DNA from: an uncultured Schlesneria sp.
GTDB taxonomy: Bacteria; Planctomycetota; Planctomycetia; Planctomycetales; Planctomycetaceae
Assembly (NCBI GenBank): GCA_903904835.1
Contig: CAIVEI010000032.1
Location: 62,001-126,000 of the forward strand
Direction of reading: 5' to 3'
DNA length: 64,000 nt
Under the pieces are notes generated by a model, which saw only the letters and a program-made list of their open reading frames with translations, searched no databases and was not told the origin of the DNA. Position numbers and translations under genes: made by a program. Below are positions 1 through 64,000 of the stretch, one piece after another; position 1 is the stretch's first letter; each line of letters starts with the position of its first letter.

Positions 1-39
1 ATATGAGGCTTATCGGTCATATCAGTCCTATTTCAGCGA

Positions 40-1998
40 TCAGCTTTTCGTTCGCCCACTTTTCGTCGTTGGTCGTTCCCGGACCTTCTTGTCGGGCGTC
101 ATGTTCCGATCAAGATATTTCTTCATCTGCGTTGACCAATAGTTCGCGTTATCAGAGACAACCTGCTGGAATTCGGCGTACGTGTCTGCGGTGACTCGAA
201 TCGCGCAATTCGACATTTCGTCTGTCGATTCTTCCCCGAAATAGACCGTCTTGGGTGGTGAACTGGGGTTGGCGGCGTTCTTTGAAGAATTGTCGTAAAC
301 GACCTCGATCTGAATCTTCGAACCAATTGGGAGTCGAACCACAGGATTGAAGACGTACGAGTCCTGCCAGTTGAAGTCCCATTCTTCGATTTTGATCAAG
401 GGGACTTCCTGGCCGGAAGGAAGCAGGCCTCGTACCTTGTAGCTCTTGCCTAACAGATGCATGTGAGGACGGATTTCCATCAGCAGAAGGTTTGACGGAA
501 TTGTGTATTCGCCGTTGAAAGTGACATTGTCGGCACCTGCCGGGATCACCAAATCGACGTTCCCGATCACAAGATCGGCAATCAATTGTTGAGCATCTGG
601 TGGTGCGAAATAGATCCCAATTTCGGTCTGGTCGAATTCTGGTTTGCCTGAAGGATGATAGTGAATCTGGAAGACTGCATCGCCACCTTTCGGCATTAGT
701 CGCCCCGTTCCTTTCGGAAAGAAATGGGGCGTGGCCCCAGGATTCCATCCACCGAGATATGCGGCGGATGAAAGACCATTTCCACCGAACCGAGTATAGC
801 CTTCCGTGGGATCGGCCTCGTCCAGCAATCGGGCTTCGCCAGTATTGTCGAGAAACATATGAGCATGATGGACAATCTTGGGGTTTCCTGGATGGACTTC
901 GATGGCCTTGATCAAACGGTCCTGGGTCATTCCGGTCGGAATCACAAAATGTTTGTAGAGATCGACACCGTCGGCATAAAGTGCGAATTTGCGGGGCATT
1001 CTTACGATCATGTCCGGCTTACCCAACTGCCAACCAGAGGGAAACTTTGGCTGGGGCGGCAGATCGGCAACTTCACCTTCCGGAGCACCCGTTTCGGACC
1101 AGAGCCTCAGCAATGAAATTTGAGTTTCAGACAATCGGCGCTCGTTGGAAAAATGTCCATAATCGGGCGAAGGTTTCCAGGGTGGCATCAGCCGTGACGA
1201 AACGACCTCGGCAATCTGTTTAGCGCGTTTTGAAACCTGCTCGTAATTCGTCAGAGCGAACGGTGCGACCTCTCCATCGCGGTGACAGGCCGTGCAATTC
1301 GAGAAGATAATCGGGGCGATGTCTCGATTGAATGTGACTTCTCCGTCTGTCTCACCCGAGCCAGGCCCCTCCATTAAACACCCCACTGCTTGTGTGCGAG
1401 TGACTGCCAGTCGGTGACCGCTAGCGGCTGCGTGCATGGCATCCGCCAGATAGGTTTTCTTCGCGGTACTTTTTTTTCCGAGTCGCTCGCTCGAATCATC
1501 AATCAAACCACGATAAATCTGCTTTCCTTCCCGATCAAAGACGAAAGCCTCGGGTGAGTGTGTCGCACCGGTCAATTCTCGCAACGAAGTTCCGGCATCC
1601 AGGATCATCGGAAATTTCAGTCGGAATTGTGTTTGATGTACCAGAGCCTTTTGACGTGTCACCGTTCGATCTGAAATGACACCGAACAATTCGATCCCTT
1701 GCTTCTGATAGAGTGCCGCCAACTTGTTTAATCGGGGAATTGCTTCGTTACACATCGGACATTCCGTCGACAGAAAGACCAGTGCCGCTCCTCGACTTTC
1801 GGGCGTGTCCATGAGCACATACTGTCGACCGTTCAGGTCGATGATCCGAAACTGTTTTGGCAAGGATATCGTGTCGGTTGAATCGATTCCGATCTTCGGC
1901 TTTTCGTTGCCGCAAAGACCCGTGACCACGGCAGCAGTCGACAGACCGAGTGCCAGCCAGCCGATTAACACGCTGCGGCTCACATTCAATTGATTCAT
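40..1998 (-). CDS. Redoxin / cytochrome c / copper type II monooxygenase fusion protein
   Basis: Exported 652-residue fusion. Residues 1-30 form a signal segment ending LCG, a weak lipobox. Residues ~43-170 are a thioredoxin-like redoxin domain with CPMC at 80-83. A single class I haem site (CTACH, 235-239) follows. The C-terminal ~330 residues resemble peptidylglycine alpha-hydroxylating monooxygenase (PHM). All expected copper ligands appear to be kept: HH 377-378 and HYH 446-448 (CuH site), HMH 512-514 and M595 in a DEMSN motif (CuM site). In PHM these two coppers hydroxylate a C-H bond using O2 and reductant; the fused haem and redoxin could supply electrons, which is inference. The substrate is unknown. 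The ATG at 1998 is preceded by AGGGGA and starts the signal peptide; an in-frame start upstream at 2091 would put ~30 unrelated residues before it. It is divergent from metY. Confidence 0.85.
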   Translation of the reverse strand: MNQLNVSRSVLIGWLALGLSTAAVVTGLCGNEKPKIGIDSTDTISLPKQFRIIDLNGRQYVLMDTPESRGAALVFLSTECPMCNEAIPRLNKLAALYQKQGIELFGVISDRTVTRQKALVHQTQFRLKFPMILDAGTSLRELTGATHSPEAFVFDREGKQIYRGLIDDSSERLGKKSTAKKTYLADAMHAAASGHRLAVTRTQAVGCLMEGPGSGETDGEVTFNRDIAPIIFSNCTACHRDGEVAPFALTNYEQVSKRAKQIAEVVSSRLMPPWKPSPDYGHFSNERRLSETQISLLRLWSETGAPEGEVADLPPQPKFPSGWQLGKPDMIVRMPRKFALYADGVDLYKHFVIPTGMTQDRLIKAIEVHPGNPKIVHHAHMFLDNTGEARLLDEADPTEGYTRFGGNGLSSAAYLGGWNPGATPHFFPKGTGRLMPKGGDAVFQIHYHPSGKPEFDQTEIGIYFAPPDAQQLIADLVIGNVDLVIPAGADNVTFNGEYTIPSNLLLMEIRPHMHLLGKSYKVRGLLPSGQEVPLIKIEEWDFNWQDSYVFNPVVRLPIGSKIQIEVVYDNSSKNAANPSSPPKTVYFGEESTDEMSNCAIRVTADTYAEFQQVVSDNANYWSTQMKKYLDRNMTPDKKVRERPTTKSGRTKS

Positions 1999-2429
1999 GA
2001 CCCGTCCCCTGAGAACGGAAAACGTTTGCTTCGTTGACTTAACGACAGAACGCCCGATTGCAGAGTAACCCTGAAAAGGACAGGCTAACACAACGATCGA
2101 TCTGTGACACTTTCATTTTTGAAAGTCTCTCGAATCGCCCTAAGATACCGCGCCGAGAAGGTGTTTGCGCGAGTACTACTGTGTTGTTACCAACTTGATT
2201 GCCGTCCTTGAAGGACATCAGCGATTAGCCGGCAGTTGAGCGCAGCGACTCGACCGGTAAGAAATCTTTACGACGGTCATCGATCCCGGCGGGATCGCAC
2301 TGATCTATGCCAACGACGATCATCTATTGACGTTTGAGTTTCCGAAACGGTGCTTTTACGATTCTGACCTCTCCAGCCAACCGTATCGGCGTAAAGCTGT
2401 GTTTCATTTTAACGACGGAAAGACTTCAA
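1999..2429. promoter_or_regulatory. Divergent intergenic region with two palindromes
   Basis: This 431 bp gap separates the divergent copper monooxygenase fusion and metY and should hold both promoters. Two clean inverted repeats are visible. ACTTTCA-TTTT-TGAAAGT lies at 2109-2126 (7 bp arms, 4-base loop). CGATCCC-GGC-GGGATCG lies at 2281-2297 (7 bp arms, 3-base spacer). Either could be an operator or a transcript hairpin. I looked for a SAM riboswitch ahead of metY and could not recognise one of the known classes. Confidence 0.35.
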
Positions 2430-3728
2430 ATGACTGACAACACGCAGCCTTCCACCCAGTGCATTCACGCTGGACAGGTGCCCGACCCGACGACAAACTC
2501 CCGTGCCGTGCCGATTTATCAAACGACGTCTTACACGTTTAATGACACCGACCATGCGGCCAGCCTGTTTGGGCTAAAGGCGTTCGGCAACATTTACACC
2601 CGGATCATGAACCCCACTTGTGACGTTCTCGAAAAGCGATTGACGGCGCTCGAAGGCGGGGCAGGGGGATTGGCGGTGGCCTCGGGTCAGGCTGCTGAAT
2701 CGCTGGCAATTCTCAATATCACGCAATGTGGACAGAACATTGTTTCAGCGACGAGTCTCTATGGGGGCACCTACAATCTGTTCCATTACACGTTTCCCAA
2801 GTTTGGTATCAAGACAAAATTTGTGCAACAGGCCGATCCAGAAAACTTCCGGAAGGCGATCGACGATAAGACTCGCTGTGTGTACCTGGAAACAATCGGC
2901 AACCCGCGTGTCGATGTTCCTGACTTCGAAGCGATCGCCAAGATCGCCCACGACGCGGGTATCCCCTTGATCGTTGATAATACACTGGCTTCGCCCGTTC
3001 TCTGTCAGCCGTTCAAATGGGGTGCCGACGTCGTCGTCCATTCCTGTACCAAATTCATTGGTGGCCATGGGACTTCCATCGGCGGAATAATCATCGAAAA
3101 GGGTGGATTCCCATGGGATAATGGAAAATTCCCGGAAATGACTGATCCAGATCCCAGCTATCATGGCATGAAGTTCTTTGAGACGTTTGGTTCGATGAAT
3201 TTGTCGTATATTCTCAAGACGCGAACCCAGTTACTTCGTGATCTCGGTCCGGCTTTGAGTCCGTTCAATGCGTTTCAATTGCTGCAGGGTCTGGAAACGT
3301 TGCATCTGCGGATGCCGCGACATAGTGAAAATGCACTGGCCGTCGCTCACTTCCTTCAATCGCACCCCAAGGTCAGTTGGGTCAATTACACCGGTCTCGA
3401 AGATCATTCTTCCTATTCGCTCGGCAAGAAGTATTTGCCAAAAGGATGCGGCGCGATCCTCGGGTTCGGCATCAAAGGGGCCACACCGACTCAGCAGAAG
3501 GAAAATGGGATCAAGGTGATCAACCGCGTCAAGCTGTTTAGCCATCTGGCCAACGTCGGAGATAGCAAGTCGTTGATCATTCATCCGAACAGTACGACTC
3601 ATCAGCAATTGACACCGGAAGAGCAACTCGCCACAGGAGTCACCCCAGACTTCTTGAGGTTGTCGGTTGGAACTGAAGATATTCAGGATATCATCGCCGA
3701 TCTCAAGCAGGCTCTCGATGGGGTCTGA
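2430..3728 (+). CDS. metY: O-acetylhomoserine sulfhydrylase (Cys/Met metabolism PLP enzyme)
   Basis: 432 residues. It converts O-acetyl-L-homoserine plus sulfide to L-homocysteine in the direct sulfhydrylation branch of methionine synthesis, and is cytoplasmic and PLP-dependent. The N-terminus (TQCIHAGQ, then the IYQTTSYTF and YTRIMNPT motifs) and the length are typical of MetY rather than the shorter cystathionine gamma-synthases. The PLP-binding lysine is K208 in [18 protein letters not shown] precedes it as expected. The ATG at 2430 follows GGAAAG with normal spacing; the longer in-frame start at 2334 adds residues not seen in the family. It stands alone, divergent from the upstream gene and convergent with bioA. 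Alternative: another trans-sulfuration enzyme of the same fold, less likely given the N-terminus. Confidence 0.93.
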
Positions 3729-3855
3729 GATGCGGTCTGTCGAGCGTGCAATAAAGAACGGAGGTTAAAGGAGTGACCTTCCTTGTTTCTTTTGCGGCAG
3801 CCGAAGATTTCGGCGATGCTGGTAACCAATTCCTATCGTGAGTTTGGCCTGCCAT

Positions 3856-5199
3856 CTACATCTGTTGTTTTGCAGACTGCATCACTTCTACAACCGATTT
3901 CCCAACAGCCTGGCAAAGTTCCTCGACCAATTGTTCGGGCATTGCGGGTGCCGGCATCAGGACGATGACATCGGCGATGTTTCGCAGCACGACCCCTCGC
4001 TTACGACAAGCCAATGTGACCTGATGGCCGATTCGTAATTGAGCGGGAAACGGTGCGCCATCAAGCGCTAGCTCAATGCCGACCATCGTTCCCTTCTGGC
4101 GAATCTCTTTGACGTTGGGGTGCTCTTTCAATAAATCAAGTTCACGCCTCAAAACGCCCTGGAGTCGTTGAGCGTTCTTCAGTACCTGATTTTCATCGAT
4201 CAGTCGAATCGAAGCAAGTGCCGCAGCGCATGCCAGCGGGTTTCCCGTATAGGTGTGCCCATGATAGAACGTTCGACCGAGCCACGGGTCCCCTAGAAAC
4301 ACTTCGTAAATCTCGTCCGTGACAAGTGTCGCGGCCAGTGGCAGGTAACCACCGGTTAGTCCTTTGGACAAAATCAGGATATCAGGGTCAACCTCTTCTT
4401 GCTCGCAAGCGAACAGGGTTCCCGTCCGCCCGAAGCCGACCGCGATTTCGTCAGCGATCAACATGGTGTCAAACCGTCGCGTCAATTCTCTGGCTCGTTT
4501 CAGAAACCCGGAAGCCTGAACCTTGATCCCCGCAGCGGCTTGAACCATCGGCTCGATGACAACTCCGGCGAGTGTCTCGTGGTGCAACTCCAGCAATTTT
4601 TCAAGCTCGGACGTCCAATAATCCAGTTGTTGTCGTTCCTGATCCGGGTTGTCGTGTGACGCATTGGGGACGCTGGTCCAGACGACCGGGAAAAGAAGTG
4701 GATTGTAAAGATTTTTGAATCGGCCGATGGAGCCAATACTCATCGTTCCGATCGTGTCACCGTGATAAGCTCCATCGAAGTGCAAAAACTTATCGCGGAT
4801 TTGTCCCCCGCTTGGTCGCTGCTGATAGAACTGGTAAGCGATTTTTAACGCAACTTCGACTCCTGCCGCACCGCAGTCTGAATAGAAGACTTTATTCAGT
4901 CCATCTGGTGTTCTGCGAATAAGTTCATTAGCGAGTTCGATCGACGGACCATTTGACAGGCCCAGCAACGTGGAATGAGCGACTCGATCCAATTGGGCAC
5001 GAATCGCTTGATCAATGGCGGGGACACGGTGTCCGTGGATATTGCACCACAATGACGAATGCCCGTCGAGATATCGATGGCCCTGGGAATCGATCAGATG
5101 AAATCCGTCCGCCTCGACGATGATCGGCGCATTTTCATTCCGAAACTCCGACATCGGAGTAAACGGATGCCAGACCAGATCATGATCGAGCTGATTCAA
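3856..5199 (-). CDS. bioA: Adenosylmethionine-8-amino-7-oxononanoate aminotransferase
   Basis: 447 residues. It transfers the amino group of S-adenosylmethionine to 7-keto-8-aminopelargonate, giving 7,8-diaminopelargonate in biotin synthesis. Signatures are WHPFTPM at 10-16, SLWCNIHGH near 50, the [11 protein letters not shown] motif (D250) and the PLP lysine K279 in LSKGLTGG. The only start that keeps the WHPFTPM motif is a TTG at 5199, with no clear Shine-Dalgarno sequence in front. It begins 22 bases after the stop of the WD40-oxidoreductase gene, so translation may depend on read-through from that gene. No other biotin genes are nearby. The following 127 bases, to the metY stop, show nothing. 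Confidence 0.92.
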
Positions 5200-5221
5200 G
5201 CGGTCAGCGTGCGATGCGATT

Positions 5222-7324
5222 TCACTTCTCCAATTTCTTCGCCGCTTCGGCCTTGGCTTTCACCATCACACTTTCCAGAGTGACGCTGGCTCCGTTTTGT
5301 CGTTTACTTTCATCTGCGGCTTCCATAAAGGCGTAGATTTCGAGCGTCTCTTCTGGAGTTACCGGCGCAACACCCGTATGGAAGAACTTAACGATGGCAA
5401 AGGCCAACGGGTCATAGCCATCGTACGAGCCAACTGGGCTTTCTCCTTTTTCGCCGATGGCTTTGCCAACATAGCCGCCTCCCTCGCGGTACGTTCCGGT
5501 ACGACCGCCAGCCCACTGACCAACAACTTCAATTTTTCCCTCCGGCGTCTTACCGCGAACGACTGATTGGCAACCTGTCCCCATGACCGTGAACAGCGAT
5601 TCGACTCCGTGAATTCCATACCAGAATAGATCGGGATGCGTTGGTTCCAGTGACGCTGGGCTCGTGGTTTCGCTACTAAGAACTTTACCAATCGAACCAG
5701 CTCGGACTGCGAGCGAATTCTTGCCGAAACGGAGCGACGACGACGAGAAAACCGGCACGCGATATTTTTTGGATGCTTCAAAAATCGCGATTGCGTCCGA
5801 CAGCGATCCTGCAATCGGCTTGTCGATGAAACAGGGTTTTCCTGCTTTTAAACAAGGAAGCAGTTGTTCGAAGTGAGGCCGACCATCGTTGGTTTCAATT
5901 AAAACGGCATCAACTCGATTTAAAAGTTCATCGATCGAATCGACAATTTCGACATTCAACTTTTTCATCTCTTCAATGTACCCTGGCACACGATCAACGC
6001 TTGATTTGATATCAGGGCTTCCCTTCGGGTAGGCGGCGACGATCCGGCATCCTTCTGCACCCGGAACCGGAGGATTCGCGTTCATTGTTTTTGCAAAGGC
6101 CGGGGCATGTGATGTGTCGAGTCCAATGATTCCGATACGGAGAACTTTTGGTTTTGTCTCCGCTGCTACATTTTGAACGGCAGGAGTAGCCTGTTGGTCT
6201 GGAGTCGTAGAGATTGCCAATGCCGCGTCAGCCGGACTTGATTCCGTCTTGGATGCCGTCAACTCGGAAAGGCCCACAGCCAGAAAGGCGACGTTCCAGA
6301 GAGCGACCGAATGATCCTGGCCTGCGGTGGCGAGCAGGCGACCGTCATGAGAAACGGCCAAAGACGTGATTTTGGCCTCATGAGCTTCGATTGCGGCGAG
6401 AGGTTCGCCCGTCTCAAATTCCCAGACCATCAGTTCATTCTTACCCACAGCTCGGCCTCCGCTAACACTGATCGCTGTTTCCCCATCGGGATGCACGACG
6501 ATGGCGTTCGTTGGCCGCGAATGGCCAGCAAAAAATCCCAACGGTTTGTCTTTGGTCAGATCATAAACGTTAACGCGTTCATCCACACTACTCGATAACA
6601 GGAAATGGCCGTCGGCAGAGAATGCGACGCCTGTCGCTGCTTTCGAATGTAATTCAAATTGATGTTTGACCGAGCCCGTAGTGGCGTCCCAGACTTTCAC
6701 CTGACCGGGTTTCGTTGGTCGCAACTCGTCTCCTGCCGACGTGGCAACCAGTGTTCCATCAGGTGACCAGGTGATACCCGTCACGGGGTAACCGTGCCCC
6801 TTCAGCACCAAGGCCGTTGGTTCGTTTTGTAATGTCCAGACCCGTGCTGCTTCATCTTCACAGGCCGTCGCCAACCGTTTACCGTCCGGGGAAAAAGCGA
6901 TTGCGGTGACATATCCTCGATGCCCTTTCAACTCCTGGACAATCTCACCAGTCATCGGGTTCAGTAACACCGCCTTCTGATAGCTGCCAGCCGCCAGCGT
7001 TTTTCCATCGGCTGAGTATGCCAGACTACGGACCTGGCCCGACTTAAGCTCGACAGTTTTTACGACCGATTTGGTCGAGAGATCGACAAATTGAATCTTG
7101 TCTTTTAATCCGATCGCCACTGTTTTGTCATTGGATGAGAATGCAACGCTTGTAGCCCAACTCGGAAGTCCTGTGAAACGAGCCAATTCTTTTACATGAT
7201 GGCCCTTCGTCGGTGTTTTTCCCGCGCCTAAAGCGTCAAGATCTTTATGCACGTCGACAGCCATCGCAATTGATGAGAACAACCACAGCTGCGCAGCGAA
7301 AAAACCGAACATCATGCGATTCAT
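5222..7324 (-). CDS. WD40 propeller fused to a Gfo/Idh/MocA-type oxidoreductase
   Basis: 700 residues. Residues 1-22 are a Sec signal peptide. Residues ~50-345 hold about seven WD40 blades (repeated [12 protein letters not shown]-type strands with VW(D/T) ends). A low-complexity Ala/Thr/Ser linker (350-392) leads into a Gfo/Idh/MocA Rossmann domain starting at [12 protein letters not shown] (~396). The family's usual EKP motif reads DKP at 501-503. Gfo/Idh/MocA proteins are NAD(P)-dependent sugar or polyol oxidoreductases; the export signal and the joined propeller suggest a periplasmic, possibly scaffolded form, but substrate and activity are unknown. The ATG at 7324 has AAGGA 8 bases upstream. 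A longer in-frame reading to 7573 would run through the separate small gene at 7492-7668 and is rejected. bioA follows 22 bases downstream. Confidence 0.85.
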
Positions 7325-7491
7325 CAAGGATTCCTTGTAAGGTGGAGACCGCAACCAAGTCGCGACTTGCACGCATTCATTGATTAAAGTGATTATGTCA
7401 GGTGAAAGGCGGTTTGGACAACTGGCCGGAGGCGATCGTCTTGTAATCTTCGGAAACTCTCGACGAATTTCTTTTCGTGACGCTTTGAATC

Positions 7492-7668
7492 TCACTGCCC
7501 CTGAGAGTCTTTGGGCGTGATGACAATGATCAAGGTCGCAAGCGGACCGAAAATGAGCGAAAAAAACCACCAAATCAGTCCGCTGTGCCCCTTTGACTGA
7601 GCCAAGCCGGCGTTAATCAGAGACAACGTTCCCCATCCGACGAAGAACGACGAGTTTTCGAATGGCAT
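7492..7668 (-). CDS. Small two-helix membrane protein, unrecognised
   Basis: 58 residues. The ATG at 7668 is preceded by AAGGA at good spacing. A polar N-terminus (MPFENSSFF) is followed by a hydrophobic stretch around 10-24, a short polar turn (QSKGHSG) and a strong membrane segment (about 31-51), then a charged tail ending DSQGQ. The layout suggests a small inner-membrane protein with two helices. Nothing identifies its role. It lies 167 bases upstream of the WD40-oxidoreductase gene on the same strand and is divergent from the exported protein at 7766, so the 97 bp between 7668 and 7766 should contain both promoters. Confidence 0.6.
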   Translation of the reverse strand: MPFENSSFFVGWGTLSLINAGLAQSKGHSGLIWWFFSLIFGPLATLIIVITPKDSQGQ

Positions 7669-7765
7669 GAACCGATCCTTATGTTACGGTGATTCTTGTG
7701 ATCCATTCCTCATGATACGCGTTGTCCCAATGTTTTAGTACTTGTTTGCCGAAGAAGGAAAGAGC

Positions 7766-9103
7766 ATGCGTCATCGAATCTGGATCATCGCAGGAATGTT
7801 TTTTTGCGCATTTGCATTTGCAACATTCGCCGTTTGGAATCAGGGGAAAGAACCTCCGCCTCAAGAGGCCACACTCAGCGATGGGACAATCGTCCGGTTC
7901 GAGAAAGTGTTTATCAGAACGACCCCGTATGATTCCTACTCTCGCGTCAAAGGCTTCGTCACGGACTACGTTCCGAAAGGGTTTCAAAGTCGATTGAGTG
8001 ATCGGATCAAAACCACGTTTTCCATCCAACCGAATCATCTCGGCGTGTTATTCTCGACCTGGACCAAAGACGGCAAACGCAAACAGGATTCGCCCCAGTT
8101 TCTCTCACGAATGGAATTCGTCGAATCAACCGGCTATATCTTCGACTCGCCGGTAACTGGTCACAATTCGTCATATAATCTGAAATGCATGTCAGATCCG
8201 GCATTTCCACGTCGCGACCCGATACTGCACATGCGGCTGTATGAACAGGGAACCGATCGACAACTGTTTGATCTGACGGTTCCAAATCCTGGCTATCAGC
8301 CCCAGGTGACGGAATGGTCGCCTGAAACGATCCCTATCACCAAAACGGTATCACCACTCACGGTGACATTGAAGCGCGGTCCTGCGGAGTTCAAACACCA
8401 ATATCTTGCCGATGATGACATCGAAATCACATCCACTGATCCGCGATGGATTCTTACGCGGCCCAAGCGACATTTCTGGTCGTCAGATGCGACAGGGAAT
8501 CTGACCTATGTGTTTCCGGGACTGTCACCGTTCGAACCGGTGTGGAAGCTCAACATTCGGCTGTGGCGAAGTTCTGATGCCGAGTTTTCTGCGGATGAGG
8601 TATTGAAAACGCAGTTCTACCCGCTTCCGTCATCGTCAAGAGTCGAAAAGCTGGACCTGAAGAAGACTCTTTTGGGAGTTGAAGTTGAAGTACCGATGCT
8701 GGCCCCTGCAGGGACCGTCCAGGATGACGGCACCACGATCAGCGTTGAGAAACCTGCTCATAACGCAGCAACTGGAATCTCGATGGAATGGGGAAGTGGC
8801 AAAGGGATTGGCCCGTTCCGAAGGATTCATTCAGGGCTTCCGTTTATTCCCGTAATCTACTCTGTGGTTGATGAGGAAACCGATTTAATTCTTACGATTC
8901 GAGATCAGAACGGAACCAAGCTTTCATTAGAGAACGGCGGAACATACGGGTTTAATGGTACGAGCATGCGAATTGTCCAATTTGAACCGAAACCGGAATC
9001 GACCGAAGTGCAACTGGAAGTAATCGTCAATAAAGGCCGAACATTTGAGTTCTTCGTCACGCCGCCCAAACCTGCAAGAAAAACTGCAGCAGAGTCGAAT
9101 TAG
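7766..9103 (+). CDS. Exported protein of unknown function
   Basis: 445 residues. Residues 1-27 form a signal/anchor (MRHRIWII... AFATFAVW) followed by a Pro-rich PPPQEA junction. The rest is rich in beta-strand patterning, Thr, Pro and aromatic residues, with no cysteine pairs, haem motif or recognisable catalytic motif. I do not recognise a family. The ATG at 7766 has AAGGAA six bases upstream; the in-frame start at 7742 lacks this and shifts the signal peptide. It ends 270 bases before a decayed methyltransferase and has no operon partner. Confidence 0.7.
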   Translation: MRHRIWIIAGMFFCAFAFATFAVWNQGKEPPPQEATLSDGTIVRFEKVFIRTTPYDSYSRVKGFVTDYVPKGFQSRLSDRIKTTFSIQPNHLGVLFSTWTKDGKRKQDSPQFLSRMEFVESTGYIFDSPVTGHNSSYNLKCMSDPAFPRRDPILHMRLYEQGTDRQLFDLTVPNPGYQPQVTEWSPETIPITKTVSPLTVTLKRGPAEFKHQYLADDDIEITSTDPRWILTRPKRHFWSSDATGNLTYVFPGLSPFEPVWKLNIRLWRSSDAEFSADEVLKTQFYPLPSSSRVEKLDLKKTLLGVEVEVPMLAPAGTVQDDGTTISVEKPAHNAATGISMEWGSGKGIGPFRRIHSGLPFIPVIYSVVDEETDLILTIRDQNGTKLSLENGGTYGFNGTSMRIVQFEPKPESTEVQLEVIVNKGRTFEFFVTPPKPARKTAAESN

Positions 9104-9373
9104 GCAACATTGACTTCTCATAAAATATGACATCTCGGATTCCATAAAATGGTTCGCCGCTTGATTGACCGAGTCTATCAAGCCCGCTTCAATTCTCTTG
9201 AAGCACGACGCAGCTTTTAATCGAATCGATTTGAAGAAGTCCATTATTGAAAGATTTCTCTTTTAATCATCCATATTGGGCGCGGCAAAAACAATGCTAC
9301 ACCAGAATTCATTTAGATATCCGCCATCCCGCCTGTTTTTGTTGAGTTACACCGTTGGGGGTCATTAGACAAA
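9104..9373. other. Non-coding gap, possible further gene debris
   Basis: 270 bp between the exported protein and the decayed methyltransferase. A 23-codon reading frame at 9149-9220 (beginning MVRRLIDRVYQARF) has the look of the N-terminus of a surface-glycan methyltransferase or glycosyltransferase and stops abruptly; it may be the detached 5' end of the pseudogene that follows. This is only a resemblance by eye. No other signal is seen. Confidence 0.25.
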
Positions 9374-10036
9374 TGTGCGAACTACTTGCTAAGACGTGTG
9401 ATATCACGAATCGGATTGCAGGGAACGATCGCGGGAATTACCCGACAAATGTGGCCGTTTTTGTGCCGAACCACGAAAGTCTCAGCTTTATCAAGAATAC
9501 CTAATGTCGCGTTATCGCAGAGATCGGTATCCATAACGGTCATAATTCGATGGAATTCGGAAAACTACTGAACGGCGACGGCGAACTTCATTTATTCGAC
9601 TATGAGGATCGAGTGGACTGACGTCGCCTCAAAACTTAAAAACGCCAACTTTCAAAGTGTTCGGACGTTCCGTTCATCGTATAAGTTGCTCGACTCAGAT
9701 AACTGAAGCATTGCCAAGTTGCTTGAGCGAGACGGCGAACTGATTTGTGACTATGTTTTTTTAGACGGCGCTCACACTTGGGTCGTGGATGCACTCACGA
9801 CACTTCTCATTAACAAGCCGATCAAAGTTGGCGGCTACGTGGACTTCGATGATTACGATTGGACTTTAGGTGAATCCCCGTCTCTAAATCTACAAACGTT
9901 TCCGTTAACCCGAAAGCTTCATACCGAAGAGCAAATCAAAACCAAGCAGGTCAAAATGATCATAGATCTTATCATCAGGCATAATCCTCGATATCGCGAG
10001 GTGGTGCCCAATAAAATCTTTCAAAAACCTGCTTGA
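9374..10036 (+). pseudogene. Decayed class I SAM-dependent methyltransferase
   Basis: Protein-like sequence continues through this stretch only if the reading frame changes. One frame gives an N-terminal piece reading LYQEYLMSRYR; a shift is then needed to enter AEIGIHNGHNSMEFG, which resembles a SAM-binding motif I, and LHLFDYEDRVD, which ends at a TGA (9619-9621). A second shift near 9610-9620 gives TDVASKLKNANF, up to an in-frame TGA at 9704-9706 where a Trp codon would fit. The same frame then runs open to 10036 through CDYVFLDGAHTW, YVDFDDYDW and a normal tail. Two shifts plus one nonsense codon mean a broken gene. The family is the Methyltransf_24 type often found in glycan clusters, fitting its place at the left edge of the surface-polysaccharide island. 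Confidence 0.75.
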
Positions 10037-10136
10037 CTCTTAATCGCCATTCTTTTCTGTCACACAATGACAGATTTACCCGGGATTTCGTGAGTAGAAT
10101 TGTGGTTATTTCTTAAATCGGCGCCTTCGTGACGCC

Positions 10137-10161
10137 ATCGGGGGTTTTCGAAAACTCCGAT
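10137..10161. repeat. Imperfect palindrome around TTTTCGAAAA
   Basis: A 25 bp inverted repeat centred on TTTTCGAAAA, with outer arms ATCGGGGG and CTCCGAT (one bulged base). It lies 90 bases past the stop of the minus-strand acyltransferase and 100 bases past the pseudogene. No T-run follows on either strand, so terminator function is doubtful. Confidence 0.3.
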
Positions 10162-10251
10162 TAACCCTATTTAATCAGCCAAAGGCAAAAGCGATAGACG
10201 TTAAAAATGATGTCGCTTGTAAATCGAGATTGAAGCGAGGATTCACATTGG

Positions 10252-12189
10252 CTAGTTTTTGATTGAAGCTAGCGCCTTCATGATTTCCGCTTTTATCCGT
10301 TGCCGTCCGATCGTGGCTCCGTATGTTGTCAGATGATCGTCGTCGAAGTAGATCACATTACGGCCATCCAAAACGAAAGCCTCTGAGTTTTCAACGTAGA
10401 TATCGTAAATCGGTATGATGTCAACACCCCGACGTGTGCTTGCGAGTTTCCGAATGAGGCTTCGCCCGGCATTCACCCTTTCCGTATTTCCGATTGGAAG
10501 GTATTGCTTGCGTCCATCCTCCGGTTTGAATCCTCGGAATATCAAATATTGCAACGCGTTGCGGTTTCCGACAACTGCAAGTTCGGGAGGCTGTTCCATC
10601 AAGAGCGTTCTCGAAGAATGCTGCTCAAGGAGATCCATTAAATCATTTGCATTTGCCTCTATGACATATTCCCATCTGGCACAGAGAATCGTAACGTCAG
10701 GTTTCCATGATTGAATTAGCTCGATTCGTGACTTATCATATAAGTACTTCTCCTCCGAAGTTACGTAGATGCTTCTCTGTGTCCTGCTTAACGGTAGCTT
10801 TATAAATGGGGGGACTGCATTCATTGTGATAATCGACACCTTAAGTTCGATCTCTTCAGCTACGGATCGGATTGTATCAGCCCACATTGCTCCATGAGAA
10901 TCCCCCAAAACAACGATTCGTGGGTTCGTGTTGTCCTGGTTCCCAATGATGATTCCACCGTTTCGATAAGCGTCAAGTGCGGAATCTCGCTTTGGAACCT
11001 CCATCGTGGAAAACATCGTTTCAACCCTGTCATTTCTCAAAATGCGCGGCCTTGAATCATAATAGCGTGCGTAAGAATGTTGTTTTTCAAAAGCGGACGC
11101 GTCGTAGTAAGGTAATGAGGATCTCACGAAGGCGCACAACCCGAGCGTTAATATGTATGCGGCGGAAATCGCCGGAATGTTTCCTTCACGCCGCCGCATT
11201 GGTGTTTCAACGAAGTAATAGGAGACGAGCGAAAGTAAATAGATTGGAGCCAAAAGAATCAACGTTCGCACACCGACGCCGAATTGTTTCGCATAGACCA
11301 GGACGGGCCAGTGCCACAGGTAGAGCGAGTACGAAAGTTGTCCAATATGAACAAATGTCTTATGAGATAAAAGGAGTCGACACACGCGATTTTGACTGAA
11401 TGCAATAACCAGAGCCGTACCAAGAACACTGAATACAATTCCTGCGTTTAAAGTCGGCAGGCAGATAAATGACCAGATGACCATTGAGAGCCCTGAAACG
11501 CCCAGCGCCGAGGACAAGAGAGGTTGTATCCGTTTAACAGGATCGTTTTGTAGAACCAGTGAGACGTAACAGCCGGTTGCAAGCTCCCAGGCCCTGGTCG
11601 GTAGAAAATAGAATGTTGCGACTCGGTAAGACCTGGAACCATACAAGAAAAGCAACATACTCGAAACCAAGACGGCTAGTGTCAGCCCATTTAGCCACTG
11701 CGGTCGTAAGCGGTAAACAACGGCAAAAAAAACTGGAAAAGCGAAATAGAACTGCTCCTCAACCGACAACGACCATGTATGTAAAAATGGAGACTCTTCT
11801 GCTTGTGGATGCCAATAGTCGCCTGCGTCGCGCCAAAAATAGAAATTCGCATAAGAGAAAAGGGCTGCTCTGGCTTGCTTCGCGATTACAGGCCTGTCAG
11901 CTCTGAATCCGAAGAGTTGGGCGAAGAATAACGTCGTCGCAGTCACCAGGATCAGCGCGGGTAGAATTCGCCGTATTCGTCGAGCCCAGAAGTCACGGAA
12001 GGAGAATGTTTGAGTTTCTAGGTCATTTTTCAATCGCGTCGTGATGAGATATCCTGAAATCACGAAAAATACATCGACGCCGGCAAATCCGCCGGGAATC
12101 CATTGGTAATTCATGTGAAACAGGATTACGGCGACGACTGCAAATGCTCTCAGCCCGTCGATTTCGGGCCGATATGTGAGAGGTGACAC
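10252..12189 (-). CDS. OafA/YrhL-type acyltransferase with C-terminal SGNH domain
   Basis: 645 residues from the preferred start. An N-terminal acyltransferase_3 membrane domain (~ten hydrophobic helices, to ~360) opens with YRPEIDGLRA and includes a conserved His (LFHMNY, ~25) and FFVISGYLI. It is followed by a periplasmic SGNH hydrolase-like domain with GDSH at ~429-432 and a late FDDDH near 626. Such proteins move an acetyl or other acyl group from the cytoplasm onto lipopolysaccharide or other surface glycans. The chosen start is a GTG at 12189, with AAAGGG upstream and YRPEIDG six residues in, as in the family. An in-frame ATG at 12303 adds ~38 residues and cannot be excluded. It sits downstream of the GT39-like gene on the same strand. 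Confidence 0.87.
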   Translation of the reverse strand: MSPLTYRPEIDGLRAFAVVAVILFHMNYQWIPGGFAGVDVFFVISGYLITTRLKNDLETQTFSFRDFWARRIRRILPALILVTATTLFFAQLFGFRADRPVIAKQARAALFSYANFYFWRDAGDYWHPQAEESPFLHTWSLSVEEQFYFAFPVFFAVVYRLRPQWLNGLTLAVLVSSMLLFLYGSRSYRVATFYFLPTRAWELATGCYVSLVLQNDPVKRIQPLLSSALGVSGLSMVIWSFICLPTLNAGIVFSVLGTALVIAFSQNRVCRLLLSHKTFVHIGQLSYSLYLWHWPVLVYAKQFGVGVRTLILLAPIYLLSLVSYYFVETPMRRREGNIPAISAAYILTLGLCAFVRSSLPYYDASAFEKQHSYARYYDSRPRILRNDRVETMFSTMEVPKRDSALDAYRNGGIIIGNQDNTNPRIVVLGDSHGAMWADTIRSVAEEIELKVSIITMNAVPPFIKLPLSRTQRSIYVTSEEKYLYDKSRIELIQSWKPDVTILCARWEYVIEANANDLMDLLEQHSSRTLLMEQPPELAVVGNRNALQYLIFRGFKPEDGRKQYLPIGNTERVNAGRSLIRKLASTRRGVDIIPIYDIYVENSEAFVLDGRNVIYFDDDHLTTYGATIGRQRIKAEIMKALASIKN

Positions 12190-12360
12190 GACTACGCCCT
12201 TTCTTGGAATCGTTATTTCGAAGCCATTGCTGATGGATTTAACTGCTGACGCAATGCTCGTCGCCCTTAAGAGCGTTATGAAACGCGATCGGGCGATGAA
12301 CATTCGCAAGTGATGACGAATCGAACAATTGCTTTGTTTTCCTGTTGTTTACGTCGCCTA

Positions 12361-14127
12361 TTATTGCCGAATAGGGAGCACAACCTTTCCGAGGACCCGC
12401 TGCGGAAGATCGAAGCAGTCACCCTGGTCAGCGTCTTCTCGAAACCGACTGACGATTCGGTAAACGTTCAACTGGTGCAGTTGATCCGCCGGTTGGGAAA
12501 AACTGCGTACCAATTCAACCTCATCCGACTTCACGAATTCACGCAAGTTTTCAGGAAGTGTGAAAGCCAATTTATCGATCGGAGTTTCCACAGCCAGCCA
12601 GCGTGGACCAGCGGATAAGATTATTTCTTGCGTTGTCGTGAGATCGGGCTGGGGTTGTTTTCCCAACCCAAACAAATTTCGCAAGCTCACCATTTGACGG
12701 CGATATCCAGGGTCATGAGCGCAAAGGTGGAAAGTGTAAACTCCTTGCATCCGACCGTGGTAAAGAACCGGCTCGCATGGGGCAATCTGTTCGAGAAAGG
12801 CCGTACATTCCCTTAAAGATCGCACAGACGGTATCGGTTCAGAATGGTCAAAAACAAAGATCGTCACGGCAAATATTACCACAAGCATGGAAAACACAGT
12901 CTGCCACGAGCGCGTTCGATTGGTTGATGAGGCTTCCGTAGGAGCGACAGAAGCGGGTTCACTGGGAAGTTGCACCGATCGGGCTGTGTCCGACAGATTG
13001 CCTAGAGGTAGATCGCGTCGGCGACCGGTAAAAACTCTGCAAAGTCCATCGGTGATTCCAATGATGGCTATGGCGATTAACCCCGTCAGCGCCGGGCAGC
13101 AAACCAGGAGATATCTGGCGTCCTTGGCCCACAGAAGTGAGAGGAACAGATATGGGACGGTTGCCCAGATCAAAAGCAGGGTCGTTGCTTTACGGAACCG
13201 AGGTCGCATCAATCCTATCATCAGTCCGGCGGAAGCACCGACGAGTACCGGAATACCGACAAGTGGAACCACAAAGTGTCGGGCGTAGTAACTCATGTTT
13301 CCGATGTAATTAAACGACGCAGGATTGAGGGAGGGGGCGGTAGGGTCTCTGGTAAGTTGGGCGAATTGTCCTGGCCCCCATCGATAGAGCATTACCGCAG
13401 CCGGCAGCAGAAATAACACCACCCAAAAGGCCGCGAACCACGTATAGGATCGAAATAGAATCTGCCAGCGCCTCAAAGCGAGCATCCAGACTGCTCCGAC
13501 CAGCACCACGACACCAATCAGCGGGTGAGTGAGAATTCCCAAACTGGCTAACAGGCAGGCGAGCCATAGATGATGACGTGCGGATCTTTCGTCAATCGAC
13601 TCGAAGGCTCTCAAGACATGGTAGAGACTGCCTATTCCAAACATCAGCGCTGGGATGTTGGTCATGATTGCGTGCGACCATGTAACGACGCCGGGAGTCA
13701 GCAACAATAAACCCGCCGCAGCCCCAGCGTCTGGTTCAATCCATCGTCGCAGCCACGCGAGAGCGTAAAGTCCCGTACCCAGCAAGCAGAGCAACACAAC
13801 TCCTTTGGCTGCCTCGGTTGATGGTCCGTACAGCAGAAATGCAGCAGCCTCAAGCAGATAAAACACTGGGGGATATGCGTTCGGACAAATGGTTGGATAC
13901 CGGGCATAATATCTTCGGGTAAACTCCAGCGGATTTTCCCTGCACTGGGTTAAAAAATCACGGTAAAACAATCCCGTGATCGCATGTGCCGGTGCGTCTG
14001 TCTGGAACCATAGGCCATCACTGGACCAATGCGTCCAGCAGGTCACTGACCAGCAGAGGAGTAGAACGCATAACTGGAGTGCGAATTGTCGGGAGATCCC
14101 GACCAGCGAGGAGAATATGCGACTCAT
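12361..14127 (-). CDS. GT39/ArnT-like membrane glycosyltransferase
   Basis: 588 residues from the ATG at 14127. It has about ten to twelve hydrophobic helices. The first periplasmic loop carries DAPAHAITGLFYRDF and the motif NAYPPVFYLLEAA, as in GT-C enzymes of the PMT/ArnT (GT39) superfamily that use polyprenyl-phosphate sugars; the acidic residue of the first loop (DAP) is the likely catalytic one. A polar cytoplasmic-type segment with SNRTRS is followed by one more helix and a soluble C-terminus of ~130 residues. The acceptor is unknown; context suggests a surface glycan or protein. An in-frame start at 14310 would add 61 residues, and neither start has a convincing ribosome site. It is followed by the acyltransferase. 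Confidence 0.75.
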   Translation of the reverse strand: MSRIFSSLVGISRQFALQLCVLLLCWSVTCWTHWSSDGLWFQTDAPAHAITGLFYRDFLTQCRENPLEFTRRYYARYPTICPNAYPPVFYLLEAAAFLLYGPSTEAAKGVVLLCLLGTGLYALAWLRRWIEPDAGAAAGLLLLTPGVVTWSHAIMTNIPALMFGIGSLYHVLRAFESIDERSARHHLWLACLLASLGILTHPLIGVVVLVGAVWMLALRRWQILFRSYTWFAAFWVVLFLLPAAVMLYRWGPGQFAQLTRDPTAPSLNPASFNYIGNMSYYARHFVVPLVGIPVLVGASAGLMIGLMRPRFRKATTLLLIWATVPYLFLSLLWAKDARYLLVCCPALTGLIAIAIIGITDGLCRVFTGRRRDLPLGNLSDTARSVQLPSEPASVAPTEASSTNRTRSWQTVFSMLVVIFAVTIFVFDHSEPIPSVRSLRECTAFLEQIAPCEPVLYHGRMQGVYTFHLCAHDPGYRRQMVSLRNLFGLGKQPQPDLTTTQEIILSAGPRWLAVETPIDKLAFTLPENLREFVKSDEVELVRSFSQPADQLHQLNVYRIVSRFREDADQGDCFDLPQRVLGKVVLPIRQ

Positions 14128-14643
14128 TTGAATTGAAACCGTGCGTTGAATCGCTGCAAAATCGCGACCGAAAGCAGATTGCAGCACTTGGTGAGCCGCC
14201 TTAGTCGGTTCGCCAGGAGTTCCCGCTCCATAAACCCATGAAGCTTTGGAAACACGTACAACGCCAAGTTCCTCAAGAGCACGAAAAATTCTCGAAAGCT
14301 TTGCATACAAATTCCGAAAACCGAAACTCGCGTTCGTTTTTCTGCAAATCTAGAATTCTTCGCAGCGTGCGTTTGATTCCAGTTGATCTTCAAGATATTG
14401 TCAAGCTCGCCAAACGTCATTGGTTTTTTGATTCCTCGACGAACGTGACTGCTTAACAGAGAACATCATAAGTCAACAACATGCAATGACATCGTTCATT
14501 GGCAATTTCCCCGTTTTTTTTGCAACAAATGTTTAAAACTTTCCGACTCATGATGTTTTTAATCCGTTAAATTGATGCTTGCTAATCCGAACAAGGGTAC
14601 GATTACATGGATGTGATTGTCCGCAGAAAAAAGACCTGCCTTC
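14128..14643. promoter_or_regulatory. Divergent intergenic region
   Basis: About 516 bp (333 bp if the GT39-like gene starts at 14310) between two divergent glycosyltransferases. It is A/T-rich towards 14460-14580 (runs such as CCCCGTTTTTTTTGC) and probably holds both promoters. No RNA gene or clear hairpin is seen. Confidence 0.3.
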
Positions 14644-15735
14644 ATGACCGAGTCGGTATCTTCTGAAAAGCGTTGTTCGGTGGCGGTTGTTATCCCCGTT
14701 TACAATGGTGGTGCTGCTTTTGAGCAATGCATCGCGAGTGTGTTGACCGCAAACCCTGCACCTGACGAGATCATCGTGGTCGACGACGGGAGTACAGATC
14801 ACTCGTGTAAGATTGCTCGGCGAGAGGGGATTCGGCTGATTCATACTGGCCGCCAGCAGGGGCCTGCAGTTGCTCGCAATCTCGGTGTTAAGTCTGCCGA
14901 AAGCGATTGGATTTTTTTTATTGATGCGGATGTGACGATCAACCCTAATACGGTCGAGATACTGAAAAGCAAGATTGCGAATGATCAGACGGTCGACGCT
15001 CTGATTGGATCATATGACAACTCGCCAGGTGCTCCAAATCTCTTGTCGCAGTACAAGAATCTGCTGCATCATTATACGCACCAGCAGTCGTCGTCAGAGG
15101 GGTTTACATTCTGGGGTGCATGTGGTGCCATTCGACGAAATGTGTTTCTGGAGCAGGGGGGATTTGATGAAAGTTACCTCCGTCCCAGCATTGAAGATAT
15201 TGAACTTGGCTATCGGCTTAATGCCGCGAATTACAAAATTGCCGTTTACCATGATCTGCAGGTTAAGCACCTGAAGCGCTGGGATTCTGCATCGTTGCTT
15301 CGCACAGACGTTTTTCAGAGGGCGATCCCCTGGAGTAAACTCCTGTTGAAGTACGGGCAAATGAAAAATTCGCTAAACCTCAGCCACTGGTGTCGGGCGC
15401 GTGTTGCGGTGAGCGGACTGATTGTGTTGTTTGCCACGCTGGGGATCGTCTGGCCAGGCATGTTATGGGCTGCTGCTGGATTGGTGGTCAGTTTATTGAT
15501 CCTTGACTTCCCCGTCCTTAACTGGTTTCGTCGCGAACGCGGACTGTTTTTTGCCATACGAATTATCCCTTGGCATTGGTTCAGTCATTTTTATTCCGGG
15601 ATTGCGTTTGCCGCTGTCCTCGCTGATCAACAGTTGATGAAGTTGAACGGCACAATCCTGCCGGAAGCAACTGCATCGACCGTCGCTGTGGCAAGTTCTT
15701 CGTTGAATACAGAGGGAAGTGAGAGCATCTCGTAG
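14644..15735 (+). CDS. Family 2 glycosyltransferase with C-terminal membrane helices
   Basis: 363 residues. The N-terminal GT-A domain contains VAVVIPVYNGG, EIIVVDDGSTD, the DxD-type motif FIDADV near residue 100, and a late SIEDIELGYR that serves as the ED acceptor/base motif. Two or three hydrophobic helices follow at ~250-320 (VSGLIVLFATLGI, GLVVSLLILDF), so the protein is probably anchored at the inner face of the membrane. It transfers a sugar from a nucleotide donor to a lipid-linked glycan; donor and acceptor are unknown. The ATG at 14644 places the first strand at the usual distance; an upstream in-frame TTG at 14617 is possible. It is convergent with the flippase gene, with 5 bases between stops. 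Confidence 0.88.
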   Translation: MTESVSSEKRCSVAVVIPVYNGGAAFEQCIASVLTANPAPDEIIVVDDGSTDHSCKIARREGIRLIHTGRQQGPAVARNLGVKSAESDWIFFIDADVTINPNTVEILKSKIANDQTVDALIGSYDNSPGAPNLLSQYKNLLHHYTHQQSSSEGFTFWGACGAIRRNVFLEQGGFDESYLRPSIEDIELGYRLNAANYKIAVYHDLQVKHLKRWDSASLLRTDVFQRAIPWSKLLLKYGQMKNSLNLSHWCRARVAVSGLIVLFATLGIVWPGMLWAAAGLVVSLLILDFPVLNWFRRERGLFFAIRIIPWHWFSHFYSGIAFAAVLADQQLMKLNGTILPEATASTVAVASSSLNTEGSESIS

Positions 15736-15740
15736 TCAGG

Positions 15741-17201
15741 CTAATGTCGAAATGGGATTCGTCCTATGGGGAAAAGCGATCTGGCTGCGGCGCGTTCGCC
15801 TGCTGAAAACTCGCCGAACAAAACAAGAGCCAGCAAGGCGAAAAAGAAAGCCGCAGGCAATTTCAGAAGTAGCAACGCGCCTGGTGCGGGTAGAAGCACG
15901 GTCAAGGTGCCAGCGAGCGCCGCCACTATGACCGCTCGCATGAACGTGGCAGGCGAGGGGAGGATTCCCCAGTAAAGCTGAACGACGACAAACTGAGCTA
16001 AAACAGCAAGTGAGGCCCCGACAGTCGTAACGATCGCTGCCCCTGTCGGTCCCAGCGTGGGGACAGCCAGGTAATGCCCAAGCATGGCCAGCGGAACCAG
16101 AGGCAATGTGAGTTTGAGCACCAGGTCGGCCCGGCCGACGGCAGTCAAAACGCAAGACGTTACGGTCATCAACATCATGGCCGACGAACTGAAAATCAAG
16201 AGTGACAAGGTTGTCGCCGCCGGAGCGAATGCCGGACCGAAGATCAGACGAGTGATTTCGGCGGCACTACCGGCAATGATCGCGGGTAGTGGCATCGTCA
16301 GCACTGCGGCGCGAAGTGTGTCGCGTGCCAGGCCGCGAGCCCCTTCCACATTCCCCTGACTCAATTCCCGACCGAGCATCGAAAGGAATACCGGCCCGAA
16401 TGACAGTGAGATGAGACTGGGGAGCATCGCCAGGTTTTGCGCTGCGCCGTACCATCCCGCCTGTTCCGATGTACCACCGAATGCCTTAAGTGCCAATAGA
16501 TCCAGTTTCTCAAACACCCGTAAGCTCAGGCCTGCGACGAAGAGCGGAACGGCAAACGCCCAGAGCTTTTGCATCGGAGCGCACGGGCCGATAAATGCAG
16601 GGCTTATGTAGTAGCGGCAGATCAACAACTCGGCAAGCGTCGCGCCGATCACTGCCATCGCGGCGCCGGACGTACTGAGGCCGGCCCCAACGAATAATAA
16701 AATCAAACCGAGTCGGACCAGCCAGCGTCCAGCGACCGAGGCGGCTCTGCCGTTGAACTCCCCTTTTCCGGCAAGTATGTTGCGATGAGCTTGAGCCACA
16801 CTAAAGATCGGGATTCCAACCGCCATCAGTTGTATCAATCGGGTGAGTCCCGGTTCATCCAGTATCGTCTCCAGCGGGACGGCCGCCAGCCCTACTACAA
16901 TTGCCGCTGCGATGCCCAGGATCAGATGCCAGCGAACCAATGCCGTTCCAACAGGCCTCCAGTCGGTTGTTTCGCTGACAAACTTGATCGACGCACGTGC
17001 CAGTACCGACGCGACGCTCCATTCAACCCAGGCGACGATCGTCCCAGACAGGGTCAGCAAGCCGTAATCACTGGTCCCAAGCTTTCGTGAGAGGATGCCT
17101 GCGGTGATAAGCCCGGTTGGCACCGCCAGTGCCTCGGCCAGAAAAACCCACGAGGAACCGCTCAGCAAGCCACGGATCAAGGGGGTTGGACGCGAACTCA
17201 T
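15741..17201 (-). CDS. Polysaccharide (Wzx-type) flippase
   Basis: 486 residues with about twelve to fourteen hydrophobic helices in the MOP/polysaccharide-transporter pattern. It opens with a short polar N-terminus and LLSGSSWVFLAEALAVPTGLITAGILSRKLG, the family's first helix, followed by DYGLLTL. It is expected to flip undecaprenyl-linked glycan units across the inner membrane. It lies 70 bases downstream of the UDP-galactopyranose-mutase-like gene on the same strand, probably in one transcript. No companion Wzy polymerase is recognised in the window, although the GT39-like protein could be confused with one. Confidence 0.85.
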   Translation of the reverse strand: MSSRPTPLIRGLLSGSSWVFLAEALAVPTGLITAGILSRKLGTSDYGLLTLSGTIVAWVEWSVASVLARASIKFVSETTDWRPVGTALVRWHLILGIAAAIVVGLAAVPLETILDEPGLTRLIQLMAVGIPIFSVAQAHRNILAGKGEFNGRAASVAGRWLVRLGLILLFVGAGLSTSGAAMAVIGATLAELLICRYYISPAFIGPCAPMQKLWAFAVPLFVAGLSLRVFEKLDLLALKAFGGTSEQAGWYGAAQNLAMLPSLISLSFGPVFLSMLGRELSQGNVEGARGLARDTLRAAVLTMPLPAIIAGSAAEITRLIFGPAFAPAATTLSLLIFSSSAMMLMTVTSCVLTAVGRADLVLKLTLPLVPLAMLGHYLAVPTLGPTGAAIVTTVGASLAVLAQFVVVQLYWGILPSPATFMRAVIVAALAGTLTVLLPAPGALLLLKLPAAFFFALLALVLFGEFSAGERAAARSLFPIGRIPFRH

Positions 17202-17271
17202 GGCGAAGTCGATTTCTCACTCGGCGTTCATTTTGAACTTGCGTCGAAAACTGCAGAAAACGAGACGCGTG

Positions 17272-18810
17272 TCAATTTGACGACTCGAGATGTGCTCTCG
17301 TTTTTTCCAATGCCGACGACTTTCCGTTGCTCGAGTCTCCCGCCCCTTGCTGCGGCGGCAACGATGCCCCGTCCTTATTACTGGTTTGGAAGTCCTCGTG
17401 GTACGATCTTTCTGTATTGACATCCCAGAGGTCGTGGTGTTCGCCCAGGATATTCCTGACAGCCAGGAACGCTGTCTGCATCGAATGATCCTGATTGTTG
17501 TATCGGTGCAGCCCGTTACGCCCGATCGTTTGCAGGTTCTCAATCGTTCCAAGATAATTCTTGATCACATCAACGTGGCGACGATACTCACCGTCGTAGA
17601 CCGGATAGGCCTTTTCCTGACGGACGACCACGCCGTCGCGCACTTTGGTGATGTCTGCCAGGCCCAGCATTCCTAATTCTCGTGTGGCCAAAGCGATTAA
17701 CGCAGCGTCTGGCATTTCCCATAGATCGTCACCACGACTGCAAAAGTACTCCATGCCTAAGCCGCTCTCGCCCGCGTTGTGAACCATCGCAGCGCTCCAG
17801 TTGCCGAAGTTCTGAATCCGACCGACGCGAACTCCTGGTGTGTGAACATATAACCAATTGTCGGGGAAAAGATTCTCTTGTTCGACGAAAAGCCCGACGA
17901 TCAAGAAGTCGCGATACGCGAGTCCCCTGGCTGCTGCCAGAACGTCGTCGGGAGGTGCTGGCGATAGGCGAGAGATCAGGTCGTCGAGAGGCATGCTTGA
18001 CAGGACGTGGTTGACAGCTACGGTTCGTGTTTCTCCGTTTTGGCGGTAGACAACGCGGCTGACCTGTTTCCCGTCCAGCTCCAGTCTGATCGTCTCCGCC
18101 TGCATCAGCACCTGTCCCCCATGCTGCTCGACGAACTCGCCGCACTTTTCCCACAACATTCCCGGGCCCAGGCGTGGATAGTCAAACTCTTTAATCAGTG
18201 TTTTGGCCTCACCTCGCCCAGTCAACGCATTCAAAACGGCTGTTTTCAACGAGAGTCCGCGAATTCGTTGTGCGGCCCAGTCGGCGCGGATTTGGTTGCA
18301 GGGGATTCCCCAAACTTTCTCGGTATAGGTTTTAAAGAAGGTCAAATAGAGTCTTTTGCCGAAGCGGTTTATCACGTATTCCTCGAAGGTGTCCTCTTGT
18401 GGGCAGGGGAATGCCTTCCAGCGCAAGCAACTGAGGAAGATGCGAAGACTTTCGATCGGGCCCAAATTGATGAAGGCGTTGACCGCGACGAGAGGATACT
18501 CAAAAAATCGACCCTGGTAGAAGATTCTCGACTTGCGCGGGACCCGAAGGAAATCCTCACCAAGTACGTCGCGCCAAAAACTCTCGACTTCAGGAATTTT
18601 GGTGAAGAAGCGATGTCCGCCGATGTCGAGGCGGTTCCCGTTGTATTTCGCAGTACGGGCAATTCCTCCCAGTTGGTCCGATTTCTCAAGGACAATCGGC
18701 AGAATATTCTTCCGGACAAGTTCATGTGCGGCAGTCAGCCCGGCAGGTCCTCCACCGATGATGACCGTCGCGTCGAAATTTTGCTGAGCTGCATCGATTG
18801 CAGGTTGCAT
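17272..18810 (-). CDS. FAD-dependent oxidoreductase, UDP-galactopyranose mutase / protoporphyrinogen oxidase-like
   Basis: 512 residues. A GxGxxG dinucleotide fold (VIIGGGPAGLTAAHEL, ~16-31) is followed by LEKSDQLGGIARTAKYNGNRLDIGGHRFFTK, the second conserved block of the amine-oxidase/UGM superfamily. The C-terminal third has an FAD-contact region (GRNGLHRYNNQDHSMQTAF). Homologues in polysaccharide clusters are annotated as UDP-galactopyranose mutases or amine oxidase-like proteins; an aldopyranose-to-furanose role fits the island, but the sequence is too divergent to state it firmly. The last ~40 residues are polar, Ser/Gly/Gln-rich and probably disordered. The ATG is at 18810; the ribosome site is weak (GAAAG). 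The flippase gene follows. Confidence 0.75.
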   Translation of the reverse strand: MQPAIDAAQQNFDATVIIGGGPAGLTAAHELVRKNILPIVLEKSDQLGGIARTAKYNGNRLDIGGHRFFTKIPEVESFWRDVLGEDFLRVPRKSRIFYQGRFFEYPLVAVNAFINLGPIESLRIFLSCLRWKAFPCPQEDTFEEYVINRFGKRLYLTFFKTYTEKVWGIPCNQIRADWAAQRIRGLSLKTAVLNALTGRGEAKTLIKEFDYPRLGPGMLWEKCGEFVEQHGGQVLMQAETIRLELDGKQVSRVVYRQNGETRTVAVNHVLSSMPLDDLISRLSPAPPDDVLAAARGLAYRDFLIVGLFVEQENLFPDNWLYVHTPGVRVGRIQNFGNWSAAMVHNAGESGLGMEYFCSRGDDLWEMPDAALIALATRELGMLGLADITKVRDGVVVRQEKAYPVYDGEYRRHVDVIKNYLGTIENLQTIGRNGLHRYNNQDHSMQTAFLAVRNILGEHHDLWDVNTERSYHEDFQTSNKDGASLPPQQGAGDSSNGKSSALEKTRAHLESSN

Positions 18811-19199
18811 TAAGTACTTTCAACATTAGGCTTGCACAGACATTTCAAAGATGTCTATTGGAATCGAGCGATCTGTTTGCGGGTCGGCGCACCCTGAATA
18901 ACATCTCAACAGGGCTTTGGTGGCTTGTCAATTCGCGCCATCGTATCGGAAGTGAAAATTAATGAAAGCTCTTAGCTACTTGCGCAAGATCCAACAAATT
19001 CCGGTTACTGCGGATAATCGTTAGTGGTTTCCAGAGTTAATTAAGGAGCCGACAGCGACTTAAAACACCTTAAATTCCTTTCGGTATTTGGAGACGGATG
19101 TGGCAAATGAAAGCGGCATGCCGTTTCATCTGATTGGTGTCTCGCACAAGACCTCGATATGGCATTGATCAGTGGGGCAAACAACGCCTCGATTATTGG
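18811..19199. other. Non-coding gap with a bulged palindrome
   Basis: 389 bp upstream of the flavoprotein gene and downstream of a GT2 gene, both on minus. It should contain the promoter for the flavoprotein-flippase unit. At 19107-19129 a near-palindrome with core CGGCATGCCG and arms ATGAAAG/TTTCAT is visible. Nothing coding is seen. Confidence 0.3.
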
Positions 19200-20111
19200 T
19201 CAGCGGGAATCGTGTAAATTTCGACTATTGTACGATTCGTAAAGGAATCCAGCCGCATTGGACAATTGCCAGACAACCAGCAGCGGCAGGACCGGAATCC
19301 TCATGAAAAATGGTATTGTTCCTAAGGCGCCGGGAAGCCATCGATAGAACTGTGTATGCAATCGAGTATCGTTCTTCAAGCTTTGCGCGACGACTTGAGA
19401 TTGCTTTCGGTGATAATGGAAAGCGCCTTGGCCGTAACCGAAATGCTGCCGGCAAAATTTTTTGAGCGTCATGCTGTGCGCGTGTCCCATAACGGCATCG
19501 GGAACGAGCTTCAGTGGATTTCCAAGCTCGCGGCACCGAAAACATAAGTCCCGGTCCTCGGCTGCAGCTTTACGGAAACTCTCCGCATCGAAACCACCCA
19601 GGCATTGAAAGAGATCAGCCGGGATCGCCATGTTGTTCGACGCCAAAAGCAGAGCATCGTCATGGTTGCGATTGAAGAAGGCATAAACCATCATGTGGAT
19701 CACGTGATGGGCCGAGGCAAAAAGCTCGTTTGGCAATAAGTTTTTTGTTACCCCACCTACTAATGTGGGGTTTGCTTCCAGGGCTCGTTCGATCGCACAC
19801 AGCCAATCCGGTTCCGGGAGGCAATCATCATCCATAAACGCTAGAAATCGTCCACTCGCGGTCGCTGCACCGGCATTGCGTGCCCTCGCCGGACCGCTAT
19901 TCACCTGCCGAAGGAGCTTGATCTTCATCGCATCCCGAAATGGTTCAACAACGGAGTCAAGTGGTTCAGGACTACCGTCATCGACCACAATCACTTCAAA
20001 ACCGGATCGAGGAGGCACAAGCTTCGTCAGGGATTCGAGGCACCGAGCGATTTGAACCGGCCTGTCATACGTCGGAATGATTATTGAAAGACCGCATTCC
20101 CCTCGACTCAC
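19200..20111 (-). CDS. Family 2 glycosyltransferase
   Basis: 303 residues. The GT-A fold is shown by LSIIIPTYDRP, FEVIVVDDGSPEP and the metal-binding FMDDDCLPEPDW; AAAEDRDLCFRC supplies the later ED motif. One hydrophobic segment near 270-290 (IPFFMRIPVLPLLVVWQL) may tether it to the membrane. The start is a GTG at 20111 with AAAGGA eight to nine bases upstream, which decides it over later ATGs. The donor and acceptor cannot be told. It is divergent from the methyltransferase at 20495. Confidence 0.88.
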   Translation of the reverse strand: MSRGECGLSIIIPTYDRPVQIARCLESLTKLVPPRSGFEVIVVDDGSPEPLDSVVEPFRDAMKIKLLRQVNSGPARARNAGAATASGRFLAFMDDDCLPEPDWLCAIERALEANPTLVGGVTKNLLPNELFASAHHVIHMMVYAFFNRNHDDALLLASNNMAIPADLFQCLGGFDAESFRKAAAEDRDLCFRCRELGNPLKLVPDAVMGHAHSMTLKKFCRQHFGYGQGAFHYHRKQSQVVAQSLKNDTRLHTQFYRWLPGALGTIPFFMRIPVLPLLVVWQLSNAAGFLYESYNSRNLHDSR

Positions 20112-20494
20112 AACCTGATCCTTTTACCATAAAATGATAAATAATTTTTAACGAAAACATTTACTGGCGAAGAATGTTCGTTGAACCGAAGGATTGGCCT
20201 GTCCGTGTAGACGGCGTAGTCTGGATTACCGCAGACCATCATGTTGGCTCACATTTTCGAACAACAACGTAATCAGATTTGACACGAATGACGAGTCGGA
20301 AGCAACGTTCGTAAGCGAATTCTCATCCATTCTTAATCAATCATATTCCACAAATACCGGATATTTAGCCTTCAGCTATCGATTGTTTTGTGATACGGCC
20401 ATGCCTGAACTTGATTATCAAAGTGAAGTTAGGCACCCTGTTCCCGTTTTAACACTGCCTTACCGTCTCGCTCGTTACCTAAGCCCGTTCCCAT
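20112..20494. promoter_or_regulatory. Divergent intergenic region
   Basis: 383 bp between the divergent GT2 gene and the methyltransferase. A/T-rich near 20120-20160 (TTTTTAACGAAAAC), compatible with promoters. An open frame of 145 codons crosses it (20194-20631), but it runs into the methyltransferase in another frame and has no protein-like motif; I treat it as chance. Confidence 0.3.
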
Positions 20495-21160
20495 ATGCCA
20501 CCGTTTCTCCGACGTATTGTCGTACATTTGGCTCCGCGATCTTACGCGTATTACCGGGCGTTTACCTCGCTGATACTGAACAAGGGTTCATATCTTCACA
20601 CAACCGGCTGGATTCGGAGTCTGACCGATGAGATTCCGATCGACAGCGATGGCCAAGACCTTCCCTGGATGAATTTTCCCGTCATCCAGTTTCTCACGCC
20701 TCGAATCAACAAGGGGCTTACACTTTTTGAGTTCGGCAGCGGATATTCGACGACGTTTTTCGCGAAACTCGTAAATCATGTCACTTCCGTTGAATATGAC
20801 GAAAAATGGTTTGAGATCGTCAAAAAACGCGTACCGGAAAATGTTCGACTGATTTATCAACCTCAGGATATCGACGGACATTACTGTCGAACGGTCCACG
20901 GCTCTGGACAGAAGTTCGAGTTGATTATCATTGATGGACGTGATCGTGTGAATTGCCTCAAACAAAGCCTTTCGGCCCTGTCTGATGAAGGTGTGTTGAT
21001 TCTCGATGATTCAGAACGCGACAAATATCGAGAAGCGTTCGAACAGGCCCACAGCCACGGCTTTCGTTCGCTCGATTTCGATGGCCTGAAGCCAACACAT
21101 TTTGACAGCCACCGGACAACGATATTTTACCGACCTGATCGTAATTGCCTGGGAATCTAA
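20495..21160 (+). CDS. Class I SAM-dependent methyltransferase (glycan cluster type)
   Basis: 221 residues. Motif I is FEFGSGYSTTFFAK, with the acidic motif II residue in VTSVEYDEKWFE. LIIIDGRDRVNC forms motif IV and EGVLILDDSERD the following strand. Related proteins in surface-polysaccharide clusters methylate sugar hydroxyls or act on lipid-linked glycans, but the substrate is unknown here. The ATG at 20495 lacks a clear ribosome site. The GT2 gene at 21165 begins four bases after this stop, so the two are almost certainly co-translated. It resembles, in type, the decayed methyltransferase at the island's left edge. Confidence 0.82.
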   Translation: MPPFLRRIVVHLAPRSYAYYRAFTSLILNKGSYLHTTGWIRSLTDEIPIDSDGQDLPWMNFPVIQFLTPRINKGLTLFEFGSGYSTTFFAKLVNHVTSVEYDEKWFEIVKKRVPENVRLIYQPQDIDGHYCRTVHGSGQKFELIIIDGRDRVNCLKQSLSALSDEGVLILDDSERDKYREAFEQAHSHGFRSLDFDGLKPTHFDSHRTTIFYRPDRNCLGI

Positions 21161-21164
21161 TACC

Positions 21165-22037
21165 GTGTCAGAAAGTGCCTCTTCAACGACTCGAGTGAAC
21201 GTTTCCGTTGTTGTTCCGTGTTACAACCAGGAAGACACGATCTCTCTGTGTCTCACATCCCTGATCAATCAAACGTATCCAGCCGATGACTACGAAATAT
21301 TTCTCGCTGACAACGGTTCGTCTGACCGCTCGGTTGATTTCGCGAAGCAATTTGACCGAGTTCGCCTGATTCAGGAATTCCAACGTGGGGGTTTTTCTGC
21401 TCGAAATACGGCAGTGCGTCAGACGAGTGGCAGTATCCTCGTCTTTACTGACGGGGACTGTGAGGCGGATGCGAACTGGCTGCAGAGTATCGTCAATGCG
21501 TTCGACGATCCTCAGGTTGTCATGATCCTGGGTGCCAATCGATTCGCCACGGAGTCGTTCTTCCTGCGCACACGTGCTGATTATGAAAATGAAAAGGTTC
21601 GGTATATCTGCGACCAGAATGATCCGCAGTATTATTATGTGTATACGAACAATCTTGCGGTCAGACGTTCGGGATTCGATGAGTGCGGGCCATTCGAAAC
21701 GATCATGCGTGGCGCAGACGTAATCTTCAGCAGCCGAATTATCGCAAAATACGGCTGTGATGCGGTACGATTTGTCCCCGAAATGCAGGTTCGTCACTGG
21801 GAGATCGCCAGTTCGTTCACGTGGTTCTCGAAGCTTTGGATCTATGGAAGAAGTTATGGTGTTTACAGCCCAACCACGGGAACCCGGCCGATTACGTTTC
21901 GTCAACGAATGAGGGTCCAGTTCGGCATGATGGCTCAGCCTGATTCGACACTGGCAAGAGCTGCCTGGTTGTTTTGTTCTGATCTGATTGGTTCCGCGGT
22001 ATACCTTATGGGACGATTGAGTCGAAAGTTTTATTGA
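21165..22037 (+). CDS. Family 2 glycosyltransferase
   Basis: 290 residues. VSVVVPCYNQEDTIS, YEIFLADNGSSDRS and the metal-binding FTDGDCEADANW define a GT-A fold; MRGADVIFSSRI occupies the place of the late acidic motif. A C-terminal hydrophobic stretch (RAAWLFCSDLIGSAVYLMG) may bind the membrane. The chosen start is a GTG four bases after the methyltransferase stop, with GGGAA upstream; an in-frame ATG at 21102 would overlap that gene by 59 bases. It is convergent with kdsA; the 121 bases between them show no strong terminator. Confidence 0.86.
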   Translation: MSESASSTTRVNVSVVVPCYNQEDTISLCLTSLINQTYPADDYEIFLADNGSSDRSVDFAKQFDRVRLIQEFQRGGFSARNTAVRQTSGSILVFTDGDCEADANWLQSIVNAFDDPQVVMILGANRFATESFFLRTRADYENEKVRYICDQNDPQYYYVYTNNLAVRRSGFDECGPFETIMRGADVIFSSRIIAKYGCDAVRFVPEMQVRHWEIASSFTWFSKLWIYGRSYGVYSPTTGTRPITFRQRMRVQFGMMAQPDSTLARAAWLFCSDLIGSAVYLMGRLSRKFY

Positions 22038-22158
22038 CGACGGATAACCGGACGAGCAAATTCAGTTCTCGCGGCTCCCGTAGACGGCACCACTGATAGA
22101 GATCAAACACCTCAGCGGGCGCGGTCGGATTTCAATTGTTTTCGGCTTTATTCGCCAT

Positions 22159-23004
22159 TCAATTGTCATGTTCAAACCCCTGGATCATTGACCTCAATTG
22201 AACTAACTGATCGATCAGTCGAGGCAGTTCGGCCAACGGGACCATGTTGGGACCGTCGCTTAACGCTTTGTCCGGATTCGGGTGCGTCTCGAAAAAGACG
22301 CCGTCACAGCCGCAGGCGACGGCAGCTCGTGCCAGGAACGGCACTAATTCTCGACGTCCGCCAGTCGTGGCACCTCCCGGCATCTGTACGCTGTGGGTGG
22401 CATCGAAAATGACTGGTGGGCCGAAGGATTGCATTACGGGAATGCAACGGAAGTCATTCACCAGGCGCCCATAGCCGAACATTGTCCCTCGTTCGGTCAG
22501 CAGCACGTTTGGATTACCAAACGCTTCGCATTTCTTCACGACATGAACCATGTCTTCCGGTGCAATGAATTGTGGCTTTTTAACGTTAATGATGCCGCCA
22601 CTTTTTGCGGTGGCCGCCGCGACCGCTTCGACGAGGTCTGTCTGTCGAGCCAGGAAAGCAGGGATCTGTAGAATCTTGCAGACTTTTGCAGCCGGTTCCG
22701 CCTGCGAGGTTTCGTGAATATCGGTTGTGACGGGTAAGCCGGTCACTTCGCGAACCTTGGCAAGAATTTCAAGCCCGCGTTCCAGTCCAGGCCCGCGAAA
22801 ACTGTCGCCGCTGGTTCGATTCGCCTTGTCGAAGCTCGACTTAAAGACGATCTGAACCCCTTTGGACTGTGAAATTTCAGCCAGCCGACCTGCTACTTGC
22901 AGGACCAGCTCTTCGCTTTCGATGACACACGGACCGGCGATAAACAACAGCGGCAAACCTCGGCCGCATTTCCATTGCCCCACTTGAACGGGATTATTTG
23001 CCAC
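22159..23004 (-). CDS. kdsA: 3-deoxy-8-phosphooctulonate (KDO-8-P) synthase
   Basis: 281 residues, the usual length. It condenses phosphoenolpyruvate with arabinose-5-phosphate to give KDO-8-phosphate, the precursor of the inner-core sugar of lipopolysaccharide. Conserved blocks are [10 protein letters not shown] (GPC at 24-26), [26 protein letters not shown] and [11 protein letters not shown], and [15 protein letters not shown] near the end. The start is a GTG at 23004 with a strong AGAAGGAG site six bases upstream. Planctomycetes with LPS-related genes commonly carry it; its place beside the glycan island supports a cell-envelope role. Confidence 0.95.
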
Positions 23005-23074
23005 GATAGCTCCTTCTATTGCGATGAGACTGCTGTTTGACAGTATGTTATCGACAGAGCGAACCTCATGCGAC

Positions 23075-23854
23075 TCACACGTGCGAAAGTCGGCCCGTCC
23101 ATTCCATGAGTTGTTTCCAGAATTGAGCGTAGTGGCTGCCTACCTCGATCGGCAGACCACCGACTGCTTCCGCAGTCACACGGGGCAATCCCCAGTCGAC
23201 AAATCCCCCGACCCAGTGCGGAGCGACATCGCTCATGAAAGCCGCCGTTCGCCCTTGTCCATGTTCTCCCACGACGAGAGCCGGAAGGATCTGTGACGGG
23301 GAGAACGACCATGTTGGTGTACCGCCTCCTGCGTCAGCAACTGAGGTCTTGATCGAGAATGAGTTGGCGCTAAGCAACGTGCTGGTATTTGCTTTTGCAA
23401 CAACGCGATTCATTCCGCCAATCGCGGGGGGATGTGACTGCCACGGCAGTCCTGCCGTAATCGGGTGGCTCTCAACCGGTGAAAGCCAGGCGGACTGGTC
23501 GAAGTTGACCCGGTCATCACTGTGTTGAATCTCTACTGGCAAGACGGAACCGAGCAGAGTCTGGTCCCAGTTCCCGCCATGTCCATGAAACGATTCCCAG
23601 CCACCGATCATCAAAAGCCCACAACCCTTTTCGATATGCGAAAGAGCCAGTTGCTGACACGCCGCGTTGATCTGATATTCCGGATAGTCACTGATGATGA
23701 GCAATGACCATGGTCTTTCGATGTCTGTCTGTTTAATCCCCTGATGGCTGGGGATGTAATGAAACGACCAGCCCCACGCGGTCATGAGTCCCGCCAGGTA
23801 CGAGGCCGCTCCGTTGAGCTCCGTATCACCACAGTAAAGAATCGAACCATTCAT
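23075..23854 (-). CDS. GATase1-like protein (DUF1355-type)
   Basis: 259 residues. The middle block [15 protein letters not shown] with a preceding [13 protein letters not shown] matches the PF07090-type family of predicted class I amidotransferase-fold proteins. No canonical GATase Cys nucleophile in a GxCxG setting is seen: that place reads GGWES, as is normal for this family, so glutaminase activity is doubtful. Function is unknown. The ATG at 23854 is preferred over an in-frame TTG at 23863. kdsA follows 70 bases downstream on the same strand, but it has its own strong ribosome site, so linkage is uncertain. Confidence 0.75.
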
Positions 23855-24408
23855 GATTTGCAATCTCGTTGTTGAAGAATCGGCGAGCGTTTGTTCAATT
23901 CGAACCAGCTATTCGTCGAATGGCAAGTGACGTGTCAAGAATTTCAAATTCGAGTGACGTGCCGATGCATCGGACTTTTACCAGTTTGAAACATGACTCT
24001 ATGGGTCAAGTTTCCGGGTTTCTTCCAAAGTAGCCATCATCGCTGCGCGTGATGAGCATGTGGCGAAAACGATTCAAGCATTGCCTAATCGTCGGAACAA
24101 ATACTTCGATTGAATTCCTGATTTGAAAACATCCTGATTTGTATTCGCCTGGTTCTTGAGCAATCCTCATCACGCCGAACGATGATGGCTACTTTGGGCT
24201 GAGATGATCCCTTAATGTCGTCTTCTCTGGTAAAGACTGCTTTCACTTTTTCACTGTAACCGAAGAGTACTTGTTCACCGAAGACGGTACTCCTGTCGCA
24301 CCCAACTTTTTAGCATCTGCAAATCGGGGATCGTTCACGTATGATAAAACGTTCGTGGTCAAGAATATCGGTTTCAGCGATCTGAAAAATCAACGCAGGT
24401 TCTTCGAG
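23855..24408. other. Intergenic region holding the inverted-repeat element
   Basis: 554 bp between the divergent GATase1-like gene and the response regulator. Apart from the 173 bp element at 24025-24197 it contains only A/T-rich promoter-like sequence. The response-regulator frame stays open back to 24271, but residues before 24409 look non-family. Confidence 0.4.
24025..24197. mobile_element. 173 bp non-coding element with terminal inverted repeats, copy 1
   Basis: The ends form a perfect 18 bp inverted repeat (CCAAAGTAGCCATCATCG at 24025-24042; its complement at 24180-24197). Inward, an imperfect extension reaches GCGTGATGAG / CTCATCACGC, making arms of about 33 bp. The interior has no open frame. 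A diverged second copy lies at 37250-37422 with the same ends and matching interior words (GATTCAAGC, TTGCCT, GTATT, GCCTGGTTCT). A MITE-like or REP-type element is the best description. A TA dinucleotide abuts the inner GCCATCATCG/CGATGATGGC arms on both sides, which would fit Tc1/IS630-type insertion, but since the outer arms also match this is only suggestive. No transposase is in the window. Confidence 0.7.
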
Positions 24409-25110
24409 ATGCCAATTCAGGATGCCCCGAAAATACTCGTGATTGAAGACGAGCCGCCGATTCGAAAGTTTCTGCGAATCTCGCTGGAATCGCACGGTTA
24501 TACCGTCATCGAGACTAATACGGCTGCGATGGGGATCGGGCACGCAATTGCCGAACCACCTGATGCGGTAATTCTCGATCTCGGTCTGCCGGACTTGGAT
24601 GGACTGCAGGTGATTGCCCGGCTGCGGGAGTGGTCAAAGGTCCCCGTTATCGTTGTTTCAGCCAGGGGTCGTGAATCGGACAAGGTCGCTGCATTGGATG
24701 CAGGTGCGGATGACTATCTGACAAAGCCTTTTGGAGTCGGCGAATTGTTAGCCCGTTTGAGAGTCGCCCTTCGTCATTCGGCCACGGTCGCCAGTCCGAC
24801 ATCGGAATCCGTTTTCCGAGTTGGTGATCTGAAGGTCGACCTGGGCCGGCGCGAAGTCTCGATCGGACAAGAAGCAGTTCATTTAACTCCAACGGAGTAC
24901 CGGTTGCTGCTCGTTCTTGTTTCTCATGCCGGAAAAGTCGTCACTCACCGGCAGCTTTTGAAAGAAGTCTGGGGACCGGAAAGCGTTTACGAAAACCAAT
25001 ACCTTCGCGTCTATATGGGCCAGCTTCGTCGAAAGATCGAGCAGGACGCCGCACGGCCTCGCTATATCAAGACCGAAGCGGGAGTCGGTTACCGTCTGAT
25101 GGACGAATGA
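24409..25110 (+). CDS. OmpR/KdpE-family response regulator
   Basis: 233 residues. The receiver domain (~7-120) has acidic residues E13/D14 (VIEDE), the phospho-acceptor D57 in VILDLGLPD, and the lysine in YLTKPFG. The winged-helix output domain (~135-230) has LTPTEYRLLLVLVSHAGKVVTHRQLL and a C-terminal YIKTEAGVGYRL, the pattern typical of KdpE. KdpE is activated by KdpD and turns on potassium uptake genes, but neither kdpD nor kdpFABC is in the window, so the partner is unknown. The ATG at 24409 fits the family N-terminus. It is convergent with the 1153-residue gene, 11 bases apart, and lies 211 bases beyond the inverted-repeat element. Confidence 0.85.
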   Translation: MPIQDAPKILVIEDEPPIRKFLRISLESHGYTVIETNTAAMGIGHAIAEPPDAVILDLGLPDLDGLQVIARLREWSKVPVIVVSARGRESDKVAALDAGADDYLTKPFGVGELLARLRVALRHSATVASPTSESVFRVGDLKVDLGRREVSIGQEAVHLTPTEYRLLLVLVSHAGKVVTHRQLLKEVWGPESVYENQYLRVYMGQLRRKIEQDAARPRYIKTEAGVGYRLMDE

Positions 25111-25121
25111 TTCATCACGAG

Positions 25122-28100
25122 TTAGTTATCTGCCTTGACCGGCGGAGGGCTCACAGGTTTTCCAAGACGGATATTTTGCAGTCCGACGACTGTACTATGA
25201 TTCTGCAATCCCAGAAAACCTTTGACCGAACGCAGTGCCAGTGACGGAAACTCTTTTTCTGTGATGTTCGTGACGCAAACTCCGTTGTGCCACGTCGTAA
25301 TCTGATGACCGAGACAATTGATTTCCAGCGAATTCCACTCGCCGAGCGGCCGTGAGTTTCGTGGATTCGCTCCGGCAAAATCATAGATCGATGCGGAATA
25401 CTGAAAGTCTTTCAGCTTCGCATGTTCAGGAGCGGTATCGTCGAGAATCTGCACTTCAAACCCGGCAATCGGCTGAGTTTCGTTATCTCGATGATGATTG
25501 CCGTCAGGTGGGACGCGTACGTAGATACCGCTGTTCCCCCCTTTGGAGACGAGATAATCCAAGCGTAAATTGAAGTCATCAAATTCTGCTGAGGACCGCA
25601 GCCACGGTCCCTTCTTACCCGAACAGGTCAAGACCCCATCGATGACTGACCAGCAGTCTTCAGTTGCCCCGCCAACTCCTTCCCAGCCCGTCAGATCACG
25701 ACCATTAAACAAGGTTTGGTAACCGATCTCAGTAATTTCGATGTTTTTCAGCAGGAATTGACCACCATTCGGAACTTCCACCTGAAACCCAATCCATCCA
25801 TCAAGGTCCTTCAAACCCGATGATTTCCAGGCCGGTTGACCGTTGATCTTGAGTGAAGCTGTTTCGCCGACAACGCGCAAATCAAACGCGTTCCATTCAC
25901 TAGACGGTTTTACAAGGCCTTTGCTTTCCGCTCCCGCAATATTCGGAATATTTCCTTCCTTTCCATCCAGCAGATTCACCTGATACCCGGAATCAGGAAA
26001 CGGTTTTCCGGTATTTGACGATCGAATGTAGATTCCGGCGTCGTAGTTTGCTGGCATCAGTGCCTTCCATTCGACGTGCAGTTCGAAATCTCGCAACCGA
26101 TAATCGCTTCGCAACCAGCCGAGACCTGACTTCAGTCTGATGCATCCATCAATGACATCCACCTCGCAGTCATTTTCAACGGTCCATCCATTCAATGTCT
26201 TCCCATCGAACAGGGATCGCCGGAAATCTGATTGCTTTGGCTTGGCGTTGAGGGCATCGTCATTTGGCGTCGGCTTCGTCCCCAACTCTGCAATCCATTC
26301 TGTCAACATTTTGACCGCAGGTTCATCGACAATCGTCGTCGCGAGTTGTGGCATTTGCCCTCGGCCTCGCTTGGCCATGCGATTGAGCAGAACCGATCGT
26401 TCAGGATGGCCCGGTGCAATCAGTCGGGCATCCGCGATCCCGAACTTATCATGAACTGGAACCGCGTCAATCAGTTTCATCTTGTCTATGGCCGTGGCGT
26501 ATTCGAGCTGCATCGGCGAGTTGCCTCCACCTGCGTCGATATGGCAAATGGCACAGTTCGCATGCAAATACGATTTTGCTCTCGCTTCAAGATTTGCCTG
26601 CGGATCATACGGGTTAGATAATCGCTCGAATTCGTCTGGCATCTTATCCAGCTTAAGCAGGCCAAGCCGTTGAAGCATCGCCAACTGGTTTTCCGTTTTG
26701 ACAATATTGTCTCTTAGCGTAGCAGATGCCTCTTGCGACCCTCCCGCTACCGCAGTCGTGGGGATGTCTAAGGAAGGCCGATTCATCTGGACGGTGCTCA
26801 GCCCCAGTACAAAACCTGCAGCTCGACTGTGGCAGACCATGCATTCCGCGCGGCTGGGATAATGCCAAGTCTGCCGACGAGTCCCCAAGGACGTTCGAAT
26901 CGTAAAATCGACATCGGCTCCTTCTTTTTCCACCAGTGTTGCTTCGGTTTGTTCCTCGTTCCAGCGGTACGTGTACCCGATCCATTCGTTCTGTTGCTTC
27001 GTCATCAGCCGAGTTTCAATCCAGCGTTTCGAAGCCGCGTCACCCTCGGTCATCTCCAGCGAAAAGGATTTGACGGTGACCGTTTCGTTGGGAAAACTCC
27101 AGCCGCGATTGTTCGTAATTCCGATTTTTGGAGTATCGCCCGGGATTCCCACGTACCGTACTTTTGCCGAACCATCAGACCAGAGCGGTGCATTGACATC
27201 ATAGGGAATTAATGCCGGTTCAACGACATGCCCTTTGACAGATTGAAATAGTCCGGTTTCGCTCAGTTTTTGGGGAAATGACCTGGTCTCTGTCTTCGGC
27301 GGAGCAGGTACGAGTGTGTAAAACGCTCCTTCACCGTTGCCGACGTAATCAGCGATCAACAATTCGCCATGCGAGTCTGTACCAAATCCGCTGATGTGAA
27401 ATGGCGTGTCGGCCAGTTCACGATGCCAGGTCACGTTCGTACCGTCGTGCCTGGCGCCCCAGATCTTTCCTGTGGAATGGTCGCCGTAAACGTAGACACC
27501 CCTCAGTTCTGGAAGTTTGTCGCCGTAAAGAACGATTCCACCGGTTAGCGATCGCGCCTCGGAATGATGATGTTCCAGTGTCGGCTTCGTATGCGGTGCC
27601 GGGCCCAGTTCACGGTTCAGATAAAACGGATGGCTACCCTCATAGACCGACCATCCGTAGTTATCTCCTTTCCGCAGGAAATAGACCTGTTCCCATAAGT
27701 CCTGTCCATTGTTGCCAATCCAGATATGACCGGTCTGCCGGTCGGTCGTCATCCGCCACGGATTGCGAAGCCCAAACGCCCAGGTCTCGGGGGCAATTTT
27801 TTCGCGGCCCACGAATGGGTTATCGGCCGGGACAGAATAGGGTTTGTCAGCCGCAGGATGTTCGAGATCAATCCTTAACACTTTTGCCGTCAGTAACGAC
27901 ATTTCCTGGCCACGCAGATTTGTGTCGCTATCGGACGTTCCATCGCCGGTCGTGACGTAGAACATTCCGTCCAGGCCAAATGCCATTGCCACTCCGTTAT
28001 GTCCGTCCGATGGCCAGTCGATGATCGTCGTTTCTGATTTCGGGTCAAATTCGTACGGGGCTTGTGGGTTCACTTTGAAACGGGAGATGCGCGAATACTT

Positions 28101-28583
28101 CTCGCCACCGGGACTGATCGGTCGATTGTGACCGAGGTAGACAAATCCGTTTTGTGTAAAATTCGGATGGAACAGGAGGTCGGTCGCAACACGATCGTCA
28201 GCGGGAAGCAATAACTCTGTTTCCGAGACATCCGGAGTATCGATAAAACGTCGAATGTTCGTGGTCCCCTTGGGCCCATCCACTGTAATTGTCCAAAGTC
28301 TGTCACTTCCCGGTTGGTGGGCAATCGCCACGGGATTGTTCAGCTTCAGATTCGGATACATACGCTGAGACGCATACGGAAGCGGCGGCTCTGGCGATCC
28401 AACGACACGTGATGTCGTGAAGGCTGGCAGTTTTCCGTCTGGAAAAATCGCGATGCGATCAGGCGGATTCGGCGTTGACTCGGCTGCCATGATCGAGCCG
28501 GTCACGAGAAACACGATCGTCACGACGAAATCAAAGGGGATGATTTGAGACGGAAGATTTTTCGCAATCAATCGCCACGCCAT
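25122..28583 (-). CDS. Four-part exported protein: sugar dehydrogenase / dihaem region / two DUF1080 domains
   Basis: 1153 residues. Residues 1-33 are a signal/anchor. Residues ~75-425 are a six-bladed PQQ-type glucose/sorbosone dehydrogenase propeller (ETWAFGLRNPWRM, GDNYGWSVYEG). Residues ~440-770 form a planctomycete-type cytochrome region with haem sites CMVCH (581-585) and CAICH (677-681). Residues ~788-957 and ~960-1140 are two DUF1080 (3-keto-disaccharide hydrolase-type, concanavalin-like) domains, each opening with (S/T)LF(D/N)G(K/R). One chain could oxidise a sugar, pass electrons to its own haems and bind or hydrolyse a keto-glycoside; this is inference. The ATG at 28583 has GGGGG upstream. 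It starts 39 bases after the pyrE stop on the same strand. Confidence 0.88.
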   Translation of the reverse strand: MAWRLIAKNLPSQIIPFDFVVTIVFLVTGSIMAAESTPNPPDRIAIFPDGKLPAFTTSRVVGSPEPPLPYASQRMYPNLKLNNPVAIAHQPGSDRLWTITVDGPKGTTNIRRFIDTPDVSETELLLPADDRVATDLLFHPNFTQNGFVYLGHNRPISPGGEKYSRISRFKVNPQAPYEFDPKSETTIIDWPSDGHNGVAMAFGLDGMFYVTTGDGTSDSDTNLRGQEMSLLTAKVLRIDLEHPAADKPYSVPADNPFVGREKIAPETWAFGLRNPWRMTTDRQTGHIWIGNNGQDLWEQVYFLRKGDNYGWSVYEGSHPFYLNRELGPAPHTKPTLEHHHSEARSLTGGIVLYGDKLPELRGVYVYGDHSTGKIWGARHDGTNVTWHRELADTPFHISGFGTDSHGELLIADYVGNGEGAFYTLVPAPPKTETRSFPQKLSETGLFQSVKGHVVEPALIPYDVNAPLWSDGSAKVRYVGIPGDTPKIGITNNRGWSFPNETVTVKSFSLEMTEGDAASKRWIETRLMTKQQNEWIGYTYRWNEEQTEATLVEKEGADVDFTIRTSLGTRRQTWHYPSRAECMVCHSRAAGFVLGLSTVQMNRPSLDIPTTAVAGGSQEASATLRDNIVKTENQLAMLQRLGLLKLDKMPDEFERLSNPYDPQANLEARAKSYLHANCAICHIDAGGGNSPMQLEYATAIDKMKLIDAVPVHDKFGIADARLIAPGHPERSVLLNRMAKRGRGQMPQLATTIVDEPAVKMLTEWIAELGTKPTPNDDALNAKPKQSDFRRSLFDGKTLNGWTVENDCEVDVIDGCIRLKSGLGWLRSDYRLRDFELHVEWKALMPANYDAGIYIRSSNTGKPFPDSGYQVNLLDGKEGNIPNIAGAESKGLVKPSSEWNAFDLRVVGETASLKINGQPAWKSSGLKDLDGWIGFQVEVPNGGQFLLKNIEITEIGYQTLFNGRDLTGWEGVGGATEDCWSVIDGVLTCSGKKGPWLRSSAEFDDFNLRLDYLVSKGGNSGIYVRVPPDGNHHRDNETQPIAGFEVQILDDTAPEHAKLKDFQYSASIYDFAGANPRNSRPLGEWNSLEINCLGHQITTWHNGVCVTNITEKEFPSLALRSVKGFLGLQNHSTVVGLQNIRLGKPVSPPPVKADN

Positions 28584-28622
28584 TTGACCCCCAGAGTCGA
28601 TGAATGTTAGGTTTCCAAAGCC

Positions 28623-29180
28623 TTATTTCCCGGTCGGCGGAGCGATTCCGAAATCTTCGATGGATAAAAGTGATCGGAATGGAACTCCCTTGGCCGCGAA
28701 GTTCGCGGCACCACCTTCTTTTCGGTCGACGATTCCCACGACGCAAACGACCTGACAACCGTATTCCTCGATTCGCTCGATCGCTTGCAGGGCGCTGCCA
28801 CCTGTTGTCACGACGTCGTCGATGACGACTACTTTCGCACCAGGTACGACCGGTCCTTCTATGTAACGTTGCGTTCCATGCCCCTTCGGCTCTTTCCGCA
28901 CCAGGAACCCGTCAAGCGAGCGTCCCTTTTCTCCGGCGACAACAAGCACGCCACCGATGATGGGGTCGGCTCCGATGGTCATGCCCCCAATGGCAGAGTA
29001 ATCGACATCGCTCAGCAGGTCATACAGACCCTGACTGACCAGACGCAGTCCTGTCGAATGCAGCGAAATCTGCTTTCCGTCCAAGTAGTAAGTCGATTTT
29101 TTTCCAGAAGCGAGAGTGAAGTCGCCAAACTTCAATGCACGAGCAAGAAACAGTTCGATCAAACGCTGGCGGTCACTCAT
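28623..29180 (-). CDS. pyrE: Orotate phosphoribosyltransferase
   Basis: 185 residues. It joins orotate and PRPP to form orotidine 5'-monophosphate in pyrimidine synthesis, in the cytoplasm. The PRPP loop is VVVIDDVVTTGGSA at 117-130; LASGKKSTYYLDGK (24-36) and LVRKEPKGHGT (93-103) are the other family blocks. The ATG at 29180 gives the standard N-terminus (MSDRQRLIELFLARALKFGDF); an in-frame TTG upstream is unlikely. It lies between citrate synthase and the large sugar dehydrogenase, all on minus. A repeat at 29265-29374 separates it from citrate synthase. Confidence 0.95.
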   Translation of the reverse strand: MSDRQRLIELFLARALKFGDFTLASGKKSTYYLDGKQISLHSTGLRLVSQGLYDLLSDVDYSAIGGMTIGADPIIGGVLVVAGEKGRSLDGFLVRKEPKGHGTQRYIEGPVVPGAKVVVIDDVVTTGGSALQAIERIEEYGCQVVCVVGIVDRKEGGAANFAAKGVPFRSLLSIEDFGIAPPTGK

Positions 29181-29264
29181 GAAGTTACTTTTTTCAATTA
29201 GAATTTGTGCCAATGTATCGGAATCGTAGAATAGGAAGTGGCTTTTTCCTAGTCCGGCCGAGGT

Positions 29265-29374
29265 GCACTGGATGACCGAGGAAGGACATACTGCGGCACC
29301 CAGATTCTAGGAATTCTTTTACCGTGATTTCAGTCAAAGAGCACTGTATGACCAAAGAAGGCCATACAGTGGCA
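29265..29374 (-). repeat. Two imperfect direct repeats, each a potential hairpin, after citrate synthase
   Basis: A 34 bp unit occurs at 29265-29298 and again at 29341-29374 with about six differences (both begin GCACTG.ATGACC). The right unit can fold: CACTGTATG (29342-29350) pairs with CATACAGTG, 9 bp perfect, with a 12-base loop. The left unit folds less well. The region follows the citrate synthase stop on minus, so tandem terminators or processing sites are possible, but neither hairpin is followed by a clear T-run. Confidence 0.5.
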
Positions 29375-29399
29375 ATGGATTGCTTGCTCGGGCAAATGT

Positions 29400-30575
29400 C
29401 TAGCGTTTTTCGACGGCAAGATAGGGCCGTTCCGCGGGGCCGACATAGTTTGACGACGGTCGGATGATCTTGTTGTCACTCAGTTGTTCAAGAATATGAG
29501 CACACCAGCCGACGATGCGGCTCGCTGCGAACACACATGTGAACATGTCACCCGGGATCCCCATGTAGTGCTGTAAGCTGGCCGAGTAGAAATCGACGTT
29601 GCAGTTCTTATGGATTGTCGAGATGACGGCTTGCTCCATGGCGAGCGAGATGTCGTACAGCTTGGTATCGCCCGCTTCGAGGCCCAGCCGACGCGAGAGA
29701 TCTTTCAGGTGAATCGCGCGAGGGTCTTCGACCTTGTAGACCGCATGGCCAAACCCCATGAATTTCCCCTTCTTGGCTCGGACAGCCTCAACCCAGGGGA
29801 CGACGTTCTTGACTTCGCCAACTTCCATCAGGGTTTTCAAGACTTCGGTATTCGCACCACCGTGCAGCGGTCCTTTCAGTGCACCGATAGCTCCCGTCAC
29901 TGCCGAATAGATATCGGAAAGCGTTGCGGCAATCACCCGAGCCGCGAACGTGCTCGCGTTCAACGCATGTTCCGCGTGAAGAATCAGGATCAGGTCCATC
30001 GCCTTTTCGGCGTCCTTCGATGGAACCTTGTCGTTGAGCATGTACATGAAGTTGGCAGCGTGGCTCAGATCCTGACGAGGAGCGATCGGCTCAAGCCCCG
30101 CTTGAATCCGTTGAATCGCGGCGACAATTGTCGTCATCTCGGCGGTCAGCCGGATCGATTTTTCAAAGTTGGCTTCGGGTGAATCGTCTTCCGCGATCGG
30201 GTCGTAAACGCCCGACATCGAGACTGCTGACCGGAGCGCCGTCATGGGCGGAGTGTGCCGTGGAAGCGTCTTCAAAAAGGCAAGAACCGGTGGTTCAATT
30301 TCGCGATGATGAACCAGGACCTTATTGAATTCGGCCAATTCGCTTGAACTGGGCAATTCCCCTTTGAACAGCAAATATGCCGTTTCTTCAAACGAGCTGT
30401 TTTTGGCGAGATCGTGGATGTTGTAGCCACGGTAGATCAGCTTCCCAAGATCGCCGTCTACATCGCAGATCATGGTGTCTGCGGCGATGATACCCTTGAG
30501 TCCACGTGCCGCCGTTTTGTCGGCGGAGGCTTCTTTGTCCGAGGCAGAAGTAGAAGCAGTTACAGCGGCAGTCAT
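29400..30575 (-). CDS. gltA: Citrate synthase
   Basis: 391 residues from the ATG at 30575. It condenses oxaloacetate with acetyl-CoA to citrate, the entry to the TCA cycle. The catalytic residues are visible: H238 in GALKGPLHGG, H277 in GFGHAVYK and D328 in NVDFYS. The length fits the bacterial dimeric (type I) or 2-methylcitrate-synthase-like subgroup, shorter than E. coli GltA. The first ~20 residues are Ala/Thr/Ser/Lys-rich and not family sequence; an in-frame ATG at 30617 would lengthen this further. The 291 bp upstream, to the PAS-GAF-REC gene, hold the promoter; nothing else is seen there. The prpC alternative cannot be ruled out, but no prp genes are nearby. Confidence 0.92.
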   Translation of the reverse strand: MTAAVTASTSASDKEASADKTAARGLKGIIAADTMICDVDGDLGKLIYRGYNIHDLAKNSSFEETAYLLFKGELPSSSELAEFNKVLVHHREIEPPVLAFLKTLPRHTPPMTALRSAVSMSGVYDPIAEDDSPEANFEKSIRLTAEMTTIVAAIQRIQAGLEPIAPRQDLSHAANFMYMLNDKVPSKDAEKAMDLILILHAEHALNASTFAARVIAATLSDIYSAVTGAIGALKGPLHGGANTEVLKTLMEVGEVKNVVPWVEAVRAKKGKFMGFGHAVYKVEDPRAIHLKDLSRRLGLEAGDTKLYDISLAMEQAVISTIHKNCNVDFYSASLQHYMGIPGDMFTCVFAASRIVGWCAHILEQLSDNKIIRPSSNYVGPAERPYLAVEKR

Positions 30576-30866
30576 TGACGGTCTCACTCGCAAGGCGACC
30601 AGGTACTGAAAAGGCATGTGGGGAAGCAGCCTGACGATAGCTGCTCAATCATATTTCCGCGTCGAAAAAGCTTCCTCTGAAGATATTTTCAACTCCACGT
30701 CCCAAGTATATCACTCGTTCTCAACAGTTCAACAAACGGTTTCACATCTGAACGAGCCGTAAGGATTTTCGCGTCGAATTTGAAGTGCTTTTTCGGAAAT
30801 CCGATTTAATCGGAGCTGATTCGCTCGGTGCGGAGCATATTCGCTCGAAAGGGGGAGCGGAGCGGA

Positions 30867-32609
30867 TTAACTCGGTGAAGGCATTTCGCCGGGTGGCGTG
30901 AATGCCTTGTCCAATTCCGTTAACAACAGATCCAGGCGAAATGGCTTATAAAGCGCCAGTTTGAATCCCATTTGACGGGCTTTCACCATCCGGTGAGCAC
31001 CGTCGTAGCCAAACCCCTTCATCAGGATGACCGGAATCTCCAGATTTATCCCTCGAATCATTCCCAACGCGTCGATCAAATGTATATCCGTCATTTCCGC
31101 ATCGTAAAGCACGACGTCATAGTGAAAACTGCGAATCATCAGGATCGCTTCTTCACCCGTATGGGCCGTCTCGACCTCGCAACCGAACCGGGCCAGTAAT
31201 TCGTGACCCGCCGCTCGAACTGATTCATCGCCGTCGGCAATGAGAACACGCTTGCCACGAAGTTTTGGATTCGACGGAAAATGGGCTGCCATTGGCGCTG
31301 AGACCTGTGGAGCCACTTTTTCGCCGATTCCAAAAATCAGTTGTCGGATTGTACGAGTCTGCATCAACATTCGCTGCAATCGCTCGGTCGCCTGAGGATC
31401 AAACCCGACAAATTTATTTTTCAGCCACGCAATGTCGTTCAAAATCTCGTCCACGGGTCGAGCCGCTTCACGCAGCAATACGGTCGCACTTTCTGAAGCG
31501 ACTGTTGCCCGTTCAAAGACCAGCAGTTCCAGCGTGTTGAGCGCAACGGCCAGATCACGGCAAAACAGTTCCAAAAACTGCTGATCCTGTTCCGAAAATG
31601 CATTGACGTGCGTGCTTTCAACGTTGAACGTCCCCAGCACCCTTTCGTGCCGCTTGATGGGGACCGTCAGCGAACTTTTCGCCCCGACGACACCCATCAG
31701 ATACAACCGATCGTTCGACGTATCACGGCAGAGGTAACTGTTTCCCGTCGCAGCGACATATCCTGTGACGCCGTTTCCCGTTGGTGCTGCCGTTAATTCA
31801 CGTTCAGCCGCTTCAGACATCATTCCGACGTTCAACAATGGCTCAAGCCGATTCGTTTTTTCGTTGAGCAGTCGAACTTCGATTGTCTCGAAATTCAGAA
31901 CGTCCTTCGTGTAAAGAATGATCTTCTCGCGAAGCAACATTTTTCGAGCGTCGACCGACATTGTGACCAGGTCTTCAGGAGCAATGTCGCCGAGATCCTG
32001 ACCTGCCTCATGAATGGCTGTCAGCTTCTCACCTTGCTGATGCTCGACCGAAACGTCACGGACCGTTACCACGACCAGTGATGGATATTCACCTCCTGAG
32101 GCATATACGGGAGCGGCAACGACATCAATGTAAGTCGATTCTCCCGTCCGGTACTTCGTCCGGGAAGTCAGGCCAGACCCGAGCGCCGTGTGAAAAGGTG
32201 CAAAATCCGGTCCGACAATCTGCGGGTTCGCGAACGCTTCATCAAAACTTAACCCGCGAAGTGCAGTAAGACTTTGATCAGTGCGACCCGTTAATTCGGT
32301 AAACCGATCATTGCACCATTCGATTTTCAGTTCGACATCGAGAACCGCGATCCCCTCCGGAAGGTGCTTGACCACACTTTCCAGCGCGAGCAACGTCGGC
32401 AGGTGCTGCAATGGCTCGCCCAGTACAATGACTGCGGCATAATCGGTCTCGTGAGACTTGGTGAGCCATGCGGCGTCGTCATCAGCCCAGATAAGGGATT
32501 CGGAGGTCCGTACCGATTCCCAAACCAGACGGCCAACTTCTTCTTTCGCGCCGAGCACCAAAATCCGAGGAGTCGTGCACACGAGGCGTAGCTCTCCCTG
32601 CTCACTCAT
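30867..32609 (-). CDS. PAS-GAF-receiver signalling protein without a kinase domain
   Basis: 580 residues. Residues ~12-70 look like a degenerate receiver-type fold (RILVLGAKEEV). A PAS domain (~80-190: LPEGIAVLDVELKIEWCNDRF) and a GAF domain (~210-365: GVTGYVAATGNSYLCRD, SSLTVPIKRHERVLGTFNVES) follow. A helical segment (~370-430) resembles a dimerisation region but lacks a phospho-acceptor His block and ATPase lobes. The C-terminal receiver (~453-572) keeps D503 (VVLYDAEMTD), the acidic DGDES and the KPF lysine. It probably senses a ligand and is phosphorylated by an unlinked kinase. The ATG at 32609 is preferred over the longer frame to 32753, which would overlap the preceding gene's end. 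Confidence 0.8.
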   Translation of the reverse strand: MSEQGELRLVCTTPRILVLGAKEEVGRLVWESVRTSESLIWADDDAAWLTKSHETDYAAVIVLGEPLQHLPTLLALESVVKHLPEGIAVLDVELKIEWCNDRFTELTGRTDQSLTALRGLSFDEAFANPQIVGPDFAPFHTALGSGLTSRTKYRTGESTYIDVVAAPVYASGGEYPSLVVVTVRDVSVEHQQGEKLTAIHEAGQDLGDIAPEDLVTMSVDARKMLLREKIILYTKDVLNFETIEVRLLNEKTNRLEPLLNVGMMSEAAERELTAAPTGNGVTGYVAATGNSYLCRDTSNDRLYLMGVVGAKSSLTVPIKRHERVLGTFNVESTHVNAFSEQDQQFLELFCRDLAVALNTLELLVFERATVASESATVLLREAARPVDEILNDIAWLKNKFVGFDPQATERLQRMLMQTRTIRQLIFGIGEKVAPQVSAPMAAHFPSNPKLRGKRVLIADGDESVRAAGHELLARFGCEVETAHTGEEAILMIRSFHYDVVLYDAEMTDIHLIDALGMIRGINLEIPVILMKGFGYDGAHRMVKARQMGFKLALYKPFRLDLLLTELDKAFTPPGEMPSPS

Positions 32610-32707
32610 ATGAAACCAGAACGGATTATAGGAGCGACGCGACCCGCCAGCAACACGGTCAACGCTCCGTTTTCGGCTTTCGCATTTTTGAAACTCGGTC
32701 CCGCCAT

Positions 32708-33865
32708 TTAGCTGACGTGACGCAAGAAGTTCACCCGGCCCGTTGGAACCCATTCGACTACGAACAGATTTCCCGAATGATCAAAACACGCATCGTGCGG
32801 ATGGATGAACCGTCCCGCCTGCCACATTGATCGATCACTACGAACCGGGAATTTTCCGTCGCCCAGAACTTGCTTCGTCCATTCGGGATCGTATCCCAAA
32901 TGGGAAATTACCTTATTATTCTTATCTAAAAGTGTCACCCGTGCGTGCAGATCAGGAACCAGAAGGACATCGCCTCGAATGTCAAAGTGGGCCGGAAAGC
33001 TGACAGGTGAATTCAACTTAGCCACGTCAGACGTCATTCCCGGATCACCTTTACCATCTTGAGTCAGAAACCCGGCGTGTTTTCCCTCAAGCGTCATGTA
33101 TTGAAGGCGAGCGTTCGCTCGATCCGCGACGACAAGCGCAGGCTCGCGGCCAGGCCGATCATCAAGCCACAGTCCGTGCGGCGTCTTGAACTGACCCGGT
33201 TCTATACCTTCCCCGCCGAACGTCCGCAACCATTTTGCTTTCGAGTCAAATTGGTGAATCCAGTGCGAACCATAACCATCGGCAATATAGAAGCCTCCGT
33301 CGGGTGCAAACGCAATATTGGTCGGGCTGTAAGGGGTTTTCGGATCGTCGTACTTCCCCGTTTCAACCAATCGCCCCTTCTTCCAGACGATCTCGCCCTT
33401 AAGTGTTGTCTTGGTAACTAACCCGGTTCGAGTCGCACAGAGATAAAGGAATTCCTCGCCACCCTCTTTTCGAATGTCGATGCCGTGCCCACCAGTGTGA
33501 TATTCCTTTCCGAAGGACCGGACAAATTTCCCTTGTGGATCGAATACGGCAATCGCATCAATCGGTTCCGGCAAATGCGAACGGTGTTTAATATAGACTA
33601 ATCCCGCTTCATCGACTGCGACACCGTGGGTTTCACTCCACGGCAAATGACTGGGAAGTTCGCCCCAACTTTGGGAAACGACCTCGTATTGATTTGCCCC
33701 ATCACCGAGGATCGGATTTTTTGAACCCGATTTATCTGTGGCACGAAGGATCAGAGGACTGACGCTGGCCGCCGCGGCAACGCCAGCAACTTGCAAAAAA
33801 TCACGTCGGGTCGAACCTGGTTTCTTCGATGGATTGAAATTCGGTTCTTGATGACGAGCGGTCAT
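32708..33865 (-). CDS. Tat-exported six-bladed propeller protein (NHL-repeat type)
   Basis: 385 residues. The N-terminus has a twin-arginine signal (STRRDFLQVAGVAAAASVSP). The remainder is a beta-propeller with NHL-like blades (HGVAVDEAGLVYI, NIAFAPDGGFYIADGYG, GQFKTPHGLWLDD, HPHDACFDHSGNLFVVEW). Such periplasmic proteins are related to peptidylglycine alpha-amidating lyase and other NHL proteins and are abundant in planctomycetes; an enzymatic role is not demonstrable. The ATG at 33865 has AAGGGA seven bases upstream. The PAS-GAF-receiver gene follows 98 bases downstream. It is divergent from the small gene at 34137. Confidence 0.82.
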   Translation of the reverse strand: MTARHQEPNFNPSKKPGSTRRDFLQVAGVAAAASVSPLILRATDKSGSKNPILGDGANQYEVVSQSWGELPSHLPWSETHGVAVDEAGLVYIKHRSHLPEPIDAIAVFDPQGKFVRSFGKEYHTGGHGIDIRKEGGEEFLYLCATRTGLVTKTTLKGEIVWKKGRLVETGKYDDPKTPYSPTNIAFAPDGGFYIADGYGSHWIHQFDSKAKWLRTFGGEGIEPGQFKTPHGLWLDDRPGREPALVVADRANARLQYMTLEGKHAGFLTQDGKGDPGMTSDVAKLNSPVSFPAHFDIRGDVLLVPDLHARVTLLDKNNKVISHLGYDPEWTKQVLGDGKFPVRSDRSMWQAGRFIHPHDACFDHSGNLFVVEWVPTGRVNFLRHVS

Positions 33866-33966
33866 AGCGATCCCTTGCCCAGGACGATGGCGGAAACAAT
33901 CAACTCTTGGCACGATATCTATGATCGTCCGTCGGGGCAATCGAAGCGGTGGGCCGTATCCGTCGC

Positions 33967-34094
33967 GATTGAAGAGGGCGGGGGCGGGTGTTCAAATGTC
34001 AAAATTTGCCGGTCCGTCGATTGACCGCGATCATGTTGCTCGTCCGGCCAATTTTGAGATTTGTACGCCCGACCCCAGAACAGTCAGCTCCTGC
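33967..34094. repeat. ~125 bp hairpin-containing repeat, copy A
   Basis: This stretch is repeated at 34933-35057 with roughly three-quarters identity by eye; shared words include TTGAAGAGGG, CGGGTG, CGGCCAATT and CCAGAACAGTC. Each copy can form a hairpin: here AAAATTTGCCGG pairs with CCGGCCAATTTT across about 34 bases with one mismatch. The two copies are in the same orientation and bracket the two small genes at 34137-34860. No coding frame is shared. Its nature (mobile palindromic repeat, structured RNA or regulatory element) is unknown. Confidence 0.6.
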
Positions 34095-34136
34095 AAAAAA
34101 ATAGCCGCGCCGTCTTGTCGATTGAAAGCAATACTC

Positions 34137-34532
34137 ATGATGTCTTTCGAAGAACTTGTCACCGCTCGCAAGAGTTGGCTAAACGAAGTCCTCAAGCCCT
34201 GGTGTCAGCAAGCAGGTCGGGTGGACCTGATCAAAGCTGAACCCGACTGGGTCGATATCGCCGGCAAGGTCGATCCCAACAAAACGCTTTGGGCCTGGGC
34301 GTGGGCACGATTTCCCGACCTGGTTCACGAAAGTCTGGGTATCGAAGAAACGGCCGAGGTCGAAGTGGTGCTCAAAGATGGTCGAAGGTTTCAGGGTTTT
34401 CCCGACTCAAGAAAAAGTCAACGCGGACAGTTGTTCCTCTATGGGTACGACTTCGTCACCCCAAAATCATCAGAATTCGGGCCGTTCTCAATCGACGACA
34501 TTGAATCGGTTCGGCGACCCGAAGACGAATAG
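34137..34532 (+). CDS. Conserved-looking small soluble protein, unrecognised
   Basis: 131 residues, acidic and Trp-rich (LWAWAWARFPDLV, DWVDIAG). A C-terminal beta-rich half (VEVVLKDGRRFQGF, RGQLFLYGYDFVT, FGPFSIDDIESVR) resembles an SH3-like or Sm-like barrel, but no family can be named. It has no signal or membrane segment. Two adjacent ATGs (34137, 34140) are possible. The open frame extends back to 33921 through repeat copy A, but those residues are repeat-derived and rejected. It is followed 106 bases later by a small membrane protein, and the pair is bracketed by the two hairpin repeats. Confidence 0.65.
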   Translation: MMSFEELVTARKSWLNEVLKPWCQQAGRVDLIKAEPDWVDIAGKVDPNKTLWAWAWARFPDLVHESLGIEETAEVEVVLKDGRRFQGFPDSRKSQRGQLFLYGYDFVTPKSSEFGPFSIDDIESVRRPEDE

Positions 34533-34638
34533 ACTGACCCGAGAGAATATTTCGAGTTTAAAATTCAAATGATTGGGTCAATTCGGTGGACTCGTTGCTT
34601 TCGATTTTCCCATCAAATCAAAAGGGGAAGGTGACCCC

Positions 34639-34860
34639 ATGCAAATCGTCGGCATCGTGTTTCTGATCGTCGGGATTCTGCAGATTGCCGGAGCCATCAG
34701 CGGGTCGCGGCTCTACCAGTCGCTTCCGCACTTTCAGCGGTCAAAACGGCTGTTCGGTCACCAGACTGCGGTGAAGTTTCACGTCGTATTTGGGCTAGTC
34801 GGCGCTCTGATCGGGTGGATGATCCTGGCCGGAGTGATCGCGTTACCGCTGCCAAAATGA
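34639..34860 (+). CDS. Small two-helix membrane protein, unrecognised
   Basis: 73 residues. Two hydrophobic segments (IVGIVFLIVGILQIAGAI near the N-terminus; FHVVFGLVGALIGWMILAGVIALPL at the C-terminus) flank a polar, basic loop (QSLPHFQRSKRLFGHQTAVK). The ATG at 34639 is preceded by GGGGAAGG. No family recognised. It may be co-transcribed with the gene at 34137. Confidence 0.6.
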   Translation: MQIVGIVFLIVGILQIAGAISGSRLYQSLPHFQRSKRLFGHQTAVKFHVVFGLVGALIGWMILAGVIALPLPK

Positions 34861-34932
34861 CGCTTTTGCAGGCGCTGGTCGGCCGGGTTGCGTTTCATTC
34901 AGCGCATCGAAATCGTCTTCGAACTTGTTTGC

Positions 34933-35057
34933 GTTTGAAGAGGGGGTCGGGTGCTCACATCACAAAATTGGCCCGTCGATCAATTGAATGCGATTGTGCG
35001 GCTCGCCCGGCCAATTCTGAAAAATGAACGCCGGACTCCAGAACAGTCCGCCCCCAG
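34933..35057. repeat. ~125 bp hairpin-containing repeat, copy B
   Basis: Second copy of the repeat at 33967-34094, same orientation, 966 bases further on. It lacks about four bases of the G-rich stretch near its left end. The hairpin is retained: AAAATTGGCC pairs with GGCCAATTCT with one mismatch, although the left arm differs in sequence from copy A, so pairing has been maintained while the bases changed. It lies 73 bases after the small membrane protein and 57 bases beyond the stop of the minus-strand gene at 35114. Confidence 0.6.
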
Positions 35058-35113
35058 TCGTTCGAGGCGAGTTGCTGATAATTCTTGGGTTCACGAAGTT
35101 CCGTCCGGCTCAG

Positions 35114-36064
35114 CTATTTCCGACGTGGAACAGCCGCTTTCTCGAAAACGCGGCTCATAAAGTCGTAACAGGCTTTGGCTGCTGCGGTTGGGTCGTACCC
35201 AGGCCGGCGGAAGACCTGGGAACTGACTTCGCAACACACACTACGTCGATATCCCGACTTGTAAAAACTAGCTAAGACATCGGCGTGATCGAACGTGTTC
35301 GCTTCGCCCGGCAGAGCAAACTCGAACTGATCCCCGTTTTTCGCCACGTCTTTCACAACAATTTGAACCGTTGCCGGAAAGGCTGTTTTGACGGTCTCGG
35401 CGACTGACAGACCACGCATCGCGTAGTGACTGTAGTCATAAATCATCCCCATCCAGTGGGATGATCCCAGTTGCTCAAGCAACCAGGCGGCTTGATCCGG
35501 CTGGGACATCGCACCGCTACGATGAGGTTTGATCGCAATGATCGTTTTTGTCGATTCGGCAATCCTCCGCCAATCACCCAGTCGGTCACGATAAAGCTCT
35601 TTTTTGTCGCTCCAATCCCCTCCTCCAAGAACGGTCTGAATCAGTGGGGGCGAATCAGGCGCGAGATCATGTCCCAACTCCGCAGCTAGTTTCAGTCGTT
35701 CAAGCGTTTTCTGATGATCGACATCAACCACCGAAGGTGTCAGATTTTCCATCAGCGATGTCAAACTCAGGCCGGTCTCACCCAGCATCTTCCGGACAAG
35801 TCCGCGTCGTTCTTCGGTCATTTTATGAGCTGAAGAATCCCATTCTGGCATGACCGTCAATTCAAGTGCGTCATACTTCAGGTCAGCAATCAACTTGATC
35901 GCTTCTTCGGTCTTGTACGACTGCATTCCGTAATTGCCAATACCCAACGTCAAGCCGTCTGGACGATCTTTCGCAACTTGTGCGAAACCGTCGGCGAACG
36001 AGGCTAGAGCGAATCCACTTCCAATCGAATGGCAAAACGTTCGTCTCGTGATGTGTGTTTTCAT
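35114..36064 (-). CDS. Tat-exported sugar phosphate isomerase/epimerase-like TIM barrel
   Basis: 316 residues. A twin-arginine-type signal (ITRRTFCHSIGSGFALASF) leads into an AP endonuclease family 2 / xylose isomerase-like TIM barrel: GIGNYGMQSYKTEEAIKLIADLKYDALEL at the start, KPHRSGAMSQ and MIYDYSHYAMRG in the core, with acidic and His residues in the metal-binding positions. Planctomycetes have many such exported proteins; the substrate is unknown and is probably a sugar or keto-sugar. The ATG at 36064 has a weak ribosome site. Downstream lies hairpin repeat copy B. Confidence 0.82.
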   Translation of the reverse strand: MKTHITRRTFCHSIGSGFALASFADGFAQVAKDRPDGLTLGIGNYGMQSYKTEEAIKLIADLKYDALELTVMPEWDSSAHKMTEERRGLVRKMLGETGLSLTSLMENLTPSVVDVDHQKTLERLKLAAELGHDLAPDSPPLIQTVLGGGDWSDKKELYRDRLGDWRRIAESTKTIIAIKPHRSGAMSQPDQAAWLLEQLGSSHWMGMIYDYSHYAMRGLSVAETVKTAFPATVQIVVKDVAKNGDQFEFALPGEANTFDHADVLASFYKSGYRRSVCCEVSSQVFRRPGYDPTAAAKACYDFMSRVFEKAAVPRRK

Positions 36065-36229
36065 GGATTTCTACAATGTCAGATGCGACGAGGCGACAAT
36101 AGTCATCCGCGTTCGAACACAATTGATGATCAGGCATCAACCATTCTCAATCGCGATTAAAACTAACGTTTTACGTCTCGCATCGCCATCAACGGCGTTC
36201 CATCACTGATAGATGTTGAAGTTGCCGAC

Positions 36230-36268
36230 AAAAAATAAAGAGCCACTGGTGAAACATTCAGCAGTGGC
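36230..36268 (-). terminator. Possible intrinsic terminator read on the minus strand
   Basis: GCCACTG (36242-36248) and CAGTGGC (36262-36268) form a perfect 7 bp stem with a 13-base loop. Read on minus, the stem is followed by TCTTTATTTTTT. This is the best intrinsic-terminator shape in the window, but no convincing minus-strand gene lies to its right before 36.7 kb. Confidence 0.5.
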
Positions 36269-36445
36269 CGCAGAAAATCAATTCGTTTGAAGATCACCTC
36301 ATCGGAACCCGCGTAATCGATTCGCGAGTCCGGCCTGTCAATTACTCCATTCCGTCAATTACACAGTAAAGACGTTTTTCCCCGCCAAGACGCTCAGCAC
36401 GTCCGTAAATTGAGAGGTTATGCTGCGAATCTAACACGTCGACTG

Positions 36446-36655
36446 ATGAACATTCAATTTGAATTTGCCGCTGTTAAACAGAAATTCATGTTTAAGTGGC
36501 TGGATCAAAAGCTCGTATTCGACTCCGCTTCCCACAACTACGCCAAATGCCAGTTCGCTGATGTTTGGACGAAACATCGCAATTGTTTTGATGAGTATTA
36601 CGAATCCCCGGTTCCGTTGCCTGACGTTTGTCCCCAATGTTATATTTATGAATAA
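36446..36655 (+). CDS. Possible small protein, weak
   Basis: 69 residues from the ATG at 36446, rich in Phe, Lys and Tyr, ending DVCPQCYIYE with a CxxC pair. No ribosome site and no recognisable family. Base composition is more A/T-rich than neighbours. An overlapping minus frame (36431-36637) is equally open, so the strand is not certain. Confidence 0.25.
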   Translation: MNIQFEFAAVKQKFMFKWLDQKLVFDSASHNYAKCQFADVWTKHRNCFDEYYESPVPLPDVCPQCYIYE

Positions 36656-36761
36656 TGCGGCAAGTCTTTAGCAAACAAGATTGAGTTTTTCTCGGTTGAT
36701 AACAAAACTCGTCGAATCTTCCTCGCAGACTTTGAAACAACTCATTGAAAGTGACATCAAC

Positions 36762-37025
36762 ATGGCCGTTTACCAGATTTCCGACGGGGTCCGCCCACCA
36801 TTCCAGATTGGTTGCCAGAACTTCAATGGCTATAGCGGCAACTCACCAGTCCAGATTGGCAGTGTTGTTGATCAGACCAACAACATGGTCGGAACATTCA
36901 TCTGCGTTGTCGGCTCGTCGTTCATGATCCGTTATTACCAGCAAACCTACATGTTCTACCCCTGGCAAGGCTATTGGGTCGACGATCAGGGACGCAGCGG
37001 ACAGTGCGAAATGGCACGAGTCTGA
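36762..37025 (+). CDS. Small protein of unknown function
   Basis: 87 residues from the ATG at 36762. The sequence is Gln/Gly/Tyr/Phe-rich with beta-type patterning (IGCQNFNGYSG, SPVQIGSVVDQTNN, MIRYYQQTYMFYPWQGYWVDDQG), two or three Cys and no signal peptide. It has the look of a real but family-restricted protein. The open frame extends back to 36681 without a better start. No operon partner; 225 bases downstream lies the second copy of the inverted-repeat element. Confidence 0.45.
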   Translation: MAVYQISDGVRPPFQIGCQNFNGYSGNSPVQIGSVVDQTNNMVGTFICVVGSSFMIRYYQQTYMFYPWQGYWVDDQGRSGQCEMARV

Positions 37026-37709
37026 CCGGCACGCGGCACAGCCGATTCGCGCGAGTCGGACGACGGGTTGAGGATCGGTTGATCGTTCGCACGTTGGTTG
37101 GGAGTGCGAGGCTTTCGCCGAGCCGCGCTTCAGGTACGCGTATGGATCAATTGGAGTGCCGATAACAAAAGTCGAAGCAGAGCAAGCTTAGAACGCCAAT
37201 CAGCACGAATCTTCGCTAATCAGAGACTCCAGAGAGACTTCTTCTCAGACCAAAAAAGCCATCATCGATCCGCGTGATGAGCGTGAGTCGGAGGCGATTC
37301 AAGCGTTGCCTTAGCATCGAGACAAACCGATTATTTGATTCTCGGCCTTAAAAATGTGCTGTTTGGTATTTGCCTGGTTCTCGAATAATGCTCATCACGC
37401 GAAGCGACGATGGCTACTTTAAGAGAACTCTTGTCGGCTCGCTTGAGTTATTCCCTTCCGCCCCCATTCGGTCGTTGTTGACAGAGCTCACCGACGCGCC
37501 ACAAGTTCACCGAAATCGTTTTTGAATCGAAGAGATCTTGAACGGGTCTCTATGTTCGATATGGGCGATGTTCCTTTTGCTGGGTTTCATACAGAAGTAT
37601 TTGACATTGAAGATTGTTAAGTTGATGTTGGTGGGCCTCGAAGACTCGACCTACCCTACGAGATTCGGCCAGACTGGTACTTTGTTTCAATCAAAATCGA
37701 ATACTGCAC
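37026..37709. other. Intergenic region upstream of the GH92 gene
   Basis: 684 bp. It contains inverted-repeat element copy 2 (37250-37422). The left part (37026-37165) is G/C-richer, and short open frames there look like chance. The right part is compatible with the promoter of the GH92 gene. No RNA gene is recognised. Confidence 0.35.
37250..37422. mobile_element. Non-coding element with terminal inverted repeats, copy 2
   Basis: About 172 bp. The left end (CAAAAAAGCCATCATCG, then CGCGTGATGAGC) and the right end (GCTCATCACGCG, then CGACGATGGCTACTTT) form imperfect inverted arms of ~32 bp. The interior aligns with copy 1 at 24025-24197 over its length, in the same orientation (GATTCAAGCGTTGCCT; GTATTTGCCTGGTTCTCG). 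It has no open frame. Substitutions in the left end (TA changed to AA) suggest it is older or immobile. Confidence 0.7.
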
Positions 37710-40037
37710 ATGATTTATTCAGCAGCGAGTCAGTGTCAACGATTCGGATTAGCGATCCTTTTCCTGACGATCGTACAGGGCTGTGCGAACTCATATTCTT
37801 TTTCTGCTGAATCGTGGAAGCCGAGACCCGCAGTGCCGGCCGGTCCGCTGGGACTCGATGTGAATCCGTTCATCGGAACTGGGGGCCTATCGTATCTATG
37901 TGGCAATAATTTTCCGGGAGTGACATTGCCGTTTGGGATGGTGAGACTGAGTCCAGATACGGTCTCCAGTCTTGGTCAGCGCGCGACGAACTCCTCGGGT
38001 TATTTTTATAGCGATCCGCGCATCTTGGGATTCAGCCATACGCGGCTGGCGGGGACGGGAGCAACCGATGGTGGGAATTTTCTGGTGATTCCTTGCGTTG
38101 CCGAATCGGCGAAGTCGGTCCGACGTGGTCTCAATACCCCCTATGCGCATGCGGATGAAACGGCATTCCCCGGATATTATGGAGTTGGTTTGCCAAAGCT
38201 GGGGATTTCCGCTGAACTGACGGCGACCAGACGAGTTGGAATCCATCGCTATAGCTTTTCGGCGAACCAGACACCGCACATTCTCATTCATGCGACCAGC
38301 GCACTCGGCAAAGGCTCAAGTAAGTCGGGTGACGTGCGAATCCTGCCTGATTCCAACGAAGTCGAAGGATCGGTTCAGACATTCGGGACGTTTTCGAAGC
38401 GATACGGCGGACTGAAGGTTTATTTTGTCGCGAGATTTAATCGACCGATTTCCGAGTTCTCGACTTGGACGGGTGAAACGACCTCGCCGGGAAACGTGGT
38501 TGCCAATGGAGATGATGTCGGAGTTGATCTGGGTTTCAAACCTGATGACAAACGTCAGGCGTTGGAACTGAAGCTGGCGATTTCTTATGTCAGCATCGCG
38601 AATGCTCGAGCTAACCTGGAAAAGGAAGCAGCCGATGAAGGTTTCGATCAAATCCTGGAAAAAGCGATCGCCGAATGGGAAGAGAAATTCTCACGGATTC
38701 AGGTATCCGGCGGGACTGATCGACAACGAGTGATTTTTCGCACGGCACTTTATCATTCACTCCAGATGCCCTCGGTCTTCAACGACGTGAATGGAGATTA
38801 CCTGGGGTTTGATCGCCAGGTTCACAAGGCCGAAGGTTTTGATTACTACACGGATATGTCTCTCTGGGACACCTTTCGGACCGTACATCCGCTGTTGATT
38901 TTAATCGCTCCTCGCGAACAGACGGATATGCTGAAATCGCTTTTGAAGATGGCTGAGCAGGGTGGATATCTTCCCCGTTGGCCCGCGGGTGGTGGATATA
39001 CGGGATCGATGTTTGGATCGCCTGCAGACATCGTGATGACCGAATCGTATTTAAAGGGGATTCGGGGCTTTGATGCCGAAACGGCCTATCAGTACATGCG
39101 TAAGACCGCTCTTGGTCCCGTCCCGGCTGGATCGCCGTTTTCAGGCAGGGTCGGCGTCGAGCACTATTTAAAGTACGAATACTGTCCGGCAGACCTGATG
39201 AAGAAATCGGTCGCGAGCACGATTGAATACTGTTATGCCGACCAGGCGATCGCTCGACTGGCGGACGCTTTGGGGCATTCTGAAGAGGCGCTAGTCTTTC
39301 AGAAACATGGTCAGTTCTATCGCAATCTCTGGAATCCCGAGACTCAGTTCTTCCAACCTCGAAATTCAAATAAGGCGTTTTCTGATGCGTTTGAACCAGA
39401 AATGTTGACCTACATCGATCTGACCGGAAAGTTCACTCATGCCTATGTTGAGGGGAGTGCCTGGCAATGGCGCTGGGGCGTTCCTTCGGATGCGTCAGAA
39501 CTGGTTTCACTGTTCAAAAGCCGTGAATACTTCGTCGAGCAGCTTGATCAGTTTTTTGCCAAGTCACCTGCAGGAGTCGGACTGAATCCGAATGCATTTT
39601 ATTGGCACGGGAATCAACCGGACATTTATACGGCCTATCTGTTCAACTCGGCTGGCCGTCCAGACCTGACGCAGAAGTGGGTTCGCTGGGTACTCGATAC
39701 AAAATACGGAGACCGGGACAACGGCGTGGATGGGAATGACGACGGTGGAACCCTGTCGGCCTGGTACGTCTTAAGTTCATTGGGGATTTTCCCGACTGCC
39801 GGTACGGATCGTTACGAAATCGGCAGTCCGCTGTGGGACCGAGTGGAAATCACATCACAGGATAAGCCGCTGGTGATCATTTCCGAGAAAGGGGGGCAGG
39901 ACAGTCCCTACGTTCAAAAGACCTGGTTGAATGACAAGCAAGTAGATCGACATTGGTTGCAGCACGCCGAAATCGTCAATGGCGGTACTTTGAAATTTGA
40001 AATGGGAGATCCGCCGTCGAAAGAGACGAGCAAATAA
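37710..40037 (+). CDS. GH92 family alpha-mannosidase-like glycoside hydrolase
   Basis: 775 residues. A signal peptide ends QGC (~25), possibly a lipobox. The mature protein starts DVNPFIGTGG, the usual GH92 opening, and carries FPGVTLPFGMVRLSPDT, FSHTRLAGTG, DYYTDMSLWDTFRTVHPL, the catalytic-domain blocks WHGNQPDIYTAYLFN, and GVDGNDDGGTLSAWYVLSSLGIFP near the C-terminus (the DD pair lies in the metal/base region). GH92 enzymes are calcium-dependent exo-acting alpha-mannosidases, mostly cleaving 1,2-, 1,3- or 1,4-linked mannose from N-glycan-type or other mannans. It is exported, with no transporter for the sugar alongside. The DUF1801 gene starts 14 bases after the stop. Confidence 0.92.
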   Translation: MIYSAASQCQRFGLAILFLTIVQGCANSYSFSAESWKPRPAVPAGPLGLDVNPFIGTGGLSYLCGNNFPGVTLPFGMVRLSPDTVSSLGQRATNSSGYFYSDPRILGFSHTRLAGTGATDGGNFLVIPCVAESAKSVRRGLNTPYAHADETAFPGYYGVGLPKLGISAELTATRRVGIHRYSFSANQTPHILIHATSALGKGSSKSGDVRILPDSNEVEGSVQTFGTFSKRYGGLKVYFVARFNRPISEFSTWTGETTSPGNVVANGDDVGVDLGFKPDDKRQALELKLAISYVSIANARANLEKEAADEGFDQILEKAIAEWEEKFSRIQVSGGTDRQRVIFRTALYHSLQMPSVFNDVNGDYLGFDRQVHKAEGFDYYTDMSLWDTFRTVHPLLILIAPREQTDMLKSLLKMAEQGGYLPRWPAGGGYTGSMFGSPADIVMTESYLKGIRGFDAETAYQYMRKTALGPVPAGSPFSGRVGVEHYLKYEYCPADLMKKSVASTIEYCYADQAIARLADALGHSEEALVFQKHGQFYRNLWNPETQFFQPRNSNKAFSDAFEPEMLTYIDLTGKFTHAYVEGSAWQWRWGVPSDASELVSLFKSREYFVEQLDQFFAKSPAGVGLNPNAFYWHGNQPDIYTAYLFNSAGRPDLTQKWVRWVLDTKYGDRDNGVDGNDDGGTLSAWYVLSSLGIFPTAGTDRYEIGSPLWDRVEITSQDKPLVIISEKGGQDSPYVQKTWLNDKQVDRHWLQHAEIVNGGTLKFEMGDPPSKETSK

Positions 40038-40051
40038 CTCACGAGGAAGCC

Positions 40052-40504
40052 ATGGCCGAGCAAAAAACGAAGAAGACTGGCGAAAGTGTTGAGGCATTTA
40101 TCGACGCCGTTCCTGACGCTCAAAAGCGTGAAGATTCGTATTCTCTCCTTAAAATGATGCAAGAGATCACGGGGGATAGTCCTCATATGTGGGGGCCAAG
40201 TCTGATCGGATTTGGTGACTACCACTACAAGTATGAAAGCGGATGTTCGGGGGACTGGTTCGTCGTCGGTTTTTCGCCAAGAAAAGCGGCGATCAGCGTT
40301 TATCTGACCTGCGGTCTTCACGAGCAGTTTGCATCTCACCTGGAGAGGCTTGGTAAGTTCAAAACGGGCGTCGGTTGTCTTTACGTCAAGAAACTTGCAG
40401 ACATCAACTTGTCCGTTTTGCAGGAAATGATTCAGATCAGCGTCAAAAGTCTGGCAAAGACATTAAAGGACAAGGCAAAACCGAACAAAAAGGGACCCAA
40501 ATAA
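40052..40504 (+). CDS. DUF1801 domain protein
   Basis: 150 residues. It has the DUF1801 (YdhG-like) fold: ESVEAFIDAVPDAQKREDSYSLLKMM, MWGPSLIGFGDYHYKYESG, FVVGFSPRKAAISVYLT. Function is unknown; such proteins are small, cytoplasmic and common in soil and aquatic bacteria. Charged Lys-rich tails lie at both ends. The ATG at 40052 has GAGGAAG just upstream. It may be translated with GH92, 14 bases before it, though the functions are not obviously related. Confidence 0.85.
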   Translation: MAEQKTKKTGESVEAFIDAVPDAQKREDSYSLLKMMQEITGDSPHMWGPSLIGFGDYHYKYESGCSGDWFVVGFSPRKAAISVYLTCGLHEQFASHLERLGKFKTGVGCLYVKKLADINLSVLQEMIQISVKSLAKTLKDKAKPNKKGPK

Positions 40505-40635
40505 GAGAAAACAGTCGCTCGGGCTGCAATCGGTGTTCATTATGCTCGCATCTGGTCGCAACAGAGATTACCATTCCGAATTCGTGCGGATTCTCCGCGG
40601 TTGCGACTCATCGCCTTGGTTGGTTGAAAGCCTTC

Positions 40636-42372
40636 ATGCAAGTTCCCTCCCACGAAACAGACAACGCCACGGTCGGCTTTCCACCTTATCCTGGTTCCAA
40701 ACAAATGCCCCGCTGGGATGGGGGCGAACTACCCGAGGCACCTCCGTTCTCGTGGTGGAATTTAACTTCCATGCTGGGACCTGGGCTCGTCATGGCTTCG
40801 GCCGCAATCGGAGGCGGAGAATGGCTGACAGGACCAGTGGTGACTTCCCGATATGGTGGTGGTCTTCTTTGGCTGGCGGCGATCAGTATTCTTGTCCAGG
40901 TGATCTATAACGTCGAGATCAGTCGCTATACGCTCTACACGGGCGAACCGATTTTCACTGGAAAGTTTCGTACATTGCCAGGTCCGATGTTCTGGCTGCC
41001 GATTTATCTACTGCTCGACTGCGGTTCGTTTCTACCCTATCTCGCATCAAGTACCGCAGTGCCATTGTCGGCAATCTGGCTGGGTGAGCTGCCCGACAAT
41101 ACCAACCCGTCGCATAAACTGTTGCTTCAGGTGCTGGCGTGTATGATTTTCCTGGGTTGCATGCTGCCATTGCTTTTCGGAGGCAAGGTCTACGATTCGA
41201 TCAAGCGGGTGATGACATTCAAGCTGATCTTCGTCGGCGGTTTTCTGGTGTTTCTGGCGATTTTCTATTCGAGAACCGAGACCTGGACCGAGATCTTCAG
41301 CGGATTCTTCAAGGTCGGAAACGTTCCTGTTGTGGCTTTGACGGATCTCAATGGAGACGGGAAATTTGATGCCGAAGATTCCCTTCGCGGCAACAACATC
41401 GACAACGTGTTTGTCTCACTGGCACAGGGACGAGGATTCCCGAAAATCGATCTGGCATGGATCGGCTTTTTGACCGCCATGATTGCAATTTCGGGGAACG
41501 GAGGATTGACGAATACTCCCATCAGCACGTTCACTCGCGAGCAGGGTTGGGGGATGGGAAAACACGTCGGCGGAATACCAAGCATCGTCGGAGGTCAGTC
41601 GATCGAGTTGTCCCACACCGGTATGGTCTTTCCGATTTCACCCGAATCACTCGTCCGTTGGAAGCAATGGGTACGGCACGTTTCTCGCGAACAGTTCTGG
41701 ATCTGGATGCCGGCCTGTTTTATTGGTCTTGCATTGCCAAGCATGTTATCAGTTCAGTTCCTGCCGAAGGATAAACCACTAAGGGATAGCGAGAAATACC
41801 TTGCCGCAGCAATGACAGCAAATGGCGTTGCAGAAACGGTCACGGGAATTGTCACGACTGATCATGTCGAGACGGCGGACGAAAAGAATAAGCTGCTTGG
41901 AGTGAAGGCATCACTAAGGCCCTGGCCGAACTACATTGTCTGGTTCACAACATTGTTCTGTGGTGTGCTCGTATTGGGAACGAGCATGGCTTCGACGGCA
42001 GATGGAGTGCTCAGGCGATGGATCGACGTCTTCTGGACGGGGCTTCCGGCCCTTCGAAAATGGGAAACCAAGCACATCAGCAAGGTCTATTTTTCAGTGC
42101 TGGTTGTCTACGCAACTGTCGGTCTCGCCATGCTGTTATTCAGCAATCCGACGCAACTTTTGATGTGGTCCACGATCATTTACAACTATGCACTTGGCTT
42201 CAGTTGTATTCACGTGATCTTTATTAACACGACGCTGCTACCAGTCGAATTAAGACCACCTAAAGCTCGACTTTACGTACTCGGTTTCGGTGGCTTGTTC
42301 TTTACGTTCATGGGTGTCATTTCGATGCTCGCGATCTTCCAGGAAAAGAATATTATCACCTGGTTTCACTAG
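40636..42372 (+). CDS. Nramp-like membrane transporter with an EF-hand-like loop
   Basis: 578 residues and about eleven hydrophobic helices. The first helix reads MLGPGLVMASAAIGGGEW, resembling the Nramp (SLC11-like) fold, but the metal-binding DPGN motif of true Nramp is replaced by IGGGEW, so the substrate may not be Mn/Fe. A canonical EF-hand-type loop, DLNGDGKFDAED, sits at 237-248 (41344-41379) between helices; its ligand positions are D237, N239, D241, D245 and D248. The ATG at 40636 has GAAAG upstream; the frame is open back to 40375 but would overlap the DUF1801 gene. It is the first gene of a co-directional run of membrane proteins. Confidence 0.8.
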   Translation: MQVPSHETDNATVGFPPYPGSKQMPRWDGGELPEAPPFSWWNLTSMLGPGLVMASAAIGGGEWLTGPVVTSRYGGGLLWLAAISILVQVIYNVEISRYTLYTGEPIFTGKFRTLPGPMFWLPIYLLLDCGSFLPYLASSTAVPLSAIWLGELPDNTNPSHKLLLQVLACMIFLGCMLPLLFGGKVYDSIKRVMTFKLIFVGGFLVFLAIFYSRTETWTEIFSGFFKVGNVPVVALTDLNGDGKFDAEDSLRGNNIDNVFVSLAQGRGFPKIDLAWIGFLTAMIAISGNGGLTNTPISTFTREQGWGMGKHVGGIPSIVGGQSIELSHTGMVFPISPESLVRWKQWVRHVSREQFWIWMPACFIGLALPSMLSVQFLPKDKPLRDSEKYLAAAMTANGVAETVTGIVTTDHVETADEKNKLLGVKASLRPWPNYIVWFTTLFCGVLVLGTSMASTADGVLRRWIDVFWTGLPALRKWETKHISKVYFSVLVVYATVGLAMLLFSNPTQLLMWSTIIYNYALGFSCIHVIFINTTLLPVELRPPKARLYVLGFGGLFFTFMGVISMLAIFQEKNIITWFH

Positions 42373-42405
42373 TGATCTACGAATTTTAGGGATGAGTCGA
42401 ACGCG

Positions 42406-43140
42406 ATGATGAACTGGGTTGCAGTGGTATCGGTCGTTGGTTTGTTTCAGACGGCATCGTGGTCGATTCTCGGCGCTGACGCTGCCGTCGGCCCTGAAGG
42501 GCTTAAGTGGTGGGTCGATTTTCTGTTGCACCTTGATGACAAGCTGATGGATCTTGTCAAAGAATATGGCATATGGACTCATTGGATTCTCTTTGGCGTG
42601 ATCTTCTGTGAGACGGGCCTGGTCGTGACACCGTTTTTGCCAGGTGATTCACTGCTGTTTGCCGCCGGTGCCTTTGCAGCCGCGGGTTCACTGCGTATGG
42701 AGTGGCTGATTCCGCTTCTGATCGTCGCGGCGATTCTTGGTGATACTGTGAATTATTTGTTGGGCCATTTGATCGGCGAGCGAGCCTTCAGCATGGGCAT
42801 TCCGTTTCTGACAAAGGCAAATCTCGAAAAGACTCACGCCTATTTTGAAAAGTACGGTGGTAAGACAATCATCCTGGCCCGCTTTGTCCCGCTGATCAGA
42901 ACGTTCGCTCCGTTCATTGCGGGGGTCGGTGCGATGAACTATCGCAAGTTCATCTTCTTTAATGTGATTGGTGGTATTGTCTGGGTGTTGATCTTCCTGT
43001 TTCTCGGCTTCTGGTTTGGGAACATTCCCTTCGTCAAGAAGAACTTTGAACTGGTCATGGTTGCCATCGTGGCGCTGTCGTTGGCTCCTCCCGTATGGGA
43101 ATGGTGGTGTCACCGCGTCGCCCAGAAAAAGAATTCCTAG
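42406..43140 (+). CDS. DedA-family membrane protein
   Basis: 244 residues. The DedA/VTT pattern includes ETGLVVTPFLPGDSLLFAAGAFA, LGDTVNYLLGHLIG, FEKYGGKTIILARFVPLIRTFAPFIAG (the re-entrant loop with the conserved Arg) and a C-terminal WVLIFLFLGFWFG helix. The DedA family acts in membrane lipid (undecaprenyl-phosphate or phospholipid) recycling and homeostasis. The double ATG at 42406 follows the transporter stop by 33 bases; the ribosome site is poor. It is the second gene in the membrane-protein run. Confidence 0.92.
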   Translation: MMNWVAVVSVVGLFQTASWSILGADAAVGPEGLKWWVDFLLHLDDKLMDLVKEYGIWTHWILFGVIFCETGLVVTPFLPGDSLLFAAGAFAAAGSLRMEWLIPLLIVAAILGDTVNYLLGHLIGERAFSMGIPFLTKANLEKTHAYFEKYGGKTIILARFVPLIRTFAPFIAGVGAMNYRKFIFFNVIGGIVWVLIFLFLGFWFGNIPFVKKNFELVMVAIVALSLAPPVWEWWCHRVAQKKNS

Positions 43141-43153
43141 TTGAGAGGTTTTG

Positions 43154-44833
43154 ATGAGCGAAGAACCGAAGCGCGAGCAGTGGGCTTCACGAATTGGACT
43201 GGTTCTGGCAATGGCTGGGAACGCAGTCGGGTTGGGAAACTTCTTGCGATTTCCGGCTCAGGCGGTGAAGAACGGCGGCGGTGCGTTTCTGATTCCGTAC
43301 ATGATCGCCTTCCTCGTGCTCGGCCTTCCGTTGATGTGGATTGAATGGACGATGGGCCGCTTCGGCGGCCAGTTCGGACATCACTCGACTCCCGGTATTT
43401 TTGATTCGATGGGAAAGCGGAAGTTCTGGAAGTACTTCGGCGTCTTCGGACTCTGGTCTAACCTGATCATTGCCGCGTTTTATCTCTACATTGAAGCGTG
43501 GTGCGTCGCATACGCCGGATATTCGCTGATCGGGGGTTTCAAAGAAACGCTTCCGGGCGATTTTTTCAAGAGTTTGACCGCCGATTCGGAAACATCGATT
43601 CTGACGATCAGCGGCTTTGGGCTGTCGATGTTCGTGTTGTGCATCGCGATCAATATCTGGATCCTTTCGCGAGGGCTTTCCAAGGGAATCGAGATCGTTT
43701 CGAAGATTGGTATGCCTCTGTTGATTGTGTTCGCCGCACTGCTGGCCGTACGTGGATTGATGGTCTCACCGGTCAACGACCCCCATGCAGTCGCCAGCCC
43801 ATTCGAGGGTCTGAACTATGTCTGGGAGCCGAAATTTGATTCGCTGACGAATCCGAATGTCTGGCTGGCCGCTGCAGGACAGATCTTCTTCACTCTTTCG
43901 ATCGGTATGGGATCGATGCACTGTTATTCATCGTATCTACGAAAGAACGACGATGTCACGTTGAATGGGGCAGCGGGAGCGTGGACGAACGAGTTGTGTG
44001 AGGTGGTTCTGGGTGGTTCGATCCTGATCCCAATCGCCGTTGCCTATCTGGGATTGTCGGCTGTTCAGGAAAAAGTGGCGGGAGGATCGGGGTTTGGTCT
44101 GGGGTTCATGGTCTTTCCAACATTATTCAATCACTGGGGAAGTCTTGCGCCGGCGGCCGGATTCTTCTGGTTCGGATTACTGTTTTTCGCAGCAATCACA
44201 AGTTCGCTGGCAATGGGCCAGCCGATCATGGCGTTCCTGCAGGATGAATTCCGATTCTCGCGTGAGAAGAGTGCCCTGGCCTTTGGTGCGATGCTGATTC
44301 CGTTGGCACTACCAGTCGCGCTTTTTAATCAGAAGAGCTTTTTCGACGAGTTTGATTATTGGGCCGGAACATTTTGCCTCGTGGTGATGGCAGTCGGAGA
44401 AGCGGTCCTGTTTGCCTGGGTCTACGGTGTAGACAAGGGTTGGGCTGAAATGATGCGAGGTGCCGACCTGAAAGTTCCGCGCTTTTTCTATTGGGTGATG
44501 AAGTATGTCACTCCAACTTTGCTGATTGTGATCTTGCTGGCGTCGATGTTTGAGCCGAAGGCAGGCTGGGATGGTTATGTTACGGCGGCCACAAGTGGCA
44601 AACCGTTACCGGACTGGCACTGGTCGAGTAACAGCATGGTTGGCAAACTTTTGCACCACGATTTGCCACTCAAAGAAAACGCGACACCTGACGAAGCCGC
44701 GTTCAACAGAAATCTGAAAATCGTTCGGACTGTCGATCGATTGGCCATGGTCGCTGCATTCGCAGGTTTTGCCTGGCTGATTTCAGTCGCCTGGAAACGT
44801 CGAACAACGGAAGGAGATATCACCGCACCATGA
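43154..44833 (+). CDS. SNF/NSS-family sodium-dependent amino-acid-type symporter
   Basis: 559 residues with about twelve helices. The first helix contains RIGLVLAMAGNAVGLGNFLRFPAQAVKNGGGAF, the sodium- and substrate-binding motif of the LeuT/NSS family (NAVGLGNFLRFP), and IPYMIAFLVLGLPLMWIEW is the second. It takes up an amino acid or amine with sodium; the exact substrate is unknown. The ATG at 43154 has GAGAGG six bases upstream. Its stop codon overlaps the start of a 37-residue small subunit (ATGA). It starts 13 bases after the DedA stop. Confidence 0.9.
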   Translation: MSEEPKREQWASRIGLVLAMAGNAVGLGNFLRFPAQAVKNGGGAFLIPYMIAFLVLGLPLMWIEWTMGRFGGQFGHHSTPGIFDSMGKRKFWKYFGVFGLWSNLIIAAFYLYIEAWCVAYAGYSLIGGFKETLPGDFFKSLTADSETSILTISGFGLSMFVLCIAINIWILSRGLSKGIEIVSKIGMPLLIVFAALLAVRGLMVSPVNDPHAVASPFEGLNYVWEPKFDSLTNPNVWLAAAGQIFFTLSIGMGSMHCYSSYLRKNDDVTLNGAAGAWTNELCEVVLGGSILIPIAVAYLGLSAVQEKVAGGSGFGLGFMVFPTLFNHWGSLAPAAGFFWFGLLFFAAITSSLAMGQPIMAFLQDEFRFSREKSALAFGAMLIPLALPVALFNQKSFFDEFDYWAGTFCLVVMAVGEAVLFAWVYGVDKGWAEMMRGADLKVPRFFYWVMKYVTPTLLIVILLASMFEPKAGWDGYVTAATSGKPLPDWHWSSNSMVGKLLHHDLPLKENATPDEAAFNRNLKIVRTVDRLAMVAAFAGFAWLISVAWKRRTTEGDITAP

Positions 44834-44943
44834 CGTTACTCGCCTGGATTTTCATGTTGAGTGCCTGGGGGTTGATTATCGGTTGTACCGTTTATTGTTT
44901 CTGGAAACTGATGTTTTCGAAGCATCTTGAATCGGACGATTGA
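44830..44943 (+). CDS. Small subunit of NSS transporter (MetS-like)
   Basis: 37 residues: one hydrophobic helix (LLAWIFMLSAWGLIIGCTVYCFW) and a short basic/acidic tail (KLMFSKHLESDD). It overlaps the stop of the SNF transporter in an ATGA arrangement. This matches the MetS-type small subunit seen next to many bacterial NSS transporters (as with MetPS in Corynebacterium, where both are needed for uptake). The overlap implies coupled translation and roughly equal production. It is too short for routine gene finding. Confidence 0.7.
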   Translation: MTLLAWIFMLSAWGLIIGCTVYCFWKLMFSKHLESDD

Positions 44944-45116
44944 AGGATTGGCACCAACCTTGCACCAGTCGTTTTGTACTCAGGTGCCGTTTCAACGAAA
45001 AATCCAATTTTCTTTTCATTTCGGATGAAAATGGAGCATTGGAGTCAGAAATGGATGTCATAATGACAAGATCATTACGTCATTGACCCCTTTCCGTCGG
45101 ATTGAAGGAAAATTAC

Positions 45117-45389
45117 ATGCCCGATATTCAAGAACTTCCGCTGCTGAAATCGGCGAAGCGTGAAGCGATGGTCGCACTTGGCATCTGGTTGGCAGCGACG
45201 ATTTATTCGCTCGGCTATTGCTTTAAATACGGGTATGGCCGCGACCCTGAATCCTTGACTTACGTGCTTGGCTTTCCGGATTGGGTCTTCTGGGGGCTGG
45301 TTATGCCATGGGGCGCGTGTACGGTCGTGGCAAGTGTCTTCGCATTCTGCTTTATGAAAGATGAAGAGTTGCCTCAAAGCGGTCAATAA
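45117..45389 (+). CDS. YhdT-like (DUF997) small membrane protein
   Basis: 90 residues with two hydrophobic segments (AMVALGIWLAATIYSLGYCF; YVLGFPDWVFWGLVMPWGACTVVASVFAFCFM). The pattern of YGYGRDPESLTYVLGFPDWVFWG matches the YhdT/DUF997 family, which in Escherichia coli precedes the pantothenate symporter PanF. A sodium:solute symporter gene indeed follows. The ATG at 45117 has GAAGGA at normal spacing. Confidence 0.8.
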   Translation: MPDIQELPLLKSAKREAMVALGIWLAATIYSLGYCFKYGYGRDPESLTYVLGFPDWVFWGLVMPWGACTVVASVFAFCFMKDEELPQSGQ

Positions 45390-45438
45390 CTTTCAGGAAT
45401 TCTGTTTTTTCCTCCAACGCAAGGCGACCGATCAACTC

Positions 45439-47178
45439 ATGCTTGCCGCGACAGACATCTCAAATCCCGGATACAGCGTCCTTTTTGCTCTGTTGTTATT
45501 CATTGGGGCGTCTGTCTGGCTGGGAACACTGGCGCAAAAAGCGATGGAAAAGAAGGAATTCCTCAAAGGATTCTTTCTGGGGAATCGTGGCCTGGGGGCC
45601 TGGGCACTCGCCCTAACCGCCACCGTGCAAAGCGGTGGAACTTTCATGGGTTTTCCGGCATTCGTCTATAGCCACGGTTGGATCGTTCTGCTGTGGATCG
45701 GCAGCTACATGGTGGTACCGCTCCTCAGTTTTGCCGTCGTTGGCAAGCGACTGGCCCAGCTTAGTCGAATGACGGATTCATTTACCGTACCTGATTTGTT
45801 GCGCGAACGGTTTGCTGATCCGCGAGTCGGCCTGGTCTCGTCGATCATGATTATCACTTTCATGTCATTTACGATGTTTGCTCAATTCAAGGCTGGGGCA
45901 ACGATTATGAAGCATGCCTGGCCAGGGTCGGGCGTGCTGGCACTATCCGAAGACTATGAACCAACCGCTGCGGAAAAGGCCGAATCAAAGAATGGATCTG
46001 CGGGCGCCGCGGCAAAGTCCGCCTCAAAGCCGATCGATCGTAAATACTATGTGGGATTAGTTGTCTTTACGGTAACCGTCGTTGGCTACACGCTGATTGG
46101 CGGTTTTCTGGCGTCGGTTTGGACGGATCTGTTCCAAAGTGTGATGATGGTCATTGGCGTGACGATCCTTGTCTGCTTAGCTGTTCCGATGGCGGGAGGA
46201 CTGGAACAAGCCACGAAAACGGCCATCGCAAATACGTCACCGGACATCGCATTTGGACCTGGATACAGTACGATCGGGCGGGAGTTCCTGACGCCGGGGC
46301 TGGCTCTTTCGATGTTTTTTATCTGGATATTTGGAGGATTTGTCTCACCCGCCAGCATGGTTCGAGTGATGGCAGCCGAAAGTACGGAAGTGATGCGCAA
46401 GTCGATCTGTCTGTTGAGCTGTTACAACTGCCTGATTTATATCCCGCTCGTGATGACGTGTATCGCAGCACGAACCATGTTGCCCCATCTTGATAAGCCG
46501 GATGAAGTCATACCACGAATGTCGATGCTGGTGACGGAGGGTCTTCCTTTTGGGCCATTCATCAGCGGCTTGATTCTGGCCGCTCCGTTCGGCGCGATTA
46601 TGGCTTCCGTCAGTTGCTTTATCCTGGTCATTTCATCTGGCCTTGTTCAGGACATTTACGTTCGATTCTTGCATCCAACTGCCACCGAAACACAAGTTCG
46701 GCGAGCGACTAATGTGTCGATGGTTAGCGTTGGGCTGATTGCCGTCATCGCGAACCTGGACCCGCCTCAGTATCTGCAGGCTTTAGTGGTTCTGAGTGCT
46801 TCCGGTGGCGGTGCGGCATTTACGATTCCCATTTTGATGGCATGCTATTGGCGGCGGACGACGGCAGCGGGAATGCTGGCAGGAATGTTGGTCGGATTCT
46901 GTTTTTACTTTGGGCTTTCTGCTGCTGGCTGGATACAGAATTGGGCCGCCGCCGCTCCTGAAGGTTCGGCGCTCGCACAATCAGTGATTAATTTCCTGGG
47001 ACCCGATCCAAAAATTGGCGTACCAGGATTATTCCGTCCTTACTATATCTTCGGCATCGACCCAATGGTCTGGAGTCTGGTCGTGTCAGCGATTGCAGGG
47101 GTTTGCACCAGCCTCGTGACGAAGCCCCCATCCGAGGAACACGTCTCGCGATTCTTCGATGTGGCTGTCGCAAAATGA
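45439..47178 (+). CDS. Sodium:solute symporter (SSS family, PanF-like context)
   Basis: 579 residues with about thirteen helices. LGNRGLGAWALALTATVQSGGTFMGFPAFVYSHGW is the family's first-helix block and GGFLASVWTDLFQSVMM is the sixth-seventh-helix block. The pairing with a YhdT-like gene is typical of pantothenate-type symporters, but the substrate is not fixed by sequence. An unusual hydrophilic insert rich in Glu, Ala and Lys (~175-200, EPTAAEKAESKNGSAGAAAKSASK) lies between helices. The start is uncertain: the ATG at 45439 fits the family, and the frame is open back to 45361, overlapping the YhdT-like gene. It is convergent with the ATP-grasp gene (30 bases). Confidence 0.85.
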   Translation: MLAATDISNPGYSVLFALLLFIGASVWLGTLAQKAMEKKEFLKGFFLGNRGLGAWALALTATVQSGGTFMGFPAFVYSHGWIVLLWIGSYMVVPLLSFAVVGKRLAQLSRMTDSFTVPDLLRERFADPRVGLVSSIMIITFMSFTMFAQFKAGATIMKHAWPGSGVLALSEDYEPTAAEKAESKNGSAGAAAKSASKPIDRKYYVGLVVFTVTVVGYTLIGGFLASVWTDLFQSVMMVIGVTILVCLAVPMAGGLEQATKTAIANTSPDIAFGPGYSTIGREFLTPGLALSMFFIWIFGGFVSPASMVRVMAAESTEVMRKSICLLSCYNCLIYIPLVMTCIAARTMLPHLDKPDEVIPRMSMLVTEGLPFGPFISGLILAAPFGAIMASVSCFILVISSGLVQDIYVRFLHPTATETQVRRATNVSMVSVGLIAVIANLDPPQYLQALVVLSASGGGAAFTIPILMACYWRRTTAAGMLAGMLVGFCFYFGLSAAGWIQNWAAAAPEGSALAQSVINFLGPDPKIGVPGLFRPYYIFGIDPMVWSLVVSAIAGVCTSLVTKPPSEEHVSRFFDVAVAK

Positions 47179-47208
47179 CGACAGATCCAATGAACGAGCG
47201 AATGTTTT

Positions 47209-48216
47209 TCAGTTTGATTTGAAGATTCTGTTGATGAGCGACGTTGCGACATCAATACCAGTCACGCGACCAAACGCCTGCCAACCTGGGACAGCGTTAA
47301 CCTCAATGACATAGCATCGACCGTCTGCGTCATACAGCAGGTCAACGCCTGAGATGAACGCTCCTGTCGTCACGGTTGCCCTTAACGCGAGATCGATTTC
47401 CTGAGGTGTCGGCTGGTGTGGTTCAGCAACAGCTTCGCGGGCGACGTTGGTGCGAAAGTCATTGGCCGACCGACGTCTCATGCCTCCTACTACCTGATTG
47501 TCCAGTACCAGAATTCGGACATCGAAACCGCCATGGTCAATAAACTTCTGAAGGTAGAGCACAGCATTCAGTCGCATCAGGGTACGAAAGGTACGATGGG
47601 CCAGGTCGGGATCGGTAACTCGAACGATTCCTCGTCCTTCGGACCCGAAAAGTGGCTTCACAACAACGTCCCCTCCCAATTGATTGAAGGCTGATAACGC
47701 GTCATCTTCATGCTCGCATACGATCGTTTCTGGAACGGGCAGACCATCGGACTGCAGTCTTGCCGTGGTGAGGTATTTATCGACCGCACACTCGAGCGAT
47801 TTAGGCGAATTAATGACTTTTGTTCCTGCGGCTTCAAGCCGACCGAGCAGGTCCATACGAAAGACGACCTGTTCCAACGAACCTGGAGGCATCGTTCTGA
47901 CGAGGATCACGTCGAACCGAGAATGAAGAGAGACTGTCGTCTCAGCCGCCTGAGGACTGGCCAGACGAATTGATTTTTCTGCGGAAAGACTACCCTGAGA
48001 CTCGATTCCACTTTCCAAACCCATTTCAAATGAATGGCCACCAAACATAACGGCGTTGCATGTGGACAAATTATTCGCAATTAACCTTGAGAAATCGAGA
48101 CGTTCGCAGTCGTGCCCCAACGAGAGAGCGGCTCGCTCCAGGTCGCGGTAGTACCAACTGCTTTCGCTCGCAAGGATGCCAATGTTCAAAGTTTGACTCT
48201 GGAATGGGACTGTCAT
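47209..48216 (-). CDS. ATP-grasp (RimK-like) ligase next to mch
   Basis: 335 residues. Recognisable ATP-grasp features are a pre-grasp domain (~1-110), SPKSLECAVDKYLT, VVKPLFGSEGRGIVRV (the glycine-rich ATP loop) and the late YVIEVNAVPGW (metal-binding E and N). RimK-like enzymes join amino acids, often glutamate, to a carboxylate. In methylotrophs an ATP-grasp gene sits beside mch and is needed for the methanopterin-type cofactor; this gene follows mch by 88 bases on the same strand, so a role in making or glutamylating tetrahydromethanopterin is a reasonable inference. The ATG at 48216 has a weak ribosome site. Confidence 0.85.
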   Translation of the reverse strand: MTVPFQSQTLNIGILASESSWYYRDLERAALSLGHDCERLDFSRLIANNLSTCNAVMFGGHSFEMGLESGIESQGSLSAEKSIRLASPQAAETTVSLHSRFDVILVRTMPPGSLEQVVFRMDLLGRLEAAGTKVINSPKSLECAVDKYLTTARLQSDGLPVPETIVCEHEDDALSAFNQLGGDVVVKPLFGSEGRGIVRVTDPDLAHRTFRTLMRLNAVLYLQKFIDHGGFDVRILVLDNQVVGGMRRRSANDFRTNVAREAVAEPHQPTPQEIDLALRATVTTGAFISGVDLLYDADGRCYVIEVNAVPGWQAFGRVTGIDVATSLINRIFKSN

Positions 48217-48304
48217 TCAGGGATTTGGAAACCCACGGGATCACAAGGCGTGCGTCATCTCGACGCTGCCATTACGAATCTTATTACAAGCCGTCTGATG
48301 ATTC

Positions 48305-49258
48305 TCAGGTGATTCCAAACGATGTTCGCAACACCGCTTCGTTCACATTGCCTGCGACATGAACACGGCCGGTTTCGAGGTTCTGGAAAACGACTTGCGC
48401 CGGGCTGAAAAGCAACGGATCAATTTTATAGAAATCACGTCCGGCCGCTTCGAAGATTTCCAGAAATGGTCTGCCGTAGGATGGAGATGCGAACGAAGGG
48501 ACTCGCTGAGCGATCTCGGCAATCGATTCATCGTCTCCCATCACCCAAAGTGTGACTCGGGCTCCGTAGAGAATGGCATCATTCGTCCTTCCAATCCCTT
48601 CCAGATCGTTCTTGGCAACGGGTGGCAAGGGGGCTGTTCCGTAACCGCTTCGAACGCGATTGACATCGAAGCCAAGTTCATGCAGTTTGTGCATCGCGGT
48701 TTCGATTGACCGGGCTACGACCTGCAAGTTGCCAGCCATACTCGACGTGGGTGCCACGCATAACACGACGTCTTCCGGTTCGACGTCGGTTGCATCCGCG
48801 ATGTATTGGAAGACCTCGGCATCGGGAAGCTTGCCTGATTCAAGGACTCCAACGATCTGATCAGCCTCTTCACGATACCAGAGCTTGTCAAACAACGGCT
48901 CCTTTGCCGCGACGGCACGCATCGGGCCTGAACCCATAGCAAAGAATTTACCGACGTTGATCTGCCATCCCGCATACTGGCTGAAAAGGCAGGCGGCGAC
49001 GGGGGCATCTGTCTCTACAGCAATGTGCGGCCATCCGAGATTGCCAATGATTCCTGGGACCATCGAGACATCGGCCAGACCAGACATGCAGATTGCTGCT
49101 AGTGCAACACCCGCTTCAATTCCCCCTTCAGACTGAACACCGAAATCGAGCAGCAGCCCGTTGTTTTCCACGTCATGGCGAGTGATTCGGTAGTCTTCAG
49201 GGCTTTCGTTAACGTCTTCGATCAGTTGAGAGGCCAGGTCGTTCAGTTGAAGGTTCAT
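48305..49258 (-). CDS. mch: Methenyltetrahydromethanopterin cyclohydrolase
   Basis: 317 residues, the normal length. It hydrolyses methenyl-H4MPT to formyl-H4MPT in the tetrahydromethanopterin-linked C1 pathway (formaldehyde oxidation and detoxification in methylotrophs; methanogenesis in archaea). Characteristic blocks are GGIEAGVALAAICMSGLADVSM, AACLFSQYAGWQINVGKFFAMGSGPMRA, CVAPTSSMAGNLQVVARSIETAMHKLHELGF and RVRSGYGTAPLPPVAKNDLEGIGRTNDAILYG. The ATG at 49258 has no strong ribosome site. The 289 bases upstream separate it from the divergent molybdoenzyme gene. Planctomycetes are known to carry H4MPT genes. The other pathway genes (fae, mtdB, fhc) are not in this window. Confidence 0.95.
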   Translation of the reverse strand: MNLQLNDLASQLIEDVNESPEDYRITRHDVENNGLLLDFGVQSEGGIEAGVALAAICMSGLADVSMVPGIIGNLGWPHIAVETDAPVAACLFSQYAGWQINVGKFFAMGSGPMRAVAAKEPLFDKLWYREEADQIVGVLESGKLPDAEVFQYIADATDVEPEDVVLCVAPTSSMAGNLQVVARSIETAMHKLHELGFDVNRVRSGYGTAPLPPVAKNDLEGIGRTNDAILYGARVTLWVMGDDESIAEIAQRVPSFASPSYGRPFLEIFEAAGRDFYKIDPLLFSPAQVVFQNLETGRVHVAGNVNEAVLRTSFGIT

Positions 49259-49547
49259 TCAAATGCCATCAAAAATTGTGTGTACCGAGTCAGCCCAGCG
49301 AAATCGACTTCGCCAGTCCAACCCGATCCCGGTGCAAGGTACTTATTACTTTTGTGTGTGAGCGAAACCAGCCGTGTTGCGGGCAACAATCGGACGGCGT
49401 TCTCTCACAAATCGAGATTCAGCAGATTATTCAATCCAGAATGGAAATGGGAAACTGCAAGACTCTTCCTCTATAATAACATTTTCCTGTGTCACAGACA
49501 TCCGTCAGCAACACGGTTCTCAAATCCATTTAACAGAGGCGATTAAA

Positions 49548-50243
49548 GTGGAACATGATTCGAAATATCAAGCAGGTGAACCGGTCGAACCGAATCACGT
49601 TCTTGACGGAATCATCATCAGTCCAGACACCTATCGTGAGAATCGAATCCCACCAGGCCAGTCCCGAACGCGAAAGTGGCCGGTTCTGCAATGGGGTCCC
49701 ATCCCAGAGATCGCTGCCGAGGAATGGACCTTTGAGGTGACCGGGCTCGTTGAACGCCCGCTCTCATTCACCTGGAGTCAGTACCGCGCGTTGCCACGTG
49801 TCAGGGTCTTCTCCGACTTCCATTGCGTGACGAAGTGGTCTCGTTTAGGAAACGTGTGGGAAGGAGTCGCTGTCAGCGAATTAGTCGCCCGCGCAGGAAT
49901 CAAGCCCGAAGCGAAATTTGTGATCGCCATGGGCAATGATGACGGTTGGACGACGAACATGCCTTTGGCCGATTTTCTTCAATCAGACGTCCTGCTGGCG
50001 GACACGCACGATGGCGAGCCGATCAACTTCGAGCATGGCGGTCCGGTCAGATTAGTTGTACCGCGACTCTATGCATGGAAGAGCGCGAAATGGTGTCGTT
50101 CGCTGACGTTTCTCGATCACGACAAGCCAGGCCTGTGGGAGCAACAGGGTTACCACAACCACGGTGACCCGTGGCTCGAAGAGCGTTTCGGGTCGGATCA
50201 ACTTCCACCCGGTTGGAACGAGGAAGAAGCTCTTGCGATATGA
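49548..50243 (+). CDS. Sulfite-oxidase-fold molybdopterin oxidoreductase
   Basis: 231 residues. WTFEVTGLVERPLSFTWSQYRALP leads to C93 in FHCVTKWSRLGNVWEG, the cysteine that ligates molybdenum in the sulfite oxidase superfamily. WTTNMPLADF, GGPVRLVVPRLYAWKSAKW and a C-terminal WEQQGYHNHGDPW complete the fold. It has no signal peptide and no haem domain, so it is cytoplasmic or depends on partners, unlike exported MsrP/YedY or SorA. The substrate is unknown (sulfite, other S-oxides and other compounds are possible). The start is a GTG at 49548, with AGAGGC upstream; the frame is open to 49374 without family sequence. It is convergent with the beta-barrel gene (6 bases between). Confidence 0.85.
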   Translation: MEHDSKYQAGEPVEPNHVLDGIIISPDTYRENRIPPGQSRTRKWPVLQWGPIPEIAAEEWTFEVTGLVERPLSFTWSQYRALPRVRVFSDFHCVTKWSRLGNVWEGVAVSELVARAGIKPEAKFVIAMGNDDGWTTNMPLADFLQSDVLLADTHDGEPINFEHGGPVRLVVPRLYAWKSAKWCRSLTFLDHDKPGLWEQQGYHNHGDPWLEERFGSDQLPPGWNEEEALAI

Positions 50244-50249
50244 GATCGT

Positions 50250-51593
50250 TTAAAACGCCATGCCCCAACCAGCATTTAATGTCCACGTGAGACCAAGTTG
50301 CTGGCCATCGACCCATTGATACAGCGGCACTCCCGACTCCAGGAACAACCGTTGTTCGCGAAATCGGTGCTCGGGGCGGGTCAGTAAATAGTTCACACCC
50401 AGCAATCCATTCACGTACTGGCGGCCCTGGGCATTCGCCTGGTTGACAGGTGACAGCGCCACGTCCAGACGGGGATCAGCACCACGAATGTTACCGTTCC
50501 AGTGTCCGTCTAAGCGTGCCGAGGTACTCCATCGTTCGGTCCAGCGTCGCGATGCCCAACCTGTCAACTGAAACTGATTTCCAAGCTCGTAGTCCAACGT
50601 ATTCTTACCGGTGGGGATGACGGCGTTGGCTTGTCCACCAAACGTCCAATTGTCTGTCTGTTTTCTGTAGGTGTAGCCGAACAACAGGTCGTATGTCCCC
50701 GAACTGGTTCGAAGAGCGTAGGGATTATTCGGGGCAGTTTGCGAAGGCTCAGGCTGTCCCGTTCCGCCGATTGACTGTGCTTCCAGGAAGCCGACAGGAA
50801 TGCTGAGCCCAAAATTGACGTGCGACTGCGATCGCTCGGCTCGCCTTACCACGAGCAATCCCTGGATGCGAATGTCACCGGGGTTTGTAAACGTCGCCAG
50901 ATAGTTTCCGGTCGAGGTCTGCGAATTGATCCCGTTGTGTTGAAATGGCAAGTACGCCATCACGGTGAAGTCTTGAGTTGCACCGTATTCAACGAGAGCA
51001 ACTTGCGAATTCTGCATCATCCAGGTCGGAGCATATGGGTAAGCAGTGGGAACTCCCGTATGGTGCGAACCCACATAATTCTGATCGAACGAATTTTGAA
51101 GGTAACGGTACGAGAGAAACGCCGTTCCAGCAGGAAGGGTATGGTCACCGAACATGCCAATCGGAGCCATCCCGTCGGGACGGAAAATGTCTACGTTCTG
51201 TCCGAACTGTGCATCATAGTTCAACAGCGTATTCGGATCGGAGACGACTGCTCGATAATCCTGGTCTTCAGCATGTTGGACAACCCCTGTGGGAGGGCCG
51301 ACAAGACTGTATTCCACTGGTGACAAAACGGGCGACGTACTGGGCGTTAAATATCGACCCCATGTTGGCAACTCAGGGTCTGGGGGGGGAGCCGCAGTCA
51401 ATGGTGTTGGCAGTGCCTGGTCTTGATCATTAAACTTCGCTGGCGGATCGAGTCGGGACGGACCGTCTGACAAGTACTTTGGGACAATGCTGTCGTAGGG
51501 CTCGGGTGACTTTGGAATCTGATCTTCCGCGTATGCGAGATCATTCAGCGACGTCAAACCAACGATGAGAAGAGCAATGAACCAGGCTTTCAT
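50250..51593 (-). CDS. Outer-membrane beta-barrel-type protein
   Basis: 447 residues. Residues 1-22 form a signal peptide (MKAWFIALLIVGLTSLNDLAYA). After a Pro-rich segment (30-100), most of the chain shows alternating, aromatic-ended strands (FLSYRYLQNSF, TWTLNAGWGMAF with C-terminal Phe), as in outer-membrane barrels. I do not recognise a named family. Its ATG overlaps the TolC-like gene's stop by four bases (ATGA), so it is co-translated with that gene and may serve metal or solute passage in the efflux system, which is inference. Confidence 0.7.
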   Translation of the reverse strand: MKAWFIALLIVGLTSLNDLAYAEDQIPKSPEPYDSIVPKYLSDGPSRLDPPAKFNDQDQALPTPLTAAPPPDPELPTWGRYLTPSTSPVLSPVEYSLVGPPTGVVQHAEDQDYRAVVSDPNTLLNYDAQFGQNVDIFRPDGMAPIGMFGDHTLPAGTAFLSYRYLQNSFDQNYVGSHHTGVPTAYPYAPTWMMQNSQVALVEYGATQDFTVMAYLPFQHNGINSQTSTGNYLATFTNPGDIRIQGLLVVRRAERSQSHVNFGLSIPVGFLEAQSIGGTGQPEPSQTAPNNPYALRTSSGTYDLLFGYTYRKQTDNWTFGGQANAVIPTGKNTLDYELGNQFQLTGWASRRWTERWSTSARLDGHWNGNIRGADPRLDVALSPVNQANAQGRQYVNGLLGVNYLLTRPEHRFREQRLFLESGVPLYQWVDGQQLGLTWTLNAGWGMAF

Positions 51594-53566
51594 GGCTGGG
51601 CTCCTTCCCGGGGTGCCGTCGATGTCGTTCCATCGTCGGGGGAATCAGGTATCGGAGGCAAGTCAGAAAACAAGGTTCGGAAGTCTCTCAATTGCATCAG
51701 GTTTGCGATATCAACCGCGGCGTTCCACTGCAGGACGAGCGAGGCGATGTAGGCCGAGACGCCTCCTGCCAGGTTCTGCTGGGCGACGATGATATCTCCG
51801 AATGCGACCTTGTCCGAAGCCGCGATATGTCGGTCGAAGACCCCTCGATACGCTCGGGCCAGATCGGGAAGAATCTGAGTGCGATAATACTCCGATTGAA
51901 ACCGTCCGTTTTGATAACGCTCAAAGGCGTCGGCAAGTTGACCAGTCAATTGATTCGTTGCGACAGCATACTGTCGGGAACTCATATCGAGTTTCCCGAA
52001 TGCCGTGCGGATATTTCCTTGATTCCTGTCGAAAAATGGAACCGGCACCGACACGTTCAAGTTGTACGAGGTACGCCCATAGCCCGGAACTGTCGAGTCA
52101 TTCTGAAAAACTCCCGTTACGGTTGGATCGGGAATTGGGATTGCTTTTTGAAGCTTAAGATTCAACCTCGCTTGTGCTTCAACATTTCGCGAGGCTTGTA
52201 AGTCGGGATGAACACTGAGCACACGTTCCAACAGAATATCATAGTCCAGATTAGGGACTGAAATATCACACCGACCCTCCAGAGGCGTTGGAGGCAACTC
52301 GGGACAACCTGTCGCCACGGCGAGTTGTTTCCATGACGAAACGAATCGGTTCTGAGAATTCACCAGGATCGTCTGAGCTTGTTTGACCAAGGTTCTGAGT
52401 TGGGCCAATTCGTAGCCAGCCTGCTCCCCATTCTTTAATCGGTCAATCATGATGGCATAGACTTGATTCGTGAATCGAACCAAGGCGCCGTTGATGCGAT
52501 TCGCCTCTTGCGAAACAAGGACGTTATAGTACGCGGTTCTGACATCGTGCAGGATTTGCTGTCGTGTTCGTTCGTAAGCCAGTTGCGAGTTCATCAGATC
52601 CATGTTCGCGGCGGCACGTTGAAGCGGCACTTTTCCTGCGACTTTCACGGTCTGTGACATATAGACACCCTCGTAATTTCGGGTGAACGATGAACCGACT
52701 GTATCTGCTTCGTAACCGAACACGGGATTCGGATAGACACCCGCTTGAATCGTTGCTCCTTGATTCATTGTGATCGCTGCAAGTGCTTGTGCGATGATCG
52801 GACTATTATTCATTGCCATGTCCTCGAGCTCTTCGAGTGTCATGGCTGGTCCGACAGGCGGGTCAAGCGGCTTCGGATCGGCAGCCTGAGGAAACAGCGT
52901 ATTAATCGCCTTAAGTTTTCGTTCCGGGTGATCCAGATCTGTCACTGGCAGTGAGATCGTCGGAGAACCTGCTCCTGGAATCTCGGTCGGAAACTTGAGC
53001 CGAAGCGATTTCGGACGCTCCTGAGCACTGGACGCAGCTTGCGATTGACTACCATCGCGATCACCCGCTTTCGAGGTGTTATCCCGCTCATCCTGACTGA
53101 AACTCAAGATCTTAACGAGAGAACCCTCATTCTGATCGCTGCTGGAATCGGAAAAAATGCTGCCGCTTGTCTGCGTGATCTCACTCGAGTGCCGGCTTCG
53201 AGCGACCCCTCGACTTTGTGACTCAGCATCATCGTGAAGTCCTGGCGCGATAGACTCGACTTGATCCTCGGCCTGCGAAGTCGATGCATGCTGTTTCTGA
53301 CGAGCGATTGACGTGGTTCCGGCGATTGACGAGCCACTCTCGTCGTCAGACCGCCCGTCTGTTCGTGACGCTTCGGGCTTAGGATCTGCCGCGAGTTTAT
53401 TTGTGCGCTTGCGTGAAGAATCCTTTTTCGAGACACCGTCCACTTTTGCCTGGCGTGCCTCATTAAGACTGGAAATCCGGACCGAATTCGACGGGGTATC
53501 GACACTTCGACAGCCTCCGATGATCGCCAGATTTGCAACCGCCACGACGAACAAATGAATCCTCAT
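51590..53566 (-). CDS. TolC/CzcC-like outer-membrane efflux lipoprotein
   Basis: 658 residues, longer than the usual ~450 because of a Ser/Gln/Arg-rich, probably disordered region (~25-220) between the lipobox (IIGGC near residue 19) and the TolC fold. The fold starts about LEELEDMAMNNSPIIAQALAA, with the coiled-coil hairpins (AYERTRQQILHDVRTAYYNVLVSQEANRINGALVRF, then a second repeat after ~residue 460). It would form the outer-membrane channel of the RND pump encoded divergently at 54142-59149. The ATG at 53566 has a weak ribosome site; the frame is open to 53704. The next gene overlaps by four bases. Confidence 0.85.
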   Translation of the reverse strand: MRIHLFVVAVANLAIIGGCRSVDTPSNSVRISSLNEARQAKVDGVSKKDSSRKRTNKLAADPKPEASRTDGRSDDESGSSIAGTTSIARQKQHASTSQAEDQVESIAPGLHDDAESQSRGVARSRHSSEITQTSGSIFSDSSSDQNEGSLVKILSFSQDERDNTSKAGDRDGSQSQAASSAQERPKSLRLKFPTEIPGAGSPTISLPVTDLDHPERKLKAINTLFPQAADPKPLDPPVGPAMTLEELEDMAMNNSPIIAQALAAITMNQGATIQAGVYPNPVFGYEADTVGSSFTRNYEGVYMSQTVKVAGKVPLQRAAANMDLMNSQLAYERTRQQILHDVRTAYYNVLVSQEANRINGALVRFTNQVYAIMIDRLKNGEQAGYELAQLRTLVKQAQTILVNSQNRFVSSWKQLAVATGCPELPPTPLEGRCDISVPNLDYDILLERVLSVHPDLQASRNVEAQARLNLKLQKAIPIPDPTVTGVFQNDSTVPGYGRTSYNLNVSVPVPFFDRNQGNIRTAFGKLDMSSRQYAVATNQLTGQLADAFERYQNGRFQSEYYRTQILPDLARAYRGVFDRHIAASDKVAFGDIIVAQQNLAGGVSAYIASLVLQWNAAVDIANLMQLRDFRTLFSDLPPIPDSPDDGTTSTAPREGAQP

Positions 53567-54141
53567 GCGAACCGCTGTGCGGCGTTGAGATGATTCAATC
53601 GGATTTGGAGCGTGAGCAGTCATACGTTCCGGTCGCCGCACAATTAGGTTCGCTCGTAACGGTACATGCCTGCGGGCACTACACTCGACACAATTCGAAC
53701 GCATCAGCCTGCGGTCATTCCGACCGCAACGATCACGCTACATTTGCAGGATAATCTTGGTTGTGGCAACCTTCGTATCGTAAGGGATGTGCTGAGACAT
53801 CTAGTCTTTCCGGTTATTATCTCGTCCTCGTCAACGAGGATTTTCGCTTGACCTGCGCAGTTTTCCAGGTCTACGCAAGTTGCTCAGAAACTCTGACGAT
53901 TTACTGACAAAGCGATCGGCGGTTCCTGCCGCTTTTCTATTCACGCGCACCGCGTTACCTTGCTTCCAGTTTGGTCGTGATTGCAACGTTTGTGGAGTCA
54001 TCGCATTTTGCGTGAGAAATTTGGGCTAATTGCTTTTTGCCCTGGTAGTGGAGTTCGTGTGCCAAAGTCAATTGAAAAGAATCAATCGCTTAATGAAGAC
54101 CACAGACATTTCAATAACTTTGCCGAATTCAGTGAGGAGTA
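53567..54141. promoter_or_regulatory. Divergent intergenic region of the efflux locus
   Basis: 575 bp between the minus-strand channel/barrel pair and the plus-strand adaptor/pump pair, presumably with both promoters. No regulator gene is present. A compact hairpin lies at 53825-53844 (TCCTCG-TCAA-CGAGGA then TTTT on plus), but no plus gene precedes it. Short open frames (53533-53754, 53666-53851) have no protein character. Confidence 0.4.
53825..53844 (+). terminator. Orphan terminator-like hairpin
   Basis: TCCTCG and CGAGGA make a 6 bp stem with a TCAA tetraloop, followed by TTTTCG on plus. It is small and has no gene upstream on this strand; it might end a short RNA or attenuate the adaptor transcript. 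Confidence 0.3.
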
Positions 54142-55512
54142 ATGATGACGATTCCATTTGGGAAGCAAAAATTCGGTAAAGCGATACTTCTTGCTATTGC
54201 AACTTTGCTTGCGATCGGACTCAGTTGGGCACTTATCAATTCCAGACGCTCCGAAAAGAGCCCCGATGAGCAATTGCGCCAAATCGCACCTAAAGAAGTG
54301 GTCTCGAAACGGGTCCTTTCGGAAGTTCATGAATTGCCCGCAGATACGCTTCAGGCCATGAATCTGAAAACGACAGTTGCGAAGATTCCTCGTTTTTCAA
54401 AAGTCCTCCATTTGCGGGGCTCATTGGCAATCGACTCAAACCGTCTGTCTCATGTTCATGCTCGGTTCCCTGGAACGATTTTTGAACTGGCGACGGTTAA
54501 AGGCCTGCAATCGCTGCAATCAAAGCCTTTTGCTCCACCAGCGAGGCCGTTGCAGAACTTTGATGAAGTTAAAGAAGGCGTTCCATTAGCCGTGATCTGG
54601 AGTAAAGAGTTGGGCGAGAAAAAGAGCCAACTTGCTTCTTCGCTGGCACAGCTTCGACTCGACTTACAGACATTGGACCGATTTAAGGCGCTTACCGCCA
54701 CTGGCGCGATATCGGACCGGGAATACAGAGAACAACAAGCCAAAGTCGAGCAGGGACAGATTACGGTTTTTACGGCTGAGCAGACCCTTCATGCCTATCA
54801 GGTCACTGATTCAGAGATTCAGCAGGTCAAAGAATCGGCTGATCGAATTCATCGAAGCCAGGAAGCTGAAAAAAGCTATTCAGCAGACTGGCCACGGGTC
54901 ACGGTTTATGCCCCCATTGGCGGCGTCATTGTGGATAAGGCCGTGACTGTGGGCGAAATTGTCGATGCCAACGCCGACTTATTCAAAATCGCTGACCTCA
55001 GCGTTCTCACTGTCTGGCTTCATCCTTATGAAGAGGATCTTTCAATCCTGGAACAGCTCCCCAAACCACTGACAGTTTCGATCACAGTCCCCGGAAACGA
55101 ATCGCTTGGCGAGCTGGAGTGCGAGATTGATCGGTTTTCGCCGATGATCGATCCGAATGAACATATGGCACTGTTGATTGGTACGGTCAAGAACCCCGGG
55201 CGCAAGTTGTTGGCGAATCAATTCGTCAGAGCGGATGTCGGAATACCTGTCGAACGTGGCGTTGTCGAAATCCCCTCAAATGCAATGATCGACGCTGGCA
55301 ATGAATGCATCGTGTACGTGCGGGTGGACGGATCAAAGCCGACTTTTCATCGTCGTCGAGTCAATGTTGTTCAACGGTATTTCGATGTCATCTATGTTCG
55401 TAGTGAACTCACTGACGAACAAAAGCAAAACGGGTTGCAAGCGATTCAGCCCAACGAGATGGTCGTTGCCGGAGGCTTGCTTGAACTCGAAGACTACTTA
55501 CAGCAGCGCTGA
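54142..55512 (+). CDS. RND periplasmic adaptor (membrane fusion) protein, metal efflux type
   Basis: 456 residues. An N-terminal hydrophobic helix (ILLAIATLLAIGLSWALI, ~13-31) anchors it. Blocks in order: a membrane-proximal beta domain, a lipoyl half (VHARFPGTIFELATVKG), an alpha-helical hairpin (KKSQLASSLAQLRLDLQTLDRFKALTATGAISDREYREQQ), the second lipoyl half (RVTVYAPIGGVIVDKAVTVGEIVDANADLFKIADLS) and a beta-barrel domain. It is of the CusB/CzcB type. No N-terminal Met-rich metal-binding segment is seen. It would bridge the pump to the TolC-like channel. A GAGGAG site lies just before the ATG. The pump gene starts 118 bases downstream. Confidence 0.9.
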   Translation: MMTIPFGKQKFGKAILLAIATLLAIGLSWALINSRRSEKSPDEQLRQIAPKEVVSKRVLSEVHELPADTLQAMNLKTTVAKIPRFSKVLHLRGSLAIDSNRLSHVHARFPGTIFELATVKGLQSLQSKPFAPPARPLQNFDEVKEGVPLAVIWSKELGEKKSQLASSLAQLRLDLQTLDRFKALTATGAISDREYREQQAKVEQGQITVFTAEQTLHAYQVTDSEIQQVKESADRIHRSQEAEKSYSADWPRVTVYAPIGGVIVDKAVTVGEIVDANADLFKIADLSVLTVWLHPYEEDLSILEQLPKPLTVSITVPGNESLGELECEIDRFSPMIDPNEHMALLIGTVKNPGRKLLANQFVRADVGIPVERGVVEIPSNAMIDAGNECIVYVRVDGSKPTFHRRRVNVVQRYFDVIYVRSELTDEQKQNGLQAIQPNEMVVAGGLLELEDYLQQR

Positions 55513-55630
55513 GGAATTTCAGATTGCCGTCAGCAATCATTCTGACATTTGATTTTGAGCCAGCGTTGATGATTGGAAATACGGGTCGTCGGGTGAAATC
55601 TCTCCCCTTCGCGAAGACAAAGGCAAGAAC

Positions 55631-58600
55631 ATGGTTGCGCAACTGATTAAGTGGTCTGTCAGCAATCCACTGATCGTGATACTGGCGACAATTGCGTTGG
55701 CCGGGGTAGGCGTGCACTCGTTTCAAAGTGTCAATGTTGAAGCATATCCCGACCCAGCACCTGCAATCGTCGAAATCATTGCTCAAAACCGAGGTCGATC
55801 AGCCGAGGAAATGGAACGACTGGTTACCGTGCCGCTTGAAGTCGCTTTGTCCGGGATGCCGGGACTGAAGAGTTTGCGAACCAAATCTCTTTTTGGACTC
55901 ACATACGTCAATACACAGTTTGAGTATGGTTTCCCCTATCTATCGGCGCGACAGGAAGTCATCAATCGAATCTCAATTGCCGATCTTCCTCCCGACGTAT
56001 CTCCACAGATTTCACCCCGGTCGCCGATCGGAGAGATTCTCAGGTACTCGTTAACGTGTCCTGAAGATGCAGAAGGCCACCCACTTTATTCATTGAATGA
56101 CTTGCGATCCATCCAAACGTGGACCCTCGAACGAACGTTTCGACGCATTCCGGGCATCGTTGATGTCGTCAGCATGGGCGGGACGATGAAGCGATACGAA
56201 GTCCGCCCCGATCCCAACCGGATGAAGCGTTACGGTGTCACTCTTGACCAACTTCAAAAGGCGATTGCGGCAAGCAACGATAATGTGAGCGGCGACTATC
56301 TGACACAGGGGGATATGGCTGCGGTTGTGCGTGGCATCGGATTGATCGGTCGTGGCCGTGATCCAGTGCAGCGAATTCTAGGGTTGAAAGATCCAATGAC
56401 GGCTGTCAGATATCTACGAATGGAAGACGAACGACGACTGTTGGAAATTCGCAAGATCACCCTCAAATCGACCAACAACTTGCCAATACGAGTTGATGAT
56501 ATTGTCGACGGAGGCCCCCTCCAGCCGGGTGAGTCTTCTTCGGAGGCAAAAGGAGTTGTCGTCAACCATCTTACCCGACTTGGCAAGGTCGCCCTCAGCC
56601 GACCAAACGTCGATGCCGACGGTCAACTCGTTCTCGATGAAAAGGGAAATCGGATCTGGACCGACGAAGACGAAATCGTTCAGGGACTCGTCTTGCTCCG
56701 AAAAGGAGCCGAGTCATTACCAGCCCTGGAAAAGATCAAAGCAAAGATCAACGAGTTAAATACCAGTCCCGGCGCTTTACCACCTGGCATTCAAATCAAT
56801 GTCTTCTACGATCGAACAACTCTGATTAAAACCACAACCGAGACAGTCGAAGAGAACCTTCTTGTTGGTATCTGTCTTGTCACGGTGATTCTGCTGATGT
56901 TTCTCAGCGATGTTCGCAGCGCCATTATTATCGCGATCAATCTTCCTCTTGCGCTACTATTTGCCTTTAGTGTGCTGTACTTTCGAGGACAGTCAGCCAA
57001 TCTGCTTTCGATCGGGGCAGTCGATTTCGGAATTATTATCGACTCGACCGTCATCATGGTCGAGAACATTCACCGTGTGCTCAGCAGCGGAAAATACGCA
57101 GACTTGCCTCTTTCCCAGCGAATTGTGCGTGCTTCAACTGAAATTCAGCGGGCACTGTTTTTCTCGACAATCATCATGGTCTGCGCAATGCTGCCGCTAT
57201 TCACAATGCGTGGCCCTGAAGGGCAGCTATTCCGTCCCATGGCTGAAACCTATGCCTTCGCAATTGGAGGCGCCCTCCTCCTGGCACTGACAATCGCTCC
57301 GGTCTTATGCATGTTGTTTTTCAAGAATATGAAAGAAGCGGGAGATAACTTTTTCGTTCGATACCTGAAACGCGGGTATTTACGAAATCTTGAACATTGC
57401 CTGAATCATCGCTGGATTGTCGTCGGGATTTTTGCAGCAATGATTGTGGGAACGATTGCTTCGCTTCAGTTCCTTGGCCGCGAGTTTATGCCTCCTTTAG
57501 AAGAAGGTCATATCTGGGCGCGAGCAATTTACCCGGTGGGCGTTTCTCTCGCCGAAAACGCCGAAAACTCTCGGACAGCGCGGGAAATCATGAGGCAATT
57601 TCCTGAGGTGGAACTCGTGGTGAATCAGATCGGTCGACCTGAATCCGGTACTGATCCGACGGGGTTCTACAGCTCAGAATTTTTTATTCCACTGAAGGCT
57701 CAGGAAAAATGGTCCCCAACGCTTCCCGCAACAGGCTGGCGGAAATGGTTGTTCGGGCCAATGCGTCCCAGGACGAAACCTGAATTGGTTTCCGAATTAA
57801 GTGACAAACTGAATGCCGCATTGCCTGGCGTGAATTGGAATTTTTCGCAAGTCATTCGGGACAACGTGCTCGAAGTCCTCTCTGGTGTACAAGGGGAAAA
57901 CTCGGTCAAAATTATTGGCCCGGACCTCGATCGACTGGAAGATCTCGGCAAGCAAGCCGTCGCGGCGATGGTTAACGTCCCTGGAGTAAAGGACGTCGGC
58001 TACTACAAAATCAAGGGACAATCTAACGTTGAACTCCCCATTGATCGCGAAAAGTGCTCCCTCTGGAACGTCAGCGTTGCCGATGTACATGATGTGATTC
58101 AGACGGCAATTGGTGGCAAGACAGTCTCGTCCATGATCGAAGGTGAAAAATCCTTCGATATCGTCGTACGCTGGCCCGAGTCACTTCGACGCGACCTCTC
58201 GAGTATTCTTGATATTCCCGTCGTCGTTACCGACAACGTCGTCATCGTCCCCTATCAAACAGCTTCGGGCAATGGGACTTCCCTGTCTGCGGCTGGTTCC
58301 AGCAGTGCTCAGCCACTGATTACGGGAAGCTCACGTAGCGCTGCACCACCAGAAACTTTGACCGCGCCGGTTGAACGACTTCGCGATCTGGTGACGCCGC
58401 AGGGGATGGATCCGGATGGCCCCCTTAGTCCAGACGGACAGTTTGTCAGAAGCGGAGTTTCTATCGTCTCACGCGAAGAAGGACAAAGGCTGGTTGCAAT
58501 CAAATTCAGTGTTCGCGATCGAGATCTTGCGGGGGCCGTTGGAGAAGCACAAGCAACAGTCCGCAAGCTGATTCCGACCGGATATCGGGATGAATGGAGT

Positions 58601-59149
58601 GGTGAATTCAAGAACATGGAAGAAGGCGAAGGCCGACTGTTGATGATCGTTCCAGCGTCATTACTTCTCGTATTTTTATTACTCTATATTGCGTTTCATT
58701 CACTGCTCGATGCATCTGCGGTACTGATGAACGTCGCGGCCTTGTCGCTGGGCGGGATCTGGGCCTTGTTTCTGACCGGGACGAACTTCAGCATTGCCGC
58801 AGCGGTCGGATTCACGTCGATCTTCGGCGTCGCAATTATGGATGGCTTGCTATTAATTTCGTCGTTCAATGCCCACCGTGCCCATGGGCTTCCTTTACGG
58901 GAGGCCATCATGGCGGGGGCAGAACAACGAGTTCGCCCCGTGATGATGACGGCGTTAACGGCAATCCTGGGGCTGCTTCCTGCTGCACTGTCGACACGAA
59001 TCGGCGCCCAAAGCCAAAAGCCACTGGCGATCGTCGTTGTCGGAAGCATGATCACGACGCTCTTTCTGACGCGTTACCTGATGCCTGTCCTCTACAGTTT
59101 CTACGGCAGCCGTGAACCGGTCGAAGGTGCTGGCGACATGGCACATTGA
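55631..59149 (+). CDS. CzcA/CusA-family heavy-metal RND efflux pump
   Basis: 1172 residues, about 100 longer than typical. It exports metal ions with proton exchange as a trimer in the inner membrane. The motif in helix 4, DFGIIIDSTVIMVEN, has acidic residues D465, D471 and E478, corresponding to the D402/D408/E415 relay of CzcA; family members usually read DGAV where this reads DSTV. The DFG type suggests divalent cations (Co, Zn, Cd, Ni), not Cu(I)/Ag(I). Inserts beyond the family norm are seen near 300-350 (with VDADGQLVLDEKGNRIWTDEDE) and near 885-950 (Ser/Gly/Ala/Pro-rich). Neighbours: adaptor upstream, channel and barrel divergent. Confidence 0.92.
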   Translation: MVAQLIKWSVSNPLIVILATIALAGVGVHSFQSVNVEAYPDPAPAIVEIIAQNRGRSAEEMERLVTVPLEVALSGMPGLKSLRTKSLFGLTYVNTQFEYGFPYLSARQEVINRISIADLPPDVSPQISPRSPIGEILRYSLTCPEDAEGHPLYSLNDLRSIQTWTLERTFRRIPGIVDVVSMGGTMKRYEVRPDPNRMKRYGVTLDQLQKAIAASNDNVSGDYLTQGDMAAVVRGIGLIGRGRDPVQRILGLKDPMTAVRYLRMEDERRLLEIRKITLKSTNNLPIRVDDIVDGGPLQPGESSSEAKGVVVNHLTRLGKVALSRPNVDADGQLVLDEKGNRIWTDEDEIVQGLVLLRKGAESLPALEKIKAKINELNTSPGALPPGIQINVFYDRTTLIKTTTETVEENLLVGICLVTVILLMFLSDVRSAIIIAINLPLALLFAFSVLYFRGQSANLLSIGAVDFGIIIDSTVIMVENIHRVLSSGKYADLPLSQRIVRASTEIQRALFFSTIIMVCAMLPLFTMRGPEGQLFRPMAETYAFAIGGALLLALTIAPVLCMLFFKNMKEAGDNFFVRYLKRGYLRNLEHCLNHRWIVVGIFAAMIVGTIASLQFLGREFMPPLEEGHIWARAIYPVGVSLAENAENSRTAREIMRQFPEVELVVNQIGRPESGTDPTGFYSSEFFIPLKAQEKWSPTLPATGWRKWLFGPMRPRTKPELVSELSDKLNAALPGVNWNFSQVIRDNVLEVLSGVQGENSVKIIGPDLDRLEDLGKQAVAAMVNVPGVKDVGYYKIKGQSNVELPIDREKCSLWNVSVADVHDVIQTAIGGKTVSSMIEGEKSFDIVVRWPESLRRDLSSILDIPVVVTDNVVIVPYQTASGNGTSLSAAGSSSAQPLITGSSRSAAPPETLTAPVERLRDLVTPQGMDPDGPLSPDGQFVRSGVSIVSREEGQRLVAIKFSVRDRDLAGAVGEAQATVRKLIPTGYRDEWSGEFKNMEEGEGRLLMIVPASLLLVFLLLYIAFHSLLDASAVLMNVAALSLGGIWALFLTGTNFSIAAAVGFTSIFGVAIMDGLLLISSFNAHRAHGLPLREAIMAGAEQRVRPVMMTALTAILGLLPAALSTRIGAQSQKPLAIVVVGSMITTLFLTRYLMPVLYSFYGSREPVEGAGDMAH

Positions 59150-59237
59150 TTTCGACGAGGGTGAGTGGTTGGATTTTGGGAAAACAATCAGGACGATCCG
59201 ACAATCCGAACGAGCGCATCGTCATACCGAACGAATC

Positions 59238-59279
59238 GATTGCGACTGGTCAACTGACTTCGATTAACCCGTCGCAATC
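59238..59279. terminator. Candidate terminator between convergent genes
   Basis: GATTGCGAC (59238-59246) and GTCGCAATC (59271-59279) are perfect 9 bp inverted arms with a 24-base loop, between the stops of the RND pump and the PPC protein. On plus it is followed 16 bases later by a GTTTTT run. A bidirectional terminator is possible; the loop is long. Confidence 0.35.
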
Positions 59280-59291
59280 TATCGTTAAGTT

Positions 59292-61010
59292 TCATTGTTT
59301 TTCGAGAACGGTCAACCAGATCGTTTGAAAGTTGACGCCAAGTTTTGCTGGTGTTCTTGCATAACGCTCGATTTCTTTCGGTAGAGCCGCCTTACCGACG
59401 ATCCGCACGGGGCCGGAAAATGCAGATCCCGTTGTCGACAGTGTCAACTTCACTTCAGTCGCCGTGGCACCTGTCGTTTCAGATGTCACAGTTGTTGATG
59501 CAACACCCTCGGGCAATTCTGTCGCTTGAACAGTAATTGGACCAACCGATTCCGCCGTTGTACCGCGACGCTGAACCTTCAATGTCACTTCCGCTGGTTT
59601 GTCTGGAGCCACGATGATCGCGTCGCTCGTCATAGAAAGTTCAAAATCTGGTTGCTCTGGCCTAACGGTCAGTAAATACCAATTGCGATCACCACCCTGT
59701 CGAAACCGATCGCTGACCGCTAATTGATAGTCGCCAGCTTGTGCCGCAGTGTGTGCAATGATTGCGTCACGCGTCGAACCTTTGTCATCGACCTCAGCAA
59801 GCACCTTTCCATCGGGGGACGTCAGGGTCAGCACAGGGTCAAGTGGCAAGTGAAGACTTCTCGCTTCGACCGAAATCAGTACTTGCTGACCTTTCTCCAA
59901 AGGAATCGTGTAACGATCGACCTGTCGAGGCGACTTGAGACATCCCGTCACCGAAGACAACACGGGAATCGCCAGAGCGATCTTCGGGTCTGTAATGAGA
60001 TGATTGGCGATCACCGCATGAGACGTCATGCGAATGCGTGTGGCGACTGCAAAATCTGGCGTAAATGCGAAACCGATCTTTGTATCCGATGATCGACGAA
60101 GCTCATCCTGAACTTCATATTCCTGGTAAGTCGCAATTCGTGCACCGCCGAGGGGTGCAACATCCAGCTTCATTTCGACTGGTAAATTCCACCCAATTGC
60201 CGTGACAGTTGCCGGTTCGTTGAGAGACGTCGATAAAGGAACCGAATGAGTCACATAAGGTCCGGTGGTTAGCGTTAACCGATAAATATGCTTGACACCC
60301 CCATTGAAGCGAATACTGGCGTCGGGTGCTGCAGGAAAGGCAAACAGACGAGCTACGTAGGTGCCAGGCGTCTTGGCTGTAAACGCGAGTCGCGGGTCAA
60401 GGCCAAGATCATCATGGTTTTCGGCGATCACGATTCCGGCTTGCGACACGATCTGTAAGACCGCATCCATCGGTGAACCGAGACGGGTGTTTGCATCAAC
60501 AGCAGCGACAAGTGTTTGGCCTGCCTCCAACTTGACGGCGAAACAATCGACGTCGGCCTCCTTCAAGGCACCGTTGACGATCATCTCGGCATCCGTGATG
60601 ACCTGGGCATCTCGTGGTCTGTTATTGGGTTCGACTTCATTCAGCTCTTTTAACGCGTCGATCAAAAATGGAAACGGTGACGAAGCACCCTCGGAATTAT
60701 AAAGTCGAATCCAAACCCGATCTGCGGCAAGGTCCGCGGGAATCGAAATGTCGAGTTTCCCCGACTCCGTGGACGGTGTCACATCAATACCTGGCGACCA
60801 GACTTTCACAGGCCAGGTAAAGCTTCCCGCACAAGTCACGACCACCTTCGTTCCACGTTGACCACCGGCAGGAAAGACGTTTGTCAGCGTCGGTGGCGCT
60901 GACCAGACGTTGCCGACAGGAACGATCATCGCGAAACAAAAAACGACGACCAGCGAACAGACGTTTGTTACCAATGCTGTGGTATCCTTCAAATGCTCGC
61001 CAAACCGCAA
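59292..61010 (-). CDS. Exported pre-peptidase C-terminal (PPC) domain protein
   Basis: 572 residues. A hydrophobic signal segment (VTNVCSLVVVFCFAMIVPVG) is followed by PPTLTNVFPAGGQRGTKVVVTCAGSF, an IPT-like or quinohemoprotein-associated opening, then two PPC-type beta-sandwich modules (about NEVEPNNRPRDAQVI ... DCFAVKLEAGQTLVAAVDA and GCLKSPRQVDRYTIPLEKGQQVLISVEA). It is the third gene of the planctomycete DUF1549/DUF1501/PPC cassette, 85 bases after DUF1501. The start is a TTG at 61010 with no ribosome site; a second in-frame TTG at 60974 follows AAGGA and may be the true one. Function unknown; probably periplasmic and surface-associated. Confidence 0.78.
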   Translation of the reverse strand: MRFGEHLKDTTALVTNVCSLVVVFCFAMIVPVGNVWSAPPTLTNVFPAGGQRGTKVVVTCAGSFTWPVKVWSPGIDVTPSTESGKLDISIPADLAADRVWIRLYNSEGASSPFPFLIDALKELNEVEPNNRPRDAQVITDAEMIVNGALKEADVDCFAVKLEAGQTLVAAVDANTRLGSPMDAVLQIVSQAGIVIAENHDDLGLDPRLAFTAKTPGTYVARLFAFPAAPDASIRFNGGVKHIYRLTLTTGPYVTHSVPLSTSLNEPATVTAIGWNLPVEMKLDVAPLGGARIATYQEYEVQDELRRSSDTKIGFAFTPDFAVATRIRMTSHAVIANHLITDPKIALAIPVLSSVTGCLKSPRQVDRYTIPLEKGQQVLISVEARSLHLPLDPVLTLTSPDGKVLAEVDDKGSTRDAIIAHTAAQAGDYQLAVSDRFRQGGDRNWYLLTVRPEQPDFELSMTSDAIIVAPDKPAEVTLKVQRRGTTAESVGPITVQATELPEGVASTTVTSETTGATATEVKLTLSTTGSAFSGPVRIVGKAALPKEIERYARTPAKLGVNFQTIWLTVLEKQ

Positions 61011-61095
61011 CTGCCATTTTCGTGTATCAGGCTAAATTGAAGCTAAGGGTCCCACACGACTTATTGGGCCTGTAAACTTCAATTCCCGCACTTCA

Positions 61096-62427
61096 TTACA
61101 TCAATTCCGCAATCGGACGCGGGTCACTCACCAGATGGGTTGGGCGTCCGGCAGCGGTGTACAGGATCTTGTCGGGATTGATCCCGAGTTTCGTATACAC
61201 ACTCGAAACCAGATTTTCCGGTGCATAGACCTTCTCGACTGCCGCATATCCCCGGGGATCTGTGGCTCCGATCACCTGGCCTCGCGGCGTGCCGCATCCT
61301 GCAACCAGCACCGAGATTGCACTCGACCAATGGTCTCGACCAGGTGTGGTGGAACCGGGCAGCGTGGTAATCATCGGCGTCCGACCAAATTCGCCCATGA
61401 CAATCACCAGTGTCGTCTCCAGCATACCTCTTTGATCAAGATCTTCGATCAACCTCGCGACGACGGCGTCCAGCTTCTGACCTTGCGTTCGGAATGCCGG
61501 AAAGATGTTCGAGTGATGATCCCATCCACCGTTATACAGTGTCACGAACGGCACTCCTGCTTCCACTAATCGGCGGGCAAGTAACGCCTGTTGACCGAAT
61601 GCATTCCGTCCGTAGGCATCTCGGATTTGACCCGGTTCGCGGTGCATCTCGAATGCCCGTTGAGCAGCGGCAGAGGTCATTAACGAGACTGCCTGCTGAT
61701 AATTCTCGTCGGCGCCCATCACCGGATCACCAGCCGCCTGATCATGAAAGCGAACGAACTGGTCCAGACGAGATCGCATCTTCCTGCGGTTGACGGCACG
61801 ACCATCGTCGAGATCCTTGGGGATCGTGACATCGCGAACCATGAACGATTCCTGGTTCGGATCGTCACTCACCACAAACGGAGCATGTCTCGCCCCCAGA
61901 AAATTCGGACCGCCGGAACGCGACATCTCGGGGATCGAAAAGTAAGGAGGCAGCCCGTCGCGAGCACCTCGTTCAAACGAAACCACAGATCCCATGCTGG
62001 GATGAAAACTGACGAACGCGCCGCAACTGACGGGAATCCGCGTTGGTGCCCCTGTCGTCATATAGTGATTGCCCGCTCCATGATTGTTCTGATCGTGCCT
62101 GACCGATCGAACGATCGTCAACTTGTCGCTGATTGAAGCCAGTTTTGTCATGTTCTCGGAAAAGAGGACACCGGGGATCTTGGTCTGAATCGCCTGGAAT
62201 TCCCCTCGAATTTCGGCAGGAGCGTTGGGCTTCGGATCGAACGTCTCAAAATGACTTGGGCCGCCGTCGAGCCAGATCAGAATGCAGCTTGTCTTGCGAG
62301 CGGTCAGGTCGTCCGCATGCCCTCGCGCTCGAAGAGAATCGACGAACCCACCTCCAAGCAAACTCCCCAAGCCCAGCTTTAAGCAGTCGCGTCTTTGCAA
62401 TCCGTCGCAGTTTCGATGAAACGTCAT
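61096..62427 (-). CDS. DUF1501 (sulfatase-like fold) Tat-exported protein
   Basis: 443 residues. Twin-arginine signal LQRRDCLKLGLGSLLGGGFV at ~9-28. DUF1501 blocks: CILIWLDGGPSHFETFDPKPNAP, NHGAGNHYMTTGAPT, WDHHSNIFPAF, VIVMGEFGRTP, and GRDHWSSAISVLVAGCG. The fold is alkaline-phosphatase/sulfatase-like with Asp, Glu and His in metal-binding positions, but catalytic proof is lacking. In planctomycetes it almost always accompanies a DUF1549/DUF1553 cytochrome-type protein, here 13 bases upstream. The ATG at 62427 is preferred; the frame is open to 62451 and would overlap the previous stop. Confidence 0.9.
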   Translation of the reverse strand: MTFHRNCDGLQRRDCLKLGLGSLLGGGFVDSLRARGHADDLTARKTSCILIWLDGGPSHFETFDPKPNAPAEIRGEFQAIQTKIPGVLFSENMTKLASISDKLTIVRSVRHDQNNHGAGNHYMTTGAPTRIPVSCGAFVSFHPSMGSVVSFERGARDGLPPYFSIPEMSRSGGPNFLGARHAPFVVSDDPNQESFMVRDVTIPKDLDDGRAVNRRKMRSRLDQFVRFHDQAAGDPVMGADENYQQAVSLMTSAAAQRAFEMHREPGQIRDAYGRNAFGQQALLARRLVEAGVPFVTLYNGGWDHHSNIFPAFRTQGQKLDAVVARLIEDLDQRGMLETTLVIVMGEFGRTPMITTLPGSTTPGRDHWSSAISVLVAGCGTPRGQVIGATDPRGYAAVEKVYAPENLVSSVYTKLGINPDKILYTAAGRPTHLVSDPRPIAELM

Positions 62428-62440
62428 GGCAGGGTACTCT

Positions 62441-64000
62441 TCAATCAACAAACGAAAATTCAGGAGTGTTCAGCAGTGTCCAGAACAAATCTTCAATGCC
62501 TCGGCGGCGTTGATCACCTTCGGACAGGAACTCGATCGCGATCTGCCGTTCCTCCGAGTTAGGGGATCGGTTATACGCGAGCAAATAGGCCTCGACCACA
62601 ATTTCTTGATTCGATTTATTGCCGGCTGCCAGTTTCGCGGGCCGAGCCGTGTCGAGACCTAGCTTGCGATTCAATGCCGGGGAATTCATCAGGTGAAGAA
62701 CTTGTGGCGTTGTGGATTCTACCGATCGTTCACAGGGAGGGTCCTGATTCAGGTCCGGCCGCCCGAACGTGTCGAGAAACAGCGACGACGAACGGTACGT
62801 CCATAACTGCATAGCCCGTGATCCGGGTGGCAAAGCGGCAAAGTCCTCTTCGACACCCAGCACATCGTTGACCGCGTCCAGCAAGACTTCGGCTCGCATT
62901 CGCTGCCGGTAATAGCGAGAGAAATTCTTGATGTCAGAAATGTTCCGTTCGGTCGGTGTCGAACTCAGCCCGAAAACGTGCGACGTCATGATGTGGCGGA
63001 TCAGCTTCTTGATGTCATATCCCTGCTGTCGAAATTCGAAGGCCAGGTGATCGAGCAAGGCTTCGTTCGATGCGGGATTCGTTGCGCGGATGTCATCCAC
63101 AGGATCGACTAACCCCTGTCCCATGATCTCGGCCCAGACCCGATTTGCCATCACTTTGGGAAAGTACGGATTTGACGAATCGGTCATCCATGCTGCCAGC
63201 ACTTCACGAGGATCTTCATCAGGCCCAAGCGTCAGAGGCACACCGGTTAACGTCTTCGGCAGCACCGGTAACCCGGTTCGACCGTGATTCAATTGGCCCG
63301 AGCTTTTCGAATAAATGCTCTCTTCGCCGCCGGAGATGGGTGGCGATAAACCCTGCCCCTTATGGCCGACTCGCGAGAAGAATGCTGCGAACCCAAAGAA
63401 GTCATCCTGACTCCAGACCTCAAAGGGATGATGATGGCATTTGGCACATTCCAACCGGACACCGAGAAATAATTGACTGACCGACGCACCAATCTCAATC
63501 GCTTCCGGGCGATCACGAAAAATGACGGTCGCACCGTTGTTCCAGGTACTCCCCCGTGCTGTAATCAATTCGCGGACGAACTGGTCGTAGGGCATATTCC
63601 TTCGAAACGCGTCACGCAACCATGCGTCAATGTTCCAGACTGATTTAATACCGGCTCGGTAGGGATTGGGACGCAACAAGTCTGCCCACTTATTCGCCCA
63701 GAAGTCCGCGTATTCAGGACGTTCGAGCAGTCGATCGATTAGCGTCTTCCTCTTGTCGACGGATTGGTCTGCCAGGTAAGCCTGCGTCTCATCGACACTC
63801 GGCAACCGACCAATGGATCTCAGGAACGCTCGCCGATGAAACGTTGCATCATTTGTTGGTGGGGAAGGGAGCATCCCCAGCAGTCTCAGCTTTTTCCAGA
63901 CAAGTTCGTCGATGGCATTGCTGCGAGGCAGAGTGTCATACGCAGCGTCGGGGACTGATCCTGGAAGGGGAATCGTCACAGCACAGACGGCAATATGATT
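62441..64000 (-). CDS. DUF1549/DUF1553 (PSD1-type) cytochrome-like protein, 5' end missing
   Basis: At least 519 residues; the frame is open to the right end of the window, so the N-terminus (signal peptide and probably a bacterial Ig-like and further haem region) is cut off. Visible parts: NAIDELVWKKLRLLGMLPSPPTNDATFHRRAFLRSIGRLPS (DUF1549 start), EYADFWANKWADLLR, a haem site CAKCH followed by HHPFEVWSQDDFFGFAAFF, and the DUF1553 region (NPYFPKVMANRVWAEIMGQGLVDPVDDIRATNPASNEALLDHLA ... PQVLHLMNSPAL). Function in the family is unproven; a periplasmic redox or polymer-handling role is commonly inferred. An internal GTG at 63979 could be a start but family sequence continues beyond it. Confidence 0.88.
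   Translation of the reverse strand, partial: NHIAVCAVTIPLPGSVPDAAYDTLPRSNAIDELVWKKLRLLGMLPSPPTNDATFHRRAFLRSIGRLPSVDETQAYLADQSVDKRKTLIDRLLERPEYADFWANKWADLLRPNPYRAGIKSVWNIDAWLRDAFRRNMPYDQFVRELITARGSTWNNGATVIFRDRPEAIEIGASVSQLFLGVRLECAKCHHHPFEVWSQDDFFGFAAFFSRVGHKGQGLSPPISGGEESIYSKSSGQLNHGRTGLPVLPKTLTGVPLTLGPDEDPREVLAAWMTDSSNPYFPKVMANRVWAEIMGQGLVDPVDDIRATNPASNEALLDHLAFEFRQQGYDIKKLIRHIMTSHVFGLSSTPTERNISDIKNFSRYYRQRMRAEVLLDAVNDVLGVEEDFAALPPGSRAMQLWTYRSSSLFLDTFGRPDLNQDPPCERSVESTTPQVLHLMNSPALNRKLGLDTARPAKLAAGNKSNQEIVVEAYLLAYNRSPNSEERQIAIEFLSEGDQRRRGIEDLFWTLLNTPEFSFVD

Follow-up and report, generated by a model that had tools for sequence, protein, structure and literature searches.

A mch gene and a putative methylofuran polyglutamate ligase gene form a pair in an uncultured planctomycete

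The pairing of mch with a gene for a RimK-type ATP-grasp ligase in the planctomycete DNA described here is real and represents an arrangement of a known kind, in which the name of the ligase can now be sharpened. Specifically, we consider it quite probable, from family membership, phylogeny and gene order, that this protein is the planctomycete MyfB (Orf5), that is, a methylofuran polyglutamate ligase. The myfB-like name and the methylofuran-tail function are proposed because of the phylogenetic tree, the predicted fold and the published work on MyfB. In the parts of that work drawn on here, which deal with proteobacteria, Methylorubrum extorquens requires the orf5 product (MyfB) to make methylofuran: mutants without it stop at a Glu2 intermediate, and overexpressing it gives a longer tail (PMC8141765). 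Genes of the tetrahydromethanopterin (H4MPT) pathway have been known in the phylum since 2004, according to a statement cited in PMC5020050. What is gained in the present case is the replacement of a generic "RimK-like" label by a testable one.

The mch-ligase pair in the window

The window, meaning the whole stretch of 64,000 nucleotides that was analysed, is part of contig C32 of a genome of 8.18 Mb. On its minus strand, positions 48305..49258 encode a methenyltetrahydromethanopterin cyclohydrolase (Mch) of 317 amino acids. The original prediction had called this gene unmistakable, an identification borne out by a TIGR03120 score of 397.8 bits, far over the cut-off of 228.8, across positions 2-313 of the 313 of the model, and by a match to Pfam MCH (416.5 bits, cut-off 25). 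The ligase gene (47209..48216, minus strand, 335 amino acids) lies on the same strand, beyond a gap of 88 bases read from the sequence (48217..48304), exactly the spacing that had been described. Its RimK-like character, claimed at the same time, is reflected in scores over the cut-offs of both Pfam RimK (124.8 bits, cut-off 21) and the RimK family model TIGR00768 (191.1 bits, cut-off 143.4); among the seven TIGR00768 matches of the genome, it is the sole one above the cut-off. Co-transcription of mch and the ligase gene appears likely. The pair is flanked by genes for a sodium:solute symporter (45361-47178) and a molybdopterin oxidoreductase (Oxidored_molyb; 49374-50243), for which no link to the pathway was seen, and no tRNA genes were found in the window.

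Mch and the ligase would both serve the oxidation of formaldehyde through H4MPT and methylofuran. In particular, Mch would interconvert methenyl-H4MPT and formyl-H4MPT, and the MyfB-like ligase, with ATP, would lengthen the methylofuran side chain glutamate by glutamate; methylofuran is the cofactor to which FhcD, in the following step, would transfer the formyl group of formyl-H4MPT. The substrate and reaction of the ligase and the direction of flux in this scheme are those that we infer, the supporting observations being its family, its fold, the gene order, the co-occurrence with mch and the fact that the genome holds the remaining pathway genes that were sought. The ATP-grasp enzyme had originally been put forward as a candidate for cofactor side-chain glutamylation; family, tree and gene order speak for this proposal and point, more precisely, to a MyfB acting on methylofuran. 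In the literature searched, no measurement of methylofuran in any planctomycete was found.

Family, fold and phylogeny of the ligase

The family models bring in the chief rival of the MyfB reading, namely an MptN-type enzyme that would place glutamate onto (dephospho-)H4MPT, that is, onto the cofactor of Mch itself. MptN_Meth (NF040720) is the best-scoring NCBIfam model for the ligase, which counts against MyfB, and it matches 22 of the 22 rows of alignment A1; moreover, the gene adjoins that of an H4MPT enzyme. Its score of 210.7 bits, however, is well below the cut-off of 350, the ligases linked to mch in proteobacteria fall in the same clade as the window ligase, and the dH4MPT of M. extorquens is described, in the part of the source used here, as lacking the group that MptN would extend (PMC8141765). 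Taken together, we regard an MptN-type function as distinctly unlikely. Alignment A1 includes four proteobacterial rows and 18 of the 19 ligases adjacent to mch in the phylum, that of the window among them, with the shortened open reading frame of locus L057 excluded. A second alignment, A2, employs 36 of 75 open reading frames from 80 further loci, five of which had none that passed the filter.

In a maximum-likelihood tree of 40 rows, the window ligase, 20 planctomycete ligases and six proteobacterial mch-linked ligases form one group with a support of 100/100, and the other side of the same split holds 13 rows, three RimK proteins and ten RimK-like paralogues from the same phylum. The tree is rooted at its midpoint and its rows are without MptN and without the MyfB of M. 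extorquens, so that it does not separate these two. The planctomycete rows were chosen from the 80 further loci (17) and from the loci of the 28 mch-bearing genomes described below (3), and the ten paralogues were likewise a chosen set.

An AlphaFold2 model of the ligase, built with 37 rows, has a mean pLDDT of 86.2. Its nearest solved folds are those of RimK, a poly-alpha-glutamate synthetase (5zct, TM 0.75 by query length), which counts in favour of the MyfB reading; RimK is also the nearest solved structure by sequence. This twofold proximity would equally suit a RimK-like protein modifier, acting for example on ribosomal protein S6 and lying beside mch by chance. The model for the RimK S6 ligase (NF007764), however, reaches only 94.6 bits against a cut-off of 331, and RimK and the RimK-like paralogues of the phylum are precisely the proteins that the tree splits off. 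Residues 60-91 of the ligase model (47944..48039, minus strand) have a pLDDT below 50; this segment spans most of an insertion of some 30-40 residues, at about residues 58-97, that is absent in most relatives in alignment A1.

Gene order and co-occurrence with mch

Conservation of the neighbourhood argues further against a chance association. In a sample of the phylum, mch was found in 28 of 294 genomes, and all 28 carry a full-length ligase scoring 361-466 bits, the next-best paralogue reaching 178 bits. The ligase gene lies directly 3' of mch in 19 of the 28. In the other nine, which count against the MyfB reading, it is about 2.7-9.8 kb from mch (four genomes) or far off or on another contig (five). 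The 80 further loci are those of the best 80 ligase relatives outside the genome, with titles that are nearly all of Planctomycetes: in 54, mch is directly upstream of the ligase, in three it is 565-2928 bases off, and in 23 the sequence retrieved does not include it, a contig edge cutting some of these short. On the strength of the tree and of this adjacency, a RimK that happens to neighbour mch was ruled out as an explanation, and we hold it to be highly improbable.

The same order is encountered outside the phylum. Six annotated proteobacterial plasmid clusters, from Azospirillum, Thiodictyon, Aquabacterium, Paraburkholderia, Phyllobacterium and Azoarcus, display the succession RFAP synthase, mtdB, ATP-grasp (orfY), mch and RimK-type ligase, the last being labelled hypothetical in Azoarcus. 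Among the matches listed (40 of 143), at least 29 of the 36 plasmid records with mch have a RimK-family match no more than 300 bases downstream, and in one plasmid record of the archaeon Natronorubrum no RimK-type ligase follows mch. Within the 80 further loci, five preserve the proteobacterial order orfY-mch-myfB-orf7, and the mch-ligase pair may thus be the remnant of a formerly larger, older cluster. In two of the 80, fhc genes share the locus of the ligase.

Pathway genes on other contigs of the genome

The pathway had been described as scattered or partial, with its other genes not near the pair. The latter observation holds for the entire contig: a search of the contigs of the genome located the other pathway genes on eight contigs besides C32, and none on C32 itself. 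Specifically, fae is present in two copies, on C81 and C51; on C81 it adjoins mtdC-like and orfY-like genes (Pfam Mpt_N and ATP-grasp_3), whose products are 29-35% identical to the MtdB and some 27% identical to the OrfY of proteobacteria, respectively. Two copies of fhcD occur, on C49 and C66, with fhcA and fhcB beside that on C49; a second copy of fhcB is on C95, fhcC on C42, mfnB on C89 and mfnF on C169. The genome-wide check proposed with the original prediction thus returned matches for fae, an mtdC-like gene, fhcABCD and cofactor genes of the methanofuran type, and the idea that no other H4MPT genes exist in the genome does not hold. The H4MPT/methanofuran pathway is scattered and, as far as searched, complete. 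Of the two options it is scattering that stood, because the genome carries the other genes looked for; a partial pathway was ruled out on finding them on other contigs.

These genes have a bearing on the function of the pair. On the one hand, methanofuran-type cofactor genes (mfnB, mfnF and the orfY-like gene) together with fhcA, fhcB, fhcC and fhcD in the genome support the MyfB reading. On the other, the dispersal over so many contigs would suit a functionless relic of a decayed pathway, against which stand the facts that all pathway families searched are present as open frames above the cut-off and that the ligase retains the residues invariant in both A1 and A2; we give a relic hardly any credence. 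As separate observations, the second fhcD (L018:777-1703) and the second fae (L014:9009-9800) are diverged, with 39% and 36% identity to the respective first copies, and no neighbouring pathway genes were seen at either.

Two predicted types of terminal complex

On C49 (L017:8038-9390 and 10700-11050), fhcB encodes the catalytic cysteine of FwdB and has a fwdD homologue and hypB close by. The product of this fhcB scores 483 bits against TIGR03129 (cut-off 327.8), and 387 and 358 bits against the solved FwdB chains 9sfi_Q and 5t5i_B, compared with 52 bits against the FhcB of M. extorquens (6s6y_B); in the alignment, it keeps the metal-ligand cysteine and the four cysteines of the 4Fe-4S cluster, as in FwdB. 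The fwdD homologue matches five solved FwdD chains with E-values from 1.1e-14 to 1.4e-5 and reaches 69.2 bits with NF042908, below the cut-off of 175. The C49 complex is thus predicted to resemble a true Mo/W formylmethanofuran dehydrogenase. The second fhcB, on C95 (L101:8722-9999), has glycine at the position of the catalytic cysteine, and the pathway in this genome may therefore have two endpoints, a dehydrogenase-like and a hydrolase-like complex.

Among the 28 mch genomes, nine have an FwdB-like fhcB above 480 bits, and fwdD matches scoring 71 bits or more occur in these nine and in one more genome, which is 83% complete; two further weak fwdD matches, inside frames of 984-989 amino acids, were not counted. 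The metal-ligand position of the nine FwdB-like proteins is cysteine in six and an in-frame TGA in three. In 20 other planctomycete FhcB rows it is cysteine (4), glycine (5), serine (1) or another residue or a gap (10, of which those of G064 and G133 are weak matches). L084-L086 (G281, G185 and G274) were left out of this alignment because their best matches resembled molybdopterin enzymes of other kinds, as was an additional copy from G087, the locus of which was not retrieved.

Genomes with the hydrolase-type complex, with the dehydrogenase type or with both all retain the ligase, which makes them a natural set for a comparison of tail length. Four genomes (G061, G117, G130 and G148) carry the ligase with only a dehydrogenase-type FhcB, and we know of no need for a long cofactor tail in this type, a point that counts against the MyfB reading. 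Since these four have that type alone and the genome studied here has both, a tail made by MyfB might serve, also or instead, a Mo/W formyl-methylofuran dehydrogenase (FwdB with cysteine or selenocysteine, and FwdD) and not just the methylotroph-type hydrolase complex, in which case formaldehyde could go to CO2 on one tethered cofactor. We advance this possibility tentatively and deem it rather unlikely. The more interesting question becomes why genomes with only the dehydrogenase type retain a tail ligase.

Probable selenocysteine at the metal-ligand position of FwdB

The three in-frame TGA codons fall exactly at the metal-ligand position of FwdB (L064 in G148, L065 in G117 and L066 in G266) and probably encode selenocysteine. 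A selB above the cut-off is present in six of the 28 mch genomes, including all three with TGA, and in G266 selA follows selB; the probability of the overlap between selB and TGA by chance is 0.006, a figure that ignores relatedness, two of the three TGA genomes belonging to one genus. Stems of a SECIS hairpin fold after the TGA with weak z-scores of just -1.2 to -2.0, and no tRNA-Sec was found near selB in the six stretches. The genome of the window has no selB over the cut-off, and its FwdB-like FhcB uses cysteine.

A planctomycete FwdD and a selenocysteine FwdB were initially considered new, a claim that was dropped as both were reported by Kim et al. in 2016, who described, in the portion of the article relied upon, a planctomycete fmdDBAC operon, a selenocysteine fmdB in a Rhodopirellula and glycine-type homologues (PMC4807772). 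As far as the cited part of another article goes, fwdD is stated to be absent from Planctomycetes (PMC5020050), which is at odds both with Kim et al. and with the fwdD homologue on C49.

Comparison with known systems

With respect to the fmdDBAC operon, as it appears in the part of Kim et al. used here (PMC4807772), C49 likewise has a fwdD-like gene near fhcB, fhcA and fhcD; unlike in the operon, its copy has cysteine in place of selenocysteine, and fhcC lies apart from these genes, on C42. RimK, the poly-alpha-glutamate ligase of S6, has the fold and the ATP-grasp domain in common with the window ligase and belongs to a separate clade. The MptN of methanogens, a tetrahydromethanopterin:alpha-L-glutamate ligase, provides the best model, yet one whose cut-off the protein does not reach. 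Like the MyfB of M. extorquens, the window ligase is a RimK-type ATP-grasp protein; it clades with the mch-linked ligases of proteobacteria, sharing 31-33% identity with the four that are included in A1 (the M. extorquens protein is not among these comparisons), and occupies the same slot after mch as in the six plasmid clusters. It differs from the MyfB type in its extra segment and in that neither orf7 nor fae comes after its gene, mch being the sole adjoining gene of the pathway.
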